DNA of 64,000 bases, from NCBI GenBank assembly GCA_902791035.1, contig CADAUA010000002.1:124001-188000 (forward strand). Direction: 5' to 3'. The position numbers and the translations under genes were made by a program. The notes under the pieces were generated by a model. The model saw only the letters and a list, made by a program, of their open reading frames with translations. It was not told the origin of the DNA and did no database searches. Origin of the DNA: an uncultured Coriobacteriaceae bacterium. Its GTDB lineage: Bacteria > Actinomycetota > Coriobacteriia > Coriobacteriales > Atopobiaceae. Positions 1-64,000 of this stretch are shown here, piece by piece. Within the stretch, counting starts at the first letter, position 1; every line of letters begins with the position of its first letter.

Positions 1-273
1 ATCGTGGAGCTGGGCGATGCCGAGGAGGTCTTCCAGAGCCCGGCGCACCCCTACACGCAGATGCTGGTGGACGTCCTGCCCGTGGCCGACCCCGACGTGC
101 CGCGCAAGGTGCTGGCACGCGAGTCCGGCGAGATGCCCAGCCCCATCGACGTGCCCGTGGGCTGCCCCTTCTGCACGCGCTGCCCTCACCGCACCGAGCG
201 GTGCGAGAAAGAGCGCCCGCACCTGCGCGACATGGGCGACGGGCGCCAGGTGGCCTGCCACCTGTTCGACTAG
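1..273 (+). CDS. Oligopeptide/dipeptide ABC transporter ATP-binding protein, C-terminal end (partial)
   Basis: Only the last 90 codons are in the window; the reading frame is open to base 1. The fragment has the C-terminal extension typical of Opp/Dpp ATPases: a phrase reading SPAHPYTQMLVDVLP near its start, then a cysteine-rich segment (CPFCTRCPHRTERC) that in this family can hold an iron-sulfur cluster. The Walker and signature motifs would lie upstream, outside the window. By family, the protein powers peptide uptake together with two permeases and a substrate-binding protein. Peptide import fits the M42 aminopeptidase that follows. Whether it is the OppD or OppF type cannot be told from this end. 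Confidence 0.85.
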   Translation: MVELGDAEEVFQSPAHPYTQMLVDVLPVADPDVPRKVLARESGEMPSPIDVPVGCPFCTRCPHRTERCEKERPHLRDMGDGRQVACHLFD

Positions 274-280
274 GCGATCG

Positions 281-320
281 CGGCGGGGGCGAGCCGTGCC
301 GCCGTCCCCGCCGTGACCTT
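281..320 (+). terminator. Possible terminator after the ABC transporter gene
   Basis: An 8-bp G+C stem (281-288 with 306-313) with a 17-base loop is followed by TGACCTTGTTCCC, which is only weakly T-rich. It lies 8 bp after the stop codon. Confidence 0.4.
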
Positions 321-400
321 GTTCCCATTGCAGACCCGCGGGAAGAAGTACTTGTCTATAGTTACACTGGTTTAAGAACCAGCGAGGAAAGGAGCACCAC

Positions 401-1423
401 ATGCCGGCAGACGAGAAGCTCTTCGCGGAACTCACCCAGCTCTACGGCCCCAGCGGCTACGAGAAGGACGTGTGCAGGTTCATCAAGGACTACATCGGCG
501 ACGAGGCCGACGACGTAAAGGTGGATGCCCTGGGCAACCTGATCGTCTTCCGCGAGGGCACGGGCGCAAAGAAGAAGCGCTTCATGAGCTCGGCCCACAT
601 GGACGAGATCGGCCTGCAGGTCACGGCCATCAACGAGGACGGCACCATCTCCATCAAGTCCTTGGGCTACCCCTTCTACTACACCACCTACCAGCGCCGC
701 GTGATGTTCAAGAGCGGACTGGTGGGCATCGTGGAGGCCAAGTGCGAGATGGGCGAGGCCAACCACGAGTTCACCAAGTTCTACGTGGACCTGGGCCTTA
801 CCTCCAAGGAGGAGACGGCCAAGCTCGTGGACGTGGGCGATACCGCCATCTACCTGGGCGAGTACCAGCCGCTGGCCGGCCGCTACGTGACTGCCAAGGC
901 CATCGACGACCGCGTGGGCTGCTACATCCAGCTCAAGGGCATGGAGGAGGCCGGTCGCCATCCCTACAACGACATGTACTACGTCTTCTCCGTGCAGGAG
1001 GAGGTCGGCACCCGCGGCAGCCAGGTGACGGCCACCCGCATCAAGCCCGACATGGGCGTGGCCGTGGACGTGACGCCTGCCCACCAGCGCCCGGCCGAGA
1101 TGCCCGGGTCGAACGAGTGTGGTGGCGGCGTGGCCATCAAGATCTCCGACACCTCGGTGATCTGCGACGAGGACCTCATCGCCAAGCAGATCGAGCTCTG
1201 CAAGGAGAACGACATCAAGTACCAGAAGGACGTCATCTTCGTGGGCGGCACGGACGCGAGCTCCATCAACCTCTGCAACGCGGGCGCGCGCGCCTGCGCC
1301 ATCAGCGTGGTGACCCACTACACGCATGGCCCCAACGCCATCGTGAACCTGGACGACGTGGAGGGTGCGGCCAAGCTCCTGGGCCTCATGGCCAACGCCG
1401 AGTACGACTTCGAGGTCATCTAA
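401..1423 (+). CDS. M42 family metallopeptidase (glutamyl aminopeptidase/FrvX-like)
   Basis: The 340-residue protein matches the M42 family in length. Expected metal and catalytic residues are visible: His66 in AHMDEIG, Asp169/170 in AIDDRVG, the tandem Glu200-Glu201 in VQEEVGTRG, Asp223 in AVDVTP and a C-terminal His in VVTHYTHG. The family are cytoplasmic, dinuclear-metal, tetrahedral aminopeptidases that trim peptides. Some members were once called endoglucanases, but this sequence shows no glycosidase signature. The ATG is preceded by GAGGAAAGGAG. The gene follows the end of a peptide ABC transporter, so a role in digesting imported peptides is a reasonable inference. Substrate preference cannot be read from the sequence. 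Confidence 0.92.
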   Translation: MPADEKLFAELTQLYGPSGYEKDVCRFIKDYIGDEADDVKVDALGNLIVFREGTGAKKKRFMSSAHMDEIGLQVTAINEDGTISIKSLGYPFYYTTYQRRVMFKSGLVGIVEAKCEMGEANHEFTKFYVDLGLTSKEETAKLVDVGDTAIYLGEYQPLAGRYVTAKAIDDRVGCYIQLKGMEEAGRHPYNDMYYVFSVQEEVGTRGSQVTATRIKPDMGVAVDVTPAHQRPAEMPGSNECGGGVAIKISDTSVICDEDLIAKQIELCKENDIKYQKDVIFVGGTDASSINLCNAGARACAISVVTHYTHGPNAIVNLDDVEGAAKLLGLMANAEYDFEVI

Positions 1424-1433
1424 CCGGGCTGGC

Positions 1434-1498
1434 GGGCACTAGGGGGTACTCCCCTAGTGCCCGTTTTCGGGCAGAAGGGGAGTACCCCCTAGTGCCCA
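1434..1498. repeat. Double GGGCAC palindromic repeat (copy 1)
   Basis: Two 29-bp palindromes, 1434-1462 and 1469-1497, each read GGGCACTAGGGG, GTAC, then the complement. They are inverted copies of each other apart from a two-base change. Related copies lie at 12866-12894 and 39956-40023. The element fills the gap between the M42 peptidase gene and the next dehydrogenase, and could act as a transcript 3' structure. Confidence 0.85.
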
Positions 1499-1531
1499 CA
1501 TCGACATGCAGGATGCGGGGAAGGGCTTTCC

Positions 1532-2560
1532 ATGAGCGTGGACACGAAGAAGGTCGTGGTCATCAAGGTCGGGTCGGGCACGAGCAACGTGAGCGACCAG
1601 GAGCTGGACCAGAGGTGGATCAGCGAGCTCACCCGGATCCCGGGTGTGGAGCCGGTGCTCCGCAAGCCGGGCCACTTCCCGACACCCCAGGAGTTCAGCG
1701 ACCTCGTGGACGCGGACGCCTCCGCCGTGCTGGGCGCCTTCGTGGCCTCCAGCCTCCTTACGGAGGACTTCTTTGACGCGCACCCCAAGCTGGAGTACTA
1801 CGCCGGCCAGGCCCACGGCTACGAGGCCATGGACTTCTCGGGCACGCGGGCACGCGGGATCACGGTGGTCAACACGCCCTATGGTGCAAACACCGTGGCC
1901 GAGTACGCCTTTGCCCTGCTCATGGAGGTCTACCACCACGTGGCCCAGCGCGACGCCATGGTCAGGTCCACCGACTGGCAGGCACCGGAAGCCCCGCACT
2001 ACATGCGGGCCTATCCCACCCAGGACGAGGCCTTCGGCAAGACGATCGGCATCTTTGGCTTCGGCAAGATCGGCCACTGCGTGGCCCGCATCGCCAACGG
2101 CTTTGGCATGAGGGTGCTGGCCTGCGACCGTTACGTCACCAACCCGCCCGAGTACGTGACCATGGTGGACTTCGACGAGCTTCTGGCCGAGTCCGACGTG
2201 CTCACCCTGCACGCCTCGCTCAACCCCTCGACTAAGAACCTCATCAACGACGAGGCCATCGCAAAGATGCGCGACGGGGCCGTCCTTATCAACACCTCGC
2301 GCGGCGGCTTGGTGGACGAGGAGGCGCTGGCACGCGCGCTCAAGAGCGGCAAGCTCATGGGCGCCGGCCTCGACGTGCTGCAAGACGAGCCGCCCCTGCC
2401 CACCAATCCCCTGCTTTCGTGCGAAAATGCAGTCATCACCAACCACGTGGCGTGGCTCACGCGCGGCAGCAGGCTCCGCCAGGTAGACGTGGCCGTGGAG
2501 ACCTACCAGGCCTTCCTCGAGGGGCATCCCATCAACGTGATAAACGCGGTGAGGGAGTGA
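1532..2560 (+). CDS. D-isomer-specific 2-hydroxyacid dehydrogenase
   Basis: This 342-residue protein has the two-domain fold of the D-2-hydroxyacid dehydrogenase family. The NAD-binding glycine motif GFGKIG is at residues 176-181. The catalytic triad of the family is present: Arg257 in NTSRGGLVDE, Glu286 in LQDEPP and His305 in TNHVAWLT. It should interconvert a 2-oxoacid and a D-2-hydroxyacid using NAD(H) in the cytoplasm. The substrate (phosphoglycerate, glycerate, hydroxyisocaproate or other) is not clear; no ACT domain for serine biosynthesis is present. A TetR-type gene starts 4 bp after the stop and an L-type hydroxyacid dehydrogenase follows, so the three probably serve one hydroxyacid pathway. 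Confidence 0.9.
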   Translation: MSVDTKKVVVIKVGSGTSNVSDQELDQRWISELTRIPGVEPVLRKPGHFPTPQEFSDLVDADASAVLGAFVASSLLTEDFFDAHPKLEYYAGQAHGYEAMDFSGTRARGITVVNTPYGANTVAEYAFALLMEVYHHVAQRDAMVRSTDWQAPEAPHYMRAYPTQDEAFGKTIGIFGFGKIGHCVARIANGFGMRVLACDRYVTNPPEYVTMVDFDELLAESDVLTLHASLNPSTKNLINDEAIAKMRDGAVLINTSRGGLVDEEALARALKSGKLMGAGLDVLQDEPPLPTNPLLSCENAVITNHVAWLTRGSRLRQVDVAVETYQAFLEGHPINVINAVRE

Positions 2561-2564
2561 GCGT

Positions 2565-3251
2565 ATGACAGAGGCGAGGACAGTTCCAGCAGGCGCCGTC
2601 GCACCGTCCGACAGGGGGCAGCGAACCAGGGCCGGGATCCTGTCCGCCGCTCGCCGCCTCTTCTACCTGCATGGATACGAGCACACGAGCGTGCGTGCGA
2701 TCTTCTCGGCGGCCGGGGCGAACGTCGGCCTGCTCAAGTACTACTTTACGGGCAAGAGCCAGATCGGCCTCATCGTGTACAACGAGATGCGCGAGGAGTT
2801 CAACGAGCTCATCGGCCGATACGAGCCCGGGCTCGACGGCGCGGGGCGGTATCTCTTCTCGTCGGCGCTGGAGCTGCGCCTGTGCCTGGAGGACCCGCAC
2901 TACGCGGCCTTCTACCATGAGCTCGACGCGGAGCCCGACGTCCGGGACGACCTGCAGGACGTGGTCATGCGCGTCCTGCAGCAGTACCGAGCCCCGGGGC
3001 TGGGGGACGACGACTACAGCGTGATGGCCTCGCTCTCCATCTCGGCCATCAAGCCCGCTCTGGTGGGCTATGCCATCAGCCATCCCAGCGAGATAGACAA
3101 GGACGCCTACCTGCACTACTACCTGGGTGAGCAGCTCCACTATCTGGGCCGGCCCGACGAGGATGCCGACCAGATCCTGGGCACGCTGGCCTCGTATCAC
3201 GTAGCGGTGGCGGAGCGATTTACGCCGGTCATGGTGCCGCTGGTGCGCTAG
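2565..3251 (+). CDS. TetR/AcrR family transcriptional regulator
   Basis: The 228-residue protein has an N-terminal TetR helix-turn-helix at about residues 18-65. It includes AARRLFYLHGYEHTSVR, a recognition-helix region around AAGANVGLLKYYF, and the usual TGKSQI turn. The C-terminal ligand-binding domain is divergent and does not indicate an effector. It starts 4 bp after the D-hydroxyacid dehydrogenase and lies just upstream of an L-hydroxyacid dehydrogenase. It most likely controls these neighbours, though I see no convincing operator palindrome in the short gaps. Assignment to the family is firm; the regulated target is inference. Confidence 0.88.
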   Translation: MTEARTVPAGAVAPSDRGQRTRAGILSAARRLFYLHGYEHTSVRAIFSAAGANVGLLKYYFTGKSQIGLIVYNEMREEFNELIGRYEPGLDGAGRYLFSSALELRLCLEDPHYAAFYHELDAEPDVRDDLQDVVMRVLQQYRAPGLGDDDYSVMASLSISAIKPALVGYAISHPSEIDKDAYLHYYLGEQLHYLGRPDEDADQILGTLASYHVAVAERFTPVMVPLVR

Positions 3252-3312
3252 GCTAGTCGCACTGCGTCATTTGGCGGACGGCGTGGCCCGCCAACGAGGG
3301 AGATGGTCTGCA

Positions 3313-4254
3313 ATGGCAAGTGTGGGAATCATCGGCAACAGCCATGTGGGTGCGCATGTGGCAAACGCCCTGCTCGCGCAGGGTCTCGTGCAGGAGCTCT
3401 ATCTGAGCGACAAGGACGAGGTGCTCTGCCGCGCCCAGGTCAACGACCTGCTGGATGCCATGAGCTTCTATCCCAAGCCGGCGCGCGTGCACGAATGCGA
3501 CACCCGCTACGAGGAGCTGGCGGGCTGCGACGTGATCGTGAACGCAGCAGGTCACGTGGCGGCTGCCGCCACCAACCGAGACGGCGAGAACCTCATGACC
3601 CCGGCCGAGACCCGCACCTTCGTGCCCCGCATCATGGCGGCCGGCTTCAAGGGCGTGTGGGTCACCGTGGCCAACCCTAACGACGTGGTGGCCACCGCCA
3701 TCTGGAAGCAGTCCGGCATGGAGCCCGGTCGCATCGTGGGCTCCGGCACCACGCTGGACAGCTCGCGCTTCAAGCACGCGCTGGCCACGGCCACCGGCTA
3801 CTCGCCCATGAGCATCAACTGCTGGATGCTGGGAGAGCACGGCTTCAGCGAGTTCGCCTGCTGGTCGCACGTGCGCTTTGGCTGCCTCACGCCCGAGGAG
3901 GTGGAGGCGCAGGCGGGCTTCTCGTTCGACCGCGCCGCGCTCGAGGAGCAGGCCACGCACGGCGGCTACATCACCATGGCGGGCAAGCACTGCACCGAGT
4001 ACTCCATCGCCAACGGCACGGTGGAGATCGTAAAGGCCGTGCTCAACGACTCCAAGATCATCACCCCGGTGAGCACCCTGCTCGACGACGTGTATGGCGA
4101 GAGCGGAATCTACGCGTCGCTCCCCTGCGTGGTGGGCAAGGACGGCGTGGAGAAGGTCTTCGTGCCCGAGATGCCGCCGGCCGAGGTGGAGCGCTGGCAC
4201 CAGACCTGCGCGCACATCCGCGGCAACATCGAGAAGATCGACTGGCTGCGGTAG
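3313..4254 (+). CDS. L-lactate/L-2-hydroxyacid (hydroxyisocaproate-like) dehydrogenase
   Basis: A 313-residue member of the lactate/malate dehydrogenase superfamily. The N-terminus reads GIIGNSHVGAHVA, a modified dinucleotide-binding motif with Asn-Ser in place of the usual Ala-Gly. The catalytic His is at about 176 in LGEHGFS. The start is the ATG at 3313, preceded by GAGGGAG; an upstream TTG in frame lacks a ribosome site. The domain layout resembles L-2-hydroxyisocaproate dehydrogenases, which reduce branched 2-oxoacids, but lactate or malate remain possible. With the D-specific enzyme upstream it gives the cell both stereochemical routes between 2-oxo and 2-hydroxy acids, useful for NADH disposal when amino acids are fermented (inference). 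Confidence 0.85.
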   Translation: MASVGIIGNSHVGAHVANALLAQGLVQELYLSDKDEVLCRAQVNDLLDAMSFYPKPARVHECDTRYEELAGCDVIVNAAGHVAAAATNRDGENLMTPAETRTFVPRIMAAGFKGVWVTVANPNDVVATAIWKQSGMEPGRIVGSGTTLDSSRFKHALATATGYSPMSINCWMLGEHGFSEFACWSHVRFGCLTPEEVEAQAGFSFDRAALEEQATHGGYITMAGKHCTEYSIANGTVEIVKAVLNDSKIITPVSTLLDDVYGESGIYASLPCVVGKDGVEKVFVPEMPPAEVERWHQTCAHIRGNIEKIDWLR

Positions 4255-4316
4255 GGCCCGGGCAAGGCGGGCGGAAACCGGCCCGCCTGGGACAAGGACG
4301 CGAGCAGCGGTACGTG

Positions 4317-4350
4317 GAGGGGTCGGCTGGCGCCGACCCCTCTCTTGTGT
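4317..4350. terminator. Rho-independent terminator, probably bidirectional
   Basis: A perfect 11-bp stem (4317-4327 with 4332-4342, loop TGGC) is followed by TCTTGTGT. It lies between the convergent dehydrogenase (+) and PAP2 (-) genes and could stop both. The same tail, CTCTTGTGTGG, follows the terminator after pgi. Confidence 0.85.
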
Positions 4351-4362
4351 GGGGGGCGCTTC

Positions 4363-5076
4363 CTACCCGACGGTCTTCTCGCCGCTTGCGTCCTCGCTCT
4401 CCAGCATGGCCGGCGCCACCGTATGGGTGTAGAAGGCCAGCCAGGCAAGCGACACGCAGAAGCCCGCCACCACGTCGCTTGCGTAGTGAACGCCCAGGTA
4501 GATGCGGCTCAGGCCTACCAACACGGCGATGAGCGAGAAGCAGATGCTCCACAGGTAGCGCTCGCCGCGGTCCTTCTCGTAGCGCCAGACCATCCAAGCG
4601 AGGAGCCCAAAGAAGCCCACGGCAAACATCGAGTGTCCGCTGGGGAAGCTGTAGCCCGACTCCGCCACCAGGCGGAAGCCGTCCGGCCGCGGCCGCTGCA
4701 CGATGAACTTGAGCAGCTGGTTGAGGACGATCACGCAAGCCAGGTTGAGCACCACGCAGCGCCCGGGCGCGCGGCCCGGCGCAAAGGCGGCCACTACCAG
4801 GGCCATTACCAGCACCGTGACCGGCGAGGCCAGGGCCGAGAGCCCCTCCATCACCGGGGTGAGGGCATCCGACCTCATCCGCACCACGAAGAGCTGGTAG
4901 GCCATGGTGTCGAGCTTCATGACCTCGCCCTCGGCCACGTCCTCCAGCAGGCCGAGGAAGACGATGGCCGCCACGGCAGCGACCAAGGTACGCAGGTTCT
5001 GTCGCATCAGCCGCCCGACGCGGCGCGCCAGCGACTCCAGTGCCGCAAGCGGCCCCGACGTCCCAGGTACAGCCAC
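4363..5076 (-). CDS. PAP2-family membrane phosphatase
   Basis: The 237-residue protein carries the three PAP2 catalytic motifs in order: KFIVQRPRPDG, then SFPSGHSMF, then SRIYLGVHYASD, containing the active-site histidines and arginines. About five or six hydrophobic membrane segments surround them. Family members dephosphorylate lipid phosphates such as undecaprenyl pyrophosphate or phosphatidate at the membrane surface. The predicted start is a GTG that overlaps the TAG stop of the thioredoxin gene (TAGTG), with GGAGG ten bases upstream inside that gene, so the two are probably co-translated. The specific substrate cannot be determined. Confidence 0.88.
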   Translation of the reverse strand: MAVPGTSGPLAALESLARRVGRLMRQNLRTLVAAVAAIVFLGLLEDVAEGEVMKLDTMAYQLFVVRMRSDALTPVMEGLSALASPVTVLVMALVVAAFAPGRAPGRCVVLNLACVIVLNQLLKFIVQRPRPDGFRLVAESGYSFPSGHSMFAVGFFGLLAWMVWRYEKDRGERYLWSICFSLIAVLVGLSRIYLGVHYASDVVAGFCVSLAWLAFYTHTVAPAMLESEDASGEKTVG

Positions 5077-5402
5077 TAGAGGTTGGCCTCCAGCTCGCGG
5101 ACCAGGTCGGCCTTGGGCATGTTGCCCACCATGGTGTGGACGGCGTGCCCACCCTTGAAGAGCATGAGCGTGGGGATCGAGACGATGCGGAAGCGCGTGG
5201 CCAGGTCGGGCTCATCGTCCACATTGCACTTGTACACCACGAGGCGGTCGCTCATCTCGCCGGCGATCTGTTCGACCACGGGGCCAAGCGCGCGGCAGGG
5301 GCCACACCACGGGGCCCAGAAGTCCACGAGGACGAGCTTCTCCTCAGCGGCGACCGTCTGGTCGAACTCCGGCGTGGTGATGGGCTGCGGCTTGGCTGCC
5401 AT
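5076..5402 (-). CDS. trxA: Thioredoxin
   Basis: At 108 residues this is a standard-length thioredoxin. The redox-active motif WCGPC lies in FWAPWCGPCRALGP, and the conserved cis-proline region is VSIPTLMLFKGG. It reduces protein disulfides in the cytoplasm, normally re-reduced by thioredoxin reductase, which is not in this window. The ATG has a GGAGG ribosome site. It is first in a two-gene unit with the PAP2 phosphatase. There is no signal peptide, so a secreted thioredoxin-like role is unlikely. Confidence 0.95.
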   Translation of the reverse strand: MAAKPQPITTPEFDQTVAAEEKLVLVDFWAPWCGPCRALGPVVEQIAGEMSDRLVVYKCNVDDEPDLATRFRIVSIPTLMLFKGGHAVHTMVGNMPKADLVRELEANL

Positions 5403-5560
5403 GGGTACCTCCTCCTCGCGCGGGCTTGCCCGCGGATGCGTGACGTGCTGGGTGCGTGCCGACCTTATTTGCTGGCTTTATACCCCCAATACCAGCGGGA
5501 GAAACGTGACGCTGGCAAGCGGTTCCGGCGGTGGCGTGACAGTCGGGGCATGACGGCAGC

Positions 5561-5648
5561 GTGACAGCAGGACCGAGGTGGCGTGACAGCAGGACCGAGG
5601 TGGCGTGACGGCAGGACCGAGGTGGCGTGACAGCAGGACCGAGGTGGT
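5561..5648. repeat. Four tandem 22-bp GTGACA repeats
   Basis: Units reading GTGACAGCAGGACCGAGGTG plus GC begin at 5561, 5583, 5605 and 5627 with an exact 22-bp period. Degenerate copies extend upstream to about 5535. Related 22-bp arrays are at 8930-8994 and 9373-9438, and two single units lie in dnaX at about 45096 and 45150. The rest of the 5403-5707 gap holds only ribosome-binding and promoter-like sequence for the flanking divergent genes; I see no other feature in it. Confidence 0.9.
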
Positions 5649-5707
5649 GGCGCTGGTGGCGGGCGCACGCAGGCACTACACTGGAGCTTGGCGGCGAGGG
5701 AGGCAGC

Positions 5708-6271
5708 ATGGCATCGGAGCGGGAGTTGCGTGCGCGGGCGTACCGCGCCAAGGCGGAGGCGGAGCTCTCGGGGCTGGCGGCACGCGGGGTCGTGGCTGGC
5801 GGCAACGCGTTCTCGTCGGTCCTTCTTGCCAAGGGCGAGCTCACGGATGAGGAGGCTGGCGGTGCCGCGGCCTTCTCTGGTGCGGACGGTGCCGCCCTCA
5901 AGGCCTCCCTGGCGCGCCTGGGTTATGCTCCCGAGGACTGGGCGACCCTCCTTACCTGCGAAGACGACCTCAGGACCCCGCTCGCGCCGGAAGTCCTGCG
6001 CGAGGCCGTGTGCACCCTGGACCCCGTGACGGTGGTCCTTTGCGACGAGCCCGCGGCCGACGCCTTCCGTGAGGCCTACGCAGACGAGCTGAGCGCCATC
6101 GGGGACTTCCAGCAGGCCATGCTGGTGCCTGGCCACGTGGCCGACGTGCTGGGCATGCGGGTGATGGCGCTGGGGGGCTTCGCCGCGGCCCTGGCCTCGG
6201 GCGACAAGGGCCGCAAGCAGGCCATGTGGCACTGGCTCAAGCAGCTCCCGCCGCTCGCGGAGCCATTCTGA
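5708..6271 (+). CDS. Hypothetical protein
   Basis: I do not recognise this 187-residue protein. The start chosen is the ATG at 5708 with GAGGGAGG upstream; a longer frame would begin inside the 22-bp repeats and has no ribosome site. It is soluble, acidic and alanine-rich, with no signal peptide, membrane segment or catalytic motif that I can name. Tryptophan-containing stretches ([29 protein letters not shown] at the end) may mark a folded domain. It sits between the divergent thioredoxin gene and pgi, transcribed with pgi, 109 bp apart. Codon use matches the neighbours, which supports a real gene. Confidence 0.7.
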
Positions 6272-6380
6272 CGCATGGGCAGGGCGGTCGGCCAGCGGCG
6301 GCACCGCCGCGCAGGGGCGGGGTAGAATATCGAGGAAGTGTGGCCCTTATCGCTCTTGTCGCAGTGGAGAGGAACGCATC

Positions 6381-8072
6381 ATGGCTTCGATTCCGGCACC
6401 CGTAGACGTGACCAAGACCCCCGAGTGGGAGGCCCTGCAGAAGCACCACGACAAGCTCGTGGAGGAGGGGATCAGCCTCAAGGACTGGTTCGCTGCAGAC
6501 CCCGACCGCGTGGAGAAGCTCAGCTTCGACCTCGACGACCTGCACTTTGACCTCTCCAAGAACCTCGTGACCGACGAGACCGTCAGGGATCTGGTGGCCC
6601 TGGGCAAGGCCGTGGGCATCGAGGAGCGCTTCCAGAACATGCTGCATGGCGTGCACATAAACACGACCGAGGACCGCGCCGTCCTGCACACGGCGCTCCG
6701 TCGTCCCAAGTCCGACGAGGGCAAGTTCGTGGTTGACGGCCAGGACACCGTGGCCGACGTCCACGAGGTGTTGGACCGCATGTACGCCTTTGCCGACCGC
6801 GTGCGCTCCGGCGAGTGGAAGGGCGTGTCTGGCAAGAAGATCGAGACCGTCGTGTCCATCGGCATCGGCGGCTCCGACCTGGGCCCGGTCATGGTCTACG
6901 AGGCCCTCAAGGCCTATCCGCGCGCGGTCGACGTGCGCTACATCTCCAACATAGACCCCAACGACGCGGCCGAGAAGCTCAAGGGCCTGGACCCCGAGAC
7001 CACGCTGGTGATCGTGGTGTCCAAGACCTTCACCACGCTTGAGACTATGACCAATGCTGCCGAGGTCAAGACCTGGCTGCTCCAGACCCTGGAGGCCCAG
7101 GGCGCCATCGACGGCTCCGACGAGCAGAAGGCCCAGGCCATCCTGCACCACTTCGTGGCCGTCTCCACCAACCTCGAGAAGGTGGCCGAGTTCGGCATCG
7201 ACCCCCAGAACGCATTCGGCTTCTGGTCGTGGGTGGGCGGCCGCTACTCCGTGGACGCCGCGGTGGGCCTCTCCGTCATCGTGGCCTACGGCAAGGAGGT
7301 CTTCGAGGACTTCCTGGGCGGCTTCCACACGGTGGACGAGTACTTTGCCTCCACGCCGCTGGAGAAGAACGTGGTCGCCCTCATGGGCCTGGTCAACGTG
7401 TGGTACGTGAACTTCTTCAAGGCCAAGAGCCACGCCGTCCTGCCCTACGACCAGTACCTGCACCGCTTCCCGGCCTACCTGCAGCAGCTGACCATGGAGT
7501 CCAACGGCAAGTCCACCCGCTGGGACGGCACGCCCGTGACCACCGAGACGGGCGAGATCTTCTGGGGCGAGGCCGGCACGAACGGCCAGCACGCCTTCTA
7601 CCAGCTGATCCACCAGGGCACGCAGCTGATCCCGGCGGACTTCATCGCCTTCGTGAACACGCCCAACCCCGCCAAGGTCGGCGACCAGGACGTCCATGAG
7701 CTCTTCCTGGGCAACTTCCTGGCGCAGACCAAGGCCCTGGCCTTTGGCAAGACGGCCGACGAGGTGCGCGCCGAGGGCACGGCAGAGTGGATGGTGCCGG
7801 CCCGCTGCTTCACGGGCAACCGTCCGACCACGTCCATCTTTGGTCAGGCGCTCACGCCGCACGCCCTGGGAGAGCTCATCGCGCTCTACGAGCACATCAC
7901 CTTCGTCGAGGGCACCGTGTGGGGCCTCGATTCCTACGACCAGTGGGGCGTGGAGCTGGGCAAGCAGCTGGCCAAGCAGATCACGCCGGCCTTCCACGGC
8001 GACGAGGCCCTGGACGCGCAGGACGCCTCCACCAAGGCGCTCATCGAGTACTACCGCGCGCACCGCAAGTAG
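6381..8072 (+). CDS. pgi: Glucose-6-phosphate isomerase
   Basis: The 563-residue protein is full length for Pgi (E. coli 549). It has the sugar-phosphate loops [11 protein letters not shown] and [10 protein letters not shown], the family signature [10 protein letters not shown], and [14 protein letters not shown] around the active-site histidine. It interconverts glucose 6-phosphate and fructose 6-phosphate, linking glycolysis to glycogen synthesis, whose genes lie at the far end of this window. The ATG follows GAGAGGAA. A TAGAAT hexamer at 6323-6328 may be the -10 box, but no good -35 is visible. A strong terminator follows the gene. Confidence 0.97.
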
Positions 8073-8116
8073 GTTGGCGGTGCGACGGCGCGGCAGCGCG
8101 GCAGCGCGGCGGAAGC

Positions 8117-8143
8117 CCATTTGTCCGCCACAAAGGGGCAGAT
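8117..8143. repeat. Possible degenerate single copy of the 38-bp repeat
   Basis: The sequence GCCCATTTGTCCGCCACAAA followed by GGGCAG resembles one decayed unit of the 38-bp palindromic family found in arrays at 42.7, 50.7 and 57.7 kb. Confidence 0.4.
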
Positions 8144-8186
8144 GCTGCGTGGAAACGACAGTAGTATCCGATAACGTGCCATAAGG

Positions 8187-8226
8187 GAGGGGCCGGACGG
8201 TGGATGTCGTCCGGCCTCTCTTGTGT
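8187..8226 (+). terminator. Rho-independent terminator after pgi
   Basis: A 9-bp core stem (8191-8199 with 8208-8216), extended by flanking GAGG/TCTC pairing, is followed by TTGTGTGG. It separates pgi (+) from the convergent membrane protein gene (-). Confidence 0.8.
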
Positions 8227-8265
8227 GGTGCGTGTCGGGCGCGCCCGGGCGGCACGACCTTCTTG

Positions 8266-8877
8266 CTAGGCGGCCTTGTCGTCCTGGGGCTGGCCCGTGC
8301 GCTCGCGCGCCTCGCGCACCAGCGCGCGGAAGCGGTTCTCGCTCATGGCGGACTTGGGGGCGTAGACGTAGCGCTTGGAGCCGAAGTCGAGCACGCAGGC
8401 GTCGTCGTCGGCATGGACCTTCTTGAGGTCGGAGAGAGGGTAGGTGGCCTTGCGGTCGTCGGGACCGAGCTCGGTGAGCTCGGTGTCGGTGATCACGACG
8501 TGGCGGTGGTTGTCGGTGCCGGTCAGGGCCAGCGTGGAGCCGGCGGCCATGCGCATGACTACGCTGGACCAGTTGCCCGTTATGTAGGTGCCTATGAGCG
8601 AGACGGCCATGCACACAAGGGCCGGGACCAGGTTGTCTGGGTTGCTTATCAGGAGGAGGATGATGGCGACAAGGCCCACGAACGCGATGCCCATGCCCAC
8701 GTTGTAGAGCCAGCCGGGGGCCACGAGCGAGGCTGCACGCGAGAACTGCAGCTCATCCATGTTGTAGGTGATGGAGTAGCGCAGGTCCTCGTAGGCTGAG
8801 TCGTCGTAGCGGTCCGACCTGTCGTCCCGGCGGGCGGCCGCGCGCTCTCCCTGCCGTGTCTTGGTCTTCTTGGCCAT
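8266..8877 (-). CDS. Small membrane protein, YcxB-like layout
   Basis: A 203-residue protein with a very charged N-terminus (KKTKTRQGERAAARRDDRSD), two hydrophobic membrane segments (around GIAFVGLVAIILLLI and VPALVCMAVSLIGTYITG), and a soluble C-terminal domain. The C-terminal part (VVITDTELTEL, then YPLSDLKKVHADDDACVL, then FGSKRYVYAPKSAM) resembles the YcxB-like/PH-like domain of bacterial membrane proteins of unknown function. The start is the ATG at 8877 with GGGAGG eight bases upstream; the frame continues further but without a ribosome site. I cannot assign a function; the YcxB likeness is from pattern only. Confidence 0.75.
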   Translation of the reverse strand: MAKKTKTRQGERAAARRDDRSDRYDDSAYEDLRYSITYNMDELQFSRAASLVAPGWLYNVGMGIAFVGLVAIILLLISNPDNLVPALVCMAVSLIGTYITGNWSSVVMRMAAGSTLALTGTDNHRHVVITDTELTELGPDDRKATYPLSDLKKVHADDDACVLDFGSKRYVYAPKSAMSENRFRALVREARERTGQPQDDKAA

Positions 8878-8929
8878 CGTGTACCTCCCGTGACTGTTGC
8901 AACAGAGCAGATGGTACCACGCTGCCGTT

Positions 8930-8994
8930 GGGGTCGGAGCTCGTGTCACGCGGGGTCGGAGTTGCTGTCACGCGGGGTCGGAGTTGCTGTCACG
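8930..8994. repeat. Three tandem 22-bp repeats, left array of a 510-bp unit
   Basis: Units GGGGTCGGAGNNNNTGTCAC plus GC start at 8930, 8952 and 8974, exactly 22 bp apart. They are the inverse of the array at 9373-9438, so the gap between two genes is bounded by inverted arrays. Confidence 0.9.
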
Positions 8995-9033
8995 TTTCTG
9001 GGGCGGCGTCTGGACCCGATGGCCAGGCGGGAA

Positions 9034-9254
9034 AGTTAGCCACGGTTCGGAACGGGGGCAACTCGGTCACCTGGGTCTCAGCGGACCGACAGGGTCGAGT
9101 TGCCTACGTTCGGCGCCGTGGGCAACTCGCACCGTGCGGTTGCGATACGGGGAGAGGGGCCAATTTCCTACGTCCATGAACGTGGGTAATCGGGAGCTCT
9201 TGGGCAGTCGGCCCCTCTTGCATCAAGTTGCCCGCGCCCGTACGTGGGGGCAAC
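9034..9254. repeat. Cluster of four AGTTGCC...GGCAACT palindromes
   Basis: Hairpins of about 30 bp lie at 9034-9063, 9098-9127, 9162-9190 (degenerate) and 9226-9254. They share AGTTGCC/GGCAACT arms and ACG/CGT inside, and their starts are spaced exactly 64 bp apart. They fill the middle of the 8878-9444 gap, which has no gene that I can support. Confidence 0.8.
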
Positions 9255-9372
9255 CAGGCGATAGCGGGAATCCCGATGCGAAAAGACCTCGTTATCGGCT
9301 TGTGGGCGATGGCGCACATGGGTCGGCGGGTCAGCGACATAAGGCCAGACTCCCGACGAGCGGCAGGGGAGC

Positions 9373-9438
9373 GTGACACGAGCTCCGACCCCACGTGACA
9401 CGAGCTCCGACCCCACGTGACACGAGCTCCGACCCCAC
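9373..9438. repeat. Three tandem 22-bp repeats, right array
   Basis: Units GTGACACGAGCTCCGACCCC plus AC begin at 9373, 9395 and 9417. They are reverse-complement relatives of the 8930-8994 array and end 6 bp before the stop codon of the radical SAM gene. Confidence 0.9.
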
Positions 9439-9444
9439 GGGAGG

Positions 9445-10386
9445 TCAGAGGTTGCCGGTGTGGACGTGGGGGAGGGACTCGCGGGCCACGCTGGCCAGGT
9501 GGCGCACGGCGACCACGGGCGTGGGGCTCTTGTCGGCCATCTTCCAGCGGGGGAAGAAGCGCGTGACATGCAGCGTGACCTCGGGATCCACCCCCGCAAG
9601 CCAGCCGGCCAGCCGGCGCATCTCGCCCTCTGTGTCGTTCACACCGGGCACCACTAGGGTCGTGACCTCCAGATGACAGCCCGGTGTGGCGGCAAGCACC
9701 CGGATGGTAGCCTCGACGGTCCCCAAGTCCCCACCGCACTCCCCATAGACCGCGGGCGAGAAGGTCTTGAGGTCGATGTTCGCCGCGTCCAGCAGGGGGG
9801 CGAGCGCGGCAATCACCGCAGGCTCGGCGCAGCCGTTGGACACGAGCACGTTGGCCAGGCCATGCTCGTGCGCCAGCTCGGCGCAGTCGCGTACGAACTC
9901 CCAGGCCACGAGGGGCTCGTTGTAGGTGTAGGCGATGCCGATGCAGGCCGGGTCCTCCTCACGCAGCTGCTCCGCCAGCCCCACGACCTCGGCGGGCGTC
10001 ATCTGTCGCCAGGGGACATCCCTCTCGCCCGCCTGAGAGATCTCGAAGTTCTGGCACCAGGGGCAGCGCAGGTTACAGCCATAGCCGCCCAGCGAGAGCA
10101 CGCGGGTGCCGGGTCGCCAGTCGGCGATGGGCTTCTTCTCGATGGGGTCGAGGGCGAGCGAGGTCACGCGACCGTAGGCGGTACAGGCGACCGTCCCGCC
10201 CACATTGGCCCGCGCGCGGCAGAACCCCACCTGACCGGGCGCGAGCGAGCAGTGGCGCGGGCAGACGCCGCAGGTGGTACGTGGGATGGGGCTGGATACT
10301 CCAGAGCTGGAAGGATCGGAATCGGTGCCTGTTGCTGGGGCGATGAAGAGCGGGCGCGGAATCGCAAATGTGCCGGCAACGCTCAT
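9445..10386 (-). CDS. amrS: AmmeMemoRadiSam system radical SAM enzyme
   Basis: The 313-residue protein has the radical SAM cluster motif CNLRCPWC (Cys-X3-Cys-X2-Cys) in GGYGCNLRCPWCQNFEIS. A further cysteine cluster near residues 39-55 (CGVCPRHC, then GFCRAR) is typical of the AmmeMemoRadiSam subgroup. The reaction of this family is not established. Its partners in other genomes are a Memo protein and an AMMECR1 protein; both are encoded upstream here as one fused chain. The ATG overlaps the stop of the HEPN gene (ATGA), so translation is probably coupled to it. This is odd, because toxin-antitoxin genes are not usual parts of the system. Confidence 0.9.
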   Translation of the reverse strand: MSVAGTFAIPRPLFIAPATGTDSDPSSSGVSSPIPRTTCGVCPRHCSLAPGQVGFCRARANVGGTVACTAYGRVTSLALDPIEKKPIADWRPGTRVLSLGGYGCNLRCPWCQNFEISQAGERDVPWRQMTPAEVVGLAEQLREEDPACIGIAYTYNEPLVAWEFVRDCAELAHEHGLANVLVSNGCAEPAVIAALAPLLDAANIDLKTFSPAVYGECGGDLGTVEATIRVLAATPGCHLEVTTLVVPGVNDTEGEMRRLAGWLAGVDPEVTLHVTRFFPRWKMADKSPTPVVAVRHLASVARESLPHVHTGNL

Positions 10387-10871
10387 GGCTCGTCCGCTGA
10401 AGCAGCGGCCTCCGTAGAGGGCTGACCCATGGCTGCCCGGCCGGGTTGCGAGACGTCAAGGTGTACAGACTTGATCCCGTGTGCCTCGAGTTCGTCGGCG
10501 ATGAGGTTGCAGTAGTTCACGCAGAGGTCGGCGTCGGCTGTGGTGACGTCAAGCGAGCCCTCGTAGTGGGCGTTGGCCTCGTAACGGGAGAGGCGACCTG
10601 CAGCACGAAACACTTCCATGGAAGCCTCGAAGAGCCCCTCATGTTTGCAGATGCCAAGAAGCAGGCCGATGTCGTGCTTCACGGGGTATTGAATGCCTCG
10701 CTCGGCGAGCGCCGCCTTGACTGATTTCTCTGCCGTCTGTTCCGCAAAGTAGCAGATGTGGGAGGCGTAGAACTCGCGGTCGATCGCATAGAGGTCTTCC
10801 AATGCCATGGCATCGCGGGCTGCCTGAGTCCTGAGGACCTCGGCCTCGCGGGCAAGGTCATCGTCAGGCAC
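10383..10871 (-). CDS. HEPN domain protein (putative toxin of a HEPN/MNT pair)
   Basis: The 162-residue protein shows the HEPN pattern: helix 1 with REFYASHICYFAEQTAEKS (including an R-X5-H spacing), the KAALAERG turn, HDIGLLLGI, and a final SRYEANAHYEG segment. HEPN proteins are helical, and many are ribonucleases held in check by a minimal nucleotidyltransferase. Such a nucleotidyltransferase gene lies directly upstream and overlaps by 8 bp. I chose the GTG at 10871, which has GAGGGGG upstream, over a TTG 24 bases earlier without one. Whether this HEPN is an active RNase or only a helper domain cannot be decided here. Its stop overlaps the amrS start. Confidence 0.8.
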   Translation of the reverse strand: MPDDDLAREAEVLRTQAARDAMALEDLYAIDREFYASHICYFAEQTAEKSVKAALAERGIQYPVKHDIGLLLGICKHEGLFEASMEVFRAAGRLSRYEANAHYEGSLDVTTADADLCVNYCNLIADELEAHGIKSVHLDVSQPGRAAMGQPSTEAAASADEP

Positions 10872-11211
10872 CGAGTAGCACCCCCTCGCGGGCAACTCGC
10901 CCCTCGATCGCGTTGACGCTACGGCTGCGCCGCGCGAACTCGGAGCGGTGCGAGCTCAGGACATCTATGGCGATGGGCATATCTAGCAGCTCGTCACCGA
11001 CCAGCATGGCGTTGTCGATGCCACGCCTGCCGTCCCCGTCCTCGGTTATCACGTAGAGGTCGACGTCGCTCTCCGCCGACTGCTCGCCGCGGGCGTAGGA
11101 GCCAAACACGTAGGCGGCGACCGTGGGGACGGATCCGACGGCTCTCACGAGGCGCGCATAGACTCCTGCAGGGAGGTCCCTTCTCAGGTCATCGCTTGTC
11201 CTTGTTGCCAT
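10864..11211 (-). CDS. Minimal nucleotidyltransferase (MNT; antitoxin-like)
   Basis: This 115-residue protein has the nucleotidyltransferase core GSYARGEQSAESDVDLYV, the GS-X-ARG then D-X-D pattern, followed by the third acidic residue in PIAIDVLSSH. MNT proteins of HEPN/MNT pairs transfer AMP from ATP, in known cases onto the partner HEPN toxin. The catalytic Asp residues are intact, so it is probably active. The ATG has a GAGGGGGCGG ribosome site. It is the first gene of a coupled MNT-HEPN-amrS run. An alternative is a stand-alone antibiotic-type nucleotidyltransferase, but its small size and HEPN neighbour argue against that. Confidence 0.85.
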   Translation of the reverse strand: MATRTSDDLRRDLPAGVYARLVRAVGSVPTVAAYVFGSYARGEQSAESDVDLYVITEDGDGRRGIDNAMLVGDELLDMPIAIDVLSSHRSEFARRSRSVNAIEGRVAREGVLLGA

Positions 11212-11292
11212 GCCGCCCCCTCTCGACGCCTGCTAGTCATGATACTGGAGCCAATCGATGGATGGTGTGCTACATCCGTGATTCCGCGTCGC

Positions 11293-12696
11293 TCATACGT
11301 GCCTCACGACCTCGAAGCGCTCCAGGCGGTAGTCGTCGTAGCCCACGGAGATGCCGCCCTTGCGCGCGGCTATGCGCACCTGCTCCTCCACCGTGTCCAC
11401 GCCATCCAGGTCGGGCAGCAGCAGCCCGCGCCGGCCGTCGTCGCAGCTCACGATCACGCCGTAGCGTTTGGGGTCCAGGTCCTTCTCGCTGGGCACGGGC
11501 TCGGGCGTGGTGAGCACGTCCACGTCGTACACCAGCTCCGGCAGCTCCTCGGCACGCACGGGCGAGAAGCGCGGGTCGTGGCAGCCGGCGGAGACGGCGT
11601 TGGCCACGATTTCCTCTGCCAGGCTGGCGCGCGTGGGGAGTATGGTGCCGATGCAGCCGCGCAGCTCGCCGTCCTCCTTGAGGGAGACGAAGCAACCCGC
11701 GCGGGTGTCCGCGAGCTCGGCGGGCAGGTCGGCCGGCAGCTGGTCGGGCACCTTGAGGCGCCGGCCTGAGGTCACGTAGGTCTCCAACGAGAGGCGGGCC
11801 AGGCGCACGAGCGGGTCCTCTGCGGCCTTGCGGGCGGCCATCTGGCCCGCGTGCCAGACCAGGTACTGGTCCAGCAGGTTGCGCGCGGGGTCGGGGCCCA
11901 CGGGCGTGAAGGCCCCCACCCCGTAGCCCACGCCAAAGGGCCCCTCGTAGGAGAGAAGCTCTGCGCGCACGGCCGTGCGGTCGAAGGCGCCGGCCATTAT
12001 CTGGAAGCTTCGCAGGCCGCACTCGGCCGCTCGCTCCGCGAAGCCGCGGTCCACCTCGAGGAGGTCCAGAAAGTCGCCGGAGGCAAAGTCGCTGGTCACG
12101 CGCTCGTCGAAGACCGGGCCCTCGGGCGCGAAGCCGTAGGGGCCGTCGGGCGTGAGCTTGTGTGACAGGTCGCCGGAGGCGATAAGGACCACCCTACGGT
12201 CGAGCTTCTCGGCCACCTGGCGGACCAACATGCCCAGCCGGTAGTGGTCGGCCACGGAGAGGCCGGAGAGCCCGATGCGCACCGCCTGGAAGTCCCGGTA
12301 ATGGTGCTGGACGAAGTGGAGGGGGATCATGGTTGCGTGGTCCAGGCTGGGGTCGCGCTCGCCCTCCGTGCCGGCGGCCAGCCCCTCGGCGTCCGCGGCA
12401 GCGCAGAGCTCGCGCACGAAGTCCTGGTCGTAGGCCACGGTGTAGCGGTCGGCCGCATCGCCGTACTGCGAGAAGGACCCGCTGGCCCGCCGCCCCGGCG
12501 AGATGTGGAAGTAGTCGCGGTACATGACGGAGTGGGGGCTCGTGACCACGATGGTCTGCGGCGCGAGTGCGGCCACGCGGCGGCCTACCTCCTCGTAGGC
12601 GTCTATGGTGTGCTGGATCTCGTGCTCGCGGCCGCGCCCGACGCCCGGGATGATGAGGGGCGGGTGCGGGACGGCGAATGCCCCGACGATGCTCAT
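11293..12696 (-). CDS. Fused Memo-like and AMMECR1 protein (AmmeMemoRadiSam proteins B and A)
   Basis: A 467-residue two-domain chain. Residues 1 to about 270 resemble Memo/LigB-type class III dioxygenase-like proteins, with PHPPLIIPGVGRG near the start, TSPHSVMYRD, SGDLSHKLTPDGPYG and GYGVGAF carrying candidate metal-binding His and Asp residues. Residues about 290-467 are AMMECR1-like, with CFVSLKEDGELRGCIGT and SAGCHDPRFSPV. In other genomes these are often separate genes beside a radical SAM enzyme; the radical SAM gene here is two genes downstream. The biochemical role is unknown. The fusion suggests the two domains act at a fixed ratio. The ATG at 12696 is preceded on its strand by purine-rich sequence. 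Confidence 0.88.
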   Translation of the reverse strand: MSIVGAFAVPHPPLIIPGVGRGREHEIQHTIDAYEEVGRRVAALAPQTIVVTSPHSVMYRDYFHISPGRRASGSFSQYGDAADRYTVAYDQDFVRELCAAADAEGLAAGTEGERDPSLDHATMIPLHFVQHHYRDFQAVRIGLSGLSVADHYRLGMLVRQVAEKLDRRVVLIASGDLSHKLTPDGPYGFAPEGPVFDERVTSDFASGDFLDLLEVDRGFAERAAECGLRSFQIMAGAFDRTAVRAELLSYEGPFGVGYGVGAFTPVGPDPARNLLDQYLVWHAGQMAARKAAEDPLVRLARLSLETYVTSGRRLKVPDQLPADLPAELADTRAGCFVSLKEDGELRGCIGTILPTRASLAEEIVANAVSAGCHDPRFSPVRAEELPELVYDVDVLTTPEPVPSEKDLDPKRYGVIVSCDDGRRGLLLPDLDGVDTVEEQVRIAARKGGISVGYDDYRLERFEVVRHV

Positions 12697-12865
12697 GATG
12701 CCTCCAAAGGACGGCCAAAGGATGGCTTTGCAGAGTGCGTACCCGGCCGGACGGCGCGGTAGTCGGCCGATCCGCGAGCGGTCGAGTGCGCGAGCAAGGG
12801 CGAAAGGGGAGAGGGGAAACGGGCGAACGCATGGGCAGCCCTTCTCACCGCCTATTTATCGAGGC

Positions 12866-12894
12866 GGGCACCAAGGGAGCACCCCCTGGTGCCC
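12866..12894. repeat. Single GGGCAC palindrome (copy 2)
   Basis: A 29-bp imperfect palindrome (GGGCACCAAGGG, AGCA, CCCCCTGGTGCCC) just beyond the 3' end of the adenine deaminase gene. It is related to the double copies at 1434-1498 and 39956-40023 and could serve as a terminator-like structure for the minus-strand gene. The rest of the 12697-12901 gap shows nothing else recognisable. Confidence 0.75.
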
Positions 12895-12901
12895 GGTCAG
12901 G

Positions 12902-14716
12902 TTAGGCGAGAAGGTCCTCGAACTGGTAGGTCAGGCAGTTCACGTAGCCCCTGTTGGTCTGGCGCAGCACCGGCACGCAGGCGAGCGACATGACGCCCAT
13001 GGTCATGAAGGGGCTGGGCAGGACGCAGCCCATCTGCCTCCAAGCCTCCTCTATGCGCGAGACCTTGTCGCTTACCACCTCCACGCGCTCCTTGCTCATG
13101 AGGCCGCATACAGGCAGCTCCACCAGGGCCAGCACGTGGCCATCCTCCACGGCCACCTCGCCGCCACCGCAGGCCTCCAGCGTTTGCGCCGCCAGCAGCA
13201 TGTCGGCCTCGTTGTCGCCCATCACCAGCAGGTTGTGGGCGTCGTGGGAGACGGTCTGGGCCAAGGCGCCGTGGATGCCGAAGCCGGTGGCGAAGCCGCG
13301 GGAGTGCACGCCCGCATCCCCATGGTGGCGGTCAAAGACGCAGAGCTTGCAGACGTCGTGGGCAGGGTCGGGCAGGAGAAGCCCGTCCTTGGCCGGCACC
13401 TCCACGATCACGTCCTGGGTGAGGGTGTCGCCCGGCGTCACCTTGATGGCGCGTACGCGCACCGGGCCGTCGGGCACGTCAACGGGGTACTCGAAGGCCT
13501 GGGGCACCAGCTGGCCGCCCAGCTCCATGGTGTGGGTCATGAAGTCCGGCCAGGCAAAGGACTCCACCGAGAAGAGCGCGCGGCCCTCCTGGGCCACCAG
13601 CTGGCCATCGATCCAGACCATCTGGGCGTTGAAGCCGTCGGCCGCGAGCGCGTCCACCAGCACCACGTCCGCGCACTTGCCGGGCGTGACGGAGCCCATC
13701 TCGTGCGTGAGACCAAAGCAGTCCGCGATGTTGATCGTGGCCATCTGCACGGCCGTCACGGGGTCGAGGCCCAGGCGCACGGCCTCGCGCAGGACGCGGT
13801 CCATGTGGCCGTCGTCCACCAAGGTGTGGGGATGGGAGTCGTCGGTGCAGAGGAGGCAGAGGTGGGTGTCGACGCCCGAGGCGATGAGCTGGGGCAGGTA
13901 GCCGGGCAGGTTGAGCCAGGCCGAGCCCTCGCGCAGCTGGGCGTACATGCCCATGCGGAGCCGCGCCAGCACGTCCTGCCAGGTGCCGGACTCGTGGCAG
14001 GCGTGCACGCCGGAGGCTATGTAGGCCGCAAGGCCTCGGTCCGTGTCGGGGCTCACGTAGTGGCCGGTCACGCACTTGTCGGCCTTGAGGGTCTCTGCGA
14101 CCTCGGCCTGGGCGTTCTCCTCGCCGCCCAGGATGCCGGGGTAGTTCATCATCTCGCCCAGTCCCACGGTCTCGGGCCAGGTCATGGAATCGGCAATCTG
14201 TGCGGCGTCCACGGAGGAGCCCGTGTCCTCGAAGCCGGTCACTGCCGGCACGCAGGAGGGGGTGGTGAGCATGGCCTTGAGCGGGGTGCGGGCGGCGTCC
14301 TGCCACATGGTGCGCACGCCCTCCAGGCCACGGACGTTGGCCACCTCGTGGGGGTCGGCCAGAATCGCGACGGTGCCGTGGGGGACGACCGCGCGGGCGT
14401 ACTCGGAGGGGCCCACCATGGAGGACTCTATATGGATGTGGGAGTCCATGAGGCCGGGGAGGGCATAGAGGCCGTGGGCGTCCACCACGGCAGTCTTGGG
14501 CCCGATGCAGTGCTCGGCGGTGTGGCCGTCCACGCCGATGTAGGCCACGCGACCGTGGGAGATGGCGATGTCTGCGTCGGGGAGGATCTCGTGGGTGGTC
14601 ACGGAGACAAGCTTGGCGTGGCGGATCACGGTGTCTGCCGGCTCGAGCCCCTGCGCCACGCGCACCAGCGCGCCGTTGCACTGCCAGAGCGGTTCCTTGC
14701 AAAAGTGATTGAGCAT
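12902..14716 (-). CDS. ade: Adenine deaminase
   Basis: The 604-residue protein has the amidohydrolase metal-binding motif DSHIHIESSM near residue 90 and the adenine-deaminase motif ADPHEVANV near residue 120. The length agrees with bacterial Ade/AdeC (about 580-600). It converts adenine to hypoxanthine plus ammonia, a purine salvage step, in the cytoplasm using a metal pair. The chosen ATG at 14716 has AAGGAG upstream (GGAAGGAGTCCCTATG); an upstream extension in the same frame is encoded by the 21-bp tandem repeats and is not real. It is transcribed away from the SRP RNA gene. Confidence 0.93.
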   Translation of the reverse strand: MLNHFCKEPLWQCNGALVRVAQGLEPADTVIRHAKLVSVTTHEILPDADIAISHGRVAYIGVDGHTAEHCIGPKTAVVDAHGLYALPGLMDSHIHIESSMVGPSEYARAVVPHGTVAILADPHEVANVRGLEGVRTMWQDAARTPLKAMLTTPSCVPAVTGFEDTGSSVDAAQIADSMTWPETVGLGEMMNYPGILGGEENAQAEVAETLKADKCVTGHYVSPDTDRGLAAYIASGVHACHESGTWQDVLARLRMGMYAQLREGSAWLNLPGYLPQLIASGVDTHLCLLCTDDSHPHTLVDDGHMDRVLREAVRLGLDPVTAVQMATINIADCFGLTHEMGSVTPGKCADVVLVDALAADGFNAQMVWIDGQLVAQEGRALFSVESFAWPDFMTHTMELGGQLVPQAFEYPVDVPDGPVRVRAIKVTPGDTLTQDVIVEVPAKDGLLLPDPAHDVCKLCVFDRHHGDAGVHSRGFATGFGIHGALAQTVSHDAHNLLVMGDNEADMLLAAQTLEACGGGEVAVEDGHVLALVELPVCGLMSKERVEVVSDKVSRIEEAWRQMGCVLPSPFMTMGVMSLACVPVLRQTNRGYVNCLTYQFEDLLA

Positions 14717-14820
14717 AGGGACTCCTTCCGATCGTGGTGCCGGGTGAGCGTTTGCAGCATGGTAGCGCAGCAGGCGGGTGTTGGGCCGGCCGGGCGGCGG
14801 GAGGTCGGGACGGGCGGTCG

Positions 14821-14910
14821 CGCGGGGCGGCAGGGCGGCTGCGCGGGGCGGCAGGGCGGCTGCGCGGGGCGGCAGGGCGGCTGCGCGGGGCGGCAGGGCG
14901 GCTGCGCGGG
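14821..14910. repeat. 21-bp GC-rich tandem repeat, four copies plus a partial
   Basis: Exact 21-bp units (CGCGGGGCGGCAGGGCGGCT plus G) start at 14821, 14842, 14863 and 14884 and end in a partial copy. They lie in the upstream region of ade, between it and the SRP RNA gene. Confidence 0.95.
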
Positions 14911-14926
14911 TTCGCGAGGGTCGGCA

Positions 14927-15003
14927 GCTAGCATGCACTCTGTGACACTCAGGCGACAAAAGCGCAGGTCGTAACAAGTTGGACGTGCAGAGTGCATGCT
15001 AGC
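14927..15003. repeat. 77-bp element with 16-bp perfect terminal inverted repeats
   Basis: GCTAGCATGCACTCTG at 14927-14942 is matched by its reverse complement at 14988-15003, with 45 bp between. No open frame is visible inside. It abuts the 21-bp tandem repeats and resembles a tiny non-autonomous mobile element or a large hairpin. Confidence 0.8.
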
Positions 15004-15060
15004 GCGGTGACAGAAGGTCAGACCCCCTGCGGCAACCCCGTGGCGTTTTGGTGCGCGCGC

Positions 15061-15088
15061 TTGCCAAGAGGGCGGCTGCTGGTAAAGT
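15061..15088 (+). promoter_or_regulatory. Candidate promoter for the SRP RNA
   Basis: TTGCCA (15061-15066), a 16-base spacer and TAAAGT (15083-15088) stand about a dozen bases before the predicted 5' end of the SRP RNA. Confidence 0.55.
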
Positions 15089-15099
15089 GTTGCCCACAC

Positions 15100-15208
15100 G
15101 AGTGCGTTGGATGGGTTCGGGCGACGCAACACCTCGAACCTGGTCAGGGCCGGGAGGCAGCAGCCATAAGGGGCCTCTGGCGGGCGTCCGATCCCATCGA
15201 GCGCACTT
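15100..15208 (+). ncRNA. ffs: Signal recognition particle RNA, small bacterial (4.5S) type
   Basis: The conserved apical hairpin of SRP RNA is clear at about 15138-15166: GGTCAGGGCCGGGAGGCAGC followed by AGCC. The flanks fold back on each other: GTGCG, GATGGG and TCGG on the 5' side (15103-15120) pair with CCGA, CCCATC and CGCAC on the 3' side (15188-15206). This gives a rod of about 109 nt, near the 114 nt of E. coli 4.5S RNA. The RNA binds Ffh and targets membrane and secreted proteins. The exact ends are estimates from pairing. There is no Alu domain. Confidence 0.9.
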
Positions 15209-15303
15209 GTCACCAGCATCGTCACGCCCTGCAGACCAGATCGGCCGGCAGGGCGTTCGCGTATCCGGGCCGCCTCGCGCGGCACCTGCGACCAAGGGGT
15301 TCC

Positions 15304-15990
15304 ATGGGATTCATCAACTTCATCGTCGAACTTCTCAGCGACCCGCGCACGGCCATCGCCGGCTGGATCGCGGCGGGTCCGCTCCAGGCTTATGGCTTCG
15401 TCTTCCTCATCATCTTCATCGAGACCGGTGTGGTCTTCTTCCCCTTCCTGCCGGGTGACTCGCTGCTCTTTGCCTCGGGCTTCTTCGCGCAGGGCGGGGG
15501 CTTCTCCCTGCCCATGCTGCTGGGCGTGGCCTGGGCGGCGGCCATCCTGGGCGACCAGTGCAACTTCATGATCGGCCACGTCTTTGGCCGCCGGATCATC
15601 GCGTCTGGCAAGGTCAAGGCCATGACGCCCGAGCGCATGAAGAAGTCCGAGGACTTCCTGGACAAGTGGGGCCGCCTGGCCATCTTCCTGGGGCGCTTCT
15701 TCCCCTTCATCCGTACCTTCGTGCCCTTCATCGCGGGCATGGGTGGCATGAAGTGGCATCACTTCGTGGCCTTCAACATCTTGGGCGGCATCACCTGGTC
15801 CACGCTCTTTGTGCTGCTGGGCTACTTCTTTGGTGGCATTCCCGCCGTGCAGGAGCACTTCGAGCTGGTCATCGTGGGCATTATCCTGGTGAGTGTGATC
15901 CCGGCGGCCGTGGGTGCGCTCCGCGCCAAGTTTGGCAAGAAGGGCGCAGGCGACAAGGACGCGCAGGCCCCGGCCCACATGCGCAAGTAG
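15304..15990 (+). CDS. DedA family (SNARE-associated/VTT domain) membrane protein
   Basis: A 228-residue integral membrane protein of the DedA/VTT family. It has an acidic Glu-containing first segment (VFLIIFIETGVVFFPFLPGD), a central helical region, and the family motif GRFFPFIRTFVPFIAGMGGM with conserved Arg and Gly. DedA proteins are flippases for undecaprenyl phosphate or phospholipids and help maintain membrane potential. The ATG at 15304 is preceded by AAGGGG; a longer upstream frame runs through the SRP RNA gene and is rejected. The C-terminus is basic and cytoplasmic. The specific lipid is unknown. Confidence 0.9.
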   Translation: MGFINFIVELLSDPRTAIAGWIAAGPLQAYGFVFLIIFIETGVVFFPFLPGDSLLFASGFFAQGGGFSLPMLLGVAWAAAILGDQCNFMIGHVFGRRIIASGKVKAMTPERMKKSEDFLDKWGRLAIFLGRFFPFIRTFVPFIAGMGGMKWHHFVAFNILGGITWSTLFVLLGYFFGGIPAVQEHFELVIVGIILVSVIPAAVGALRAKFGKKGAGDKDAQAPAHMRK

Positions 15991-16113
15991 AGTGGCGTCT
16001 TTCCAGCAGCGCTGTGGGCGGAGGCTGCGCCCGCCTTCTGTCGGGCACCAGGCTGGCTTTGGCATGGTGTGGCAGCACTAAACAGAACCCGCCTCCTGAT
16101 GGGAGTAAGGAAA

Positions 16114-16158
16114 GCGAGGGCCGGAGTAGCCGTGTTCATCATGGCACCCGGCCCTCGC
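16114..16158. terminator. Intergenic hairpin, possible terminator
   Basis: An 11-bp G+C-rich stem (16114-16124 with 16148-16158) with a 23-base loop lies between dedA and the first DUF285 gene. The following TGCTTCCTCC is only partly T-rich. Confidence 0.4.
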
Positions 16159-16287
16159 GCTGCTTCCTCCTGCTCATCTCACGCCAAGAAGTACCCCGGC
16201 CGCGCCCCGCCCGCGCCCTCCCCATGTTCCCTCACACGGCGTATCGTGTGGGCCATGGAATCGGGAAACAGGCGTGAGGAGAAGGCC

Positions 16288-16980
16288 ATGGCGGAGAACG
16301 ACGTGGATAGGATCGCGGCGGAGCTCGTGCGGGCGGGCATCGAGGAGGATCGGGCCCACTGGCTGGCGTCGGGTGCGCCCGCCGACCTGTCGGGCCTGTT
16401 CAGGGACAACGAGTCGATCGAGTCCCTGGACCTCTCCGGATGGGACGTGTCGTGCGTGAGGGACATGAGCGGCATGTTCTACGGCTGCTCCTCCCTGCGC
16501 GCCGTGGACGTCTCCGGCTGGGACACCTCCCGTGTGGGGAGCATGAGCGGGATGTTCTACCAGTGCTCCTCCCTCGAGTCGCTCGACCTCTCCGGCTGGG
16601 ACGTGTCGTGCGTGGAGGACATGGTGCGGATGTTTTACCAGTGCTCCTCCCTCAGGTCCGTGGGCGTCTCCGGCTGGGACACCTCCGTCTGCGTCGACTT
16701 CAGCCGGATGTTCGACGGCTGTGGGTCCCTCGCGTCCCTCGACCTCTCCGGCTGGGACCTGTCGTCGGCCAGCGATGAGGGCATGCTCGCAGGGTGCTCC
16801 TCCCTCCGCGAGCTGCGGACCCCGCGCGAGGGCTCCCTGGGCGTGTTCTCCTGCGCCGCTGGGTCCCTGCCCGCCGGCGCGAGGATAGTGGTGTCGAGGG
16901 ACAACCTCGACTGGTACCGCGACTACCTAGGCTCCCGCGGCTTCGAGGTCGTGACGTGCGGGGGCCGGAGCGAGGCGTAG
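16288..16980 (+). CDS. DUF285/BspA-like leucine-rich repeat protein, short paralogue
   Basis: A 230-residue protein with five DUF285-type repeats of about 26 residues (pattern LDLSGWDVSCVRDMSGMF, then YGCSSLRA). They follow a 45-residue head (DRIAAELVRAGIEEDRAHWL) and precede a 40-residue tail (PAGARIVVSRDNLDWYRDYL). Most BspA-like proteins are secreted or wall-anchored; this one has no signal peptide, membrane segment or sorting motif, so it looks cytoplasmic. The start is ATG 16288 with GAGGAG upstream, matching the start of the longer paralogue 98 bp downstream. Function is unknown; the repeats suggest protein binding. A minor alternative start is ATG 16255. Confidence 0.85.
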   Translation: MAENDVDRIAAELVRAGIEEDRAHWLASGAPADLSGLFRDNESIESLDLSGWDVSCVRDMSGMFYGCSSLRAVDVSGWDTSRVGSMSGMFYQCSSLESLDLSGWDVSCVEDMVRMFYQCSSLRSVGVSGWDTSVCVDFSRMFDGCGSLASLDLSGWDLSSASDEGMLAGCSSLRELRTPREGSLGVFSCAAGSLPAGARIVVSRDNLDWYRDYLGSRGFEVVTCGGRSEA

Positions 16981-16999
16981 CCGCCGCCCGTGCCCCCGC

Positions 17000-17036
17000 G
17001 GCGCGGCGTCCCTCTCGCGGGCGCCGCGCCGCGTCT
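17000..17036 (+). terminator. Possible terminator between the DUF285 paralogues
   Basis: A 9-bp stem (17000-17008 with 17022-17030) with a 13-base loop is followed by GCGTCTATCATCG, which is moderately AT-rich. Confidence 0.45.
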
Positions 17037-17077
17037 ATCATCGTTGCCATCAGGGTCGTCGGACGAGGGAGGCTGCC

Positions 17078-18196
17078 ATGGCAGAGAGGGACGTGGAGCG
17101 GCTGGCTGTGGAGCTCGCACGTGCTGGCATCGAGGGGGACCGGGCCCGCAGGCTCGCGGCGGGGGCGCCCGCCGACCTGTCGGGGCTGCTCAGGGACAAC
17201 GAGTCGATCGAGTCCCTGGACCTCTCCGCCTGGGACGTGTCTAGCGCGGAGGACATGAGCTGGATGTTCGAGGGCTGCGGGTCCCTCCAGCGCCTCGACG
17301 TCTCCGGCTGGGACGTGTCGCGCGCGGAGGACATGAGCGCGATGTTCTCCGGCTGCTCCTCGCTCGCGTCGCTCGACCTCTCCGGCTGGGACGTGTCGGG
17401 CGTCACGGACATGGGCTGGATGTTCGACGGCTGCTCCTCCCTCGGGTCCCTGGACCTCTCCGGCTGGGACGTGTCCGGCGTCACGAAAATGGGGCGGATG
17501 TTTCATTACTGCGCCTCCTTGGAGTCGCTCGGCGTCTCCAGTTGGGACGTGTCCGGCGTCACTAGCATGCCCATGATGTTCTGCGGCTGCTCCTCCCTAG
17601 GGTCGCTCGACGTCTCGGGCTGGGACGTCTCGCGCGTCACGGGCATGGGCGGCATGTTCGAGGGCTGCTCCTCCCTGGGCGCCCTCGACGTCTCGGGCTG
17701 GGACGTCTCGCGCGTCACGGACATGGACGAGATGTTCTGTGGCTGCTCCTCCCTCGAGTCCCTCGACGTCTCCGGCTGGGACGTCTCCCGCGCGAGCTGG
17801 ATGAGCAGGATGTTCGACGGCTGCTCCTCCCTCCGGTCCCTCGACGTCTCCGGCTGGGACACCTCCGGATGCCACGGCATGCCCTGGATGTTCTCCGACT
17901 GCGCGTCCCTCCAGCGCCTCGACCTCTCCGGCTGGGACGTCTCCAACGCCCGGGGCGAGTCCGACGACGAGGGCACGGCCGGCATGCTCGATGGCTGCGC
18001 CTCCCTCCGCGAGCTGCGCGTGCCCCGTGCGGGCTACCTGAGCTGCGAGGAGACCGGTGCCGCGGGCTCCATGCCGGCTGGCGCGCGGATAGTCATCCCT
18101 GCCGACCTCCTCGACAGGTACCGCGACGACTGGGGCGGCCACGGCTTCAGGCTGATCACGGCCGGCGAGTACGAGGGCCTGAGAGAGCGCTGCTAG
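17078..18196 (+). CDS. DUF285/BspA-like leucine-rich repeat protein, long paralogue
   Basis: A 372-residue protein with ten 26-residue DUF285 repeats (78-bp DNA period; pattern LDVSGWDVSRVTDMDEMF, then CGCSSLES). The head and tail are the same types as in its upstream neighbour: ERLAVELARAGIEGDRA at the start and PAGARIVIPADLLDRYRD near the end. It arose from the same ancestor by duplication, with repeat number changing from five to ten. No signal peptide or anchor is present. Each repeat contributes a Cys in a GCSSL or GCASL phrase, so the protein is cysteine-rich, which would suit a reducing cytoplasm or a metal-binding stack. Function unknown. Confidence 0.87.
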   Translation: MAERDVERLAVELARAGIEGDRARRLAAGAPADLSGLLRDNESIESLDLSAWDVSSAEDMSWMFEGCGSLQRLDVSGWDVSRAEDMSAMFSGCSSLASLDLSGWDVSGVTDMGWMFDGCSSLGSLDLSGWDVSGVTKMGRMFHYCASLESLGVSSWDVSGVTSMPMMFCGCSSLGSLDVSGWDVSRVTGMGGMFEGCSSLGALDVSGWDVSRVTDMDEMFCGCSSLESLDVSGWDVSRASWMSRMFDGCSSLRSLDVSGWDTSGCHGMPWMFSDCASLQRLDLSGWDVSNARGESDDEGTAGMLDGCASLRELRVPRAGYLSCEETGAAGSMPAGARIVIPADLLDRYRDDWGGHGFRLITAGEYEGLRERC

Positions 18197-18264
18197 GCCA
18201 CTCCCGAGACTTCTGGCCAACCTGCACCCGTCCCCGCCCTTATCGCGGAACCTCGGGTTCCTGC

Positions 18265-18381
18265 CTAGATGTCGTAGGGCGGAGACGCGATGACGTCCAT
18301 GGCTTCCTCAAAGGGGTCCAGGCCGGTCTCGTCGGGGCAGGCGTTGCTCGCAAAGCCGCGCCGTGCGTCTAGGAAGTTCAA
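18265..18381 (-). other. Possible small ORF or gene remnant
   Basis: Read on the minus strand, codons before the TAG at 18265-18267 give a protein-like stretch beginning NFLDARRGFASNACPDE and ending ASPPYDI. The only start in a sensible place is a TTG at 18381 (38 residues) without a clear ribosome site, and the open frame runs further upstream to the end of the hydrolase gene. It may be the 3' remnant of a lost gene or a tiny real gene. The remainder of the 18197-18437 gap shows nothing else. Confidence 0.25.
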
Positions 18382-18437
18382 TGTCCTATACGTGACATCC
18401 TGACGGCCATCGGCACCCGCTCCGAGCCGCCCGGCCG

Positions 18438-19697
18438 CTACCCCTGCCCCTCGTCCTTGTCACCGCGCCGGCGGGCCAGGACCTTCTCGGCCGTTTCCTG
18501 CCTGCGCACCAGGGCCTTGGTCGCGCCCTCGATCATGCGCTCCTGCATGGCCTCGGCCGCGTCGGCCAGGGCCTCGCCCAGCTGCTTGGCCACAGGCGCC
18601 ACGGCCTCCGCCACAGCACCTCCCACGGCACCGCCGGCGATGCCCCAGAGGAAGTTGGTCATGGTCTGGCGGTCGGCCTCGTCGAGCGAGTTGATGCTGG
18701 TCAGCGTGGCGTTTATCCCCGTCGGGCCGTGCGAGAGCATGGCGCCCATGTCGGTGATGCCGTTTGCCACCAGGGCGTCGTAGAGGTCGGTGAGGAGCTT
18801 CTCGCGTCCGGGCAGGTCGCGAGAGTCGATGAGCTGGGTGAAGGCCTGGTTCACGCGCTCGGAGCCGTCGCGCAGGGCCTGCCCGCGCAGGAAGCTCCCG
18901 CGCATGACCTGCCATTCGACGGCGGAGTGCTCCATGACGCCGGTGCCTGCGGACTTGATGATCACGGGCTCCACGATGTGCGAGAAGAGCGAGCCCACCA
19001 CGGAGTACTCCGGAGTGTAGAGGTGCAGGCGGTCGCGCAGGCACTCCAGGGAGGAGAGGGGGATCACGTCGTCGCAGAAGCCGGGGGAGTCGTTGCACCA
19101 GACCTCCTGGACTCGGCCGCGGATGTGGCCCGAGCAGCGGGAGGCGGCGTAGGCGGCGAGGTTGCCGCCCTTGGAGTGGCCGCCTACGCGCAGGCGCGAC
19201 GTGCTGCGCGCGGCCACGCGCTCCAGGTAGTTGAGGGCGTGGAGCTGGGAGGGGATGATTCGATAGCTGATCTCGCAGTCCTCCAGCCAGCCGATGAGGG
19301 TGGAGTCCGTGCCGCGGAAGGAGACGTACTGGGTGCCGTCGGGCAGGTCGAAGGTCACGGCGCCAAACTGCTCGTGGCGGCGCTCGTCGAGCACGGCCTC
19401 GTAGTCGTGCACGAGGGCGCCCGAGAAGCGCCGGCCGGTCGAGGCCATGCGGGCCAGAAGGTCGTTCGTGCGGGGGGAGAGCAGGGGCCCCAGGTCGGCG
19501 GGGTCGCTTGCCGGGTGGAGGGCGGCGTAGCGGGTGGCGGCCTCTGCCACGGTGAGGGCGCTGCCGTCCTGGGGCAGGACGCTCTCGAGCGGGATGTAGG
19601 AGGCCTGGGCCAGGATGAGGTTGTCCACCTCGTTGAAGGGGATGGTCTGGAAGTCGAAGTTGCCGTACCAGTCCAGGTAGTCGAACATGTCTGCCAT
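18438..19697 (-). CDS. Mbeg1-like (DUF2974) alpha/beta-hydrolase
   Basis: The 419-residue protein has a lipase-like core with the nucleophile elbow GGHSKGGN (family G-X-S-X-G) and an upstream oxyanion region VSFRGTDSTLIGW. The N-terminus MADMFDYLDWYGNF is typical of Mbeg1-like/DUF2974 proteins of Firmicutes and Actinobacteria. The C-terminal ~90 residues are a low-complexity alanine-rich, then charged, segment, with a Gly/Ala stretch that might contact membrane. The substrate is unknown; lipase or esterase activity is an inference from the fold. The ATG has AGAAGGAG upstream. It is transcribed alone, convergent with the DUF285 genes. Confidence 0.82.
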   Translation of the reverse strand: MADMFDYLDWYGNFDFQTIPFNEVDNLILAQASYIPLESVLPQDGSALTVAEAATRYAALHPASDPADLGPLLSPRTNDLLARMASTGRRFSGALVHDYEAVLDERRHEQFGAVTFDLPDGTQYVSFRGTDSTLIGWLEDCEISYRIIPSQLHALNYLERVAARSTSRLRVGGHSKGGNLAAYAASRCSGHIRGRVQEVWCNDSPGFCDDVIPLSSLECLRDRLHLYTPEYSVVGSLFSHIVEPVIIKSAGTGVMEHSAVEWQVMRGSFLRGQALRDGSERVNQAFTQLIDSRDLPGREKLLTDLYDALVANGITDMGAMLSHGPTGINATLTSINSLDEADRQTMTNFLWGIAGGAVGGAVAEAVAPVAKQLGEALADAAEAMQERMIEGATKALVRRQETAEKVLARRRGDKDEGQG

Positions 19698-19874
19698 GGG
19701 TGCTCCTTCTCGCGGGTGTGATAGAGCTTATACCCAAGCAGGCGTGCCAAAAGTGTCTGGCGCTTCTGGCATGCGGGGACCCATGGTTACGCTTTGGGTC
19801 GGATTGTGCTGCGCCGGGTGCGGATGGCTAGGCTCTTATGCATTGCGTGCGGCTGCGACGAACGGAGGCATGCC

Positions 19875-21506
19875 ATGAGGACTCTGGGCCTGCGCGACAT
19901 CGTGGGGCCGATTATGGTGGGTCCCTCCTCCTCGCACACGGCGGGGGCGCTCCGCATCGCCGCCATGACGCGAGCCCTGCTCGACCGGCCACCGGCAGAC
20001 GTCACCTTCACGCTCTACGGGTCCTTCTCGCGCACCTACCGCGGCCATGGCACGGACCGCGCGCTGGTGGCGGGCCTCCTGGGCCTTGCAGCTGACGACC
20101 TGCGCATTCGCGACTCCTTTGCGCTGGCGGACGCCGCGGGGCTGAAATATCGCTTCAAGGTGGACGCTGTGACCAAGGTTCGCCACCCAAACACCGTGGA
20201 CATCCGCGTGACCGACGCGGCTGGCGACGTGCTGGATGTGCGCGGCGAGTCCGTGGGCGGCGGGGCGGCGCGCCTCACGCGGGTGGACGGCTTTGACGTG
20301 GACCTTACGGGGGAGTTCAACGCACTTATCTGCTACCAGTGCGACAAGCCCGGAACGCTGGGCTTCCTTGCCTCCACGCTGGGCGAGAACCACATAAACA
20401 TCGGCTCCGTCCTGCTCTTTCGCAACCATCGCGGGGGCGACGCCTTCAACGTCCTGGAGGTCGACAACCCCGTGCCACAGGCGGTGCTGGACCAGATCCT
20501 GGCCGACGACCGGGTCTATCGCGTGCGGGTCATGCCGGCGGCGGGCCTGGCGGTGGAGGAGGGCTGTGGGGATGCGCCGGCCATCGCGCTGGCCCCAGCC
20601 GAGGCGGAGGCGCGTTTCCGCGAGGTGGACTTCGAGGACGGGGCGGGCCTGCTGGCGTATGCGGAGGCGGCCGGCGTCACGCTGGGTCAGGCCTTCCTGG
20701 TGCGCGAGGGCCTGCGCCTGGCCATGCAGGGACAAGGGCGCGACACCAGCCGCGCGTACCTGTTGCGTGCCTTGGGGGTCATGCGGGACTCCGTGCGGGG
20801 GCCGCTGGCGGAGACGCCCGCGACCATGGGCGGGCTCATCGGTGGCGAGGCGCGCCTGCTGGACGGGTTTCTCGCTCGCGAGGGCGCCTGGGGCGAGAAG
20901 GACCCGGACGTCTACGGGCGGGCGGCGGCCTACGCCATGGCGGTGCTGGAGACAAACGCCTCCATGGGGCGAATCGTAGCTGCGCCCACGGCGGGCTCGG
21001 CAGGCGTGGTGCCTGGGGTTCTGTTGGCCCTGCAGGAGACGCGGGGGCTTGGCGACGACGCGCTGGTGGATGCGCTGGCCACGGCTGCCGCGGTGGGCTA
21101 CGTGGTCACGCGCAACGCCACGGTGGCCGGGGCAGAGGGCGGCTGCCAGGCGGAGATGGGCACGGCGAGCGCCATGGCGGCCGCTGCTGCGGCCCAGCTC
21201 CTGGGCGGGTCGGCGCGGCAGGCGCTTACGGCGGCGGCCATCGCCCTCACCAACATGCTGGGCCTGGTGTGCGACCCGGTGGGCGGCCTGGTGGAGGAGC
21301 CCTGCCAGAAGCGCAACGCGTCGGCGGCGGCAAATGCGCTGGTGAGCGCCCGGATGGCGCTCGCGGGCATCGCGCCTACGGCGCCCTTCGACGAGACGGT
21401 GGATGCCATGCGGCGCGTTGGCGCGGCGCTGCCCATGGAGCTGCGCGAGACTGCGCTGGGCGGCATCGCCACCTGCGCGAGCTGCGTCGCGCGCTGCCCG
21501 CGATAG
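19875..21506 (+). CDS. L-serine dehydratase, single chain with beta, ACT and alpha parts
   Basis: A 543-residue iron-sulfur L-serine dehydratase. Residues 1 to about 150 are the beta domain (GPIMVGPSSSHTAGA). An ACT domain follows (CDKPGTLGFLASTLGENHIN), then the alpha domain with ATMGGLIGGEA, PTAGSAGVVPGV and EGGCQAEMG. Cluster cysteines are in LVCDPVGGLVEEPCQKRN and near the C-terminus in ATCASC. It converts serine to pyruvate and ammonia with an oxygen-sensitive [4Fe-4S] cluster, a fermentation entry point in anaerobes. In many Gram-positives the alpha and beta parts are two genes (sdaAB, sdaAA); here they are fused. The ATG at 19875 has GGAGG upstream. Confidence 0.93.
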   Translation: MRTLGLRDIVGPIMVGPSSSHTAGALRIAAMTRALLDRPPADVTFTLYGSFSRTYRGHGTDRALVAGLLGLAADDLRIRDSFALADAAGLKYRFKVDAVTKVRHPNTVDIRVTDAAGDVLDVRGESVGGGAARLTRVDGFDVDLTGEFNALICYQCDKPGTLGFLASTLGENHINIGSVLLFRNHRGGDAFNVLEVDNPVPQAVLDQILADDRVYRVRVMPAAGLAVEEGCGDAPAIALAPAEAEARFREVDFEDGAGLLAYAEAAGVTLGQAFLVREGLRLAMQGQGRDTSRAYLLRALGVMRDSVRGPLAETPATMGGLIGGEARLLDGFLAREGAWGEKDPDVYGRAAAYAMAVLETNASMGRIVAAPTAGSAGVVPGVLLALQETRGLGDDALVDALATAAAVGYVVTRNATVAGAEGGCQAEMGTASAMAAAAAAQLLGGSARQALTAAAIALTNMLGLVCDPVGGLVEEPCQKRNASAAANALVSARMALAGIAPTAPFDETVDAMRRVGAALPMELRETALGGIATCASCVARCPR

Positions 21507-21583
21507 AGATTGTGGTCAGAGGTGCCCCTTGCTGCCCGCAGCAGAGCGTTGTATGCGGTGAGAGCGCAGCCTGCTTGCATGGG

Positions 21584-21710
21584 CTACTCGGGGTGGCCGG
21601 AAATAATCATGCACTTGGCGCGAGGAACCCAGAGCAATCCTGCGGCTTTGCTAAACATAACAGTGATATGAGCAACCAAGTGTATGATTATTTCCGGCCA
21701 CCCCGAGTAG
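21584..21710. mobile_element. 127-bp MITE-like element with 35-bp terminal inverted repeats
   Basis: The 35-base arm at 21584-21618 (beginning CTACTCGGGGTGGCCGGAAA) is repeated in reverse at 21676-21710 with a single mismatch. The 57-bp centre is AT-richer than the surroundings and has no gene. No clear target duplication is seen at the edges. The rest of the 21507-21850 gap between convergent sda and trmL genes holds no recognisable feature. A large transcription-stopping hairpin is the alternative. Confidence 0.65.
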
Positions 21711-21850
21711 ATGCCACCCGATTCTGGATACAGTTGGCCCGGATGGTGCAAACAGCCCGATGCAGGCCAGCGGAGTCCTCCGCTACGGGAGATAGAGGCG
21801 CTGATTCGTCCGTAGACTTGCCTCCTGCGTGCCGTCCGTGCCCGATTGCG

Positions 21851-22462
21851 CTACTCCAGACCCGCAAAGCCCGTTTGGCGTAGGGCCTCGTAGAGCACCA
21901 GGGCTACGGCGTTGGAGAGGTTGAGGCTCATGACGGTCCCTGCGCGCGGGTCCACGTAGTTGCCGCAGATGTCGCGCGCCAGCTCTGGGTGGAGCGCGTC
22001 GTGCTCCCGGTGCCAGACGGGGGCGTTGACCAGGGCGCTGTCGCTCCGCATGGGAATGCGCAGGCAGAGGCCCGGGTGAGCCGCGATGAGCTCTGCCGGC
22101 AGCCCCGTGCTCTCGCGGCCAAAGGCCAGCCAGTCGCCATCGGAGAAGCGGGCGTCGGCGTAGCGGGTGGCGCCGGCCTTGGTGAGCAGGTGCACGCCGG
22201 GGACCGCACCGCCCTTATTGCCAGGGCCAGCGACAAGGGCCTCGCGCACCTGGGGGTTTGCATCCAGGAACTCCTCCCATGAGCCATACGTCCGCACGTC
22301 CAGGCTCTGCCAGTATGCCTGCCCCGCCCGCCGTACGGCCCGCTCCCCAAGGTCGAAGCCGGGCGCCACCAAGTGCAGGCGCGCCCCCGCAATGACGCAG
22401 GTTCGGCCCACGTTTCCTGTGTTTGCGGGTATCTCCGGCTGCACGAGCACGACGTTGAGCAT
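21851..22462 (-). CDS. trmL: tRNA (cytidine(34)-2'-O)-methyltransferase TrmL-like
   Basis: A 203-residue SPOUT methyltransferase. Family motifs are VLVQPEIPANTGNVGRTC at the N-terminus, FGRESTGLP in the middle, and SLNLSNAVALVLYEALRQ at the C-terminal knot. Members methylate the wobble ribose in tRNA-Leu isoacceptors using S-adenosylmethionine. The protein is about 45 residues longer than E. coli TrmL; the extra length lies between the first motif and the FGRES motif. The start is the ATG at 22462 with GGAG eight bases upstream; a GTG at 22471 overlapping the kinase stop is possible. Confidence 0.87.
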   Translation of the reverse strand: MLNVVLVQPEIPANTGNVGRTCVIAGARLHLVAPGFDLGERAVRRAGQAYWQSLDVRTYGSWEEFLDANPQVREALVAGPGNKGGAVPGVHLLTKAGATRYADARFSDGDWLAFGRESTGLPAELIAAHPGLCLRIPMRSDSALVNAPVWHREHDALHPELARDICGNYVDPRAGTVMSLNLSNAVALVLYEALRQTGFAGLE

Positions 22463-22467
22463 GGGCC

Positions 22468-23838
22468 TCACTCCGCTCTGGGTGTCCCGGCCTCCGGCAC
22501 GGGCAGCATCACGTTGAGGTGGAAGACATCCCCCACCACGCGCACGGCCATGGTGCCGTCGTAGCGCTCGGCCACGTGGCGCATGGACCGGGTGCCAAAG
22601 CCGTGGTTGCGCTCGTCGCCCTTGCTCGTACGCGGCAGGCCGTCCTCGCCCAGGGCAAGCCCGCCCGCAAAGCGATTCTCCACATGGATGCTGGCCATGC
22701 CCGCGGCCTCGCGTACCACCAAGCTGATGGACCTCTGGCCCTGAGGCACGCGTCGCGAGGCCTCGATGGCGTTGTCCAGCGCGTTGCCAAAGAGCGAGTA
22801 GATGTCGGCCGGCGCCATGAAGGCCAGGGCCGTGCCGTCGCAGATCCGGCTGAAGGCGATCCCCTCGCGCTCGCAGACCAGGCCCTTCTCGCTGAGGATG
22901 GTGTCCAGGGCGTCGTTTCCCGTCTGCACGCGGCTGTCGTAGATGCTCACCTCGTGCGCGATGTCGGCCAGGACCGCCCCGTCCACGGCTGCCCCACCCG
23001 CGGAGAGCTCGCGGATCTGATGCCGGATGTCATGACACTTGATGTTTATGGCCTCGATGTTCTCTTTGCTCTGGGCATACTGGCGCCGCTCGGCGGCAAG
23101 AAGGGCGTCCGCCGCAGCGGCCTCCTCGCGCAGGTGGCTTCCCACGAGGAGCCCATAGGCCCCGGCGAGCACTGCCACGCACACGATGCCGTGCACGACG
23201 CGCAGGGCCAGGACCAGGTCGAGCGGGGTCTCAGCCTCCGTCAGGGCCTTGTTGAGCACATCAAAGAAGATCACGGCGAGAAACACGAGCACCAGCAGGG
23301 CCACCGTGAAGCGCTCATGGGGAATCTCGAGTCCGTGCTGGCGGATGGGAATCACCATGAGGCGCCAAGCCGCGGCGAGGGCAATGGCCCCGCAGACGAG
23401 CTCGATGGCCACAGTAGGCCCCAGCGGCACGCCGGCGGTGGGACCACGGGCAATGATCGTTTCGAGGAAATCCGCCGAGCTGCTGGCCAGGTTCTGCGTG
23501 ACGTAGCCACACAGACAGAGGAAGACGGCCTGTAGGATGTCCACCCGCATGGTGGCGGAGAGCACGACGGCGAGGATCACGAGTATGGCGCACCAGTAGG
23601 CCGTGGTGGCCGCGGCGCTGGCGAGCGTGCTTGGCAGCTGGTCAAGCCGTGTGCGCGCAAAGACGAACACCGACGTCACCATGGCAAACAGGAGCAGGCC
23701 CGAGACGCGCGCAAAGGAGCGGGCGTCGCCGCGCCCGGACCGCTCAAGCCCCGAGCAGAACATGCCCACGCATAGGCATAGCTGGGCCAGCGCGATTGCC
23801 GTCTCCGTCAGCGGTCGGACCGTCTCCGCGGGTGTCAT
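22468..23838 (-). CDS. GHKL-domain sensor histidine kinase (AgrC/ComD type)
   Basis: A 456-residue kinase with about seven hydrophobic N-terminal segments (to residue ~240), a phospho-acceptor region CHDIRHQIRELS, and a C-terminal GHKL ATPase with SLFGNALDNAIEASR and a final GFGTRSM. This layout matches peptide-pheromone receptors (AgrC/ComD). Its ATG overlaps the stop of the LytTR regulator gene (ATGA), so the two make one signalling unit. No agrB- or agrD-like gene or short peptide gene is visible nearby, so the ligand is unknown. Its stop in turn nearly overlaps trmL. Confidence 0.9.
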   Translation of the reverse strand: MTPAETVRPLTETAIALAQLCLCVGMFCSGLERSGRGDARSFARVSGLLLFAMVTSVFVFARTRLDQLPSTLASAAATTAYWCAILVILAVVLSATMRVDILQAVFLCLCGYVTQNLASSSADFLETIIARGPTAGVPLGPTVAIELVCGAIALAAAWRLMVIPIRQHGLEIPHERFTVALLVLVFLAVIFFDVLNKALTEAETPLDLVLALRVVHGIVCVAVLAGAYGLLVGSHLREEAAAADALLAAERRQYAQSKENIEAINIKCHDIRHQIRELSAGGAAVDGAVLADIAHEVSIYDSRVQTGNDALDTILSEKGLVCEREGIAFSRICDGTALAFMAPADIYSLFGNALDNAIEASRRVPQGQRSISLVVREAAGMASIHVENRFAGGLALGEDGLPRTSKGDERNHGFGTRSMRHVAERYDGTMAVRVVGDVFHLNVMLPVPEAGTPRAE

Positions 23839-24551
23839 ACCGTCCCACCCAGGTACTCGGCGATGCGCCCCATGGCGGCGGGCTTCTTGCCGCGCGAGAA
23901 CCAGAGCTCCGAGCCGTCGGTCATGAGCAGGCGGTCCTTCTGCACGCGGTGGATCTTCTCCATGTTTGCCAGGCAGCTGGCGCTTATGCGCACGAAGGGG
24001 GCGTCGCCCAGCTGGCGCTCCACGCCGGCCAGGGTCCCGTGGGCTAGCAGGGGCTCGGAGCCATCCAGGTGGTAGAGAAGGTCGTGGTTGCGCACCTCCA
24101 CGCTCACCAAGTCCCGCAGCGCGACGACCGCCGTGGCCTCGCGGGTCTGCACCACGATGCTGCGGCCCCGGTTGCGGTCTACCATGCGGAGGGCCTTGTC
24201 TAACGCCATGGCCACCGAGCCGGGCGAGACGGGTTTGACGATGAAGTCCAGGGCATCCACCGCATAGCCGTGCACTGCGTACTGGGCCAGGTTGGTCACG
24301 AAGACCAGGGGCGTCTGCGCGTCGTGCTCGCGCAGGGCCTCGGCCGCCTCCATGCCGGTGAGACCCGGGAGGTCGATGTCGAGCAATATGAGGTCAAAGG
24401 TATGGGCGCGCTCTGCGAGCGAGAAGGCTGTGGCCTCGCGGGAGAGTGCTATCTGGATGCCGTGGGCCTTGGCGTAGGCCGCCACCTGGGCTGCCAGCGC
24501 CGCCGCCTCGGCATCGCTGTCCTCGACCATCAAGACCTTGTAGCTGCGCAT
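23835..24551 (-). CDS. LytTR-family response regulator
   Basis: A 238-residue regulator: receiver domain at residues 1-120 with the phospho-acceptor Asp in LILLDIDLPGLTG and Lys in FIVKPVSP, then a LytTR DNA-binding domain (VRISASCLANMEKIHRVQKD, LWFSRGKK). It is the first gene of a unit with the GHKL kinase. The start is ATG 24551 with GGGGAGG upstream. LytTR regulators bind paired direct repeats; the divergent upstream gap to the GH3 gene is a natural place for sites, but I could not identify a confident pair. It may regulate the GH3 gene or itself. Confidence 0.92.
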   Translation of the reverse strand: MRSYKVLMVEDSDAEAAALAAQVAAYAKAHGIQIALSREATAFSLAERAHTFDLILLDIDLPGLTGMEAAEALREHDAQTPLVFVTNLAQYAVHGYAVDALDFIVKPVSPGSVAMALDKALRMVDRNRGRSIVVQTREATAVVALRDLVSVEVRNHDLLYHLDGSEPLLAHGTLAGVERQLGDAPFVRISASCLANMEKIHRVQKDRLLMTDGSELWFSRGKKPAAMGRIAEYLGGTV

Positions 24552-24781
24552 GTGCTGCCTCCCCTGTGCCCATGGTAGCGTACACTTCCGCGCCTTTGAG
24601 CCGCGGTCCCTACCGAGGCCGTCGCAAAAGGGAGTGACCCCTCCATGTGCGACATTTGGAGGTTGCAAATTTCGAACCGGGAAGCGCCGATTGCGAAGCG
24701 GCCCACACGGCCGCCGAGCCAAAACGTACCTTGACCCTGCCAAGAATCTGCAAGATGTGCACGATGGGAAAGGGGAAGCAA

Positions 24782-27700
24782 ATGGTACGAAAGGACAAGG
24801 GCGCTGCGCAGCCGCATAGGCCCAAGCAGCGCAAGCCGCACCTGGCGCGCAAGACGGTGGGCGTGGTCTTGGCCACGCTTCTGCTGGTGGTGGCGGGTGT
24901 GCTCAATGTGGCGCTGGCCGACCCGTCGCTGGGCGGTCTGGTCACGCGCATCATGGGCAACACCGAGGGTGTGACCCAGGAGGCCAAGGACGACGTCAAC
25001 CAGAGGGCCCGGGCGGCCGCTGACGAGGTGGAGTCCGAGGGTGTGGTCCTCGCGCAGAACGACGGGACCCTGCCGCTGGACTCCAGCGTGACCAAGGTCA
25101 ACGTGTTTGGCTGGGCATCCACGGCCTGGCTGGGCGGCGGCTCCGGTTCCGGCGGCGTGAGCTCCGTGGAGGTCGACCTTATCGACGCGCTCAACGCCAA
25201 GGGCATCGAGACCAACACCGAGCTCACCCAGATGTACACGGACTTCGCGGACGCCGAGAAGGACGAGAACGTGCGCCCCAAGACCCTCCAGAGCAAGCCG
25301 GAGGAGTCCAGTGTGCTCTTCGAGCCCAGCATCGACGACAAGGACTACTACTCCGACCAGCTGCTCGCCGACGCCAAGGACTTCTCCGACACGGCGATCG
25401 TGGTCATCGGCCGCTGGGCTGGCGAGAGCAACGACTCGCCACTTGCGCAGTACAAGGTGACCACCAAGGGCGGCGAGGTCCAGGTGGACGACTCCCGCAC
25501 CTCGCTGGACCTGTCCTGCGAGGAGGAGGCCCTGCTGGCCTACGTGGGGCAGAACTACGACAACGTGATCGTGGTCGTGAACGCCGCCAATGCCATGACC
25601 CTGGGCGCCGTGGAGACCACCCCGGGCGTGGACGCCTGTCTGCTTGCGGGCTACACCGGCCAGTACTCCGCCGAGGTCCTGCCCGACGTCCTCTGGGGCC
25701 AGACCAACCCCTCCGGCCGCACGGCCGACACCTGGGCCTACGCCTTCGATTCCGCGCCCAGCTATGCCAACGCCAGCGAGCACGTGGGTGCCTACGAGGG
25801 CGCGGACGGGCTCTACCCCATGGACGGCGAGACCACAAACGGCAACTTCAAGGAGAAGGAGCTCTACGACCAGGTGTCCTACGTGGACTACTCCGAGGGC
25901 ATCTACGTGGGCTACCGCTGGTACGAGACGGCCGATGCCGAGGGCTACTGGGCCGGTCAGTCCAACGACCACGGCCAGGGTTACGACGCCGTGGTGCAGT
26001 ATCCCTTTGGCTACGGCCTCTCCTACACCAACTTCGACTGGGAGGTCGTGGACGCGCCTGAGTCCGGCAGCGCCCTGGGCGACCAGAACTCCATGACCGT
26101 CCGCGTGACAAACACGGGCAAGGTGGCAGGCAAGGACGTGGTGGAGCTCTACTTCTCCGCTCCGTACACCCAGGGCGGCATCGAGAAGTCCGTCGTGGAG
26201 CTGGGCGACTTTGCCAAGACCAAGCTCCTGGAGCCCGGCGAGAGCCAGGACCTGACCCTTACCGTGAGCGCCCGCGACATGGCCTCCTACGACTGCTACG
26301 ACAGGAACGACAACGGCTTTGCTGGCTACGAGCTGGACCCCGGCACCTACGAGCTGACCCTGCGCCACGACGCGCACAGCGTTGACGACGCCGCGGGTGC
26401 CACCGTGGGCCTGACGCTTGACCAGAACGAGCAGTTCCCCACCGACGAGGCCACCGGCGCCGAGGTGTCCAACAAGTTCACCGGTGCGGATGCCATCGAC
26501 GGCGTGAGCCTGGACGGCCTGGACGACGGCCAGAACGTGCAGTACCTCTCCCGTGCGGACTTTGCGGGCACCTGGCCCGACGTGGCCTCCAGCCGTGCCA
26601 TCCCCGATGACGTGCGCGAGCGCAACCTCTACACCGAGGAGGACGCCCAGGCCGACGACGCCTCCAGGACCGCCAGTGCCCCCACCATGGGCCAGGCCGG
26701 CGACCTGCGGATAGAGGAGGACGGCGTCATCACCGACCTTGGCCGCCAGCTGGGCGCCAACTACGACGACCCCCAGTGGGACGCCCTCCTGGACCAGGTG
26801 AGCCAGGACGAGATGGAGTTCCTGGTCATGCACGCCTACTCCGGCACCGCTCCCGTGGCCAGCGTGGGCCACGACTCCGACACCAAGGAGGCCGACGGCC
26901 CCTCGCAGATCGGTGGCTTCATTCCTGTGAACGCCGGCACCGGCTTCCCCTGCGCCGTGGTGATGGCCCAGACCTGGAACCCGGAGCTTGCCAACCAGAT
27001 GGGTCTTCTCGTGGGCGTGCAGGCCTCCCAGCGCGGCTACAGCGGCTGGTACGGCCCGGCCGTGAACATGCACCGTTCGCCCTTTGACGGCCGCAACTAC
27101 GAGTACTACTCCGAGGATCCCCTGCTTTCCGGCATCATGTGCGGCAACGTGGTGGCAGGTGCCAAGGACGCGGGTGTGTACTGCTACGTCAAGCACTTCA
27201 TCTGCAACGACGGCGAGGCCTACGTGTACCGCGACGCAGTGAGCAACTGGATGAGTGAGCAGACCCTGCGCGAGATCTACCTGGAGCCCTTCCGCATGCT
27301 GGTGGAGGACTACGACGGCACTGCCCTCATGACCTCCTACAACCGCATGGGCGCCACCTGGGCCGGTGGCTCCAAGGCGCTGCTCAACGGCGTGCTGCGC
27401 GGCGAGTGGGGCTTCAAGGGCGCCGTGGTCACGGACTTTGCGGATCACCCGGTGTTCATGAACGGCGACCAGGAGGTGCGTGCTGGCGGCGACCTGTGGA
27501 TGAACATGATGGGCGGCGAGTTCATGGAGTCCGGCAGCGACTCCGCGGCCTTCCAGCAGGACCTGCGCGCGGCCACCAAGCACGTGCTCTACAGCTACCT
27601 TGAGGCTCGCGTGGCCAACGAGAAGTACGTGGCTGCCAGCGGCAACGACTGGGCGGCGCGGCCGGCGAGCTCCACGCTGGTGAGCCCGGTGCCCGGCATC

Positions 27701-27838
27701 GTGACCGGCGTGACCGTGGCGGTGGTGGCTCTTGAGGCCCTGGCCATCTGGCGCTTGGTGGTGGGCATCAAGCTCAAGCGTCAGCTCAAGAGGGCTGCTG
27801 CGGGCGACAAGGGCAGCGAAGCCCCGAAGGCCGCGTAG
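24782..27838 (+). CDS. Glycoside hydrolase family 3, permuted domain order, membrane-tethered at both ends
   Basis: The 1018-residue protein starts with a signal-anchor (KTVGVVLATLLLVVAGVLNV) and ends with a second membrane segment (GIVTGVTVAVVALEALAIW) and a basic tail. Between them, the order is reversed relative to ordinary GH3 enzymes. The GH3 C-terminal-type domain comes first (ESEGVVLAQNDGTLPL). A fibronectin-III-like domain follows at about residues 430-530. The barrel domain with KHFICNDGE and the likely nucleophile Asp885 (GFKGAVVTDFAD) is last. Permuted GH3 beta-glucosidases are known from rumen Ruminococcus and Butyrivibrio. It probably cleaves beta-glucosides or other glycans outside the membrane; specificity is unknown. 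The ATG at 24782 follows AAAGGGGAAG. Confidence 0.88.
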   Translation: MVRKDKGAAQPHRPKQRKPHLARKTVGVVLATLLLVVAGVLNVALADPSLGGLVTRIMGNTEGVTQEAKDDVNQRARAAADEVESEGVVLAQNDGTLPLDSSVTKVNVFGWASTAWLGGGSGSGGVSSVEVDLIDALNAKGIETNTELTQMYTDFADAEKDENVRPKTLQSKPEESSVLFEPSIDDKDYYSDQLLADAKDFSDTAIVVIGRWAGESNDSPLAQYKVTTKGGEVQVDDSRTSLDLSCEEEALLAYVGQNYDNVIVVVNAANAMTLGAVETTPGVDACLLAGYTGQYSAEVLPDVLWGQTNPSGRTADTWAYAFDSAPSYANASEHVGAYEGADGLYPMDGETTNGNFKEKELYDQVSYVDYSEGIYVGYRWYETADAEGYWAGQSNDHGQGYDAVVQYPFGYGLSYTNFDWEVVDAPESGSALGDQNSMTVRVTNTGKVAGKDVVELYFSAPYTQGGIEKSVVELGDFAKTKLLEPGESQDLTLTVSARDMASYDCYDRNDNGFAGYELDPGTYELTLRHDAHSVDDAAGATVGLTLDQNEQFPTDEATGAEVSNKFTGADAIDGVSLDGLDDGQNVQYLSRADFAGTWPDVASSRAIPDDVRERNLYTEEDAQADDASRTASAPTMGQAGDLRIEEDGVITDLGRQLGANYDDPQWDALLDQVSQDEMEFLVMHAYSGTAPVASVGHDSDTKEADGPSQIGGFIPVNAGTGFPCAVVMAQTWNPELANQMGLLVGVQASQRGYSGWYGPAVNMHRSPFDGRNYEYYSEDPLLSGIMCGNVVAGAKDAGVYCYVKHFICNDGEAYVYRDAVSNWMSEQTLREIYLEPFRMLVEDYDGTALMTSYNRMGATWAGGSKALLNGVLRGEWGFKGAVVTDFADHPVFMNGDQEVRAGGDLWMNMMGGEFMESGSDSAAFQQDLRAATKHVLYSYLEARVANEKYVAASGNDWAARPASSTLVSPVPGIVTGVTVAVVALEALAIWRLVVGIKLKRQLKRAAAGDKGSEAPKAA

Positions 27839-27885
27839 GCCAGAGCTGGCCAAGCCCTTCGAGGCATCAGGAACGTCCCCCTCCC

Positions 27886-27926
27886 GGCGGGCCCCGCGCG
27901 AGCGTGCGCGGGGCCCGCCCTTGTCT
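27886..27926 (+). terminator. Rho-independent terminator after the GH3 gene
   Basis: A perfect 14-bp G+C stem (27886-27899 with 27906-27919, loop GAGCGT) is followed by CTTGTCT. Confidence 0.85.
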
Positions 27927-27945
27927 ATGACCACGAGCTCTTGTT

Positions 27946-28050
27946 GACGAACTTCAGGTTAGTAGAGTGTGACAATCGGGCTCGCAATTCCTCTACCTGC
28001 GATTATACGAAGTGAAACGAGGATCCGACTCTACTAACCTGAAGTTCGTC
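27946..28050. mobile_element. 105-bp element with 23-bp perfect terminal inverted repeats (TTAGTAGAGT family)
   Basis: The arm GACGAACTTCAGGTTAGTAG plus AGT (27946-27968) is exactly reversed at 28028-28050. A partial copy (GACTAACCTGAGGTTTG) lies at about 28072-28088. The core TTAGTAGAGT recurs at 34400 and 34461. No open frame is inside. A non-autonomous mobile element or a convergent-gene hairpin are both possible. Confidence 0.65.
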
Positions 28051-28148
28051 GTCAGCTCAGCACGGTGGCCTCGACTAACCTGAGGTTTGCCCGCGAGGCC
28101 GGTCACGCGGGTCCGCCCTTCTTGTCGGGCTTCTCGCCGATCTGCCCT

Positions 28149-29900
28149 CTACTCCACCAGCTGGTCGGCAGTGAGGGTCTGGCCGTACCAGGTGGCCGTG
28201 CCGTGACTGCGGGACAGGTCCAGGTGCGGCGTGGTGGACCCGGTGAAGGCCGAGGCCAGGCTATAGGCCGCCCCAAAGTGCAGCTCCACGTCCATGCTGC
28301 CCACCTGCGCGCCGCTGGCGTCTGTCACCGTGAGCTGGGCGGCGTAGTCCGTGGGGGTCAAGATGGAGCTGGAGCAGCTCTCGGTGCCGGTGTAGAAGTG
28401 GACGCCGTCGTCGCTGTAGCCGTCATAGACAAGCTCGACGGACTTGTGGGCAAGCAGGCCCGAGCTCTGGCTTACGGTGCAGACGCCGGCCAACTTGCCC
28501 TGCACGGTGCCGCTCAGGTCCGCCACGGCAGGATCCTGCGGCGCCCAGTCGCCCGGCTCGGGCGTTTCCACCGCGGGCACCGCGTCCCCGTGCTCGGCCT
28601 CCAGCAGCATTACCACTTGCACACGCACCCCGCCTCCCTGGCGCTGCCTTTCCATCCACATGGCCTTGGTCCCGTCGCCGTTCCACGACATAGGGGAGGC
28701 GTAGACCCAGTTCTCGTCCGGGCTGGAGAGGTCTATTCCCACATAGCCCTTCTCGCTCATGGACCGCTGGATGTTGATGAGGGCCGGACCCACGTTGCCC
28801 TGGCGCTCGGACCGCACGCCCGTGACGCCATAGGTGTAGATGGTGCTGGCCATGGTGCGGACGGGGTCGCCAAAGGGACGGGGCACCAGCCCCAGCACCC
28901 CAAGGTCAGTGGTGGGCGAGAAGCGCGTGGTCATGGTCATGCCGTAGCGCTCGTCGGGAGAGAAGATCGTGGTCTCGTCGTAGCCGGGGCAGTTGGTGAC
29001 CAGCTGGGTGGCACCGGTGGCGATGCTAGTGACCACGGACTGGGATGCGCCGGAGGCATCGGCCCCCACGAGCGAAAGCGCCGCGCCGCCGTGCACGAAC
29101 TGCTTGACCTCGCCGCCCACGACCGGTAGCGGAACCAGCCGCGCGGGGTCGTCTGCGTCCAGCGCAAAGGGGGCGATGGAGCTGCAGTAGCGGGCGTCCT
29201 CCACCGTGTATCCGTCCTCGCCGCGCACGAGCTGGCCGAGGGCGTTGGCGGCACCGCAGTCCGTGCGCAGCATGGTCCAGGCCACGTGCTCGCAGTCGGG
29301 CGAGACCACCACCTCCGACCAGGCTCTCGCGACCTTGGGGTCGTCCAGCATCTCCTGCGGGTAGACAAGGGGCACGATGGCCGCCGCGCCCTCGGGGCAG
29401 GTATCCAGCGTGGTCCCCTCCGGGCACTCCAGGACGGAGTCGCCCAGGAGGATGCGGGTGTTGTCGGCAAAGGGGAGGAGCTTGCCGCCCTCGCCTGCCT
29501 GCGCCACCAGCACGCGGAAGTGGCTGCCGTCGTCATCCATGACGGCAAAGCCCTGCTCGGTGCTGCCGTCGGTGCGCGAGTAGCGCAGGAGCACGTGCCC
29601 GGTGGGCGAGAAGTGCGCGGTCTCCACCATGATGCCCTGGGGCACGCGCAGGGTGGAGACCTGCACCGTGCCCACGCCCTGGTCGCCTGCGTCCTCTATG
29701 GTGCGCACCTCCGCGCTGTAGATGTAGCTGCGCTCGTAGTGCGGCCGTCTGGCCATGCCCATGGCCACGCTTATGGCGAGAAAGACGGCCACTGCGCCCA
29801 GGACCACGAGCACACCGCGCAGGATGCGGCGCGGCTTGCCGACGGGCTTGCGGGCCTTCTTGCTCCTGGGATTCTTGGGGCGGGGGTCTGTGTGCGTCAC
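28149..29900 (-). CDS. Membrane-anchored beta-propeller-like protein of unknown function
   Basis: A 583-residue protein with a basic cytoplasmic N-terminus (KNPRSKKARKPVGKPRR), one membrane segment (GVLVVLGAVAVFLAISVAMG), and a long extracytoplasmic part. Repeated phrases such as FSPTGHVLLRYSRT, VVSPDCEHVAWTML, FSPDERYGMTM and SPDENWVYASP look like blades of a TolB/WD40-type propeller. Near the C-terminus VTDASGAQVGSMDVELHFG suggests a small beta domain. No catalytic motif is seen. The start is a GTG at 29900 with GGAGG four bases away; the upstream frame lacks such a site. Recognition is by pattern only; binding or sensing outside the membrane is a guess. Confidence 0.75.
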   Translation of the reverse strand: MTHTDPRPKNPRSKKARKPVGKPRRILRGVLVVLGAVAVFLAISVAMGMARRPHYERSYIYSAEVRTIEDAGDQGVGTVQVSTLRVPQGIMVETAHFSPTGHVLLRYSRTDGSTEQGFAVMDDDGSHFRVLVAQAGEGGKLLPFADNTRILLGDSVLECPEGTTLDTCPEGAAAIVPLVYPQEMLDDPKVARAWSEVVVSPDCEHVAWTMLRTDCGAANALGQLVRGEDGYTVEDARYCSSIAPFALDADDPARLVPLPVVGGEVKQFVHGGAALSLVGADASGASQSVVTSIATGATQLVTNCPGYDETTIFSPDERYGMTMTTRFSPTTDLGVLGLVPRPFGDPVRTMASTIYTYGVTGVRSERQGNVGPALINIQRSMSEKGYVGIDLSSPDENWVYASPMSWNGDGTKAMWMERQRQGGGVRVQVVMLLEAEHGDAVPAVETPEPGDWAPQDPAVADLSGTVQGKLAGVCTVSQSSGLLAHKSVELVYDGYSDDGVHFYTGTESCSSSILTPTDYAAQLTVTDASGAQVGSMDVELHFGAAYSLASAFTGSTTPHLDLSRSHGTATWYGQTLTADQLVE

Positions 29901-30017
29901 GGTGCCTCCGGGTGCGCGCGTCTGTGGCTGATGGGCTTGTTGCGGGCAGGGTTCGCCCTGCGACAAGCCTATCCTGCGTGCGCAAGGTAACGCAAGGGTG
30001 ACAACGATGCGTTGCCC

Positions 30018-30160
30018 GTGTCAGGGGGACGGTGCTCTTGACACGAGTCGGGGAAGACGGGACACGTCCGTGTCGAGAGAACCGTCCCCCTGACACGTCC
30101 GCAACAGGGTGAGCGTGTCGAGAGAACCGTCCCCCTGACACGCGGTCCCCCTGACACGCG
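30018..30160. repeat. Cluster of CGTCCCCCTGACAC palindromic repeats
   Basis: Hairpin units with GTGTC/GACAC ends enclosing a GGGGGACGGT core lie at 30018-30045 (one orientation), 30069-30097 and 30114-30142 (the other), plus a partial copy at 30143-30160. The two right-hand units are identical over 29 bp. They fill most of the 29901-30178 gap. Confidence 0.9.
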
Positions 30161-30178
30161 CTTAGCCGCCCCTAAGCG

Positions 30179-30460
30179 TTACCGCCTGCCCGCGGCACCG
30201 TGGTCGGCCAGTCCCCGCACCGCGCGCACGATGGACCATACGGCCACTGCCATGCTGAGGACGGCCACCTGATTGCCCAGCGACTTGGCACCAATCTCCA
30301 CGAGGCCCCACACCGGCTTGCCAGTCGACCCAAAGGTGAAGGCCGCTGTCACGGTGAGAAAGACCAATGACATCAGGGCCTTGCAGACCGAGACGGCCTT
30401 GGTCGTGGCGAGCAGGAGGGAGGGACCACGTCCGTAGAGCGCGAAGCCCCGCACGGTCAT
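30179..30460 (-). CDS. Small membrane protein
   Basis: A 93-residue protein with two or three hydrophobic segments (ALMSLVFLTVTAAFTFG; NQVAVLSMAVAVWSIV) and basic ends. I do not recognise a family. Its ATG overlaps the stop of the preceding membrane protein gene (ATGA), placing it last in a tightly coupled run: kinase, regulator, membrane protein, membrane protein. The two small proteins may be partners or targets of the two-component system, or subunits of one membrane complex. Confidence 0.7.
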   Translation of the reverse strand: MTVRGFALYGRGPSLLLATTKAVSVCKALMSLVFLTVTAAFTFGSTGKPVWGLVEIGAKSLGNQVAVLSMAVAVWSIVRAVRGLADHGAAGRR

Positions 30461-30894
30461 ATGCCTACCAGCACCATCGAGTAGAGGGCCTGCACGATGA
30501 ACTGGACCAGTCCGCTGCCGCTCCCGTCGATTCCGCGCACCAGACCCTTGACCAGGACGGCAATCGTGGCGTTTGCAACGAGCAGCAGCAGGCCAGCCAG
30601 GAGTGTGGCCCACATCTGCGCGCGGCGGGCGTCCCTGGGCCCTACCTTTCGCGCTCGGCGAAATCCCAGCGTCAGGCAGAGCGCGACTGCCGCCATCACC
30701 AGGTAGTAGCGCCCCATGGCCACGAAGTGCAGGCTTTGGTTGCTCATGCCGGTGCAGAGAAGGACCAGGCCGTAGCCAAGCCCCCAGCACGTGGATACGG
30801 CGAGGGTGGCCTCGGTCCGGGAGGTCACGTCCAGGAGGATGGCAACGATCTGCCCAAGCGGTCCGTCAGCCTTGGGGTCCGGCAGCTTGAGCAT
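30457..30894 (-). CDS. Membrane protein with about four transmembrane segments
   Basis: A 145-residue protein; hydrophobic stretches include TLAVSTCWGLGYGLVLLC, YLVMAAVALCLTLGF, MWATLLAGLLLLVANATIAV and LVQFIVQALYSMVLVGI. The start is the ATG at 30894, whose A is the last base of the regulator's stop codon (TGATG). No family is recognised. The coupling means it is made together with the OmpR-type regulator, so a signalling or stress-related membrane role is plausible but unproven. Confidence 0.72.
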   Translation of the reverse strand: MLKLPDPKADGPLGQIVAILLDVTSRTEATLAVSTCWGLGYGLVLLCTGMSNQSLHFVAMGRYYLVMAAVALCLTLGFRRARKVGPRDARRAQMWATLLAGLLLLVANATIAVLVKGLVRGIDGSGSGLVQFIVQALYSMVLVGI

Positions 30895-31619
30895 CAGCCC
30901 ACGCCCCCCGCGGGCTTGTTCGCCCTGCCGCGCCCTGCGTCCTCGCCCTCGGCAATCTCCACGCGGTAGCCCAGCCCCCGCAGGTTGGCCACGCGCAGGG
31001 GGCAACCCAGCCTAGCCAGGTGCGAGCGCAGCCGGCTCACGTGGGTCTTGAGAGTAACAAGGTCGCGCTCGTCGTGGACGCCCCATACACGGTCCAGCAG
31101 CTGGTCGTTGGTGAACACCTGTCCCGGGTAGGACATGAGGAGGAAGAGAAGGCCAAACTCCTTGCGCGGCAGGTCCAGTGTGCAGCCCTCGTAGCTGGTG
31201 GTGTGCGCGTCGGCGTCCAGCTCCACTCCGCCCAGGCTCACTCGGCGGCTCTGGGCTATGTGGGCCCGGCGCAGGAGGGCCCGCACCCGCAGGAGCAGCT
31301 CCTCGGCGTTGGCGGGCTTGGTGAGGTAGTCGTCTATGCCGGAGTCGAAGCCGTCGCGCATGGAGGCCATGGTGTCCAGCGCCGTGAGCATGAGGACGGG
31401 GAGGTCCTGGTTGGTGGCGCGCAGGTGGCGAACCAGCTCGAAGCCGTCCATGCGCGGCATCATGGCGTCCACCACGGCCAGGTCCACGGGATGGCGTTCC
31501 ATCACCTCCAGGGCCTCCTCGCCGTCGCGGGCCACGCGCACGCCGTAGTAGGGCTTGAGCCGCGCCTGGGTGAGCATGCGGCTGGCGTCGTCGTCTTCCA
31601 CCACAAGGATCGTGGGCAT
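30894..31619 (-). CDS. OmpR-family response regulator
   Basis: The 241-residue protein has a receiver domain (acidic pocket VVEDDD; phospho-acceptor Asp in LAVVDAMMPRMDG; Lys in DYLTKP). A winged-helix output domain follows, with PRKEFGLLFLLM, TLKTHVSRLRSHL and NLRGLGYRVE. It is full length. It begins just after the kinase stop codon at 31621 and is coupled to two small membrane protein genes. Because the cognate kinase reading frame is broken (see that entry), the regulator may be unphosphorylated in this strain or fed by another kinase, if the frameshift is real. Confidence 0.93.
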   Translation of the reverse strand: MPTILVVEDDDASRMLTQARLKPYYGVRVARDGEEALEVMERHPVDLAVVDAMMPRMDGFELVRHLRATNQDLPVLMLTALDTMASMRDGFDSGIDDYLTKPANAEELLLRVRALLRRAHIAQSRRVSLGGVELDADAHTTSYEGCTLDLPRKEFGLLFLLMSYPGQVFTNDQLLDRVWGVHDERDLVTLKTHVSRLRSHLARLGCPLRVANLRGLGYRVEIAEGEDAGRGRANKPAGGVG

Positions 31620-31620
31620 G

Positions 31621-32720
31621 CTAGTGCCTCCCTGTCGTGACGTGCTTGTCCGCAGGCGCCAGCGGCAGGGCAACGGAGAAGGTCGTGCCCTCGTCTGGGG
31701 TGCTCTCCACCGCCACGGTCCCGCCGTGCAGCTCCACGATTCGCCGGGCTATGGCCAGGCCCAGGCCGTTGCCCTTGGTGGCGTGCGATCCGTCCGCCTG
31801 CCAGTAGCGGTCGAAGACGTGCGCGCACTGGTCGGCCGTCATGCCGCAGCCCGTGTCGGCTACGGTGACCACGGCCATGCCGGCCGCCAGGTCCCGGGCC
31901 AGCGAGACTGCGATCCTGCCGCCGCTCGGCGTGAACTTGAGAGCGTTGCCTACCAGGTTGATCCACACCTCGGCAATCTGTGATGCATCGCCAAGCACAT
32001 GCGCAGACGCCAGGTCCAGGTCCAGCTCCACGCCAGCCTCCGCCACCTGTGGGTAGAGCGAGGCCACGGCCTGGCGCACGTTCTCGTCCACGGCCAGCTC
32101 CCGCCGGTCGGGCAGGATGGTCTGGGCATCCAGGCGGCTTAGGGTCAGGGTGTTCGTGGCCAGGCGGGCCAGGCGGTCGGACTCGCGCGCAATTATTTGC
32201 AGGTACTCCTGGCGGTCGTCCTCGTCCACGTCGCCCTCTATGAGGAGGTTGGCAAAGCCGTTGATGGAGTTGATGGGCGTCCTAAACTCGTGCGAGAAGT
32301 CAGAGACAAGCCCTTCGCGCAGCTCCTGGATGCCTCCAGCTCCTCCGTCATGGTGTTGAAGTCCTCGTAGATCTGGGCCAGCGGGGCCTGCGCGTGCGCG
32401 GGGTCCAGCCGTACCGAGAAGTCGCCCTCCGCCACGCGGTGCATGGCGCTGCCCAGCTCGTCCACGGCGTGCACGGTGTACTGGCGCACCGCGTACAGGA
32501 GCACGAAGATGACGAGTCCCATGGGTGCCGCCATGCCGATCGTGATGATGGGTGGCACGCGCACCTCGTCGGAGTAGGCGTTGAAGAAGGTGACCACGAT
32601 ACCCAGCACGGCGACGGCGGCGACGTCAAGAAGGAGCCAGGTCCAGAAGAGACTCCAGGCAAAGGCCCGACGGTAGCCCTTGTCTGCTCGCGTGCGCCTG
32701 TTCCTCGTGCCATCTGCCAT
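31621..32720 (-). pseudogene. Sensor histidine kinase split by a one-base frameshift
   Basis: Two adjoining frames make one kinase. The first (from ATG 32720) has two membrane segments (LLLDVAAVAVLGIVVTFFN; PMGLVIFVLLYAV) and a HAMP-like stretch ending MTEELEAS. The second (to 31621) holds the ATPase domain with NLVGNALKFTPSGG, ADTGCGMTADQ and GNGLGLAIARR. Reading one base differently near 32330-32335 restores the linker ELREGLVSDFSHEFRTPI, containing the phospho-acceptor His; about 366 residues in all. The context is GAGGCATCCAG on the coding strand, consistent with loss of one C. No homopolymer longer than three is present. It may be a true mutation or a sequencing error. Confidence 0.85.
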
Positions 32721-32905
32721 GGTGGGCCCACTCCTGCCATCGGCCTTGCTCCCCGCCTGAGACCATGTTCCACCGCAAGGTTACGCCAAGTTTGCTCCAG
32801 ATTCCGAACACATGGGGCGTCTCGTGTCACCTTCGTGTCACCTTGGGCCGGCGGGATGCGCTTGTCACGGGGCGCGGCCCCGTGCCATCCGAAGGAGAGT
32901 CTCAC

Positions 32906-33418
32906 ATGTCTGCCAACACCACCAATACCAACGCCAGCGTCAGCAAGCGTCAGAAGCTCATCTCCTGCGTGCCCGGCATCATCCTGGGCGGCATCCTCGT
33001 GGCCTGGCCGGGCGGGACCCTGGAGGCGGCCGGGGTGGCCACCGGCATCGCCTGCGCGGTGGAGGGCCTGCTGTGGGTTCCCGGGGCGCTTAAGGCCCGG
33101 AGCAGCCAGCAGGGCATCCTGGCCGGCGCGCTCCTGGTCCTGGGCATCCTCATGATGCTGAACTCGCAGGCCTTTGCCAGCGTCCTGCCCGTGCTGGTGG
33201 GTCTGGCCGCCATCGCCTACGCGGTCTTCTCGCTCATGGGCCTTCGCAACAAGGAGGGCAAGGGCCGTCTGGCCACCATCATCGTCTCCGTCATCTGCAT
33301 CGTGCTGGGCGTCGCCGTGGTGGCCTTCCCCTTTGCGGCTGCCTCTGTGACACTTGCCATCTGCGGAATCGTCCTCCTCACCGGCTCTGTGCTTGGGATT
33401 GTGGATGCGCTGCTCTAA
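32906..33418 (+). CDS. DUF308/HdeD-like membrane protein
   Basis: A 170-residue protein with about six hydrophobic segments arranged as repeated two-helix units (VPGIILGGILVAWPGG, GILAGALLVLGILMML, ASVLPVLVGLAAIAYAVF, TIIVSVICIVLGVAVVAFP, LAICGIVLLTGSVLGIV). This matches the DUF308 (HdeD-like) family, small bacterial membrane proteins linked to acid resistance in E. coli. The start is ATG 32906 with AAGGAGAG upstream. It is divergent from the frameshifted kinase and precedes an SDR dehydrogenase. Function here is unknown. Confidence 0.82.
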   Translation: MSANTTNTNASVSKRQKLISCVPGIILGGILVAWPGGTLEAAGVATGIACAVEGLLWVPGALKARSSQQGILAGALLVLGILMMLNSQAFASVLPVLVGLAAIAYAVFSLMGLRNKEGKGRLATIIVSVICIVLGVAVVAFPFAAASVTLAICGIVLLTGSVLGIVDALL

Positions 33419-33499
33419 GATGTGCAACAAGTGGCCGGTCTCGTCCCTGATGGAGCGGGGTCGGTCTTGTTTATGGGCGTAGGGGTTGGGGGTTGGCAG

Positions 33500-34324
33500 A
33501 TGGGCGAAGAGCGAGTTTGTGTGATCACCGGTGGCGGCTCGGGCATGGGCCTGGAGGCGGCCAAGATCCTGGGTCAGGGGCGTGTGGTGGTCCTCACCGG
33601 CCGCACCGTGGCAAAGCTCGAGCATGCGGTGGCGGAGCTTGAGGCGGCGGGCGTGGAGGCTCACGCGCATGCCTGCGACGTGTCCCAGCGCCAGAGCGTG
33701 CGCGAGCTGGCGGAGTACGCGGCCGGCCTTGGGCGCGTAACCAACGTGGTGCACGCGGCGGGAGTCTCGCCCACCATGGGCACGCCGGAGCAGATGGTGC
33801 GAATCGACGCCCTGGGCACGGTCTACGTGAACCAGGAGTTCTCGAGGGTGATGGGCGCGGGCAGCGTGATTGTGGACGTGGCGTCCAACTCCGCCTACGC
33901 CCTGCCCAAGATCTTGGTGAGCGAGAAGATCTACCGCCTGGCGGAGCTGGACGAGAACACCTTCGTGCAGCGCATGCTGGGCCGGGCCAACCTCGCCCAT
34001 GGCGAGTACGAGAAGGCCGGCTTTGCCTACGCCCTCTCCAAGAACTTTGCCGTGTGGTATGCCCAGAAGTCGGCCTTTGACCTAGGGGACAAGGGCATTC
34101 GCGTGGTCTCGCTCTCGCCGGGGCTCATTGCCACCGGCATGGGCAAGGCGGAGGCCAGCCACGGCGACAGCATGCTCAAGTACGGCGCCGAGCGACGCAT
34201 GGGCACACCGGAGGAGCTGGGCTTTGCCCTGGCCACGCTGGCCGACGAGCGCAACGGCTACCTGGCCGGCGTGGACGTGCTGGTGGACGGCGGCTGCACC
34301 AACGGCAGGCGGTTTAGGAAGTAG
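33500..34324 (+). CDS. Short-chain dehydrogenase/reductase
   Basis: The 274-residue protein has the SDR cofactor motif TGGGSGMG at the N-terminus, a Ser-containing strand (VDVASNSAYAL) and the Y-X3-K pair in YALSK. The Tyr and Lys lie further along than usual because of an insertion (EKIYRLAELDENTFVQRML) between the serine strand and the catalytic Tyr. The C-terminus LAGVDVLVDGGCTNG is typical of the family. It oxidises or reduces an alcohol or ketone using NAD(P); the substrate is unknown. The start is ATG 33500; the ribosome site is weak (GGGGGTTGG). It is 81 bp downstream of the DUF308 gene. Confidence 0.87.
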   Translation: MGEERVCVITGGGSGMGLEAAKILGQGRVVVLTGRTVAKLEHAVAELEAAGVEAHAHACDVSQRQSVRELAEYAAGLGRVTNVVHAAGVSPTMGTPEQMVRIDALGTVYVNQEFSRVMGAGSVIVDVASNSAYALPKILVSEKIYRLAELDENTFVQRMLGRANLAHGEYEKAGFAYALSKNFAVWYAQKSAFDLGDKGIRVVSLSPGLIATGMGKAEASHGDSMLKYGAERRMGTPEELGFALATLADERNGYLAGVDVLVDGGCTNGRRFRK

Positions 34325-34399
34325 CGGCGGGCTGCGGGACGGGTGGAATCTGGCGCTTGGGGACGCGCCCTTCTTGGCCGCGGAGCGGGAAGTGCGACT

Positions 34400-34488
34400 T
34401 AGTAGAGTCCCCGCGCCGTTCGGTGGCAACAAAAGCCCAGATAAATTGACGAGCCGCGGCTTAGTAGAGTCTACTAAGCCGCGGCTCG
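34400..34488. repeat. TTAGTAGAGT palindromes after the SDR gene
   Basis: A 39-base hairpin at 34450-34488 has 18-bp perfect arms (CGAGCCGCGGCTTAGTAG) around AGT. A shorter TTAGTAGAGTC copy is at 34400-34410. The core matches the ends of the element at 27946-28050. The hairpin could also stop transcription from the SDR gene. The rest of the 34325-34653 gap holds the ilv promoter. Confidence 0.75.
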
Positions 34489-34578
34489 CGGAGAAGATCG
34501 TGGGCAAGGGGGCGACCCCCTGTCCACGATCCCATTGTGACAGGCGTGTAACACAAGCGAAGCGGATTGGAATTGTGG

Positions 34579-34607
34579 TTGCCATGCGCCGCGCAGCGGG
34601 CTACACT
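34579..34607 (+). promoter_or_regulatory. Promoter of the ilv operon
   Basis: TTGCCA (34579-34584), an exact 17-base spacer and TACACT (34602-34607) form a good housekeeping-type promoter. Transcription would start near 34614, about 40 bases before the leader peptide ATG. Confidence 0.75.
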
Positions 34608-34653
34608 CCCAACCAACGAAGCAAACCACTCGACGAACGAGGAGGACACCAAG

Positions 34654-34725
34654 ATGGCACAGCGTACCAATACCGCTGCCCTTGTTGCCCAGCCCACGCT
34701 CGTCGTCGTACTAATTATTAGCTAG
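34654..34725 (+). CDS. ilvL: ilv operon leader peptide
   Basis: A 23-codon reading frame (MAQRTNTAALVAQPTLVVVL, then IIS) with a strong ribosome site GAGGAGG. Eight of the last fourteen residues are Leu, Val or Ile, seven of them in the final eight codons (LVVVLII before Ser), the arrangement used for ribosome-mediated attenuation of branched-chain amino acid operons. It sits between a good promoter and a terminator hairpin (34769-34803) ahead of ilvB. When charged Leu, Val or Ile tRNA is short, ribosomes should stall and allow read-through. Too short for ordinary gene finders, so easily missed. Confidence 0.88.
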   Translation: MAQRTNTAALVAQPTLVVVLIIS

Positions 34726-34761
34726 CTGCAGCCTTCGCCCGCAAGGACAGGGGGTTGCAGC
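34725..34761 (+). promoter_or_regulatory. Alternative leader hairpin of the ilv attenuator
   Basis: GCTGCAG at the end of the leader peptide can pair with the TTGCAG at about 34755-34760. It lies just after the control codons, where a pause or anti-terminator structure is expected. The exact alternative pairing was not computed. Confidence 0.4.
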
Positions 34762-34768
34762 CACACAC

Positions 34769-34803
34769 GGGTTCTCGCCACAGCGCGCGAGGGCTCGTTT
34801 TTT
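34769..34803 (+). terminator. ilv attenuator terminator
   Basis: A 10-pair stem (34769-34778 with 34787-34796, some G-T pairs) and an 8-base loop are followed by G and six T residues. It precedes ilvB by about 60 bases and follows the leader peptide, so it is the expected regulated terminator. Confidence 0.85.
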
Positions 34804-34864
34804 GTTACCAAGGAACGCCAGCAGCAAGGACGCGTGGCGGGAACGCAAGGGAAGGGAGGCAGAC

Positions 34865-36568
34865 ATGGAGCTCACAGGCGCGCAGATCCTGCTCGAGTGC
34901 CTCAAGGAGCAGGGCGTGGACACCGTCTTCGGCTACCCAGGCGGCACGATCCTCAACGTCTACGACGCCCTCACGCAGGAGCCGGACATCCACCACATCC
35001 TGGTGAGCCACGAGCAGGGCGCCTCGCACGCCGCCGACGGCTACGCCCGCTCCACCGGCAAGGTGGGCGTGTGCTTTGCCACGTCGGGACCGGGGTGCAC
35101 CAACCTCGTTACGGGCATCGCCACGGCCTACATGGACTCCTCGCCCATCGTGGCAATCACCTGCAACGTGAGCGAGAACCTCTTGGGCAAGGACTCCTTC
35201 CAGGAGGTGGACATCACGGGCATCACCATGCCCATCACCAAGTGGAACTACATGGTCCGCAAGGTGAGCGAGCTGGCCGACGTGGTGCGCGAGGCCTTCC
35301 TGGTGGCCAAGTCCGGCCGGCCCGGCCCCGTCCTCATCGACATCGCCAAGGATGTGACCTCGGCCGTCTACGACTACCGCTACCTGCCGCCCGCCGAGCA
35401 CCGCAGCCACGGCCGCCTGGGGTCCCTCGTGGAGCGTCGCGACGACGGCCTGCGCGTGCCCAGCGTGGACGCCGCCGACGTGGACACCCTGGTGGAGATG
35501 ATCGAGGCCAGCAAGAAGCCCCTGCTCATCTGCGGAGGTGGCGTGGTGCGCAGCCGCGCGCACGAGGAGTTCAACCGCTTTGCCAACGTGGCGGACGCCC
35601 CCGTGGCCATCACCCTCATGGGCGCCGGCGGCTTCCGGGGCCGCGACCCGCTGACCACGGGCATGATCGGCATGCACGGCTCCCAGGCGTCGAACATGGC
35701 CGTGGACAACTGCGACCTCCTGATCGCCTTTGGCTGCCGCTTCTCCGACCGCGTGGCCTTGAACCCCAAGACCTTTGCCCAGCAGGCGGCCATCGTGCAG
35801 GTGGACGTCGACCGCTCGGAGATAAACAAGAACGTCCACGTGACCCACCACATCGTGGGCGACGCCAAGCGCGTGCTGGAGATGCTCCTGGAGCGCCTGC
35901 CCCAGCAGGACCACGCCGAGTGGAAAGACTTCGTCTTCTCCTTCCCCACCGAGACCGAGTACGACGAGGGCGGCGACCACCTGACCCCCAAGCAGATAAG
36001 TGACGTGGTGGCCCGCATGCTCCCGCAGGACACCATAGTGACCACCGACGTGGGCCAGCACCAGATGTGGGTGGCCCAGCACTTCCACTACGAGTACCCC
36101 GGCCAGCTCATAACCTCCGGCGGCTTTGGCACCATGGGCTTTGGCCTGGGTGCGGCCATCGGCGCGCAGGTGGGCAACCCCGGCAAGCGCGTGATCCACG
36201 TGACGGGCGACGGCTCCTTCCGCATGAACTGCAACGAGCTGGCCACCGAGGAGCACTACGGCCTGCCCATCATCACCCTGATCTACGACAACGAGGTCCT
36301 GGGCATGGTGCGCCAGTGGCAGACCCTCATCTACGGCAAGCGCTACTCGCAGACCACCCTGGACCGGCCGCCCGACTGGGTCAAGCTGGCCGAGGCCTAC
36401 GGGCTCTCCGGCGCGCGCGTGTCCACGAGCGAGGAGCTCGAGGCCGCCCTCACGGAGGCTCTGGCCTGCGGCCACGGCTACGTGATCGACTGCGTGATCG
36501 GCAAGGACGAGATGGTCCGCCCCATGGTCTCGGGCGGTCAGCACATCACCAACTTCATCGCGGTGTAG
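34865..36568 (+). CDS. ilvB: Acetolactate synthase large subunit
   Basis: The 567-residue protein is a ThDP enzyme. Visible are the N-terminal FGYPGGTILNVYDAL, the ThDP-activating Glu in the SHEQGASHAADGYAR region, and the Mg/ThDP motif GDGSFRMNCNELAT ending near YDNEVLGM. It joins two pyruvates, or pyruvate and 2-oxobutyrate, in the first common step of valine, leucine and isoleucine synthesis. It is the first structural gene of ilvBNCD, behind an attenuator. The start ATG 34865 has GGGAGGC upstream. The length matches anabolic, FAD-containing synthases; the presence of ilvN next to it confirms the anabolic type. Confidence 0.96.
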   Translation: MELTGAQILLECLKEQGVDTVFGYPGGTILNVYDALTQEPDIHHILVSHEQGASHAADGYARSTGKVGVCFATSGPGCTNLVTGIATAYMDSSPIVAITCNVSENLLGKDSFQEVDITGITMPITKWNYMVRKVSELADVVREAFLVAKSGRPGPVLIDIAKDVTSAVYDYRYLPPAEHRSHGRLGSLVERRDDGLRVPSVDAADVDTLVEMIEASKKPLLICGGGVVRSRAHEEFNRFANVADAPVAITLMGAGGFRGRDPLTTGMIGMHGSQASNMAVDNCDLLIAFGCRFSDRVALNPKTFAQQAAIVQVDVDRSEINKNVHVTHHIVGDAKRVLEMLLERLPQQDHAEWKDFVFSFPTETEYDEGGDHLTPKQISDVVARMLPQDTIVTTDVGQHQMWVAQHFHYEYPGQLITSGGFGTMGFGLGAAIGAQVGNPGKRVIHVTGDGSFRMNCNELATEEHYGLPIITLIYDNEVLGMVRQWQTLIYGKRYSQTTLDRPPDWVKLAEAYGLSGARVSTSEELEAALTEALACGHGYVIDCVIGKDEMVRPMVSGGQHITNFIAV

Positions 36569-36581
36569 GGAGGGAGGACGC

Positions 36582-37154
36582 ATGGATTCCATCGACACCA
36601 CCAGGCGCAGGTCCATATCGGTGCTGGTAGACAACGAGGCGGGCGTTCTCTCGCAGGTCTCGCGGATGTTCTCGCGCAAGGGCTACAACATCGAGTCCCT
36701 CGCCGTGGGCACCACGGCCGACCCCACCGTGAGCCGCATCACCATCGAGGTCCTGGCCGACGACGACCAGATAGACCTTCTCTGCAACCAGCTCCGCAAG
36801 CTCCTGGCCGTGCACTCGGTCAAGCTGCTCGACGCCAGCAAGTCCATCCGGCGCGAGCTGGTGCTCATAAAGATAAAGACGGAGACCAGCGAGGTATGCA
36901 ACCGCGTGATCCAGATCGCGAACATATTCCGCGCCTCGGTCATCGACGTTTCCTCTACCACGATCACGCTCGCCCTCATCGGCGAAGAGAGCAAGACGGA
37001 CGCTATTGTCGACCTCGTGCGCGAGTTCGGCATCCTCGAGCTCGTCCGGACCGGCATGGTGGCGATCGAGCGTGGTACCAGGACCATATACGACCAAACG
37101 AAGGAAAGAGGAGAGTTCGACTATGGCAAAAATGTTTTACGAGAAGGACTGTGA
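36582..37154 (+). CDS. ilvN: Acetolactate synthase small (regulatory) subunit
   Basis: A 190-residue protein with an N-terminal ACT domain ([30 protein letters not shown]) and the second, C-terminal regulatory domain ([18 protein letters not shown]). It binds valine and adjusts activity of IlvB. It is longer than the usual ~165 residues by a C-terminal extension ([20 protein letters not shown]). That extension overlaps the first 32 bases of ilvC in another frame, which explains the extra length and implies translational coupling. It starts 13 bp after the ilvB stop. Confidence 0.95.
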
Positions 37155-38142
37155 CCTTTCGAACCTTGATGGCAAGAAGATCGCAATCATCGGCTACGGC
37201 TCGCAGGGGCACGCCCACGCGCTGAACCTCAAGGACTCCGGCTGCGACGTGTGCGTCGGCCTGCGTCCGGGCTCCAAGCACGCCGCCGAGGCCGAGGCCC
37301 ACGGCCTGGCCGTCAAGTCCATCGACGACGCCGCCGAGTGGGGCGACATCATCATGATCCTCGTGAACGACGAGGTGGCCGCCCAGGTGTACAAGGAGCA
37401 CATCGCCCCGCACCTCAAGCCCGGCAACGCGGTGGCCTTCGCCCATGGCTTCAACATCCGCTACAAGCAGGTCGTGGTGCCCGAGGACTGCGACGTCTTC
37501 ATGGCAGCCCCCAAGGGCCCGGGCCACACCGTGCGCTCCCAGTACGTGAACGGCCGTGGCGTGCCCTGCCTGGTGGCCGTGGAGCAGGACGCCACCGGCA
37601 AGTGCCAGGACGTGGCCCTCGCCTACATCGCCGGCATCGGCGGCGCCCGTGCGGGCATCATGGAGACCACGATGCACGATGAGACCGAGACCGACCTCTT
37701 TGGTGAGCAGTGCGTGCTGTGCGGCGGCATCGTCGAGCTCATGAAGTGCGGCTTCGAGGTGCTGGTGGAAGCCGGCTACGAGCCCGAGAACGCCTACTTC
37801 GAGTGCATCCACGAGATGAAGCTCATCGTCGACCTTATCAACAAGGGCGGCGTGGCGGCCATGAACTACTCCTGCTCCGACACGGCCGAGTACGGCGAGT
37901 ACGTGTCTGGCCCGCGCGTGATCCCCCACGAGGAGACCAAGCAGCGCATGCGCGAGGTCCTGTCCGACATCCAGGACGGCTCCTTCGCCGGTCGCTGGAT
38001 CGCCGAGAACAAGAACGGCCGCACCTTCTTCAACTCCAAGCGCGACCAGCTGGCCGCCCACCAGATGGAGGTCGTGGGCAAGCAGCTCCGCGAGTCCATG
38101 CTCTGGAAGAACGACACCGACCTGGACACCGCGTCCAACTAG
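37123..38142 (+). CDS. ilvC: Ketol-acid reductoisomerase (class I)
   Basis: The 339-residue protein has the Rossmann motif [17 protein letters not shown], a catalytic region [12 protein letters not shown], and the metal-binding acidic residues in GEQCVLCGG and [12 protein letters not shown]. It rearranges and reduces acetolactate with Mg and NAD(P)H. The length is class I (about 330-340). The start is ATG 37123, inside the end of ilvN, with AAGGAAAGAGGAG upstream. The arginine after the beta2 strand (LRPGSK) suggests NADPH preference by family rule, but specificity is not certain. Confidence 0.96.
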
Positions 38143-38181
38143 CCGGTACCTGTAACGTGGGGCGGGGGCTTCTGCTCCCGC

Positions 38182-38259
38182 CCTGTCACAAAGGTGTCAG
38201 TCACTTTTGTGACATTCGAGAATTTATGTCACAAAAGTGACTGACACTTCTGTGACAGG
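38182..38259. repeat. 78-bp TGTCACAAAAGTG inverted repeat (copy 1)
   Basis: Two 33-base arms (38182-38214 and 38227-38259, two mismatches) surround a 12-base loop, filling the ilvC-ilvD gap and ending 14 bp before the ilvD start. A shorter member of the family is at 53910-53942. It may modulate transcription into ilvD or protect the upstream mRNA end. Confidence 0.9.
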
Positions 38260-38273
38260 AAAGGGGGAGCGCC

Positions 38274-39938
38274 ATGCGCTCTGACCAGATCAAGAAGGGC
38301 GTGGGGCGTGCCCCCAACCGCAGCCTCCTCTACGCGCTGGGCCTCACCGAGGAGGAGATGGACCGGCCGATCATCGGCGTCGTGACCTCCTACAACGAGG
38401 TCGTGCCCGGCCACATGAACATCGACAAGGTCTGCGATGCCGTCAAGGCCGGCGTGCGCATGGCGGGCGGCACCCCGCTGGCCTTCCCGGCCATCGCCGT
38501 GTGCGACGGCATAGCCATGGGCCACGTGGGCATGAAGTACTCGCTGGTCACGCGCGACCTCATAGCCGACTCCACCGAGTGCATGGCCATCGCCCACCAG
38601 TTCGACGGCCTCGTGATGATCCCCAACTGCGACAAGAACGTCCCCGGCCTCCTCATGGCCGCGGCTCGCCTGGACATCCCCACGATCTTCGTCTCCGGTG
38701 GCCCCATGCTGGCCGGCCACCTGCGCGACGGCCGCCGCTCCTGCCTCTCCCACATGTTCGAGGCCGTGGGCGCCTACCAGGCCGGCAAGCTGGACGAGGA
38801 GGGCGTGCGCGACTACGAGGAGAACGCCTGCCCCTCCTGCGGCTCCTGCTCCGGAATGTACACGGCAAACACCATGAACTGCCTGACCGAGGCCCTGGGC
38901 ATGGCGCTTGCCGGCAACGGCACCATCCCCGCGCCCTACTCCGCCCGCCTGCGTCTGGCCAAGCAGGCCGGCATGCAGGTGATGGAGCTGGTGCGGCAGG
39001 ACATCCGCCCGCACGACATCCTCACCCCTGCGGCCTTCCACAACGCCGAGACCGTGGACATGGCCCTGGGCGGCTCCACGAACACCATGCTCCACCTGCC
39101 TGCCATCGCCCACGAGGCGGGAGTTGCCCTCACGCTGGACTTTGCCAACGAGATAAGCGACAAGACCCCCAACCTCTGCCATCTGGCCCCGGCCGGCGAT
39201 GCCTTCATCGAGGACCTGGACCAGGCGGGCGGCGTCCACGCCGTGATGGCCGAGCTGGCCGAGGCGGGGCTGCTCGACACCACGTGCCGCACCGTCACAG
39301 GCAAGACCTTGGGCGAGGACCTGGTGGGCTGCGTCAACCGCAATCCCGAGGTCATCCGTCCCCTGGGCGCGCCCTTCTCGCCCAAGGGCGGCATCGCCGT
39401 CCTCAAGGGCAACCTGGCGCCCGACGGCTGCGTGGTCAAGCGCGCGGCCGTGAGCGAGGCCATGATGGTGCACGAGGGGCCCGCCCGCGTCTTCGACTCC
39501 GAGGAGGACGCGATCGACGCCATCTACAACCGCCGCATCGCGGAGGGCGACGTCGTCGTGATTCGCTACGAGGGTCCCAAGGGCGGCCCCGGCATGCGCG
39601 AGATGCTCAACCCCACCTCGGCCATCGTGGGCATGGGCCTGGGCGACTCCGTGGCACTGATCACCGACGGGCGCTTCTCGGGCGCCACGCGCGGCGCCTC
39701 CGTGGGCCACGTGAGCCCCGAGGCCGCGGCCGGCGGTACCATCGCGCTGGTGCACGAGGGCGACCGGATCCGCATCGACATCCCCAACTGCTCAATCCAG
39801 CTCCTGGTGGACGACGACGAGCTGGCTCGCCGCCGCGAGGCCTGGGTGGCGCCGGAGCCGCGCGTGACCACGGGCTACCTGGCCCGCTACGCGCGCCTGG
39901 TGACCTCTGCCGACAAGGGCGCCATCCTGCAGGCCTAG
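38274..39938 (+). CDS. ilvD: Dihydroxy-acid dehydratase
   Basis: The 554-residue protein has the three iron-sulfur cysteines of the family in [27 protein letters not shown] and nearby, plus the [14 protein letters not shown] and [10 protein letters not shown] motifs. It dehydrates dihydroxy acids to the 2-oxoacids that become valine and isoleucine, and is oxygen-sensitive when the cluster is [4Fe-4S]. It is fourth in the ilvBNCD run, separated from ilvC by a large inverted repeat. The ATG follows AAAGGGGGAG. Confidence 0.96.
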
Positions 39939-39955
39939 ACTCTGGCCATCTGCAA

Positions 39956-40023
39956 GTGGGCACCAGGGGGTACTCCCCCAGTGCCCGGTATCGGGCACTG
40001 GGGGAGTACCCCCTGGTGCCCAC
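39956..40023. repeat. Double GGGCAC palindromic repeat (copy 3), perfect 32-bp arms
   Basis: Arms 39956-39987 and 39992-40023 are perfect reverse complements around GTAT. Each arm is itself nearly palindromic. The element fills the gap between ilvD and the DUF815 gene, 20 bp before the latter's start, and is closely related to 1434-1498. Confidence 0.95.
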
Positions 40024-40042
40024 AACCCCACCAAGGAGGAGC

Positions 40043-41470
40043 ATGTACCGCCAGCTCGCACGACTCGTCCTCTACAGCAGCCTGACCAAGGGCACGATCC
40101 TCGCGGACGTGGCCTCGATCTACCGCGACCACGCCCGTGCGCTCGCCGCCACCCCGCGCGGGGAGCGGCTGGCGCCCGACGTCCGCTCGGACCTCCTCGC
40201 CCGCGCCAACGCCTGCGCCAAGCGCCTGCTGGACCTGGCCACCACCTATGGCTTCGACCGCGACCTCTGGGGCGACTACCTGGCCTTCTGCCTCCTCACG
40301 AACGAGAACTCCTTCTCGCTCACGGCCGAGCGCCGGGGCGCCACCGAGGGCGGCTCCGTAAACGACCTGGCTTGCGCGGACATGGAGGTCTTCCTGGCCC
40401 TGGAGCACTGGGACTTCACCCTGCTGGAGGAGAGCCTGGGGACCAAGGTCTTCTCGGCCCTGCGCAGCTGGCGCTCCATCCCCAAGCCGGACGCCAACTA
40501 CTTCGCCGGCGTGAGCCGCCGCGTGCGCGCCCTCTCGGACGCCCTGGCCCGCTGCCAGATGGCCGACGAGGCCTTCTGCCTGGTGGCAGCCGCCTACGCG
40601 CAGGACGGCGTGGGCACCTTTGGGCTCAACGCCGCCTTCCGCATCCGCACCGTGGACAAGGACCTGGCGCCCGACGCCTACACCCCGCAGACCTACACCG
40701 TGGGGTCGCTGGAGTTCGTGCCCGTGAACAACGCCCGAGGTCCGCGCCTGGCCGACCTCGTGGGCTACGAGCTCCAGAAGGAGCGCCTGGTGGCAAACAC
40801 CGAGGCCTTCCTGGCCGGCCGCCCGGCAAACAACGTCCTTCTCTACGGCGACGCCGGCACGGGCAAGTCCACCAGCGTCAAGGCCCTTCTCAGCGCCTAT
40901 GAGGACCAGGGCCTGCGCATGATAGAGATCTACAAGTACCAGTTCCGCGACCTCAGCCGCGTGATCGAGGCCGTCAAGCACCGCAACTACCGCTTCGTGA
41001 TCTTCATCGACGACCTGTCCTTCGAGGAGAACGAGGTGGAGTACAAGTTCCTCAAGGCCGTGATCGAGGGCGGCGTGGAGCAGCGGCCCGAGAACGTGCT
41101 CATCTACGCCACGTCCAACCGCCGTCACCTGATCCGCGAGGTGTGGAGCGACCGCAACGACATAGAGCACGACGGCGACGTGCACCGGTCCGACACGGTG
41201 GAGGAGAAGCTCAGCCTGGCCGCTCGCTTTGGCGTGTCCATAAACTACGGCTCGCCCGACCCGCAGCTCTACCACCAGATCGTGCTGGAGCTGGCTGCCC
41301 GCGAGCTGCCGGAGGGGCTCTATACCGACGAGGCCCTCTGCAAGCTGGCCGACCGCTGGGAGATTCGGCATGGCGGCTACAGCGGCCGAACGGCACAGCA
41401 GTTCATCGACCATCTCGCGGGGGAGGCCCTGGCGGGGGAGACGCCGGCGCAGCCGGGGGAGAGGGGCTAG
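40043..41470 (+). CDS. DUF815 family AAA+ ATPase
   Basis: The 475-residue protein has a helical N-terminal half and an AAA+ core: Walker A GDAGTGKST, Walker B FVIFIDDLSFEENE, and a sensor region IYATSNRRHLI. The region YTVGSLEFVPVNNARGPRLA before the core and the C-terminal KLADRWEIRHGGYSGRTAQQ are characteristic of DUF815. The biochemical role of the family is unknown. Here it sits in the branched-chain amino acid block, one base upstream of ilvA, and is presumably co-transcribed with it. The ATG at 40043 follows AAGGAGGAG. Confidence 0.92.
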   Translation: MYRQLARLVLYSSLTKGTILADVASIYRDHARALAATPRGERLAPDVRSDLLARANACAKRLLDLATTYGFDRDLWGDYLAFCLLTNENSFSLTAERRGATEGGSVNDLACADMEVFLALEHWDFTLLEESLGTKVFSALRSWRSIPKPDANYFAGVSRRVRALSDALARCQMADEAFCLVAAAYAQDGVGTFGLNAAFRIRTVDKDLAPDAYTPQTYTVGSLEFVPVNNARGPRLADLVGYELQKERLVANTEAFLAGRPANNVLLYGDAGTGKSTSVKALLSAYEDQGLRMIEIYKYQFRDLSRVIEAVKHRNYRFVIFIDDLSFEENEVEYKFLKAVIEGGVEQRPENVLIYATSNRRHLIREVWSDRNDIEHDGDVHRSDTVEEKLSLAARFGVSINYGSPDPQLYHQIVLELAARELPEGLYTDEALCKLADRWEIRHGGYSGRTAQQFIDHLAGEALAGETPAQPGERG

Positions 41471-41471
41471 G

Positions 41472-42668
41472 ATGCTCAGTTTGGACAGGGTCTACCACGC
41501 GGCCTACGTGCTCAAGGGCGTGGCAAGAAGGACGGACCTCATAGCGGCGCCGCAGCTGGTGCCCGGGGCCGACATCCACCTCAAGACCGAGAACCTGCAG
41601 GTTACAGGCTCCTTCAAGCTCCGCGGTGCCTACTACAAGATCAGCCAGCTCTCCCAGGAGGAGCTCGACCGCGGCATCATAGCCTGCAGCGCGGGCAACC
41701 ACGCCCAGGGCGTGGCGCTGGCGGCCACGCGCGCCGGGGCCAAGAGCATGATCTTCATGCCCGACGGTGCCCCCATCATGAAGGTGGAGAACACCCGCCG
41801 CCTGGGTGCCGAGGTGCGGCTGGTCAAGGGTTCCTACGACGACGCCCACGACGCCTGCGTGGCCTATCAGGAGGAGTCGGGCGCCACCCTCATCCACCCC
41901 TATGACGACGAGGACGTGATGGCCGGCCAGGGCACCATCGGCCTGGAGATCATGGACCAGCTGGACGGCGTGGACTCCGTGGTGGTGCCGGTGGGCGGTG
42001 GTGGCCTCATCTCGGGCGTGGCCCTGGCCGTGAAGAGCCTCAAGCCCTCGTGCAAGGTGTACGGCGTGCAGGCCGCGGGCGCGGGCTCCATGGCGCGGGC
42101 CTTCCACGACGGCAAGTGGGAGGCGCTCGACCGCGTGAGCACCTTCGCCGATGGCATCGCGGTGAAGACCCCCGGCGAGACCACCTTCAAGATGGTGGAG
42201 CGCTACGTGGACGACGTGGTCACCGTGTCTGACGACGAGATTGCGGCTGCCATCCTGGCTCTGATGGAGCGACAGAAGGTCGTGGCCGAGGGCGCCGGAG
42301 CGGCACCGGTGGCGGCTTGCATGTTCGGCAAGGTGCCGGTGGAGGGCAGGCGCACGGTGTGCGTGGTCTCCGGCGGCAACATCGACGTGAACATCCTCTC
42401 GCGCGTGATCAACCGCGGTCTGGCCATGAGCGGGCGCAAGGTCACCCTGGCCATCCGCCTCACCGACAAGCCCGGCCAGCTCGAGCAGGTCTCTGGCATC
42501 ATCGCGTCGGCGGGCGCCAATGTGGTGAGCGTGGACTACGACCTCTCCGACCCCAACCTGCCCATCTCCAGCTGCGTGCTGCGTATGGGTATGGAGACGC
42601 GCGACCAGGCCCAGATCGACGAGGTGCGCGAGCGGTTGGTGGACGCGGGCTTCTCGCTCGTGGAGTAG
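41472..42668 (+). CDS. ilvA: Threonine ammonia-lyase (threonine dehydratase) with ACT domain
   Basis: A 398-residue PLP enzyme. The PLP lysine is in TGSFKLRGAYYK, the phosphate-binding loop is VVPVGGGGLISG, and SGGN is near residue 300. A single C-terminal ACT domain (AIRLTDKPGQLEQVSGI) follows. It turns threonine into 2-oxobutyrate, the isoleucine precursor used by IlvB. The short form with one ACT domain resembles both TdcB-type and short IlvA enzymes; location next to ilvBNCD supports a biosynthetic role. It starts one base after the DUF815 stop. Confidence 0.92.
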   Translation: MLSLDRVYHAAYVLKGVARRTDLIAAPQLVPGADIHLKTENLQVTGSFKLRGAYYKISQLSQEELDRGIIACSAGNHAQGVALAATRAGAKSMIFMPDGAPIMKVENTRRLGAEVRLVKGSYDDAHDACVAYQEESGATLIHPYDDEDVMAGQGTIGLEIMDQLDGVDSVVVPVGGGGLISGVALAVKSLKPSCKVYGVQAAGAGSMARAFHDGKWEALDRVSTFADGIAVKTPGETTFKMVERYVDDVVTVSDDEIAAAILALMERQKVVAEGAGAAPVAACMFGKVPVEGRRTVCVVSGGNIDVNILSRVINRGLAMSGRKVTLAIRLTDKPGQLEQVSGIIASAGANVVSVDYDLSDPNLPISSCVLRMGMETRDQAQIDEVRERLVDAGFSLVE

Positions 42669-42678
42669 GGGCGGGCTG

Positions 42679-42925
42679 CCCGTTTGCGGCTGGCAAACGT
42701 GCTGCGGCGACGGGCAAACGTGCTCCCGCGCGGCGCAAGCGTGCTCCCGCGACCGCTGCCCGTTTGTGGCGCGCAAATGGGCAGCAACAGCGGGCAAACG
42801 TGCTCCCGCGACCGCTGCCCGTTTGTGGCGCGCAAATGGGCAGCGGCGACGGGCAAACGTGTGGCTCTGCGCTACAAGAGGGCAGAAGCTTCCCGCATAA
42901 GGGCAGATGCGGCGTGCAAACGTCA
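42679..42925. repeat. 38-bp palindromic repeat family, array A (degenerate)
   Basis: The ilvA-dnaX gap (42669-43012) holds several copies of CCCGTTTGTGGCGCGCAAAT and GGGCAAACGTGCTCCCGCGA, in part inverted. Units are less regular than in arrays at 50709-50898 and 57681-57860. A TATACT hexamer at 42974-42979, close before dnaX, may be its -10 box. Confidence 0.85.
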
Positions 42926-43012
42926 ACTTCTGCTCCGCCCCATGCTGCCCCCGCCGGCCCGCCTGCCCCCGGGTATACTGGGAGCCCACAAGCCAGGAAC
43001 CGGGGGAGCCGC

Positions 43013-45424
43013 ATGGAATCTCTCTACACCAAATACCGCCCGCAGACGTTCGAGCAGGTCGTTGGCCAGCGCCACGTGGTCGAGACCCTCGAGCGCGCGA
43101 TCCTCGAGGGCCGCACCAGCCACGCCTACCTCTTCTGTGGCCCGCGCGGCACCGGCAAGACCACCATGGCGCGCCTGCTGGCCAAGGCCCTCATGTGCGA
43201 GTCCGGCCCCGGCAAGCTCCCCGACGGCACCTGCGAGCAATGCCGCCTGATCGCCGCCGGCGAGCATCCCGACGTCATAGAGCTCGACGCTGCCTCCCGC
43301 ACCGGCGTGGACGACGTACGCGAGCAGATCATCAGCCGCGTCAACTACGCCCCCGTCCGAGGCCGTTGCAAGGTCTATATCATCGACGAGGTCCACATGC
43401 TGAGCCAGGCCGCTTTCAACAGCCTGCTCAAGACCCTCGAGGAGCCGCCGGCGGGCGTGACCTTCGTCATGTGCACGACCGACCCGCAGAAGGTCCTCCC
43501 CACCATCCTCAGCCGCGTCCAGCGCTTCGACTTCCACGCCATCGCGCCGGAGGAGATGCGCGACCACCTGGCCTACGTGTGCGACCAGGAGGGTTTCTCC
43601 TACGAGCCGGGGGCCCTCGACCTGGTGGTCCGCCACGCCCGCGGCGGCATGCGCGATGCCCTGACCTCCCTCGAGCAGCTGGCCACCTTTGGCATGGGCA
43701 AGGTCACGGTCAAGGTGGCGCAGGACTTCCTAGGCGAGGCGTCCGGCCTCATGCTCGGCGAGGTCACGCGCGCCATGGCAGGTCGCGACGTGGTCACGCT
43801 CTTCGACGAGGTCGCCTCGCTCGTGGACGCCGGCCGCGACCTGCTGCAGTTTGCCCGTGAGCTCGCCGCCCACGTTCGCGACGTCTACGTGGTGGCCGTG
43901 GCGGGCGCAAGCGAGAAGGTCGTGTCGGTCACGGGCGACGAGCTGGAGGCTCTGCGCCAGGAGGCCGCGGCCTTCGGCTCCGCCGACCGGCTCGCGCGGG
44001 TGCTTGCCCTTCTTGGCGATGCCTGCAACGACATGCGCACGGCCGCGAACCAGCGCCTGGTGCTCGAGGTGGCCTTCACCAAGGCCGCGCGTCCCGAGAC
44101 CGACCTGACGCTCGAGGCCCTTGCCGAGCGCGTGGTCGAGCTCGAGCATGCGGTGGCCGTGCTCGCAAGTGGCGCGGCCGTGGCAACGCCGCCGATGCCA
44201 ACAAGGACTACGACGCCACTGCCGCAGCCGGTTACGCCTGCCCTACAGGTCGCGACAAGGCCCATGCCGCAGCCGGCGCCCGCGTCACATGCCCAGCCGG
44301 CGCCGCGGCCGGTCGCAGCCCCGCAGGCTCCGACTGCCCCACGGCGCCCCGCCGCGGTGGCCGCGGCCCCGCAGCCAGCACCGGTGGCACCTAGGCCCAC
44401 CGCGCCACGGCCGGCCGCGCAGTCCCAACCCGTGGTTCAGCCCCAGCCGGCGCCGTACCCCCAGTCTGCGGCCCAGCCGATGTCCGACGGCAACCTCCAG
44501 CGCGCGTGGAAGCGCGTGGTGGAGCAGCTCGTGGCCAAGGACCCGTCCAAGGGCGCCCTGCTCCTGAGCTCGACGCCGGTCTCCGACGATGGCAAGAAGG
44601 TCCTCGTGTCGCTTCCCAAGGGGTCCCGTTTTGCAGCGAAGATGCTGGAGCGTGCAGACGTGCGCGAGTTCATGCGGCCCGTGATCGAGCAGGCCCTGGG
44701 CCGGCGCGAGGTCCTCTTCGTGGAGTCGAGCATGGCAGCGACTGCGATATCCAGGGCTGATCGCGCGGCTGGGCGGCCGGCCGTCGCAGCTCCGCGGACA
44801 AGTGCTGTGCCCGCCCCGCGGCCCGCGCCCGCGCCCACGCCAGCACCGGCACCCGCCCCGCGGCCCGCGCCTGTACCCGCGTCAGCCCCGAGGCCCGCAC
44901 CTGCCCCGAAGCCTGCGCCTGCACCCGCACCGGCACCCGTGCCCGCACCGGCACCCGCGCCCGTGCCCGCACCGGCACCCGCGCCCGTGCCCGACGACTT
45001 CGTGCCCTATGACGACCTGGCGGCAGCTCCGTTCGCGGAGGACGTGGAGGACGCGCCCTTCGCGTCGGCCTTCTCGGCGCCGGCCGCACCCCCGCGTGAC
45101 AGCAACTCCGACCCCGGTGGCACCGACCCCGGTGGCGCCGCGGCCCCGCGTGACACGGGACCCGACCCCACGGCACCCACGGCACCTCCGGCCCCGGCGG
45201 CTCCCGCGGCAGCCCCGGCGGGGCTCACGCCGGAGTTCGCCGACCTGGCCGCCATGCTCCAGGACGCCTTTGGCGCGCCGGTGTCGCTGAGTGTGGAACC
45301 TGCGGATGATGAGTCGGCCGAGGTGGACGATGCCGACTCGACGGACGATACTGGAGAGACCGAAGAGAGCGAGTTCGTCGACGAGCCCGTCGACGACTAC
45401 GACGACGACCCTGACGAGGCCTAG
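43013..45424 (+). CDS. dnaX: DNA polymerase III subunits gamma/tau
   Basis: The 803-residue protein has the clamp-loader core: Walker A GPRGTGKTTMAR, a zinc-binding cysteine group (CESGPG...GTCEQC), Walker B IIDEVHMLSQAAFNSL and the SRVQRFDFH sensor region. It is followed by a long Pro/Ala-rich linker, a conserved C-terminal tau-like domain around residues 490-580 (WKRVVEQLVAKDPSKGALL), a second Pro/Ala linker and an acidic tail. It loads the sliding clamp at the replication fork. Two units of the 22-bp GTGACA repeat family lie in frame at about 45096-45117 and 45150-45170. I see no A-rich slippage site for a programmed frameshift. It starts the dnaX-ybaB-recR cluster. Confidence 0.95.
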   Translation: MESLYTKYRPQTFEQVVGQRHVVETLERAILEGRTSHAYLFCGPRGTGKTTMARLLAKALMCESGPGKLPDGTCEQCRLIAAGEHPDVIELDAASRTGVDDVREQIISRVNYAPVRGRCKVYIIDEVHMLSQAAFNSLLKTLEEPPAGVTFVMCTTDPQKVLPTILSRVQRFDFHAIAPEEMRDHLAYVCDQEGFSYEPGALDLVVRHARGGMRDALTSLEQLATFGMGKVTVKVAQDFLGEASGLMLGEVTRAMAGRDVVTLFDEVASLVDAGRDLLQFARELAAHVRDVYVVAVAGASEKVVSVTGDELEALRQEAAAFGSADRLARVLALLGDACNDMRTAANQRLVLEVAFTKAARPETDLTLEALAERVVELEHAVAVLASGAAVATPPMPTRTTTPLPQPVTPALQVATRPMPQPAPASHAQPAPRPVAAPQAPTAPRRPAAVAAAPQPAPVAPRPTAPRPAAQSQPVVQPQPAPYPQSAAQPMSDGNLQRAWKRVVEQLVAKDPSKGALLLSSTPVSDDGKKVLVSLPKGSRFAAKMLERADVREFMRPVIEQALGRREVLFVESSMAATAISRADRAAGRPAVAAPRTSAVPAPRPAPAPTPAPAPAPRPAPVPASAPRPAPAPKPAPAPAPAPVPAPAPAPVPAPAPAPVPDDFVPYDDLAAAPFAEDVEDAPFASAFSAPAAPPRDSNSDPGGTDPGGAAAPRDTGPDPTAPTAPPAPAAPAAAPAGLTPEFADLAAMLQDAFGAPVSLSVEPADDESAEVDDADSTDDTGETEESEFVDEPVDDYDDDPDEA
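45096..45170. repeat. 22-bp GTGACA repeat units inside dnaX
   Basis: GTGACAGCAACTCCGACCCC at 45096 and GTGACACGGGACCCGACCCC at 45150 match the intergenic 22-bp arrays at 8930 and 9373. In dnaX they encode the linker phrases RDSNSDPGG and RDTGPDPTAP. Confidence 0.8.
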
Positions 45425-45446
45425 CCCCGTCTTGAGAGGAGCACTT

Positions 45447-45791
45447 GTGTCCAGGGGACCCCGCTACGGCAATATGGGTGGCATGAACCGCAACCAGATG
45501 ATGGCCCAGGCCCGCAAGATGCAGGAGCAACTGCTGGCGGCGCAGCAGGAGGCCTCGCAGACCGAGGTGAGCGCCTCGGCCGGCGGTGGTGCCGTCAAGG
45601 TGACCGCCTCGGGCGACATGCGCCTCACGTCGCTGGAGATCGACCCCCAGGCCCTGGACCCCGACGACGCCGAGATGCTGCAGGACATGATCATGGCCGC
45701 TGTCAACGACGCGCTGGACTCCGCCGAGAAGGCCGCGAACGACAAGCTCAGCGCCGTTACGGGTGGCCTCAACATCCCGGGCCTCTTCTAG
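45447..45791 (+). CDS. YbaB/EbfC family nucleoid-associated protein
   Basis: A 114-residue protein with the YbaB pattern: helix MMAQARKMQEQLLAAQQEA, strand GGGAVKVTASGDMRLTSLEI, and a C-terminal helix DMIMAAVNDALDSAEKAAND. Family members are dimeric DNA-binding proteins of the nucleoid, usually found between dnaX and recR as here. The start chosen is a GTG at 45447 with GAGAGGAG a few bases upstream; the first internal ATG is eight codons later (45474 is a further alternative). It ends two bases before recR. Confidence 0.93.
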   Translation: MSRGPRYGNMGGMNRNQMMAQARKMQEQLLAAQQEASQTEVSASAGGGAVKVTASGDMRLTSLEIDPQALDPDDAEMLQDMIMAAVNDALDSAEKAANDKLSAVTGGLNIPGLF

Positions 45792-45793
45792 GG

Positions 45794-46405
45794 ATGGACA
45801 TGACCCCCACAGACGGGCGCGCGCTCAGGCGCCTGCTCGACGAGCTGGGTCGTCTGCCCGGCATAGGCCCCAAGTCCGCGCAGCGCATCGCCTACTACCT
45901 GCTTGAGGCCGACGCGGAGCAGTCGCGCCGCCTGGCCGACGCGATTCTGGAGGTCAAGCGGCAGGTGCACTTCTGCCCGGTGTGCTTCAACTATGCCACG
46001 CGCGACGTGTGCGACGTGTGCTCCGATGCCTCGCGCGACCAGACGACCATCTGCGTGGTCTCCGAGCCGCGCGACGTGACGGCCATCGAGCGGACGGGCA
46101 GCTACCACGGCCTCTACCACGTGCTGGGTGGCGTGATCAGCCCCATGGACAAGGTCGGGCCGGACCAGCTCCACGTCAAGGAGCTCCTGCAGCGGCTGGC
46201 GTCCGGTGAGGTGCAGGAGGTCATCCTGGCCACCAACCCCGACGTGGAGGGCGAGACCACGGCCACCTATCTCTCGCGGATCATCCGGCCCCTGGGGGTG
46301 CGGGTGTCGCGCCTGGCGAGCGGCCTGCCGGTGGGCGGCGACCTGGAGTATGCCGACGAGGTCACCTTGGGACGCGCGATCGAGGCGCGCCGGGAAGTGG
46401 AGTAG
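45794..46405 (+). CDS. recR: Recombination protein RecR
   Basis: The 203-residue protein has the N-terminal helix-hairpin-helix (LLDELGRLPGIGPKSAQRIA), the four-cysteine zinc motif (CPVCFNYATRDVCDVC), and the Toprim domain (CVVSEPRDV; ATNPDVEGETT). RecR works with RecO and RecF to load RecA at gaps. Length matches the family. It starts just after ybaB in the conserved dnaX-ybaB-recR order. Confidence 0.96.
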   Translation: MDMTPTDGRALRRLLDELGRLPGIGPKSAQRIAYYLLEADAEQSRRLADAILEVKRQVHFCPVCFNYATRDVCDVCSDASRDQTTICVVSEPRDVTAIERTGSYHGLYHVLGGVISPMDKVGPDQLHVKELLQRLASGEVQEVILATNPDVEGETTATYLSRIIRPLGVRVSRLASGLPVGGDLEYADEVTLGRAIEARREVE

Positions 46406-46423
46406 TTGGGAAGGAGCCATACC

Positions 46424-47344
46424 ATGGCAAACGATAATCGCAGGCAGGGGTCGGAGAGGCGACAGGCGCACGCGCGCCACGCGACCTCGGCGACCCCGCG
46501 CGAGGACCGGCGGGTGGTCGGGAGCGCCCGGCCTGCAAGCGCACGTTCGGCCGGTACCCAGCGCGACACCGCGCGCAGGGCGGCCTCGGGATCTCACCTT
46601 CGCCCGGCGGACGGCACCCAGCTGCGCACGACCGACGCCGACGGCCTCACGCCCTTGGCCAGCGACGTGCGCGAAGAGGACATCGAGACGCTCCGCTCGG
46701 GTCAGGGTGCCCGCCTGACCACGCGCAACAACGCCTCCGAGGCGGCGGACCGTGCCCGCGAGCAGGCCCGCAGGCGTTCGGCCCACTCCCGCGGCACCTC
46801 GCGCGACCGCGACAAGGTCAAGGTGACCGGGCGCTCCGTCGCCCTTATCGCCGTGGCGGTCCTGCTCCTGGCCCTCGTGGCCTTCGTGGTGGCGCAGTGC
46901 GACAAGTCCGCGGCCGCCCCCGAGCCCGCTCCGGAGGAGCAGCAGACCGACCAGCAGCCCGTCGAGGACGCCCAGCAGCAGGCCACCACGGAGGACGCCG
47001 TGACCTACCAGGGCGTGACCTTCTCGCTGGAGCAGGCCTCCGACGGCACCTACGTGGTCATGGCCGATGACGGTGCCAACGCCAAGTCCGAGGTCTTTGG
47101 CGTGAGCGGCACGCCCGTGGCCCTCATGATGTACAACGGCACGATCGTGGTACCCGAGAACACCTCCGACGGCTGGGACGTGGTGGCCTACATGCTGGGG
47201 AGCGACGCCCTTCCCACGCTGGTGGTGGGCTCCGACGGCAACCCGGTGGGTGGCTCGGGCCAGATCCAGAGCGCGACGCTCGACGGCTCGACCATCCACG
47301 TGACGGACTCCGCGGGTGCGACCGTGGACGTGGCGCTGGAGTAG
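46424..47344 (+). CDS. Single-pass membrane protein of unknown function
   Basis: A 306-residue protein with a long, Arg/Ser/Thr-rich cytoplasmic N-terminus of about 135 residues, one membrane segment (VALIAVAVLLLALVAFVVAQ), a Pro/Glu/Gln-rich stalk, and a small C-terminal domain. That domain (VTYQGVTFSLEQASDGTYVV; AYMLGSDALPTLVVGSDGN) looks beta-rich and extracytoplasmic. No family is recognised. The ATG at 46424 has AAGGAG upstream and starts 18 bp after recR, so it is probably in the same transcript. The basic tail could bind nucleic acid or lipid; that is inference. Confidence 0.75.
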   Translation: MANDNRRQGSERRQAHARHATSATPREDRRVVGSARPASARSAGTQRDTARRAASGSHLRPADGTQLRTTDADGLTPLASDVREEDIETLRSGQGARLTTRNNASEAADRAREQARRRSAHSRGTSRDRDKVKVTGRSVALIAVAVLLLALVAFVVAQCDKSAAAPEPAPEEQQTDQQPVEDAQQQATTEDAVTYQGVTFSLEQASDGTYVVMADDGANAKSEVFGVSGTPVALMMYNGTIVVPENTSDGWDVVAYMLGSDALPTLVVGSDGNPVGGSGQIQSATLDGSTIHVTDSAGATVDVALE

Positions 47345-47416
47345 AGGTGCCGCAGGTGGGCCGGGGCTCGCGGGTCGAGGGACGCCGGCTCACGCAAAAA
47401 AATCTCGGATTCCCGC

Positions 47417-47445
47417 TAGACATGGCGCCAGAGGTATGTAAGAAT
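47417..47445 (+). promoter_or_regulatory. Candidate promoter of tRNA-Asp
   Basis: TAGACA (47417-47422), a 16- or 17-base spacer, and TAAGAAT (47439-47445) stand about 20 bases before the tRNA 5' end in an otherwise GC-rich gap. Confidence 0.5.
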
Positions 47446-47464
47446 AACTTCCGCACCAACGCAC

Positions 47465-47541
<77 letters not shown>

Positions 47542-47552
47542 TTGATTGCACG

Positions 47553-47579
47553 AGGGCCCTCTTCGGAGGGCCCTTTTCG
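47553..47579 (+). terminator. Terminator after tRNA-Asp
   Basis: An 8-bp stem (47554-47561 with 47566-47573) with the stable loop TTCG is followed by TTTTCG. The remaining gap to 47818 shows a TACTAT hexamer at 47744-47749 that may be the -10 box of the next gene, and nothing else recognisable. Confidence 0.9.
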
Positions 47580-47818
47580 TTATCGCTGGCTTGGCTTCGC
47601 CAGGCTGACCGCCCGTCCCACAGGCGGATTGCTTGCCGCGGATTTCCTGCCGTTCGGCGATGCCAAGCGCGATTCTGCACCGCTTGTGGCATGACCAGAA
47701 CCAATTGCCACAGACGGGCACCTAATTGAGCGCGCCGTATGGGTACTATGACTATGAGAAGGCCTGTGGTCCCTGTGGGACCAGGGCCCGTCCTGTCCGG
47801 CCGTCCCGGGAGCGCAGC

Positions 47819-48505
47819 TTGGAGCAGCAAGTCAAAAGGATTGCGGTCTTCGACCTCGACGGAACGTCGCTGAGGGGCCAGTCTGGCGCGCTCTTCTCGG
47901 TGTACCTGTGGAAGCGCGGGCTCGTGAGCCCACGGCGCACGCTTGCCCTTACCGCCTGGGCCGCCAAGTACAAGCTGCACCTGCTGCACGACCAGAACCG
48001 GTCCCGCGAGCTCGTCTTCGGCGCGCTCAAGGGCATGACGGCAAGCCAGATAGAACAGGTGATGGACGACTTCTGCGACGAGGTGATAATCCCTCGCATC
48101 CGCCCTGCGGCGGTGCGCGAGGTGGCCCGCCTCAAGGCCCAGGGCGTGGTCACGGTGCTCGTGTCTGCCACGTTCGAGCGGATAGCCGAGAGGTCCGCGC
48201 GGGTGCTGGGCGTGGACGGTTGGGTGGCCACGAAGATGGAGAAGGACGCGGCCGGCAACTACACGGGCCGCGTGGAGGGTGAGGTTACCGCCGGCCCCGG
48301 CAAGATACGCGCCACCGCTCGCTGGTGCGACGAGCACCTGGGGCCGGGGCAGTGGGAGATCGCCTACGCCTACGGCGACCATTACACCGACCAGGAGCTC
48401 CTGGCCCTGGCCGAGACCGCCTGCGCGGTGTGTCCCACGAGGACCCTGCGGCGCATGGCGAATCGGGCCGGCTGGGCGATCCTGGACTGGGACCACAAGG
48501 ACTAG
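47819..48505 (+). CDS. HAD-IB family phosphatase (SerB-like/MtfA-like hydrolase)
   Basis: A 228-residue HAD hydrolase. Motif I is AVFDLDGTSLRG, motif II is VLVSATFER, a lysine follows in GPGKIRA, and motif IV is AYGDHYTDQELL. A helical cap lies between motifs I and II. HAD-IB proteins include phosphoserine phosphatases and cell-wall lipid phosphatases. The chosen start is a TTG at 47819 with GGGAG seven bases upstream, because a plausible -10 box (47744-47749) makes the longer upstream frame unlikely. The substrate is unknown. Confidence 0.82.
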   Translation: MEQQVKRIAVFDLDGTSLRGQSGALFSVYLWKRGLVSPRRTLALTAWAAKYKLHLLHDQNRSRELVFGALKGMTASQIEQVMDDFCDEVIIPRIRPAAVREVARLKAQGVVTVLVSATFERIAERSARVLGVDGWVATKMEKDAAGNYTGRVEGEVTAGPGKIRATARWCDEHLGPGQWEIAYAYGDHYTDQELLALAETACAVCPTRTLRRMANRAGWAILDWDHKD

Positions 48506-48576
48506 CGCTGTCGCCTGGGCGCCCGCGCGAGGGTCTTGTCCGACGCGGGAGAGCCACCGCGCGAGAGGAGGACGGG

Positions 48577-49116
48577 ATGGAGATATCGAGGAAGACCGAC
48601 TATGCGCTGAGGATGCTCGCGACCCTGGTGAGGAACCCGGGGTCCGTCGTGTCGGTGCGCGCCGCGGCTGCCGAGAACAACGTGCCCTACTCCTTCGCGC
48701 GCTCGATCCAGCACGACCTGGCCCTGGCGGGGCTCGTGGAGAGCACGCGCGGTGCCGCAGGCGGCATGCGGCTGGCCGTGGACCCCAAGGAGACCTCGCT
48801 CCTCACGCTCGTGGAGGCTGTCCAGGGGCCGGTCTACATAGCCACCTGCGACTACGCAGGCGAGGGCGGGGCGCCCTGTCCCTTTATGGCGGAGTGCCAC
48901 TTCAACCCGGTGTGGTGCAACGCGGAGCTGATGCTGAGGGACTACTTCAACTCGGTGACCCTCCACGACGTGGTGGTGGACAACAAGATGCCCCAGTTCC
49001 GGGGCACGTTCGACCTGGTGGCGGCCCGGCGAGCCCATGCGGCCGCGCCTGCGGGCGAGAAGGCCGCGGCTCCCGGGCCCGGCGGTCAGGACCCGGAGGC
49101 TGCCGCCAGTGCCTAG
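48577..49116 (+). CDS. Rrf2 family transcriptional regulator
   Basis: A 179-residue regulator with the Rrf2 N-terminus MEISRKTDYALRMLATL, a helix-turn-helix with NNVPYSFARSIQHDLALAG, and the glycine wing TRGAAGGMRLA. Four cysteines follow (CDYAGEGGAPCPFMAEC and VWCNAE), three of them in the spacing used by IscR/NsrR-type iron-sulfur sensors. It is likely a redox, iron or nitric-oxide sensor. A repair glycosylase gene overlaps its end and rubrerythrin is 980 bp downstream, so oxidative stress genes are plausible targets. The C-terminal tail is Ala/Gly-rich and probably disordered. Confidence 0.88.
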   Translation: MEISRKTDYALRMLATLVRNPGSVVSVRAAAAENNVPYSFARSIQHDLALAGLVESTRGAAGGMRLAVDPKETSLLTLVEAVQGPVYIATCDYAGEGGAPCPFMAECHFNPVWCNAELMLRDYFNSVTLHDVVVDNKMPQFRGTFDLVAARRAHAAAPAGEKAAAPGPGGQDPEAAASA

Positions 49117-49996
49117 GGGTACGGACGCGCTCCCCGAGGGGCTGGACTCGGCGGGGCTTCTCGCCTTCCGCTCGCGGGTGCTGGAACTGGGTCGTGGGCT
49201 CTACCGAGACCTTCCTTGGCGGCGCACGCGCGACCCCTATGCGGTGTGGGTCTCCGAGGTGATGCTCCAGCAGACGCAGGTCGCGCGGGTGGATGGTCGC
49301 TGGCAGCGGTGGTTGGAGCGCTTCCCCACGCCGGGGGCGCTCGCCCAAGCGCCGGCGGTAGAGGTGCTGCGGGAGTGGCAGGGCATGGGCTACAACCGCC
49401 GGGCTCTGGCCCTGCAGCGAGCAGCGCAGGAGGTCGTGCGGCTGGGCGGCATGCCCCGGGACGAGCGGGAGCTCAGGGCTCTGCCGGGCGTAGGGCCGGC
49501 CACGGCGGCGGGCATCCGCGCCTTTGCCTTTGACCTGCCGGGTGTGTACCTGGAGACCAACGTTCGCACCGTCCTTCTCCACGAGCTCTTTCCTGGCGAG
49601 GAGGGCGTGCCGGACGCGCGGCTGGTGCCCGTGCTGCGCGAGGCGTGCCCCGCGGACGCGAGCGACCCCGCGTGCGACCCCCGCGCCTGGTACTATGCGC
49701 TGCTCGACTATGGCGCGGAGCTCAAGCGGACCCTTCCCAACCCGTCGCGGCGGTCGAGGGCGCACGTGCGGCAGTCGCGATTCGAGGGGTCGCACCGCCA
49801 GAAGCGCGCCGAGGTCCTGCGGGCGGTGCTGGCGGAGCCGGCAGGCGTCTCAGCGGCAGAAGCCGCCCGTGCGGTGAGCGAGGTGGAGGAGGCAGCCGGA
49901 CGGCCGGCCCTGGGTGCGCCGGAGGTCGCGGAGATCCTGGCCGAGCTGGCGGCGGAAGGATTTTGTTATTGCACAAATAACATTTGGCGGGCGTGA
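49109..49996 (+). CDS. MutY-like HhH-GPD DNA glycosylase lacking the iron-sulfur cluster
   Basis: The 295-residue protein has the MutY/Nth fold signatures: DLPWRRTRDPYAVWVSEVML, QQTQVARV, GMGYNRRA and the helix-hairpin-helix LPGVGPATAAGI. Two differences stand out. The catalytic Asp of E. coli MutY (VDGN) is replaced by Glu (LETNVRTV), and the four-cysteine iron-sulfur loop after the catalytic domain is absent (the region reads LKRTLPNPSRRSRAHVR). It also lacks the MutT-like C-terminal domain. Iron-sulfur-free relatives exist. It may remove mispaired adenine or another base. The start is a GTG overlapping the end of the Rrf2 gene, with GGAGG upstream. Confidence 0.82.
   Translation: MPRGTDALPEGLDSAGLLAFRSRVLELGRGLYRDLPWRRTRDPYAVWVSEVMLQQTQVARVDGRWQRWLERFPTPGALAQAPAVEVLREWQGMGYNRRALALQRAAQEVVRLGGMPRDERELRALPGVGPATAAGIRAFAFDLPGVYLETNVRTVLLHELFPGEEGVPDARLVPVLREACPADASDPACDPRAWYYALLDYGAELKRTLPNPSRRSRAHVRQSRFEGSHRQKRAEVLRAVLAEPAGVSAAEAARAVSEVEEAAGRPALGAPEVAEILAELAAEGFCYCTNNIWRA
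49964..49982. promoter_or_regulatory. Candidate AT-rich operator upstream of rubrerythrin
   Basis: TGTTATT and AATAACA (49964-49970 and 49976-49982) form a perfect 7-bp inverted repeat around GCACA, an AT-rich island at the very end of the glycosylase coding frame. It lies about 40 bp before a TATACT box (50020-50025) preceding rubrerythrin. It resembles the size and composition of Fur/PerR-type boxes but does not match their consensus closely. Confidence 0.35.
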
Positions 49997-50098
49997 GGTT
50001 TTGCGAGCCGCCGCGTGGGTATACTAGGACTCAGACCGGATAGGGCCGGTTGTGGCCGTACGTTGTTTTTCCCGCGAGGGAAGAGAGAGGAGCGCGTC

Positions 50099-50644
50099 AT
50101 GGCAGTCGATTTTGAGAACTCCGAGACCAAGAAGAACCTCGAGGCCGCCTTTGCCGGCGAGTCCCAGGCCTCCCGCAAGTATGCCTACTACGCCAGCAAG
50201 GCCAAGAAGGAGGGCTACGTCCAGATCTCCGACATCTTCACCGAGACCTCTGGCAACGAGTCCGAGCACGCCAAGCTCTGGTTCAAGTACCTCCACGGCG
50301 GCGACGTGCCCGACACCCTGACCAACATCAAGGATGCCGCGGCTGGCGAGAACTACGAGTGGACCACCATGTACAAGGACTTCGCCGAGAAGGCCGACGA
50401 GGAGGGCTTCAAGGAGATCGCCGCCAAGTTCCGCATGGTCGGCGCCATCGAGAAGCACCACGAGGAGCGCTACAACAAGCTGGCCGAGCGCGTGGAGAAG
50501 GGCGAGGTCTTCGAGCGCGAGGGCGTCAAGGTGTGGAAGTGCATCAACTGCGGCCACCTGCACGTCGGCCCCACCGCCCCCAAGGTGTGCCCCGTGTGCA
50601 ACCACCCGCAGAGCTACTTCGAGGAGCAGGCGCTCAACTACTAG
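50099..50644 (+). CDS. rbr: Rubrerythrin
   Basis: The 181-residue protein has a ferritin-like diiron domain with Glu residues in [24 protein letters not shown] and [11 protein letters not shown]. The C-terminal rubredoxin domain has two CXXC pairs in [10 protein letters not shown] and CPVCNHP. It reduces hydrogen peroxide in anaerobes, receiving electrons from rubredoxin or NADH-linked partners. The ATG at 50099 follows GAGAGGAGCG. A TATACT -10 box is at 50020-50025, and an AT-rich palindrome lies further upstream; a strong terminator follows. The nearby Rrf2 regulator could be involved. Confidence 0.96.
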
Positions 50645-50681
50645 CTGCCGCCTGACTGGTTGCCTTGCGTGACCGATTGAT

Positions 50682-50717
50682 GGGCCCGGGACGTGGCAAG
50701 CGTCCCGGGCCCGTTTG
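50682..50717 (+). terminator. Terminator after rubrerythrin
   Basis: A perfect 12-bp G+C stem (50682-50693 with 50701-50712, loop TGGCAAG) is followed by GTTTG. Its 3' arm merges into the first 38-bp repeat. Confidence 0.75.
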
Positions 50718-50898
50718 TGGCGGGCAAACGTGCACCCGTCACCGCGGCCCGTTTGTGACCCGCAAACGTGCTCCCGCCACCGCGGCCCATTTGTGGCGGG
50801 CAAACGTGCACCCGCCACCGCGGCCCATTTGTGACCCGCAAACGTGCACCCGCCACCGCGGCCCGTTTGTGGCGGGCAAACGTGCTCCGCCGGCGGGC
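50709..50898. repeat. 38-bp palindromic repeat family, array B (five exact-period units)
   Basis: Units reading GCCCGTTTGTGGCGGGCAAA then CGTGCACCCGCCACCGCG start at 50709, 50747, 50785, 50823 and 50861. Each contains a CGTTTG/CAAACG-type hairpin. A second short repeat (ATAAGGGCAGGCTTGCCCCG) occurs twice at about 50901-50940. The array fills the gap (50645-50967) between convergent genes. Confidence 0.95.
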
Positions 50899-50967
50899 AT
50901 AAGGGCAGGCTTGCCCCGGATAAGGGCAGGCTTGCCCCGCAAACGTGCAGCCGCGCGGCTGCCCGCC

Positions 50968-52074
50968 TCACTCCACGGGCACCGTGACCACGAAGGCCTT
51001 GGCATAGGCCCCGTAGGGCTGCACCAGCTCCAGGCCAAAGCCGTGCATGTCGCAGATCCGCTTACAGATGGAGAGCCCTAGGCCATAGCCGCCACCGGAC
51101 CCGCGCGCCGAGTCCCCGCGCGAGAAGGGCCGGAAGAGCGCCTCCGCGGACGTCGTGATGGGCGCGCCTGTGTCGGCCACGCAGGCGGTGGCCAGGCCCG
51201 GCAGGCGCACGAGCCCCACGGCGATGGTGCCCCCGGCCGAGTTGTGCCGGATGGCGTTGGCGAGGAGGTTGGCAAAGACCCGGCCCAGCTGCCGCTCGTC
51301 GGCCTCGATGGGGCAGGGTTCCTCGGGCACCGCGGCCACGAGGTGCATGCCGGCGCGTTCCGCGTCCGAGTAGGCCGCAGCACAGGCGCTCAGGAGGAGC
51401 TGGGATAGGTCGACCTCGCTCATGCGCAGCTCGAAGCCCTCGCTGTCCAGCTGGGAGTACTCGAGCAGCATGGTCACCAGGTCGCCCATGGCTGCGGACT
51501 TGGCGTTGATGGCCTCCAGGCAGCCTCGCTCCTCGCCCTGCGGCACGACCCCGTCGAGAAGTGCCTGGGAGAGGCCGGAGATCGCCGTCACCGGCGTGCG
51601 CAGGTCGTGGGCCATGTCGGAGACCATTAGGTTGCGGGTGCGCTCGACCTGGTGGCGCTCCTCGTCGCGCCGGCGCTGCAGCTCGTCTACCCTGCGGCCC
51701 GCCACCACGCCAAAGAGGCCGCTGCCAAGGGCGATGGGGGCCGCCAGGAGCGCGATGGCGAGCACGGAGACAAGGATCCCGGTACCCAGCGCGGAAGGCT
51801 GCACCTGCTCGGGGTGGCGAAGGGCCTGCGTGACCACGGCCAGCAAGTGGCCAAGGACGGCCAGCATGCCGTCGGAGCCAAGCCGCTGGGCCTCGTCCGT
51901 CACGTAGGCTACGAAGGGCTGGAGCTGCGGTGCGAGAAGGACGGACTCGAGCCAGAGGACCAGGGCCTCCGCCACGACCACGCCCACGAGGACGATGGCG
52001 AAGGTCCGGGCGAGGTAGACGCGCAGCTCGTGCATGGCGTCCGTGGGCTCGGCGGGCTTGTTGGCGTCTGCCAT
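50968..52074 (-). CDS. Sensor histidine kinase
   Basis: The 368-residue kinase has two membrane segments (IVLVGVVVAEALVLWLESV and ILVSVLAIALLAAPIAL) flanking an extracytoplasmic loop of about 70 residues. A phospho-acceptor His follows in SDMAHDLRTPVTAISG, then an ATPase domain with NLLANAIRHNSAGG, ADTGAP and GGYGLGLSICKRI. It starts 6 bp after its response regulator, whose reading frame is broken. By itself the kinase is intact. The loop sequence (RLGSDGMLAVLGHLL) gives no clue to the signal. Confidence 0.92.
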   Translation of the reverse strand: MADANKPAEPTDAMHELRVYLARTFAIVLVGVVVAEALVLWLESVLLAPQLQPFVAYVTDEAQRLGSDGMLAVLGHLLAVVTQALRHPEQVQPSALGTGILVSVLAIALLAAPIALGSGLFGVVAGRRVDELQRRRDEERHQVERTRNLMVSDMAHDLRTPVTAISGLSQALLDGVVPQGEERGCLEAINAKSAAMGDLVTMLLEYSQLDSEGFELRMSEVDLSQLLLSACAAAYSDAERAGMHLVAAVPEEPCPIEADERQLGRVFANLLANAIRHNSAGGTIAVGLVRLPGLATACVADTGAPITTSAEALFRPFSRGDSARGSGGGYGLGLSICKRICDMHGFGLELVQPYGAYAKAFVVTVPVE

Positions 52075-52079
52075 CGGAC

Positions 52080-52797
52080 TCACGCCCCCATCCGGTAGCC
52101 GATGCCGCGGATGGTCTGGATGTAGCGCTGGGGGTCGTCGGCGAGCTTTGAGCGCAGCTTGGAGACGCCCACCATCACGGAGTTGCTGGCCGCCACGTAG
52201 GGCTCCTTCCAGGCGTGCTCGAAGATCTGCTGCTTGGTAAAGACGCGCCCCGGGTGGGCCATGAAGAGCTCCATCATGCGGAGCTCCACGGGAGTGAGGG
52301 GCACGGGCTGGCCGGCTCGCGTGAGGGTGGCCTCGTCGAGCGAGAGCACCAGGTCGTGCAGGCGGATGGGCGGGGTGGCTGGTGCAGCGCCCGCATCGCT
52401 TTCCGACCCGCCAGACAGCCCCGCGCCCAGGCGCGCGTACACGCGCAGGACGGCCCCCACGCGTGCCACGACCTCGAGCGGGTTGAAGGGCTTGGCCAGG
52501 TAGTCGTCGGCCCCCAGGTTGAGGCCGAGGATCCTCTCGGGGTCCTGGCCCTTGGCGCTTACCAGGATCACGGGGACGTTGCCCGTGGCGCGGATCTGCC
52601 GGAGGGCCTCGTAGCCGTCGAGTACTGGCATCATGATGTCGAGCAGGACCAGGTCCACGCCGCCGGCAGCCACGGCATCCACCGCGGCCTGGCCGTCTGC
52701 CGCCTCGAGCGTGGCGGCAGACGGCGTTCTCCAGGTAGAGGCGCAGGAGCGAGCGGATGTCGGGCTCGTCGTCGGCTATGAGGATGGTCTGCGGCAT
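52080..52797 (-). pseudogene. OmpR-family response regulator with a one-base frameshift
   Basis: From ATG 52797 the frame begins a receiver domain (TILIADDEPDIRSLLRLYLENA) and is then lost. The rest of the receiver (VDLVLLDIMMPVLDG with the phospho-acceptor Asp, YLAKPFNP) and a complete winged-helix domain (ELRMMELFMAHPGRVF, QTIRGIGYRMG) lie in the next frame. Spacing to LEAADGQAAVDAV is one base too long, near 52715-52727 (coding strand GCCGTCTGCCGCCACG). Repaired length would be about 238 residues. No long homopolymer is present. Either the system is inactive, re-initiation gives a truncated protein, or the base is a sequencing error. Confidence 0.85.
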
Positions 52798-52812
52798 GGG
52801 GTCCTCTTGGTG

Positions 52813-52840
52813 AGAGGGGCGTCCCGCACGGGACGCCCGG
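52813..52840 (-). terminator. Hairpin between the response regulator and DUF975 genes
   Basis: A 9-bp stem (52817-52825 with 52830-52838, loop GCAC) lies after the DUF975 stop codon; read on the minus strand it is followed by CCTCTC. A modest terminator. Confidence 0.5.
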
Positions 52841-52850
52841 ATGGCATGTA

Positions 52851-53801
52851 CTAGATGTTAACGGGGTCGGAGCCCTCGGGTGGCTCGGACTGACTGGTTT
52901 CCGGGGTGGGGAAGCCCTCGGGCGGCTGGGGCACCACCGGCGGCTGGGGCTGCGGCAGGGCATCCTGGGGCTTGTCGCTTCCGTAGCGCAGGGCCTCGTA
53001 GAGGGCGGCGTCGGTGCCGGCCACGTAGGGCCGCACGTAGAAGACCCCCACGATGCCGCAGGTGACGGCTGAGAGCAGGTGCCAGCCCAGGAAGGACAGG
53101 TCAAGCACAAAGGCGGCCCACTTCTGGCCGTCCATCATGCGGCGGCTCTCGGCAAAGGCGGTATCCATGTCCATGGTCGGGTCCTCGGCCAGGAGGTAGG
53201 GAATCATGCGGTACTCGTAGGACTTGTAGATGCCGGGCACCACCAAGAGGAGCGTCCAGCCCAGGAGCTTGAGGTCGCGCACGAAGAGGGTCTTGACCAC
53301 GTTGAGGTAGCTGTTGTCAAAGGCCCAGGCGGTCTCGCGCACGTCGGCCCTGCGGTTGAGGTTGAGCAGGAAGAAGCGCCGGCCACCCACCTCGAGTGGC
53401 AGTGCCAGGAAGGCGTAGATGGCAAGGGGCAGCCCGGCGACCAACGTAACCACCAGCACGACCACGAGGAGCGCAGGCACGATGAAGCCCAGGTCGTGCA
53501 TGGGGCCATAGTCGCGGATGTGCCCCTCGGGCACGTCGGAGTCGTACTCCTCGGTGCTGCTGGTGTCGTCGTATCCTTCCGGCTCGTCGTAGCTCTCTGT
53601 GTAGGACTCGGAATCGTCGTCGGACACGGTGTTGAAGGCCGTGATGCCAACAGCGGGCCCTACGACGGAGTCGACGGAGGAGCTGCCGCTGACCGACCCA
53701 CCCAAGACGACGGCCAGAAGCACTGCCGCCAGCACCGCCTTCCAGTAGTTGCGTTTGATGGAGGCCTTACCGCGATCCTTGAGCTCAGCTCTTGTCCACA
53801 T
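52851..53801 (-). CDS. DUF975 family membrane protein
   Basis: A 316-residue protein. The N-terminal RAELKDRGKASIKRNYWKAV is the hallmark start of DUF975 proteins. Several membrane segments follow, with an acidic extracytoplasmic loop rich in Asp, Glu, Ser and Tyr (about residues 65-105), and the region YEYRMIPYLLAEDPTMD is conserved in the family. The C-terminus is Pro/Gln-rich and probably disordered. The function is unknown. The ATG at 53801 has AAAGGA upstream. It lies downstream of the GH43 gene and upstream of a two-component system, all on the minus strand. Confidence 0.85.
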   Translation of the reverse strand: MWTRAELKDRGKASIKRNYWKAVLAAVLLAVVLGGSVSGSSSVDSVVGPAVGITAFNTVSDDDSESYTESYDEPEGYDDTSSTEEYDSDVPEGHIRDYGPMHDLGFIVPALLVVVLVVTLVAGLPLAIYAFLALPLEVGGRRFFLLNLNRRADVRETAWAFDNSYLNVVKTLFVRDLKLLGWTLLLVVPGIYKSYEYRMIPYLLAEDPTMDMDTAFAESRRMMDGQKWAAFVLDLSFLGWHLLSAVTCGIVGVFYVRPYVAGTDAALYEALRYGSDKPQDALPQPQPPVVPQPPEGFPTPETSQSEPPEGSDPVNI

Positions 53802-53909
53802 GGCGGGTCCTTTCCGCGAGGATTCCAACGTACAAGGACAGCATGCCCGGCGGGCCTGTCTGACGGCTTAGCGCAACCTTTCGGTTGTCTTAAACCCGCG
53901 GTGCTGTGG

Positions 53910-53942
53910 GTGTCACAAAGGTGTCTGACACTTTTGTGACAC
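53910..53942. repeat. TGTCACAAAAGTG palindrome overlapping the GH43 stop codon (copy 2)
   Basis: A 33-base near-perfect palindrome (GTGTCACAAAGGTGTC, then its complement). It supplies the last nine codons (VSQKCQTPL) and stop of the GH43 gene. It is related to the 78-bp repeat at 38182-38259. Confidence 0.85.
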
Positions 53943-55412
53943 AGCGTGGAGCGCGGCGTCGCGCAGGGTAAAGTCGCGCAGGTCGATAGCGCCGGTCCCC
54001 CGGTAGCGGAAGTAGAGGGCGCAGACGCCATCGGGTGCCTTGGCCTGGGCCACGAAGGGCCGCCACTCGCGCGTGGAGGCCAGCTGCACGCGGGCGATCG
54101 GGTGCCGGAAGGCCGGGTCTGTGGCCACCTCCAGGACGCCCGCCGTGATGCCGCGGATCGTGACCTCCACCTCCACGAGCCCGCGCAGCGAGAAGTACTT
54201 GTAGCCTGCCACGGCGCCGTTGCGAAGGTTGGCCACGTACTGGACCCCGCTCTCGCCATCAGGCTCGTCCTGCGTGAGGAAGGGGTGGTTGGCGTAGCGC
54301 TGGTGCGAGAGGGGCACGTCGTAGCGGCCGGTGCCCTTGGTGGACCACAGGTTGCAGGCGATTCGGGCCGGGTAGGTGCCCACGCCGGAGAGCGGCCCGC
54401 CGTTGAGGCCACAGCTGGTGAGCTCCGCCTGGGCAAAGCCGCCGTCGGGCCGGCAGGTCAGGCGCTCGGCGCAGGTCTGGCGCGAGTAGCTGGTGCGGTT
54501 GGTCTGCCGGTGATAGAAGATGTAATAGTCGTCGCCCAGGCGCAGCATGCCGCCGTGGTTGTTGCCCGTGTAGTTGGCGGCGTGCGCCTCGTCGGGATGT
54601 CCCGGCAGGCCCACGTCGCCGTTGGACACGAGCACCCCGCCGTAGGCGAAGGGCCCGGTGGGGGAGCTGGCCGTGGCGTAGCAGAGCTCGTGGTTTACTC
54701 GCGAGGAATAGACCAGGTAGTAGGTGTCGTCGTAGCGTCGGATGGAGCTGGCCTCAAAGAACTCGTGGCCCTCGAAGCTCCCCGGGCCGGCCTTGGGGAG
54801 AACCAGCCGACAAGACCGGACGGTGTGCATGTCGGGCTCGAGCTCGAAGCAGTAGCAGCCATCGAAGGCCAGGCGGCGGCCACCGGTGGCCACGGCGGGG
54901 ATGCGGTTGTGGAAGCCGGAATAGAGCCAGACCCGGCCGTCCTTGTCCACGAGCACCGCGGGATCGAAGCCAAAGGGGTCACCCGTAGCGCGGCCCATGG
55001 GCGTGCCGCCGGGGTGCTGGACATGGCCCAGGAACTGGTAGGTGCCGGCGGGCTCGTCGCATACGGCCACGCCGATGAGGCCGGTCCAGCCCATGCCGTA
55101 GTAGAGGTAGTAGCGGCCATCGGTGCCGCGGGCCACGTCGGGGGCAAAGAGGGAGTGGCGGCCGTGGGGGTTGGCCGGGTCGTCGCCGCGGTGCCAGATG
55201 GTGCCTTCCAGCCGCCAGTCGGACAGGTCGCTCACGGGGGCGGACCAGCACACGTAGTCGTTGAGGCAGAACATGTGGGCGCCGGCGCGGTCGTGGGAGC
55301 CGTACACGTACACGCGGTCGCCAAAGACGTGCGGCTCGCCGTCGGGGACGTACTCCCATCCGGGCAGGTAGGGGTTGTAGGCCTGGTGGCGGGCGGGCTT
55401 GTCTGCGGTCAT
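53913..55412 (-). CDS. Glycoside hydrolase family 43 with C-terminal CBM6-like domain
   Basis: The 499-residue protein begins with the GH43 phrase NPYLPGWEYVPDGEPHVFGD, containing the acidic Asp used as general base; further acidic sites are in FAPDVARGTDGRYYLYY and SFEGHEFFEASSI. This is a five-bladed propeller glycosidase of the arabinosidase/xylosidase group. The last ~110 residues (GLVEVEVTIRGITAGVLEVA; LYFRYRGTGAIDLRDF) resemble a CBM6-type sugar-binding domain. No signal peptide is seen, so it probably acts on imported oligosaccharides. The ATG at 55412 has GGAGG upstream. The last residues are encoded by a palindromic repeat. Confidence 0.87.
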   Translation of the reverse strand: MTADKPARHQAYNPYLPGWEYVPDGEPHVFGDRVYVYGSHDRAGAHMFCLNDYVCWSAPVSDLSDWRLEGTIWHRGDDPANPHGRHSLFAPDVARGTDGRYYLYYGMGWTGLIGVAVCDEPAGTYQFLGHVQHPGGTPMGRATGDPFGFDPAVLVDKDGRVWLYSGFHNRIPAVATGGRRLAFDGCYCFELEPDMHTVRSCRLVLPKAGPGSFEGHEFFEASSIRRYDDTYYLVYSSRVNHELCYATASSPTGPFAYGGVLVSNGDVGLPGHPDEAHAANYTGNNHGGMLRLGDDYYIFYHRQTNRTSYSRQTCAERLTCRPDGGFAQAELTSCGLNGGPLSGVGTYPARIACNLWSTKGTGRYDVPLSHQRYANHPFLTQDEPDGESGVQYVANLRNGAVAGYKYFSLRGLVEVEVTIRGITAGVLEVATDPAFRHPIARVQLASTREWRPFVAQAKAPDGVCALYFRYRGTGAIDLRDFTLRDAALHAVSQKCQTPL

Positions 55413-55473
55413 GGGGCCTCCAGTGGTTGCGACTGACAAGCTCAGTATGGCCTACTTTGCGTAGCGAATCAGG

Positions 55474-55706
55474 TGCACCCGCGATGCCCTAGGCCCGGAG
55501 GCCAACTGGCCCTTCTCGGCGCCAAGCACGTCGCGGGTGCAGCCAAGGCGGCGTTGCCGCAGCTGAGGGCTGCCGCCCTTGCACCCGCGATGCCCTAGGC
55601 CCGGAGGCCAACTGGCCCTTCTCGGCGCCAAGCACGTCGCGGGTGCGGACCCTGCTGCGTTTCCGCAGCTGAGGGCTGCCGCCCTTGCACCCGCGACGCG
55701 ACGTGC
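55474..55706. repeat. 106-bp tandem repeat, two copies plus a partial
   Basis: Units begin at 55474, 55580 and (partial) 55686 with TGCACCCGCGATGCCCTAGG. They contain GCACCCGCGA near one end and its inverse TCGCGGGTGC about 60 bp on, so each could form a long hairpin. The two full copies differ at only a few positions in the segment after the inverse arm. Nothing in them looks like a gene. Confidence 0.93.
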
Positions 55707-55831
55707 CACGCTGCTAGCAGGCACTTCTCGCTCGGGGATGCGCCGCGGGTGCACACACATCCTTATCCCAGAGCAAATAGTTATCGGCTAGAACGATATC
55801 CATAGCCAGAAAAACAGCATAGCCAAAAGCC

Positions 55832-55860
55832 TTCCAATGGCCGTCGCCTGCGCCTATAGT
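55832..55860 (+). promoter_or_regulatory. Candidate promoter of metY
   Basis: TTCCAA (55832-55837), a 17-base spacer and TATAGT (55855-55860). Just upstream an AT-rich stretch carries two ATAGCCA words (at about 55801 and 55819) that could bind a regulator. The predicted transcript has a leader of about 200 bases. Confidence 0.5.
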
Positions 55861-55900
55861 TCCTAGCCATGAAGACCACACAGACATACACCCAGCAACC

Positions 55901-55960
55901 GGGCAGGCAGATGCCCTAGCCCGAGTCCGCCAGACGGCAGAGCCGCCTCGCGCTCGGGCT
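55901..55960 (+). promoter_or_regulatory. Structured 5' leader of metY
   Basis: In the ~200-base leader a small hairpin (GGGCA 55901-55905 with TGCCC 55912-55916) is followed by an 8-bp long-range pair (AGCCCGAG 55918-55925 with CTCGGGCT 55953-55960). I do not recognise a known SAM riboswitch class, so any regulation by this leader is unproven. Confidence 0.35.
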
Positions 55961-56068
55961 TCTCATCGCACCAGCCGCCTTGCGCCAAACCGATAACCAC
56001 GCGTTCCCATTACCGCGCGTCACGCAATCACAAGCGCCCCAACGGGCACCAACCAAAAGGAGCACACC

Positions 56069-57388
56069 ATGCCGTTCGCACTCGACCCCAGCTTCGCCCA
56101 GGACACCGAGAAGCACTTCGACACCCTGCAGGTCCACGCCGGCTACTCGCCCGATCCCGTAACCGGGTCTGCGGCCCTGCCCATCTACGCCTCCGCAGCC
56201 TTCGAGTTCAAGGATGCCGAGGACGGCGCCGCCAAGTTCGCTCTCACGCGCCCGGGCAACGTCTACGGCCGCCTGACCAACACCACAACCGACGCCGTGG
56301 CCGCCCGCGTGGCCGCCATCGAGGGCGCCGCGGGCGCCGTGGCCGTTGCCTCCGGTCATGCGGCGGAGATCCTGGCCCTGACCAACCTCGTGGGCGCCGG
56401 CGACGAGATCGTTGCCTCCGACTCCCTCTACGGCGGCACTTGGAACATCTTTCTGCACACCTTGGGCGACCTGGGCGTGAAGACCACCTTCGTGGAGAAC
56501 AACGACATCGACGCCTTCGTGGCCGCCACCACCCCCAAGACCAAGCTCTGGTACGTGGAGACCATCGGCAACCCGCTGGTGGACGTGGCCGACGTGCCCG
56601 CCATCGTGCAGGCTGCCAACTCCCTGCCCAGCCCCGTGCCCGTCTTCGTGGACAACACCTTTGCCACGCCCTACCTCTACCGCCCGGCCGAGGACGGCGC
56701 GGCTGTGGTCATCGAGTCGCTGACCAAGTGGATCGGCGGCCACGGTGCCACCTTGGGCGGCGCCGTGGTGGACACGGGCAAGTTCGACTGGAAGCAGGAT
56801 CCCGAGAAGTGGCACACCCTGGCCAAGCCCGATCCCTCCTACCACGGCCTCGTCTTCGCGGACGCAGCACCGGCGGCCCCCTTTGCCACCCGCGTTCTGG
56901 CAAACAAGCTCCGCGACTTCGGCCCCACGCTCAGCCCCTATGCGGCCCAGCTCATCGGCATCGGCATCGAGGACCTGTCGCTGCGCGTCCAGCGCCACTC
57001 CGACAACGCCCTGGCCGTGGCCAAGTACCTCAAGAGCAACCCCAAGGTCACGTGGGTGCGCTACTCCGGCCTTGAGGACGACCCCAGCCACGAGGTGGCC
57101 AGCCGCATCCTCAAGCACGGCTTTGGCGGCGTGGTGGTCTTCGGCGTGCAGGGTGGCCGTGAGGCGGGCCTGAACGTCGTCTCCAACGTCAAGCTCTTCA
57201 CCCACCTGGCCAACGTGGGCGACGCCAAGTCCCTGATCATCCACCCCGCCTCCACCACGCACTCCCAGCTCACGGCCGAGCAGCTTGAGGCCGCACACCT
57301 CTCCGAGGACCTGGTGCGCCTCTCTGTGGGCATCGAGAACGTGGACGACATCATCGCGGACCTGGACCAGGCCATCGCCAAGGCATAG
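56069..57388 (+). CDS. metY: O-acetylhomoserine aminocarboxypropyltransferase (sulfhydrylase)
   Basis: A 439-residue PLP enzyme of the Cys/Met metabolism family. Visible are FDTLQVHAGYSPDP at the start, RPGNVYGRLTNTTTDAV, ETIGNPLVDVAD, and the PLP lysine in ESLTKWIGGHGAT. Length and the N-terminal motif match MetY rather than the shorter MetB/MetC enzymes. It makes homocysteine from O-acetylhomoserine and sulfide, the direct sulfhydrylation route to methionine. The ATG follows AAAAGGAG. It has its own promoter and long leader, and stands alone. Confidence 0.93.
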   Translation: MPFALDPSFAQDTEKHFDTLQVHAGYSPDPVTGSAALPIYASAAFEFKDAEDGAAKFALTRPGNVYGRLTNTTTDAVAARVAAIEGAAGAVAVASGHAAEILALTNLVGAGDEIVASDSLYGGTWNIFLHTLGDLGVKTTFVENNDIDAFVAATTPKTKLWYVETIGNPLVDVADVPAIVQAANSLPSPVPVFVDNTFATPYLYRPAEDGAAVVIESLTKWIGGHGATLGGAVVDTGKFDWKQDPEKWHTLAKPDPSYHGLVFADAAPAAPFATRVLANKLRDFGPTLSPYAAQLIGIGIEDLSLRVQRHSDNALAVAKYLKSNPKVTWVRYSGLEDDPSHEVASRILKHGFGGVVVFGVQGGREAGLNVVSNVKLFTHLANVGDAKSLIIHPASTTHSQLTAEQLEAAHLSEDLVRLSVGIENVDDIIADLDQAIAKA

Positions 57389-57543
57389 ACCGCGGGGGCG
57401 CAGATCGCCAAGGTGTAGACAAGGACGTGCAGGTTCTGTGGCGGACCGCACGAGAAGCCAGGCGCATGACGCACAAAACCTACCGTTCGCCGGTCTGCGG
57501 GTTATGCGGCGGCACGGGAGGGGACAAGAACCATCGACTCGGC

Positions 57544-57575
57544 AAGGGCGGGCGCTGCGGCGTCCGCCCTTATCG
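57544..57575 (+). terminator. Possible terminator downstream of metY
   Basis: An 8-bp stem (57544-57551 with 57564-57571) is followed by ATCGTTTGCG. It lies 156 bp beyond the metY stop. Confidence 0.4.
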
Positions 57576-57680
57576 TTTGCGTACGTTTGCGTGCTGGTCC
57601 CTGCCTACGCGGTTCCGCCCGTTTGCGGGTGGCTTCTGCACGTATGCCCGCCGCAGCAGCACGTATGACCGCCGCCGGAG

Positions 57681-57860
57681 CACGTTTGCCCGCCACAAAC
57701 GGGCAGCGGTGGCGGGAGCACGTTTGCCCGCCACAAACGGGCAGCGGTGGCCGGAGCACGTTTGCCCGCCACAAACGGGCAGCGGTGGCCGGAGCACGTT
57801 TGCCCGCCACAAACGGGCAGCGGTTGCCGGAGCACGTTTGCCCGCCACAAACGGGCACCA
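57681..57860. repeat. 38-bp palindromic repeat family, array C (five exact-period units)
   Basis: Units beginning CACGTTTGCCCGCCACAAAC then GGGCAGCGGTGGCCGGAG start at 57681, 57719, 57757, 57795 and 57833. They are the reverse complement of array B at 50709-50898 with the same 38-bp period. Degenerate copies extend upstream to about 57600. The array fills the gap between convergent metY and nth (57389-57872). Confidence 0.95.
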
Positions 57861-57872
57861 GCCTCCCGCGCG

Positions 57873-58577
57873 CTACCCCCGCCGTCGCTCGGCCTTGGGG
57901 GTGAACCACCTGTTGGGCTGGCCTGCGCTGGGACAGATGTCCACCAGCGGGCATGCCTCGGGGTCCTTGGCACAAACGGGCCGCTGCGACGTGCAGACCT
58001 CCCGCCCGAAGTGGATCCACTGCTCGTTGACCGGGGCCCAGAGCTCGCGGGGGATGGTCTCCAGCAGGTCCTTCTCGGCCGCTGCGGGCGTGGCCGCCGA
58101 CGTAAGCCGCAGGCGCGAGGAGATCCGGTACACGTGCGTGTCCACCGCAATGCCATCCACGATCCCAAAGGCCTTGTTGAGCACGATGTTCGCCGTCTTG
58201 CGTCCCACGCCCGGCAGCCGCACCAGGTCCTCCATGGTGTGCGGCACTTGGCCGCCGTAGTCGCTCACGATCATCTGGGCGCAGGCCACGCAGTGGTCGG
58301 CCTTGGCCCGCCAGAAGCCGATGCTGCGGATCACCTCGCCCACCTCGGCGACGTCGGCGCCGGCCATGGTCGCGGCGTCCGGCCAGCGGCGGAAGAGCTC
58401 GGGCGTCACGCGGTTGACCGCGGCGTCCGTGGTCTGGGCTGAGAGGAGCACACAGATCACCAGACTGAAGGGATCCGTGTAGTCCAGTGCGCTCTCCACG
58501 CCGGCATACCGTTCGCCGAGACGCCTGCAGACCTCGACCGCCCGCTCCGACCTCGTCCTCTTGGATTCGCGTGCCAT
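57873..58577 (-). CDS. nth: Endonuclease III
   Basis: The 234-residue protein has the Nth fold: LLSAQTTDAAVNRVT, the helix-hairpin-helix with catalytic Lys in LPGVGRKTANIVL, and the catalytic Asp in IAVDTHVYRISSR. The iron-sulfur cysteines are CTSQRPVC, then AKDPEAC, then PLVDIC: spacing 6-6-5 instead of the usual 6-2-5. It removes oxidised pyrimidines and nicks abasic sites. The start is ATG 58577, seven bases from AGGAGGG; an ATG at 58583 is too close to that site. It is divergent from glgB. Confidence 0.92.
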   Translation of the reverse strand: MARESKRTRSERAVEVCRRLGERYAGVESALDYTDPFSLVICVLLSAQTTDAAVNRVTPELFRRWPDAATMAGADVAEVGEVIRSIGFWRAKADHCVACAQMIVSDYGGQVPHTMEDLVRLPGVGRKTANIVLNKAFGIVDGIAVDTHVYRISSRLRLTSAATPAAAEKDLLETIPRELWAPVNEQWIHFGREVCTSQRPVCAKDPEACPLVDICPSAGQPNRWFTPKAERRRG

Positions 58578-58648
58578 CCGCATCCCTCCTTACCGACCGC
58601 TCACCGCCCGCGCACCGACGCTTTGCCGCCCATGCCGGGCAGGCTCCC

Positions 58649-58675
58649 TTGGCGTGTGGTGATTATGGATAGAAT
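58649..58675 (+). promoter_or_regulatory. Candidate promoter for the glycogen genes
   Basis: TTGGCG (58649-58654), a 15-base spacer and TAGAAT (58670-58675), in an AT-rich island between divergent nth and glgB. The spacer is shorter than ideal. Confidence 0.4.
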
Positions 58676-58749
58676 AAACGGGCACGGCATGCTCGACCGC
58701 CTACATTTCCGCCCTCCAGGGGGGCGGCAACGACCGCAGAGGAGTGGGT

Positions 58750-60930
58750 ATGGCTACGCTCGACGAATCCCTCTACCTTAGCAACGACGACCTCTTCCTC
58801 ATGGCGAAGGGGGAGTGGTATCGCAGCTACGACAAGCTGGGTGCGCACCCGGCGCAGCTGCCCGACGGCACGACCGGCTACCACTTTGCGGTTTGGGCGC
58901 CGCACGCCAAGTCCGTCCACGTGGTCGGCGAGTTCAACGGCTGGGACGAGCAGGCCGCACCTCTGGACCGCTCCAAGGACGGCGGCATCTGGCAGGGCTT
59001 CGTGGCCGGCGTCGAGCCGGGCCAGCTGTACAAGTACGCCGTGGAGACCCCCACGGGCGAGCTCAACTACAAGGCCGATCCCTACGCCTTCTATGCCGAG
59101 TGCCCTCCCGGCACGGCCTCCCGCACCACCGACATCACGGGCTACGCCTGGGGCGACAAGGACTGGATGTCCGAGCGCTCCCACCGCGACCACCTGAAGA
59201 GCCGCCTGAACATCTTCGAGGTTCACCTGGGCAGCTGGAAGCGGCACGACGACGGCCTGGCCGGCAACGGCGACCCCGACTCCGACGAGAAGACCGGCTC
59301 CTACCTGACCTACGACGAGCTCTCCGACGAGCTCGTGGGCTACGTGAGCAAGATGGGCTACTCCCACATCGAGCTCCTACCCATCATGGAGCACCCCTTC
59401 GACGGCTCCTGGGGCTACCAGCCCACGGGCTACTTCGCCCCCACCAGCCGCTACGGCGACCCCAAGCAGTTCAAGCACTTCGTGGACAAGTGCCACGAGG
59501 CCGGCATCGGCGTGATCCTGGACTGGGTGCCGGGCGGCTTCTGCAAGGACGCCCATGGCCTGGCGCGCTTTGACGGCGACAAGCTCTACGAGAAGGAGGA
59601 GCACCCCAACTGGGGCACCTACAAGTTCGACTTCTCCCGCGGCGAGGTGCGCACCTTCCTGATCTCCAACTTGCTCTACTGGGTCGAGGAGTACCACGCC
59701 GACGGCGTGCGCATGGACGGCGTGACCTCCATGCTCTACCTCAACTTCGGCGTGGACGACCCCAGCCAGAAGAAGTTCAACTCCCGCGGCACCGAGGAGG
59801 ATGACGACTCCATCGCCTTCATCCGCCAGTGCAACTCCACCATCGGCAAGTACCACCCTGACATCATGATGATCGCCGAGGAGTCCACGGCCTGGCCGCT
59901 GGTAACGTACCCGCCCGAGGTGGGAGGACTCGGCTTCAACTTCAAGTGGGACATGGGCTGGATGAACGACACCCTGCACTACATGCAGACCGACTTCCCC
60001 TACCGCCCGGGCAACCACCGGCTCCTCACCTTTACCACCATGTACCAGTTCAACGAGAACTTCGTCCTGCCCCTCTCCCACGACGAGGTGGTCCACGGCA
60101 AGTGCTCGCTGATCACCCGCATGCCGGGCGACTACTGGCGGCAGTTCGCGGGCATGCGCGCCCTGGCCTTCTACCAGATCACGCACTCCGGCGGCAAGCT
60201 CAACTTCATGGGCAACGAGATAGCCCAGTTCATAGAGTGGCGCTACTACGAGGGCATCCAGTACTTCCTCTCCGAGCGCTACGACGCCCACCGCAGGCAG
60301 CAGGAGTACGTGGCCGAGCTCAACAAGCTCTACAACCAGAACCCGGCGCTCTGGCAGAGGGGTTACTCGTCCGACGGCTTCGACTGGATCGACGCCGACA
60401 ACAAGGACCAGTCCATCATCTCCTTCGTGCGCCACGGCGACGACCCGGCCGACGACCTCGTGGTCCTTATCAACTTCGACGTGAACGCCCGCGAGGACTT
60501 CCGTCTGGGCGTGCCCAAGGAGGGCATCTACCAGGAGGTCTTCAACTCCGACGAGGAGCGCTTCGGCGGCTCCGGCGTGATCAACACCGGTAAGCTCAAG
60601 ACCTCCGACACCGCCTGGAACGGCCAGAAGCAGTCCCTGGTGGTGCGCGTGCCGCCGCTGGCCGGCATGGTGCTAAAGAAGGTTGCCGACCTCCCCAAGC
60701 CCAAGCCTGTTGCCAAGCCCGCCGCGAGGAAGGCCCCTGCCAAGGCCGCACCCAAGGCCGCGACTAGGGCCACGGCTGCCAAGAAGACCACCACAAGCAG
60801 CAAAACCGCAGCTAAGAAGCCCGCTACGGCCACCAAGAAGGCCGCCACGAAGCCGGCGGACAAGCCCGCTACAAAATCCAAGCGCGCTGCTAACAAATCC
60901 ACCTCGGCAAAGAAACCCGAGGACAAGTAG
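58750..60930 (+). CDS. glgB: 1,4-alpha-glucan branching enzyme with Lys/Ala-rich C-terminal tail
   Basis: The 726-residue enzyme has an N-terminal CBM48 region (FAVWAPHAKSVHVVGEFNGW), then the GH13 barrel with the nucleophile Asp in ADGVRMDGVTSML, the acid Glu in MMIAEESTAW, and the third acidic residue in LPLSHDEVVHGK. It introduces alpha-1,6 branches in glycogen. From about residue 648 a 78-residue tail has 21 Lys and 23 Ala with Pro and Thr (PKPKPVAKPAARKAPAKAAP onward), like histone H1-type or bacterial histone-like tails. Such a tail is not part of normal GlgB. The start is ATG 58750 with GAGGAG upstream; GTG 58744 is a close alternative. Confidence 0.94.
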   Translation: MATLDESLYLSNDDLFLMAKGEWYRSYDKLGAHPAQLPDGTTGYHFAVWAPHAKSVHVVGEFNGWDEQAAPLDRSKDGGIWQGFVAGVEPGQLYKYAVETPTGELNYKADPYAFYAECPPGTASRTTDITGYAWGDKDWMSERSHRDHLKSRLNIFEVHLGSWKRHDDGLAGNGDPDSDEKTGSYLTYDELSDELVGYVSKMGYSHIELLPIMEHPFDGSWGYQPTGYFAPTSRYGDPKQFKHFVDKCHEAGIGVILDWVPGGFCKDAHGLARFDGDKLYEKEEHPNWGTYKFDFSRGEVRTFLISNLLYWVEEYHADGVRMDGVTSMLYLNFGVDDPSQKKFNSRGTEEDDDSIAFIRQCNSTIGKYHPDIMMIAEESTAWPLVTYPPEVGGLGFNFKWDMGWMNDTLHYMQTDFPYRPGNHRLLTFTTMYQFNENFVLPLSHDEVVHGKCSLITRMPGDYWRQFAGMRALAFYQITHSGGKLNFMGNEIAQFIEWRYYEGIQYFLSERYDAHRRQQEYVAELNKLYNQNPALWQRGYSSDGFDWIDADNKDQSIISFVRHGDDPADDLVVLINFDVNAREDFRLGVPKEGIYQEVFNSDEERFGGSGVINTGKLKTSDTAWNGQKQSLVVRVPPLAGMVLKKVADLPKPKPVAKPAARKAPAKAAPKAATRATAAKKTTTSSKTAAKKPATATKKAATKPADKPATKSKRAANKSTSAKKPEDK

Positions 60931-61055
60931 ACTTACATGGGGGCCGCCCATCCCGACGGCCCTGCATGACCTCACGGTGGGGGCCGTCTGGCATGCTGAT
61001 GGTATCGATTCCGCCGACGGGGTGACGGAATCTCCACCGCGAGGCAAGGAGAGAC

Positions 61056-63488
61056 ATGGCAGACACGAGCATCTTCGAGAACAAGCAGGACTTCGAGAAC
61101 CTGTACCGCGAAGCGTGCGTCCAGACATACGGCAAGACCTTCGAGGAGCTTGGCGACCAGGAGCGCTTCTCGGCACTGGCCACGCTGATCGCCGCCAAGG
61201 CGCGCGGCATCCAGAGCAAGACGCGCCACAGCAAGAAGGGCGCCAAGCGCGTGTACTACTTCTCGCTCGAGTTCCTGCTTGGTCCCCTGCTTGACAACTA
61301 CCTGCTCAACCTGGGTGTCCGCGACGTGGTGGCCGACGGCCTCAAGGACATGGGCTCCGACGTGGACGTCCTGTGCCGCCAGGAGGTCGACCCCGGCCTG
61401 GGCAACGGCGGCCTGGGCCGCCTGGCCGCGTGCTTCCTGGACTCCATGGCGCACGAGGGCATCTATGGCTGCGGCAACGGCATGCGCTACCGCTACGGCC
61501 TCTTCCGCCAGTACATCGAGGGCGGCCGTCAGGTCGAGCGTACCGACAACTGGCTGGCCAACGGCTATCCCTGGGAGACCCGCAAGGATGCCTCGGCCGT
61601 GACCGTGCAGTTCGGCGGCTCCGTGGTGCGCCACGAGGACGAGAAGGGCCGCTACTGGTTTACCCAGGAGGGCGGCGAGCTCGTGCGCGCCGTGCCCTAC
61701 GACGTGCCCATCGTGGGCTTTGGCGGCAAGACCGTGAACACCCTGCGCCTGTGGTCCGCCGAGCCGGCCGAGGAGAACTTCGACCTCGACGCCTTCAACG
61801 CGGGCGACTACGCGGGCGCCAACCGCTTCCGCACCGACGTGGAGGCCATCTCCACGATCCTCTACCCCAACGACTCTGGCGAGCACGGCCGCATCCTGCG
61901 CCTCAAGCAGGAGTACCTGTTCGTGTGCGCCGGCATCCAGACCATCCTGCGCAGCTACGAGCGCGAGTACGGCCCCGACTGGGAGAATCTGGGCAAGCAC
62001 GTCTCCATCCACACGAACGACACCCACCCCGCCATGTGCGGCCCTGAGCTCATGCGCCAGCTCGTGGACGTCAAGGGCGTGGACTTCGACCTTGCCTTCA
62101 AGATCGCGCAGGAGACCATCTCCTACACCAACCACACGGTCATGCCCGAGGCGCTGGAGAAGTGGCCCATCAACACCTTCCGGTCCCTCATGCCGCGCCT
62201 CTACATGTTCGTGGAGGAGATTGACCGCCGCTACCAGGAGGACTTCCCCAAGGACAAGCCCAACTGGATGGACGCCCTCTCCAAGACGGCCATCCTCTGG
62301 GACGGCCAGGTGCGCATGGCCAACCTGTCCGTGATTTTCTCCAACTCCGTCAACGGCGTGTCGGCCCTGCACACCTCCATCCTCGAGGCTTCCGTCCTCA
62401 AGGACTTCTATGAGCTGACGCCCGAGAAGTTCAACAACAAGACCAACGGCGTCACGCACCGCCGCTTCCTGGCCGAGGCCAACCCCGCCTATGCCAAGCT
62501 GATCTCCGACGCCATCGGCACCGGCTGGCTGGACGACGCCAACGAGCTCGAGAAGCTCGTGCCCTTCGAGGACGACGCCGCCTTCCTGGACGGCATGGAG
62601 CTTGCCAAGAAGGCCGACAAGGAGCGTCTGGCCGCCTACGTCAAGGAGACCACGGGCGTCGTGCTCGACACGAACACGATCTTCGACGTGCAGGTCAAGC
62701 GCTTCCACGCCTACAAGCGCCAGCTGCTCAACGTGTTCAAGGTCCTAAACGTCTACAACCGCATCCTGGATGACCCCAACTACAGTCCCGCCCCCACGAC
62801 CTTCGTGTTCTCGGGCAAGGCCGCGCAGAGCTACGTCTTTGCCAAGGAGGTCATCCGCCTCATCAACTCCGTGGCCGACGTGGTGAACAACGACCCCCGC
62901 GCCAACGACAAGATCCGCGTGGCCTTCGTGCCCAACTTCGCGGTCTCCAACGCCCAGCTCATCTATCCTGCGGCGGAGATCTCCGAGCAGATCAGCGTGG
63001 CCGGCGCCGAGGCCTCCGGTACGTCCAACATGAAGCTCATGATGAACGCCGCCATCACCCTGGGCACCTTCGACGGCTCCAACGTGGAGATCTCCGAGCT
63101 CGTGGGCGACGAGAACATCAAGATCTTCGGCCTGCGGGCAAACGAGGTCGATGACCTGCGTGCCTCTGGCACCTATTGGGCCTGGGACCAGTACAACAAC
63201 GACCCGCGTCTGCACCGCGTTGTGGACATGCTCACCGACGGCTCGCTCAGCCGCCTCTCGGGCAGCTTCGAGAGCATCCGCGACTACCTGCTGCGCTCCA
63301 ACGACCCCGACCTCGTGATGCGGGACTTCGACTCCTACGTGACCGCCTGGGACGAGCTGACCGCTGACTACGCCAATCGCCGCCGTTGGAACAAGGCTGC
63401 CCTCCACAACACCGCTAAGGCCGGATACTTCTCTAGTGACCGAACCATTCGTGAATATGCGAACGACATCTGGCACATTAGTGAGTAG
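61056..63488 (+). CDS. glgP: Glycogen/starch/alpha-glucan phosphorylase
   Basis: The 810-residue protein is full length for GT35 phosphorylases. Family features include the N-terminal YYFSLEFLLGPLLDNYLLNL, the glycine-rich LGNGGLGRLAACF, and the PLP lysine in EASGTSNMKLMMN, followed by GTFDGSNVEI. It releases glucose 1-phosphate from glycogen. It lies 125 bp after glgB and before glgC, giving synthesis and breakdown in one cluster. The ATG follows AAGGAGAG. Confidence 0.97.
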   Translation: MADTSIFENKQDFENLYREACVQTYGKTFEELGDQERFSALATLIAAKARGIQSKTRHSKKGAKRVYYFSLEFLLGPLLDNYLLNLGVRDVVADGLKDMGSDVDVLCRQEVDPGLGNGGLGRLAACFLDSMAHEGIYGCGNGMRYRYGLFRQYIEGGRQVERTDNWLANGYPWETRKDASAVTVQFGGSVVRHEDEKGRYWFTQEGGELVRAVPYDVPIVGFGGKTVNTLRLWSAEPAEENFDLDAFNAGDYAGANRFRTDVEAISTILYPNDSGEHGRILRLKQEYLFVCAGIQTILRSYEREYGPDWENLGKHVSIHTNDTHPAMCGPELMRQLVDVKGVDFDLAFKIAQETISYTNHTVMPEALEKWPINTFRSLMPRLYMFVEEIDRRYQEDFPKDKPNWMDALSKTAILWDGQVRMANLSVIFSNSVNGVSALHTSILEASVLKDFYELTPEKFNNKTNGVTHRRFLAEANPAYAKLISDAIGTGWLDDANELEKLVPFEDDAAFLDGMELAKKADKERLAAYVKETTGVVLDTNTIFDVQVKRFHAYKRQLLNVFKVLNVYNRILDDPNYSPAPTTFVFSGKAAQSYVFAKEVIRLINSVADVVNNDPRANDKIRVAFVPNFAVSNAQLIYPAAEISEQISVAGAEASGTSNMKLMMNAAITLGTFDGSNVEISELVGDENIKIFGLRANEVDDLRASGTYWAWDQYNNDPRLHRVVDMLTDGSLSRLSGSFESIRDYLLRSNDPDLVMRDFDSYVTAWDELTADYANRRRWNKAALHNTAKAGYFSSDRTIREYANDIWHISE

Positions 63489-63505
63489 GTAAGTAGGTAA
63501 GGATC

Positions 63506-63534
63506 AGCCGGGCCCTAGGCCCTAGGGCCCGGCT
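63506..63534. terminator. Hairpin between glgP and glgC
   Basis: A 29-base near-perfect palindrome (AGCCGGGCCCTAGGC, then its complement) lies 17 bp after the glgP stop. There is no T-run, so it may act in mRNA stability or partial termination rather than full termination. Confidence 0.5.
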
Positions 63535-63577
63535 GCTCGGGGAGAAAACAAAGTTGGGTGCGAAAGGGGTAGGTGCA

Positions 63578-64000
63578 ATGAGCAAGAAGGAATGCGTCGC
63601 GATGCTTCTTGCCGGCGGCCAGGGCTCGAGGCTCAAGGCCCTGACCAGCAAGGTGGCCAAGCCGGCCGTCTCGTTCGGTGGCAAGTACAGGATCATCGAC
63701 TTCGTGCTTTCGAACTGCGCGAACTCGGGGATCAGCACGGTGGGTGTCCTCACGCAGTACAGGCCCTACCTGCTGCACTCCTACCTGGGCACCGGCGAGG
63801 CCTGGAACCTCGACGAGCGCGGCGGTGGCGTGGCAATACTGCCGCCCTATGCCACCCAGAAGGGCGGCGCCTGGTACGAGGGCACGGCCGACGCCATCAC
63901 GCAGAACATCGGCTACCTCAAGGAGCAGGACGCGGAGTACACCCTGATCCTCTCGGGCGACCAGCTCTACCGCATGGACTACGAGGACATGCTGGCCACC
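63578..64000 (+). CDS. glgC: Glucose-1-phosphate adenylyltransferase (partial)
   Basis: The first 141 codons are in the window and the frame runs off the end. The N-terminus shows the nucleotidyltransferase loop [14 protein letters not shown], then [20 protein letters not shown], and the metal Asp region [13 protein letters not shown]. It makes ADP-glucose for glycogen synthesis, using the glucose 1-phosphate that GlgP also releases. The ATG at 63578 has GGGGTAGG upstream. The C-terminal beta-helix and any partner glgD gene would lie beyond the window. Confidence 0.95.

Follow-up and report, generated by a model that had tools for sequence, protein, structure and literature searches.

The 38-bp palindromic repeat that recurs five times between two convergent genes at 50709..50898 raises the question of what kind of element it is and how it came to lie there. 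An initial annotation had likened the repeat to REP/BIME elements that are mobilised by RAYT transposases, and had noted a second exact array, a degenerate cluster and a possible relic in the same window. The window, meaning the whole 64-kb stretch of DNA analyzed here (C2:124001-188000), belongs to a high-GC genome of 2.69 Mb in 37 contigs. We examined the repeat in the window, in the rest of its genome and in related genomes.

Arrays in the window and the genes beside them

The arrays and their neighboring genes, the latter named from their translations, are as follows.

8115..8139, strand not assigned: relic, a single diverged palindrome GCCCATTTG-TCCGCCA-CAAAGGGGC
42678..42926, + strand: third array, three palindromes plus 21-bp modules on the same 21/38-bp lattice
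50015..50644, + strand: rubrerythrin-type ORF, upstream of array 1
50683..50713, + strand: terminator-like hairpin GGGCCCGGGACG..CGTCCCGGGCCC, judged by eye
50709..50898, + strand: array 1, five 38-bp units, 190 bp (unit starts 50709, 50747, 50785, 50823, 50861)
50899..50950, + strand: continuation of array 1, 21-bp modules with CATAAGGGC and CAAACGTGC words on the same lattice
50968..52077, - strand: sensor histidine kinase gene, convergent with the rubrerythrin gene
56069..57388, + strand: O-acetylhomoserine-type (MetY-like) gene, upstream of array 2
57616..57679, - strand: continuation of array 2, 21-bp modules CATACGTGC, CATACGTGC and CAAACGGGC
57680..57856, - strand: array 2, five palindromes with a 38-bp period and the spacer TGGCGGG throughout (palindrome starts 57680, 57718, 57756, 57794, 57832)
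57873..58583, - strand: Nth-like endonuclease III gene, convergent with the MetY-like gene

Each unit of array 1 joins a head-to-head palindrome, GCCC[GA]TTTG-N7-CAAACGTGC (also written GCCCGTTTG-N7-CAAACGTGC), to a GC-rich linker of 13 bp. TRF gave an 87% match for array 1 at a period of 38 and a better one, 95%, at a period of 76, because its spacer switches between TGGCGGG and TGACCCG from unit to unit; a 76-bp dimer repeat thus describes array 1 better. Array 2 matched at 97% with a period of 38 and runs in the opposite orientation to array 1 (249 nt, 82% complementary). The two five-unit exact arrays in opposite orientation were thus borne out, as was their placement between convergent genes: rubrerythrin(+)/histidine kinase(-) for array 1 and O-acetylhomoserine-type enzyme(+)/Nth(-) for array 2. 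The terminator-like hairpin 3' of the rubrerythrin gene abuts the first unit of array 1. The third array lies at 42.7 kb between the co-directional ilvA and dnaX (names again from translations) and ends in the variant CAAACGTCA. This is the cluster that had been called degenerate; it is present but less degenerate than described, since its half-sites keep to the 21/38-bp lattice. The possible relic, which had been placed near 8117, fits the pattern of the family. The initial annotation had missed the underlying 21-bp module and the make-up of the 38-bp unit, two half-sites in inverted orientation.

We rejected a coding role for the arrays, because 38 is not a multiple of 3 and the long ORFs through them are products of GC-richness. 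Two other repeats were observed in the window. Coding-type 78-bp repeats (26 residues) lie in a probable repeat-protein ORF at 16278-18021, and an intergenic 106-bp tandem repeat of 2.4 copies, with inverted ends TGCACCCGCGA / TCGCGGGTGCA, lies at 55474-55730.

Copy number, module anatomy and the 21/38-bp lattice

From fetched stretches of the genome we collected 263 half-sites at ~30 intergenic loci, one of which has an assembly gap (Ns) in its array that may affect exact unit numbers. The REP-like view had been said to fail if the unit were limited to the window or lay at unpatterned positions; the genome-wide search gave neither outcome, and the high copy number and extragenic position are those of REP/BIME elements. 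The degenerate palindrome, searched genome-wide with <=2 mismatches, gave 68+66 matches versus 1+1 for the reversed pattern, and GCAAACGTGC gave 89 matches versus 4 in the control. In a scan of 462 kb for TTTG-Ng-CAAA, which had no lattice assumption built in, g=7 was found 65 times, g=8 12 times, and any other gap from 3 to 15 at most five times. Chance origin is excluded by these two sets of counts and by the excess at g=7.

The 21-bp module consists of a 9-bp word, ~6 variable bases and ~6 GC-rich bases. The word is the half-site (consensus CAAACGTGC / CAAAYGGGC, C[AT][AT]ANG[TG]GC), and two inverted half-sites make up the 25-bp palindrome (9-7-9) of the 38-bp unit, in keeping with the 20-40 bp of REP/BIME imperfect palindromes. 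Successive half-sites on the same strand were 21 bp apart in 88 cases and 38 bp apart in 70, or were separated by sums of these steps; spacing was off the lattice in ~2%. Facing half-sites had an offset of 8 (a 7-bp spacer) 58 times and of 9 eight times, the offset of 9 occurring in perfect palindromes that stand alone and in a single tandem pair. Identical arms were found in only 3 of 40 palindromes, where permutation predicts 10.4 (p = 0.0035), and in 30 of the 40 the bases beside the two arms differed (A on one side, G on the other). Spacing, inversion offsets and asymmetric arms together give the alternating orientation with regular spacing that characterizes BIMEs.

Distant loci have their macro-architecture in common. 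Their arrays align over 250-310 bp at ~70-80% identity, several pairs without gaps, and across 160 locus pairs there were 7519 mismatches versus 98 gap openings (~77 to 1), several of the latter being 17, 20 or 21 bp, near the lattice steps. The strict register holds despite 20-30% divergence. Spacers were homogeneous within several loci and differed between loci, which points to local amplification. We also found seven solitary perfect palindromes, GCACGTTTG-N8-CAAACGTGC, most with a G-rich NNGGGGGT loop. At L064:1433-2140, other palindromes (AACGCTTAGGGCGGCCTAAGCGTT, CACGCTTACGTCGGCCTAAGCGTG) and a GGCCGGCGGCCCC-rich repeat were observed beside solitary CAAACGTGC palindromes.

With so strict a register, a phased protein-binding array is conceivable, in which a putative double-stranded DNA-binding protein would occupy each 21-bp module and spacing would be selected for cooperativity or chromosome organisation. 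The module length equals two helical turns, departures from the lattice and gap openings are as rare as given above, and the core words appear conserved while the linkers vary. However, the search pattern fixes several core positions, which builds in part of the conservation seen within the word (the spacing does not depend on it), and tandem duplication alone would keep the spacing inside one array. Moreover, the centres of facing half-sites are 16 bp apart and those of back-to-back half-sites 22 bp, which are not both integral turns, and no candidate protein was identified. We regard this explanation as rather unlikely. A similarly low probability attaches to the wider reading that the loci are putative protein-binding arrays chromosome-wide, in which selection would keep the 21-bp modules and 38-bp inverted pairs in strict register and a putative lineage-specific protein would bind them, or that they spread by a non-RAYT mechanism.

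Transposase genes and occurrence in relatives

The window was correctly annotated as free of Y1 transposase genes; the genome has five Y1_Tnp genes, on contigs C31, C23, C17, C4 and C1. Their products are PF01797 proteins with a C-terminal helix-turn-helix-like segment (alignment inspected), are related to the REP-associated tyrosine transposase model with scores below its cut-off, and resemble TnpA-Y1 subclass 2.1/TIRYT (PMC6006769, PMC3733652). Each of the five genes is flanked by its own distinct repeat family. All five families are multicopy, F038 only threefold above control, and F035 and F037 also make 22- to 23-bp tandem arrays. All five have copies in the window, several of them as 22-bp tandem arrays. 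The window copies of these families, whose RAYT/TIRYT genes lie elsewhere in the genome (loci L034-L038), are located as follows.

1434-1513: RAYT-family copy
5559-5646: RAYT-family copy
8930-8994: RAYT-family copy
9372-9439: RAYT-family copy
30017-30160: RAYT-family copy
38184-38257: RAYT-family copy
39958-40037: RAYT-family copy
45087-45173: RAYT-family copy
53911-53941: RAYT-family copy

A preferred neighbourhood of the 38-bp arrays with F035 repeats was considered and rejected: F035 copies follow four arrays, which is not clearly above background. Among the Y1/HTH homologues of related genomes (L111-L135), most have inverted flanking repeats, many with GGGGAC, and these flanks match the TIRYT consensus of the literature.

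The search for a Y1/HUH gene flanked by single 38-bp units, which had been proposed as a check, yielded none among the five genes of the genome, and an alignment search of the genome found no sixth, degenerate or decayed RAYT. In 53 units inspected with their flanks, neither GT[AG]G nor CGTC was conserved as a tag; GTG occurred inside the loop at some of the loci only. A GGGG[AT]C-type motif was likewise absent from the 38-bp arrays on inspection, the solitary palindromes having only their NNGGGGGT loops.

These data bear on the possibility that the repeat is a true REP/BIME family that one of the genome's five RAYT/TIRYT proteins now mobilises in trans. The presence of these PF01797/HTH proteins, the similar tandem arrays of F035 and F037, and the faint likeness of the NNGGGGGT loops of solitary palindromes to the GGGGAC at RAYT flanks are consistent with it. 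However, the repeats beside each RAYT gene form a family of their own, unrelated to the 38-bp unit, and the 38-bp arrays lack GGGGAC/GGGGTC, the cognate motif. The published pairing of each tnpA gene with a single repeat type (PMC6006769) also argues against such mobilisation. We consider it unlikely, and for this family the annotated link to RAYT transposases was not supported.

The repeat is restricted to its source genome. There was no exact match in 139 other genomes of the same family and no copy in viral contigs. A shorter palindrome occurred in 25 places in the source genome versus 0-2, a background level, in the three genomes tested from the nearest genus. Among 84,980 species genomes there were nine scattered single matches; we rejected these as true family copies, as they look like chance. 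In the open-access literature searched, no paper linked Coriobacteri* to intergenic repeats or Olsenella to palindromic repeats.

The nearest relative, G049, allowed comparable sites to be inspected. Its amino-acid identities are 93% for rubrerythrin, 95% for MetY and 94% for IlvA, and it keeps the gene order rubrerythrin-HK-RR-MetY. Its rubrerythrin-HK gap contains a terminator-like hairpin similar to that of the window and at the same place after rubrerythrin (by eye), GGGGAC-type repeats and a small inserted ORF, and no array. Just 3' of the ilvA stop lies a GGGGAC-type repeat, again without an array, and the stretch examined showed no dnaX beside ilvA. We concluded that the arrays are lineage-specific, and that G049 has a different repeat type 3' of the same genes. 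This suggests that the niche at these gene ends is used and that the family occupying it is exchanged, as judged from two comparable sites.

Genomic position, origin and known systems

By heuristic GC3-based gene calls, hand-corrected with Pfam, the loci divide into approximately 13 between convergent genes, 13 between tandem genes and 5 between divergent genes. Background gaps in the sampled 462 kb were 54:111:40 (convergent:tandem:divergent), and thus the convergent enrichment (13/31 versus 54/205) is weak. In the oriented tandem loci the array lay in the sense direction in 7/9, often beginning <100 bp after the stop codon. Array orientation showed no visible bias with local GC skew or replication strand. 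A tRNA was nearby at two of the searched loci only, and the genes beside the sampled arrays and solitary palindromes had unrelated functions. The Rfam search matched no family at the arrays; a lysine riboswitch (RF00168, 58 bits) was recorded at L033:4027-4193.

Could the arrays be RNA elements at transcript 3' ends, acting as bidirectional terminators or exonuclease barriers? Their start shortly past stop codons, mostly in the sense direction, and the hairpin that array 1 abuts agree with such a role, and at most loci the RNA folded better than shuffles, if moderately so (mean z -2.8 sense, -2.1 antisense). However, the two strands fold about equally well, the palindrome arms avoid perfect pairing, there is no U-tract, and five loci are in divergent gaps. 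No covariation or compensatory changes between spacers and linkers were found. Given this moderate gain on both strands and the lack of covariation, an RNA-only explanation is not favoured, and we judge it improbable. The regular repeats with short palindromes might also recall CRISPR, integron attC or another known array system, a reading with almost no chance of being right given ~30 loci, a strict 21/38 lattice without variable inserts or unique spacers, linkers that are themselves repeats, and no Rfam family at the arrays.

The structure of the family, its alternating unlike units, its intergenic dispersal and its local amplification are those of BIMEs. The REP/BIME likeness originally proposed therefore stands as to dispersal, intergenic position, alternating palindromic half-sites and absence at comparable sites in the nearest relative, and falls as to the tag and the RAYT link. 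Because both tag and cognate transposase are missing, we call it an orphan REP/BIME-like family. We think it probable that this non-coding, lineage-specific family was once dispersed and then locally amplified, and it may have a role near 3' ends. Two unlike half-sites face across 7 bp to form an asymmetric palindrome, and palindromes and single modules are strung on the strict 21/38-bp lattice. The most economical account is that copies were dispersed in trans by a transposase-like activity that has since been lost or become unrecognisable, for which a lost or distant RAYT-type enzyme would be the simplest candidate, and that tandem duplication then amplified them locally. The arrays would have been tolerated or kept near gene 3' ends, where by analogy with the BIME-2 arrays of E. 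coli they may now serve as protein-binding or hairpin elements, for example as a boundary, a transcript end or a site for topoisomerase or nucleoid protein. This genome holds five families still linked to their transposases and another, large and very regular family that has none, a case that bears on how a REP-like family can come into being, part with its enzyme and still persist.

Several known systems invite comparison with the orphan family. Iteron arrays (21-22 bp direct repeats) likewise have 21-bp direct repeats with a conserved core, but the 38-bp family lies at ~30 chromosomal intergenic loci, in inverted pairs and with no linked replication gene. CGTC-tagged REPs (PMC3733652) are also dispersed palindromes without a dedicated transposase; the 38-bp family differs in having no conserved CGTC end tag, CGTC occurring only in a few terminal words (CAAACGTCA). 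The repeats of TIRYT / TnpA-Y1 subclass 2.1 (PMC3733652, PMC6006769) are closer in setting, being dispersed short intergenic repeats of the same genome, some in 22- to 23-bp tandem arrays, and G049 has GGGGAC-type repeats 3' of the same genes. In contrast to the 38-bp family, they flank the gene of their own transposase, and their sequence includes a GGGG[AT][CG]A[CG]-like motif.

Relative to the BIME-2/REP elements of E. coli (y, z2 units), the 38-bp family is without the GT[AG]G tag and the cognate RAYT, is of other sequence, has extra head-to-tail 21-bp modules and is confined to a single lineage. BIME-2 elements serve as gyrase sites in E. coli (PMC6379681); putative gyrase binding at the 38-bp arrays is, by analogy, no more than a lead. 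Both consist of short palindromes that lie between genes, alternate in orientation, come in two unlike unit types and are joined by fixed linkers; both are tandemly amplified, occur at many loci and favour gene ends. The unlike arms of the 38-bp palindrome are comparable to the alternating y and z units of BIMEs.
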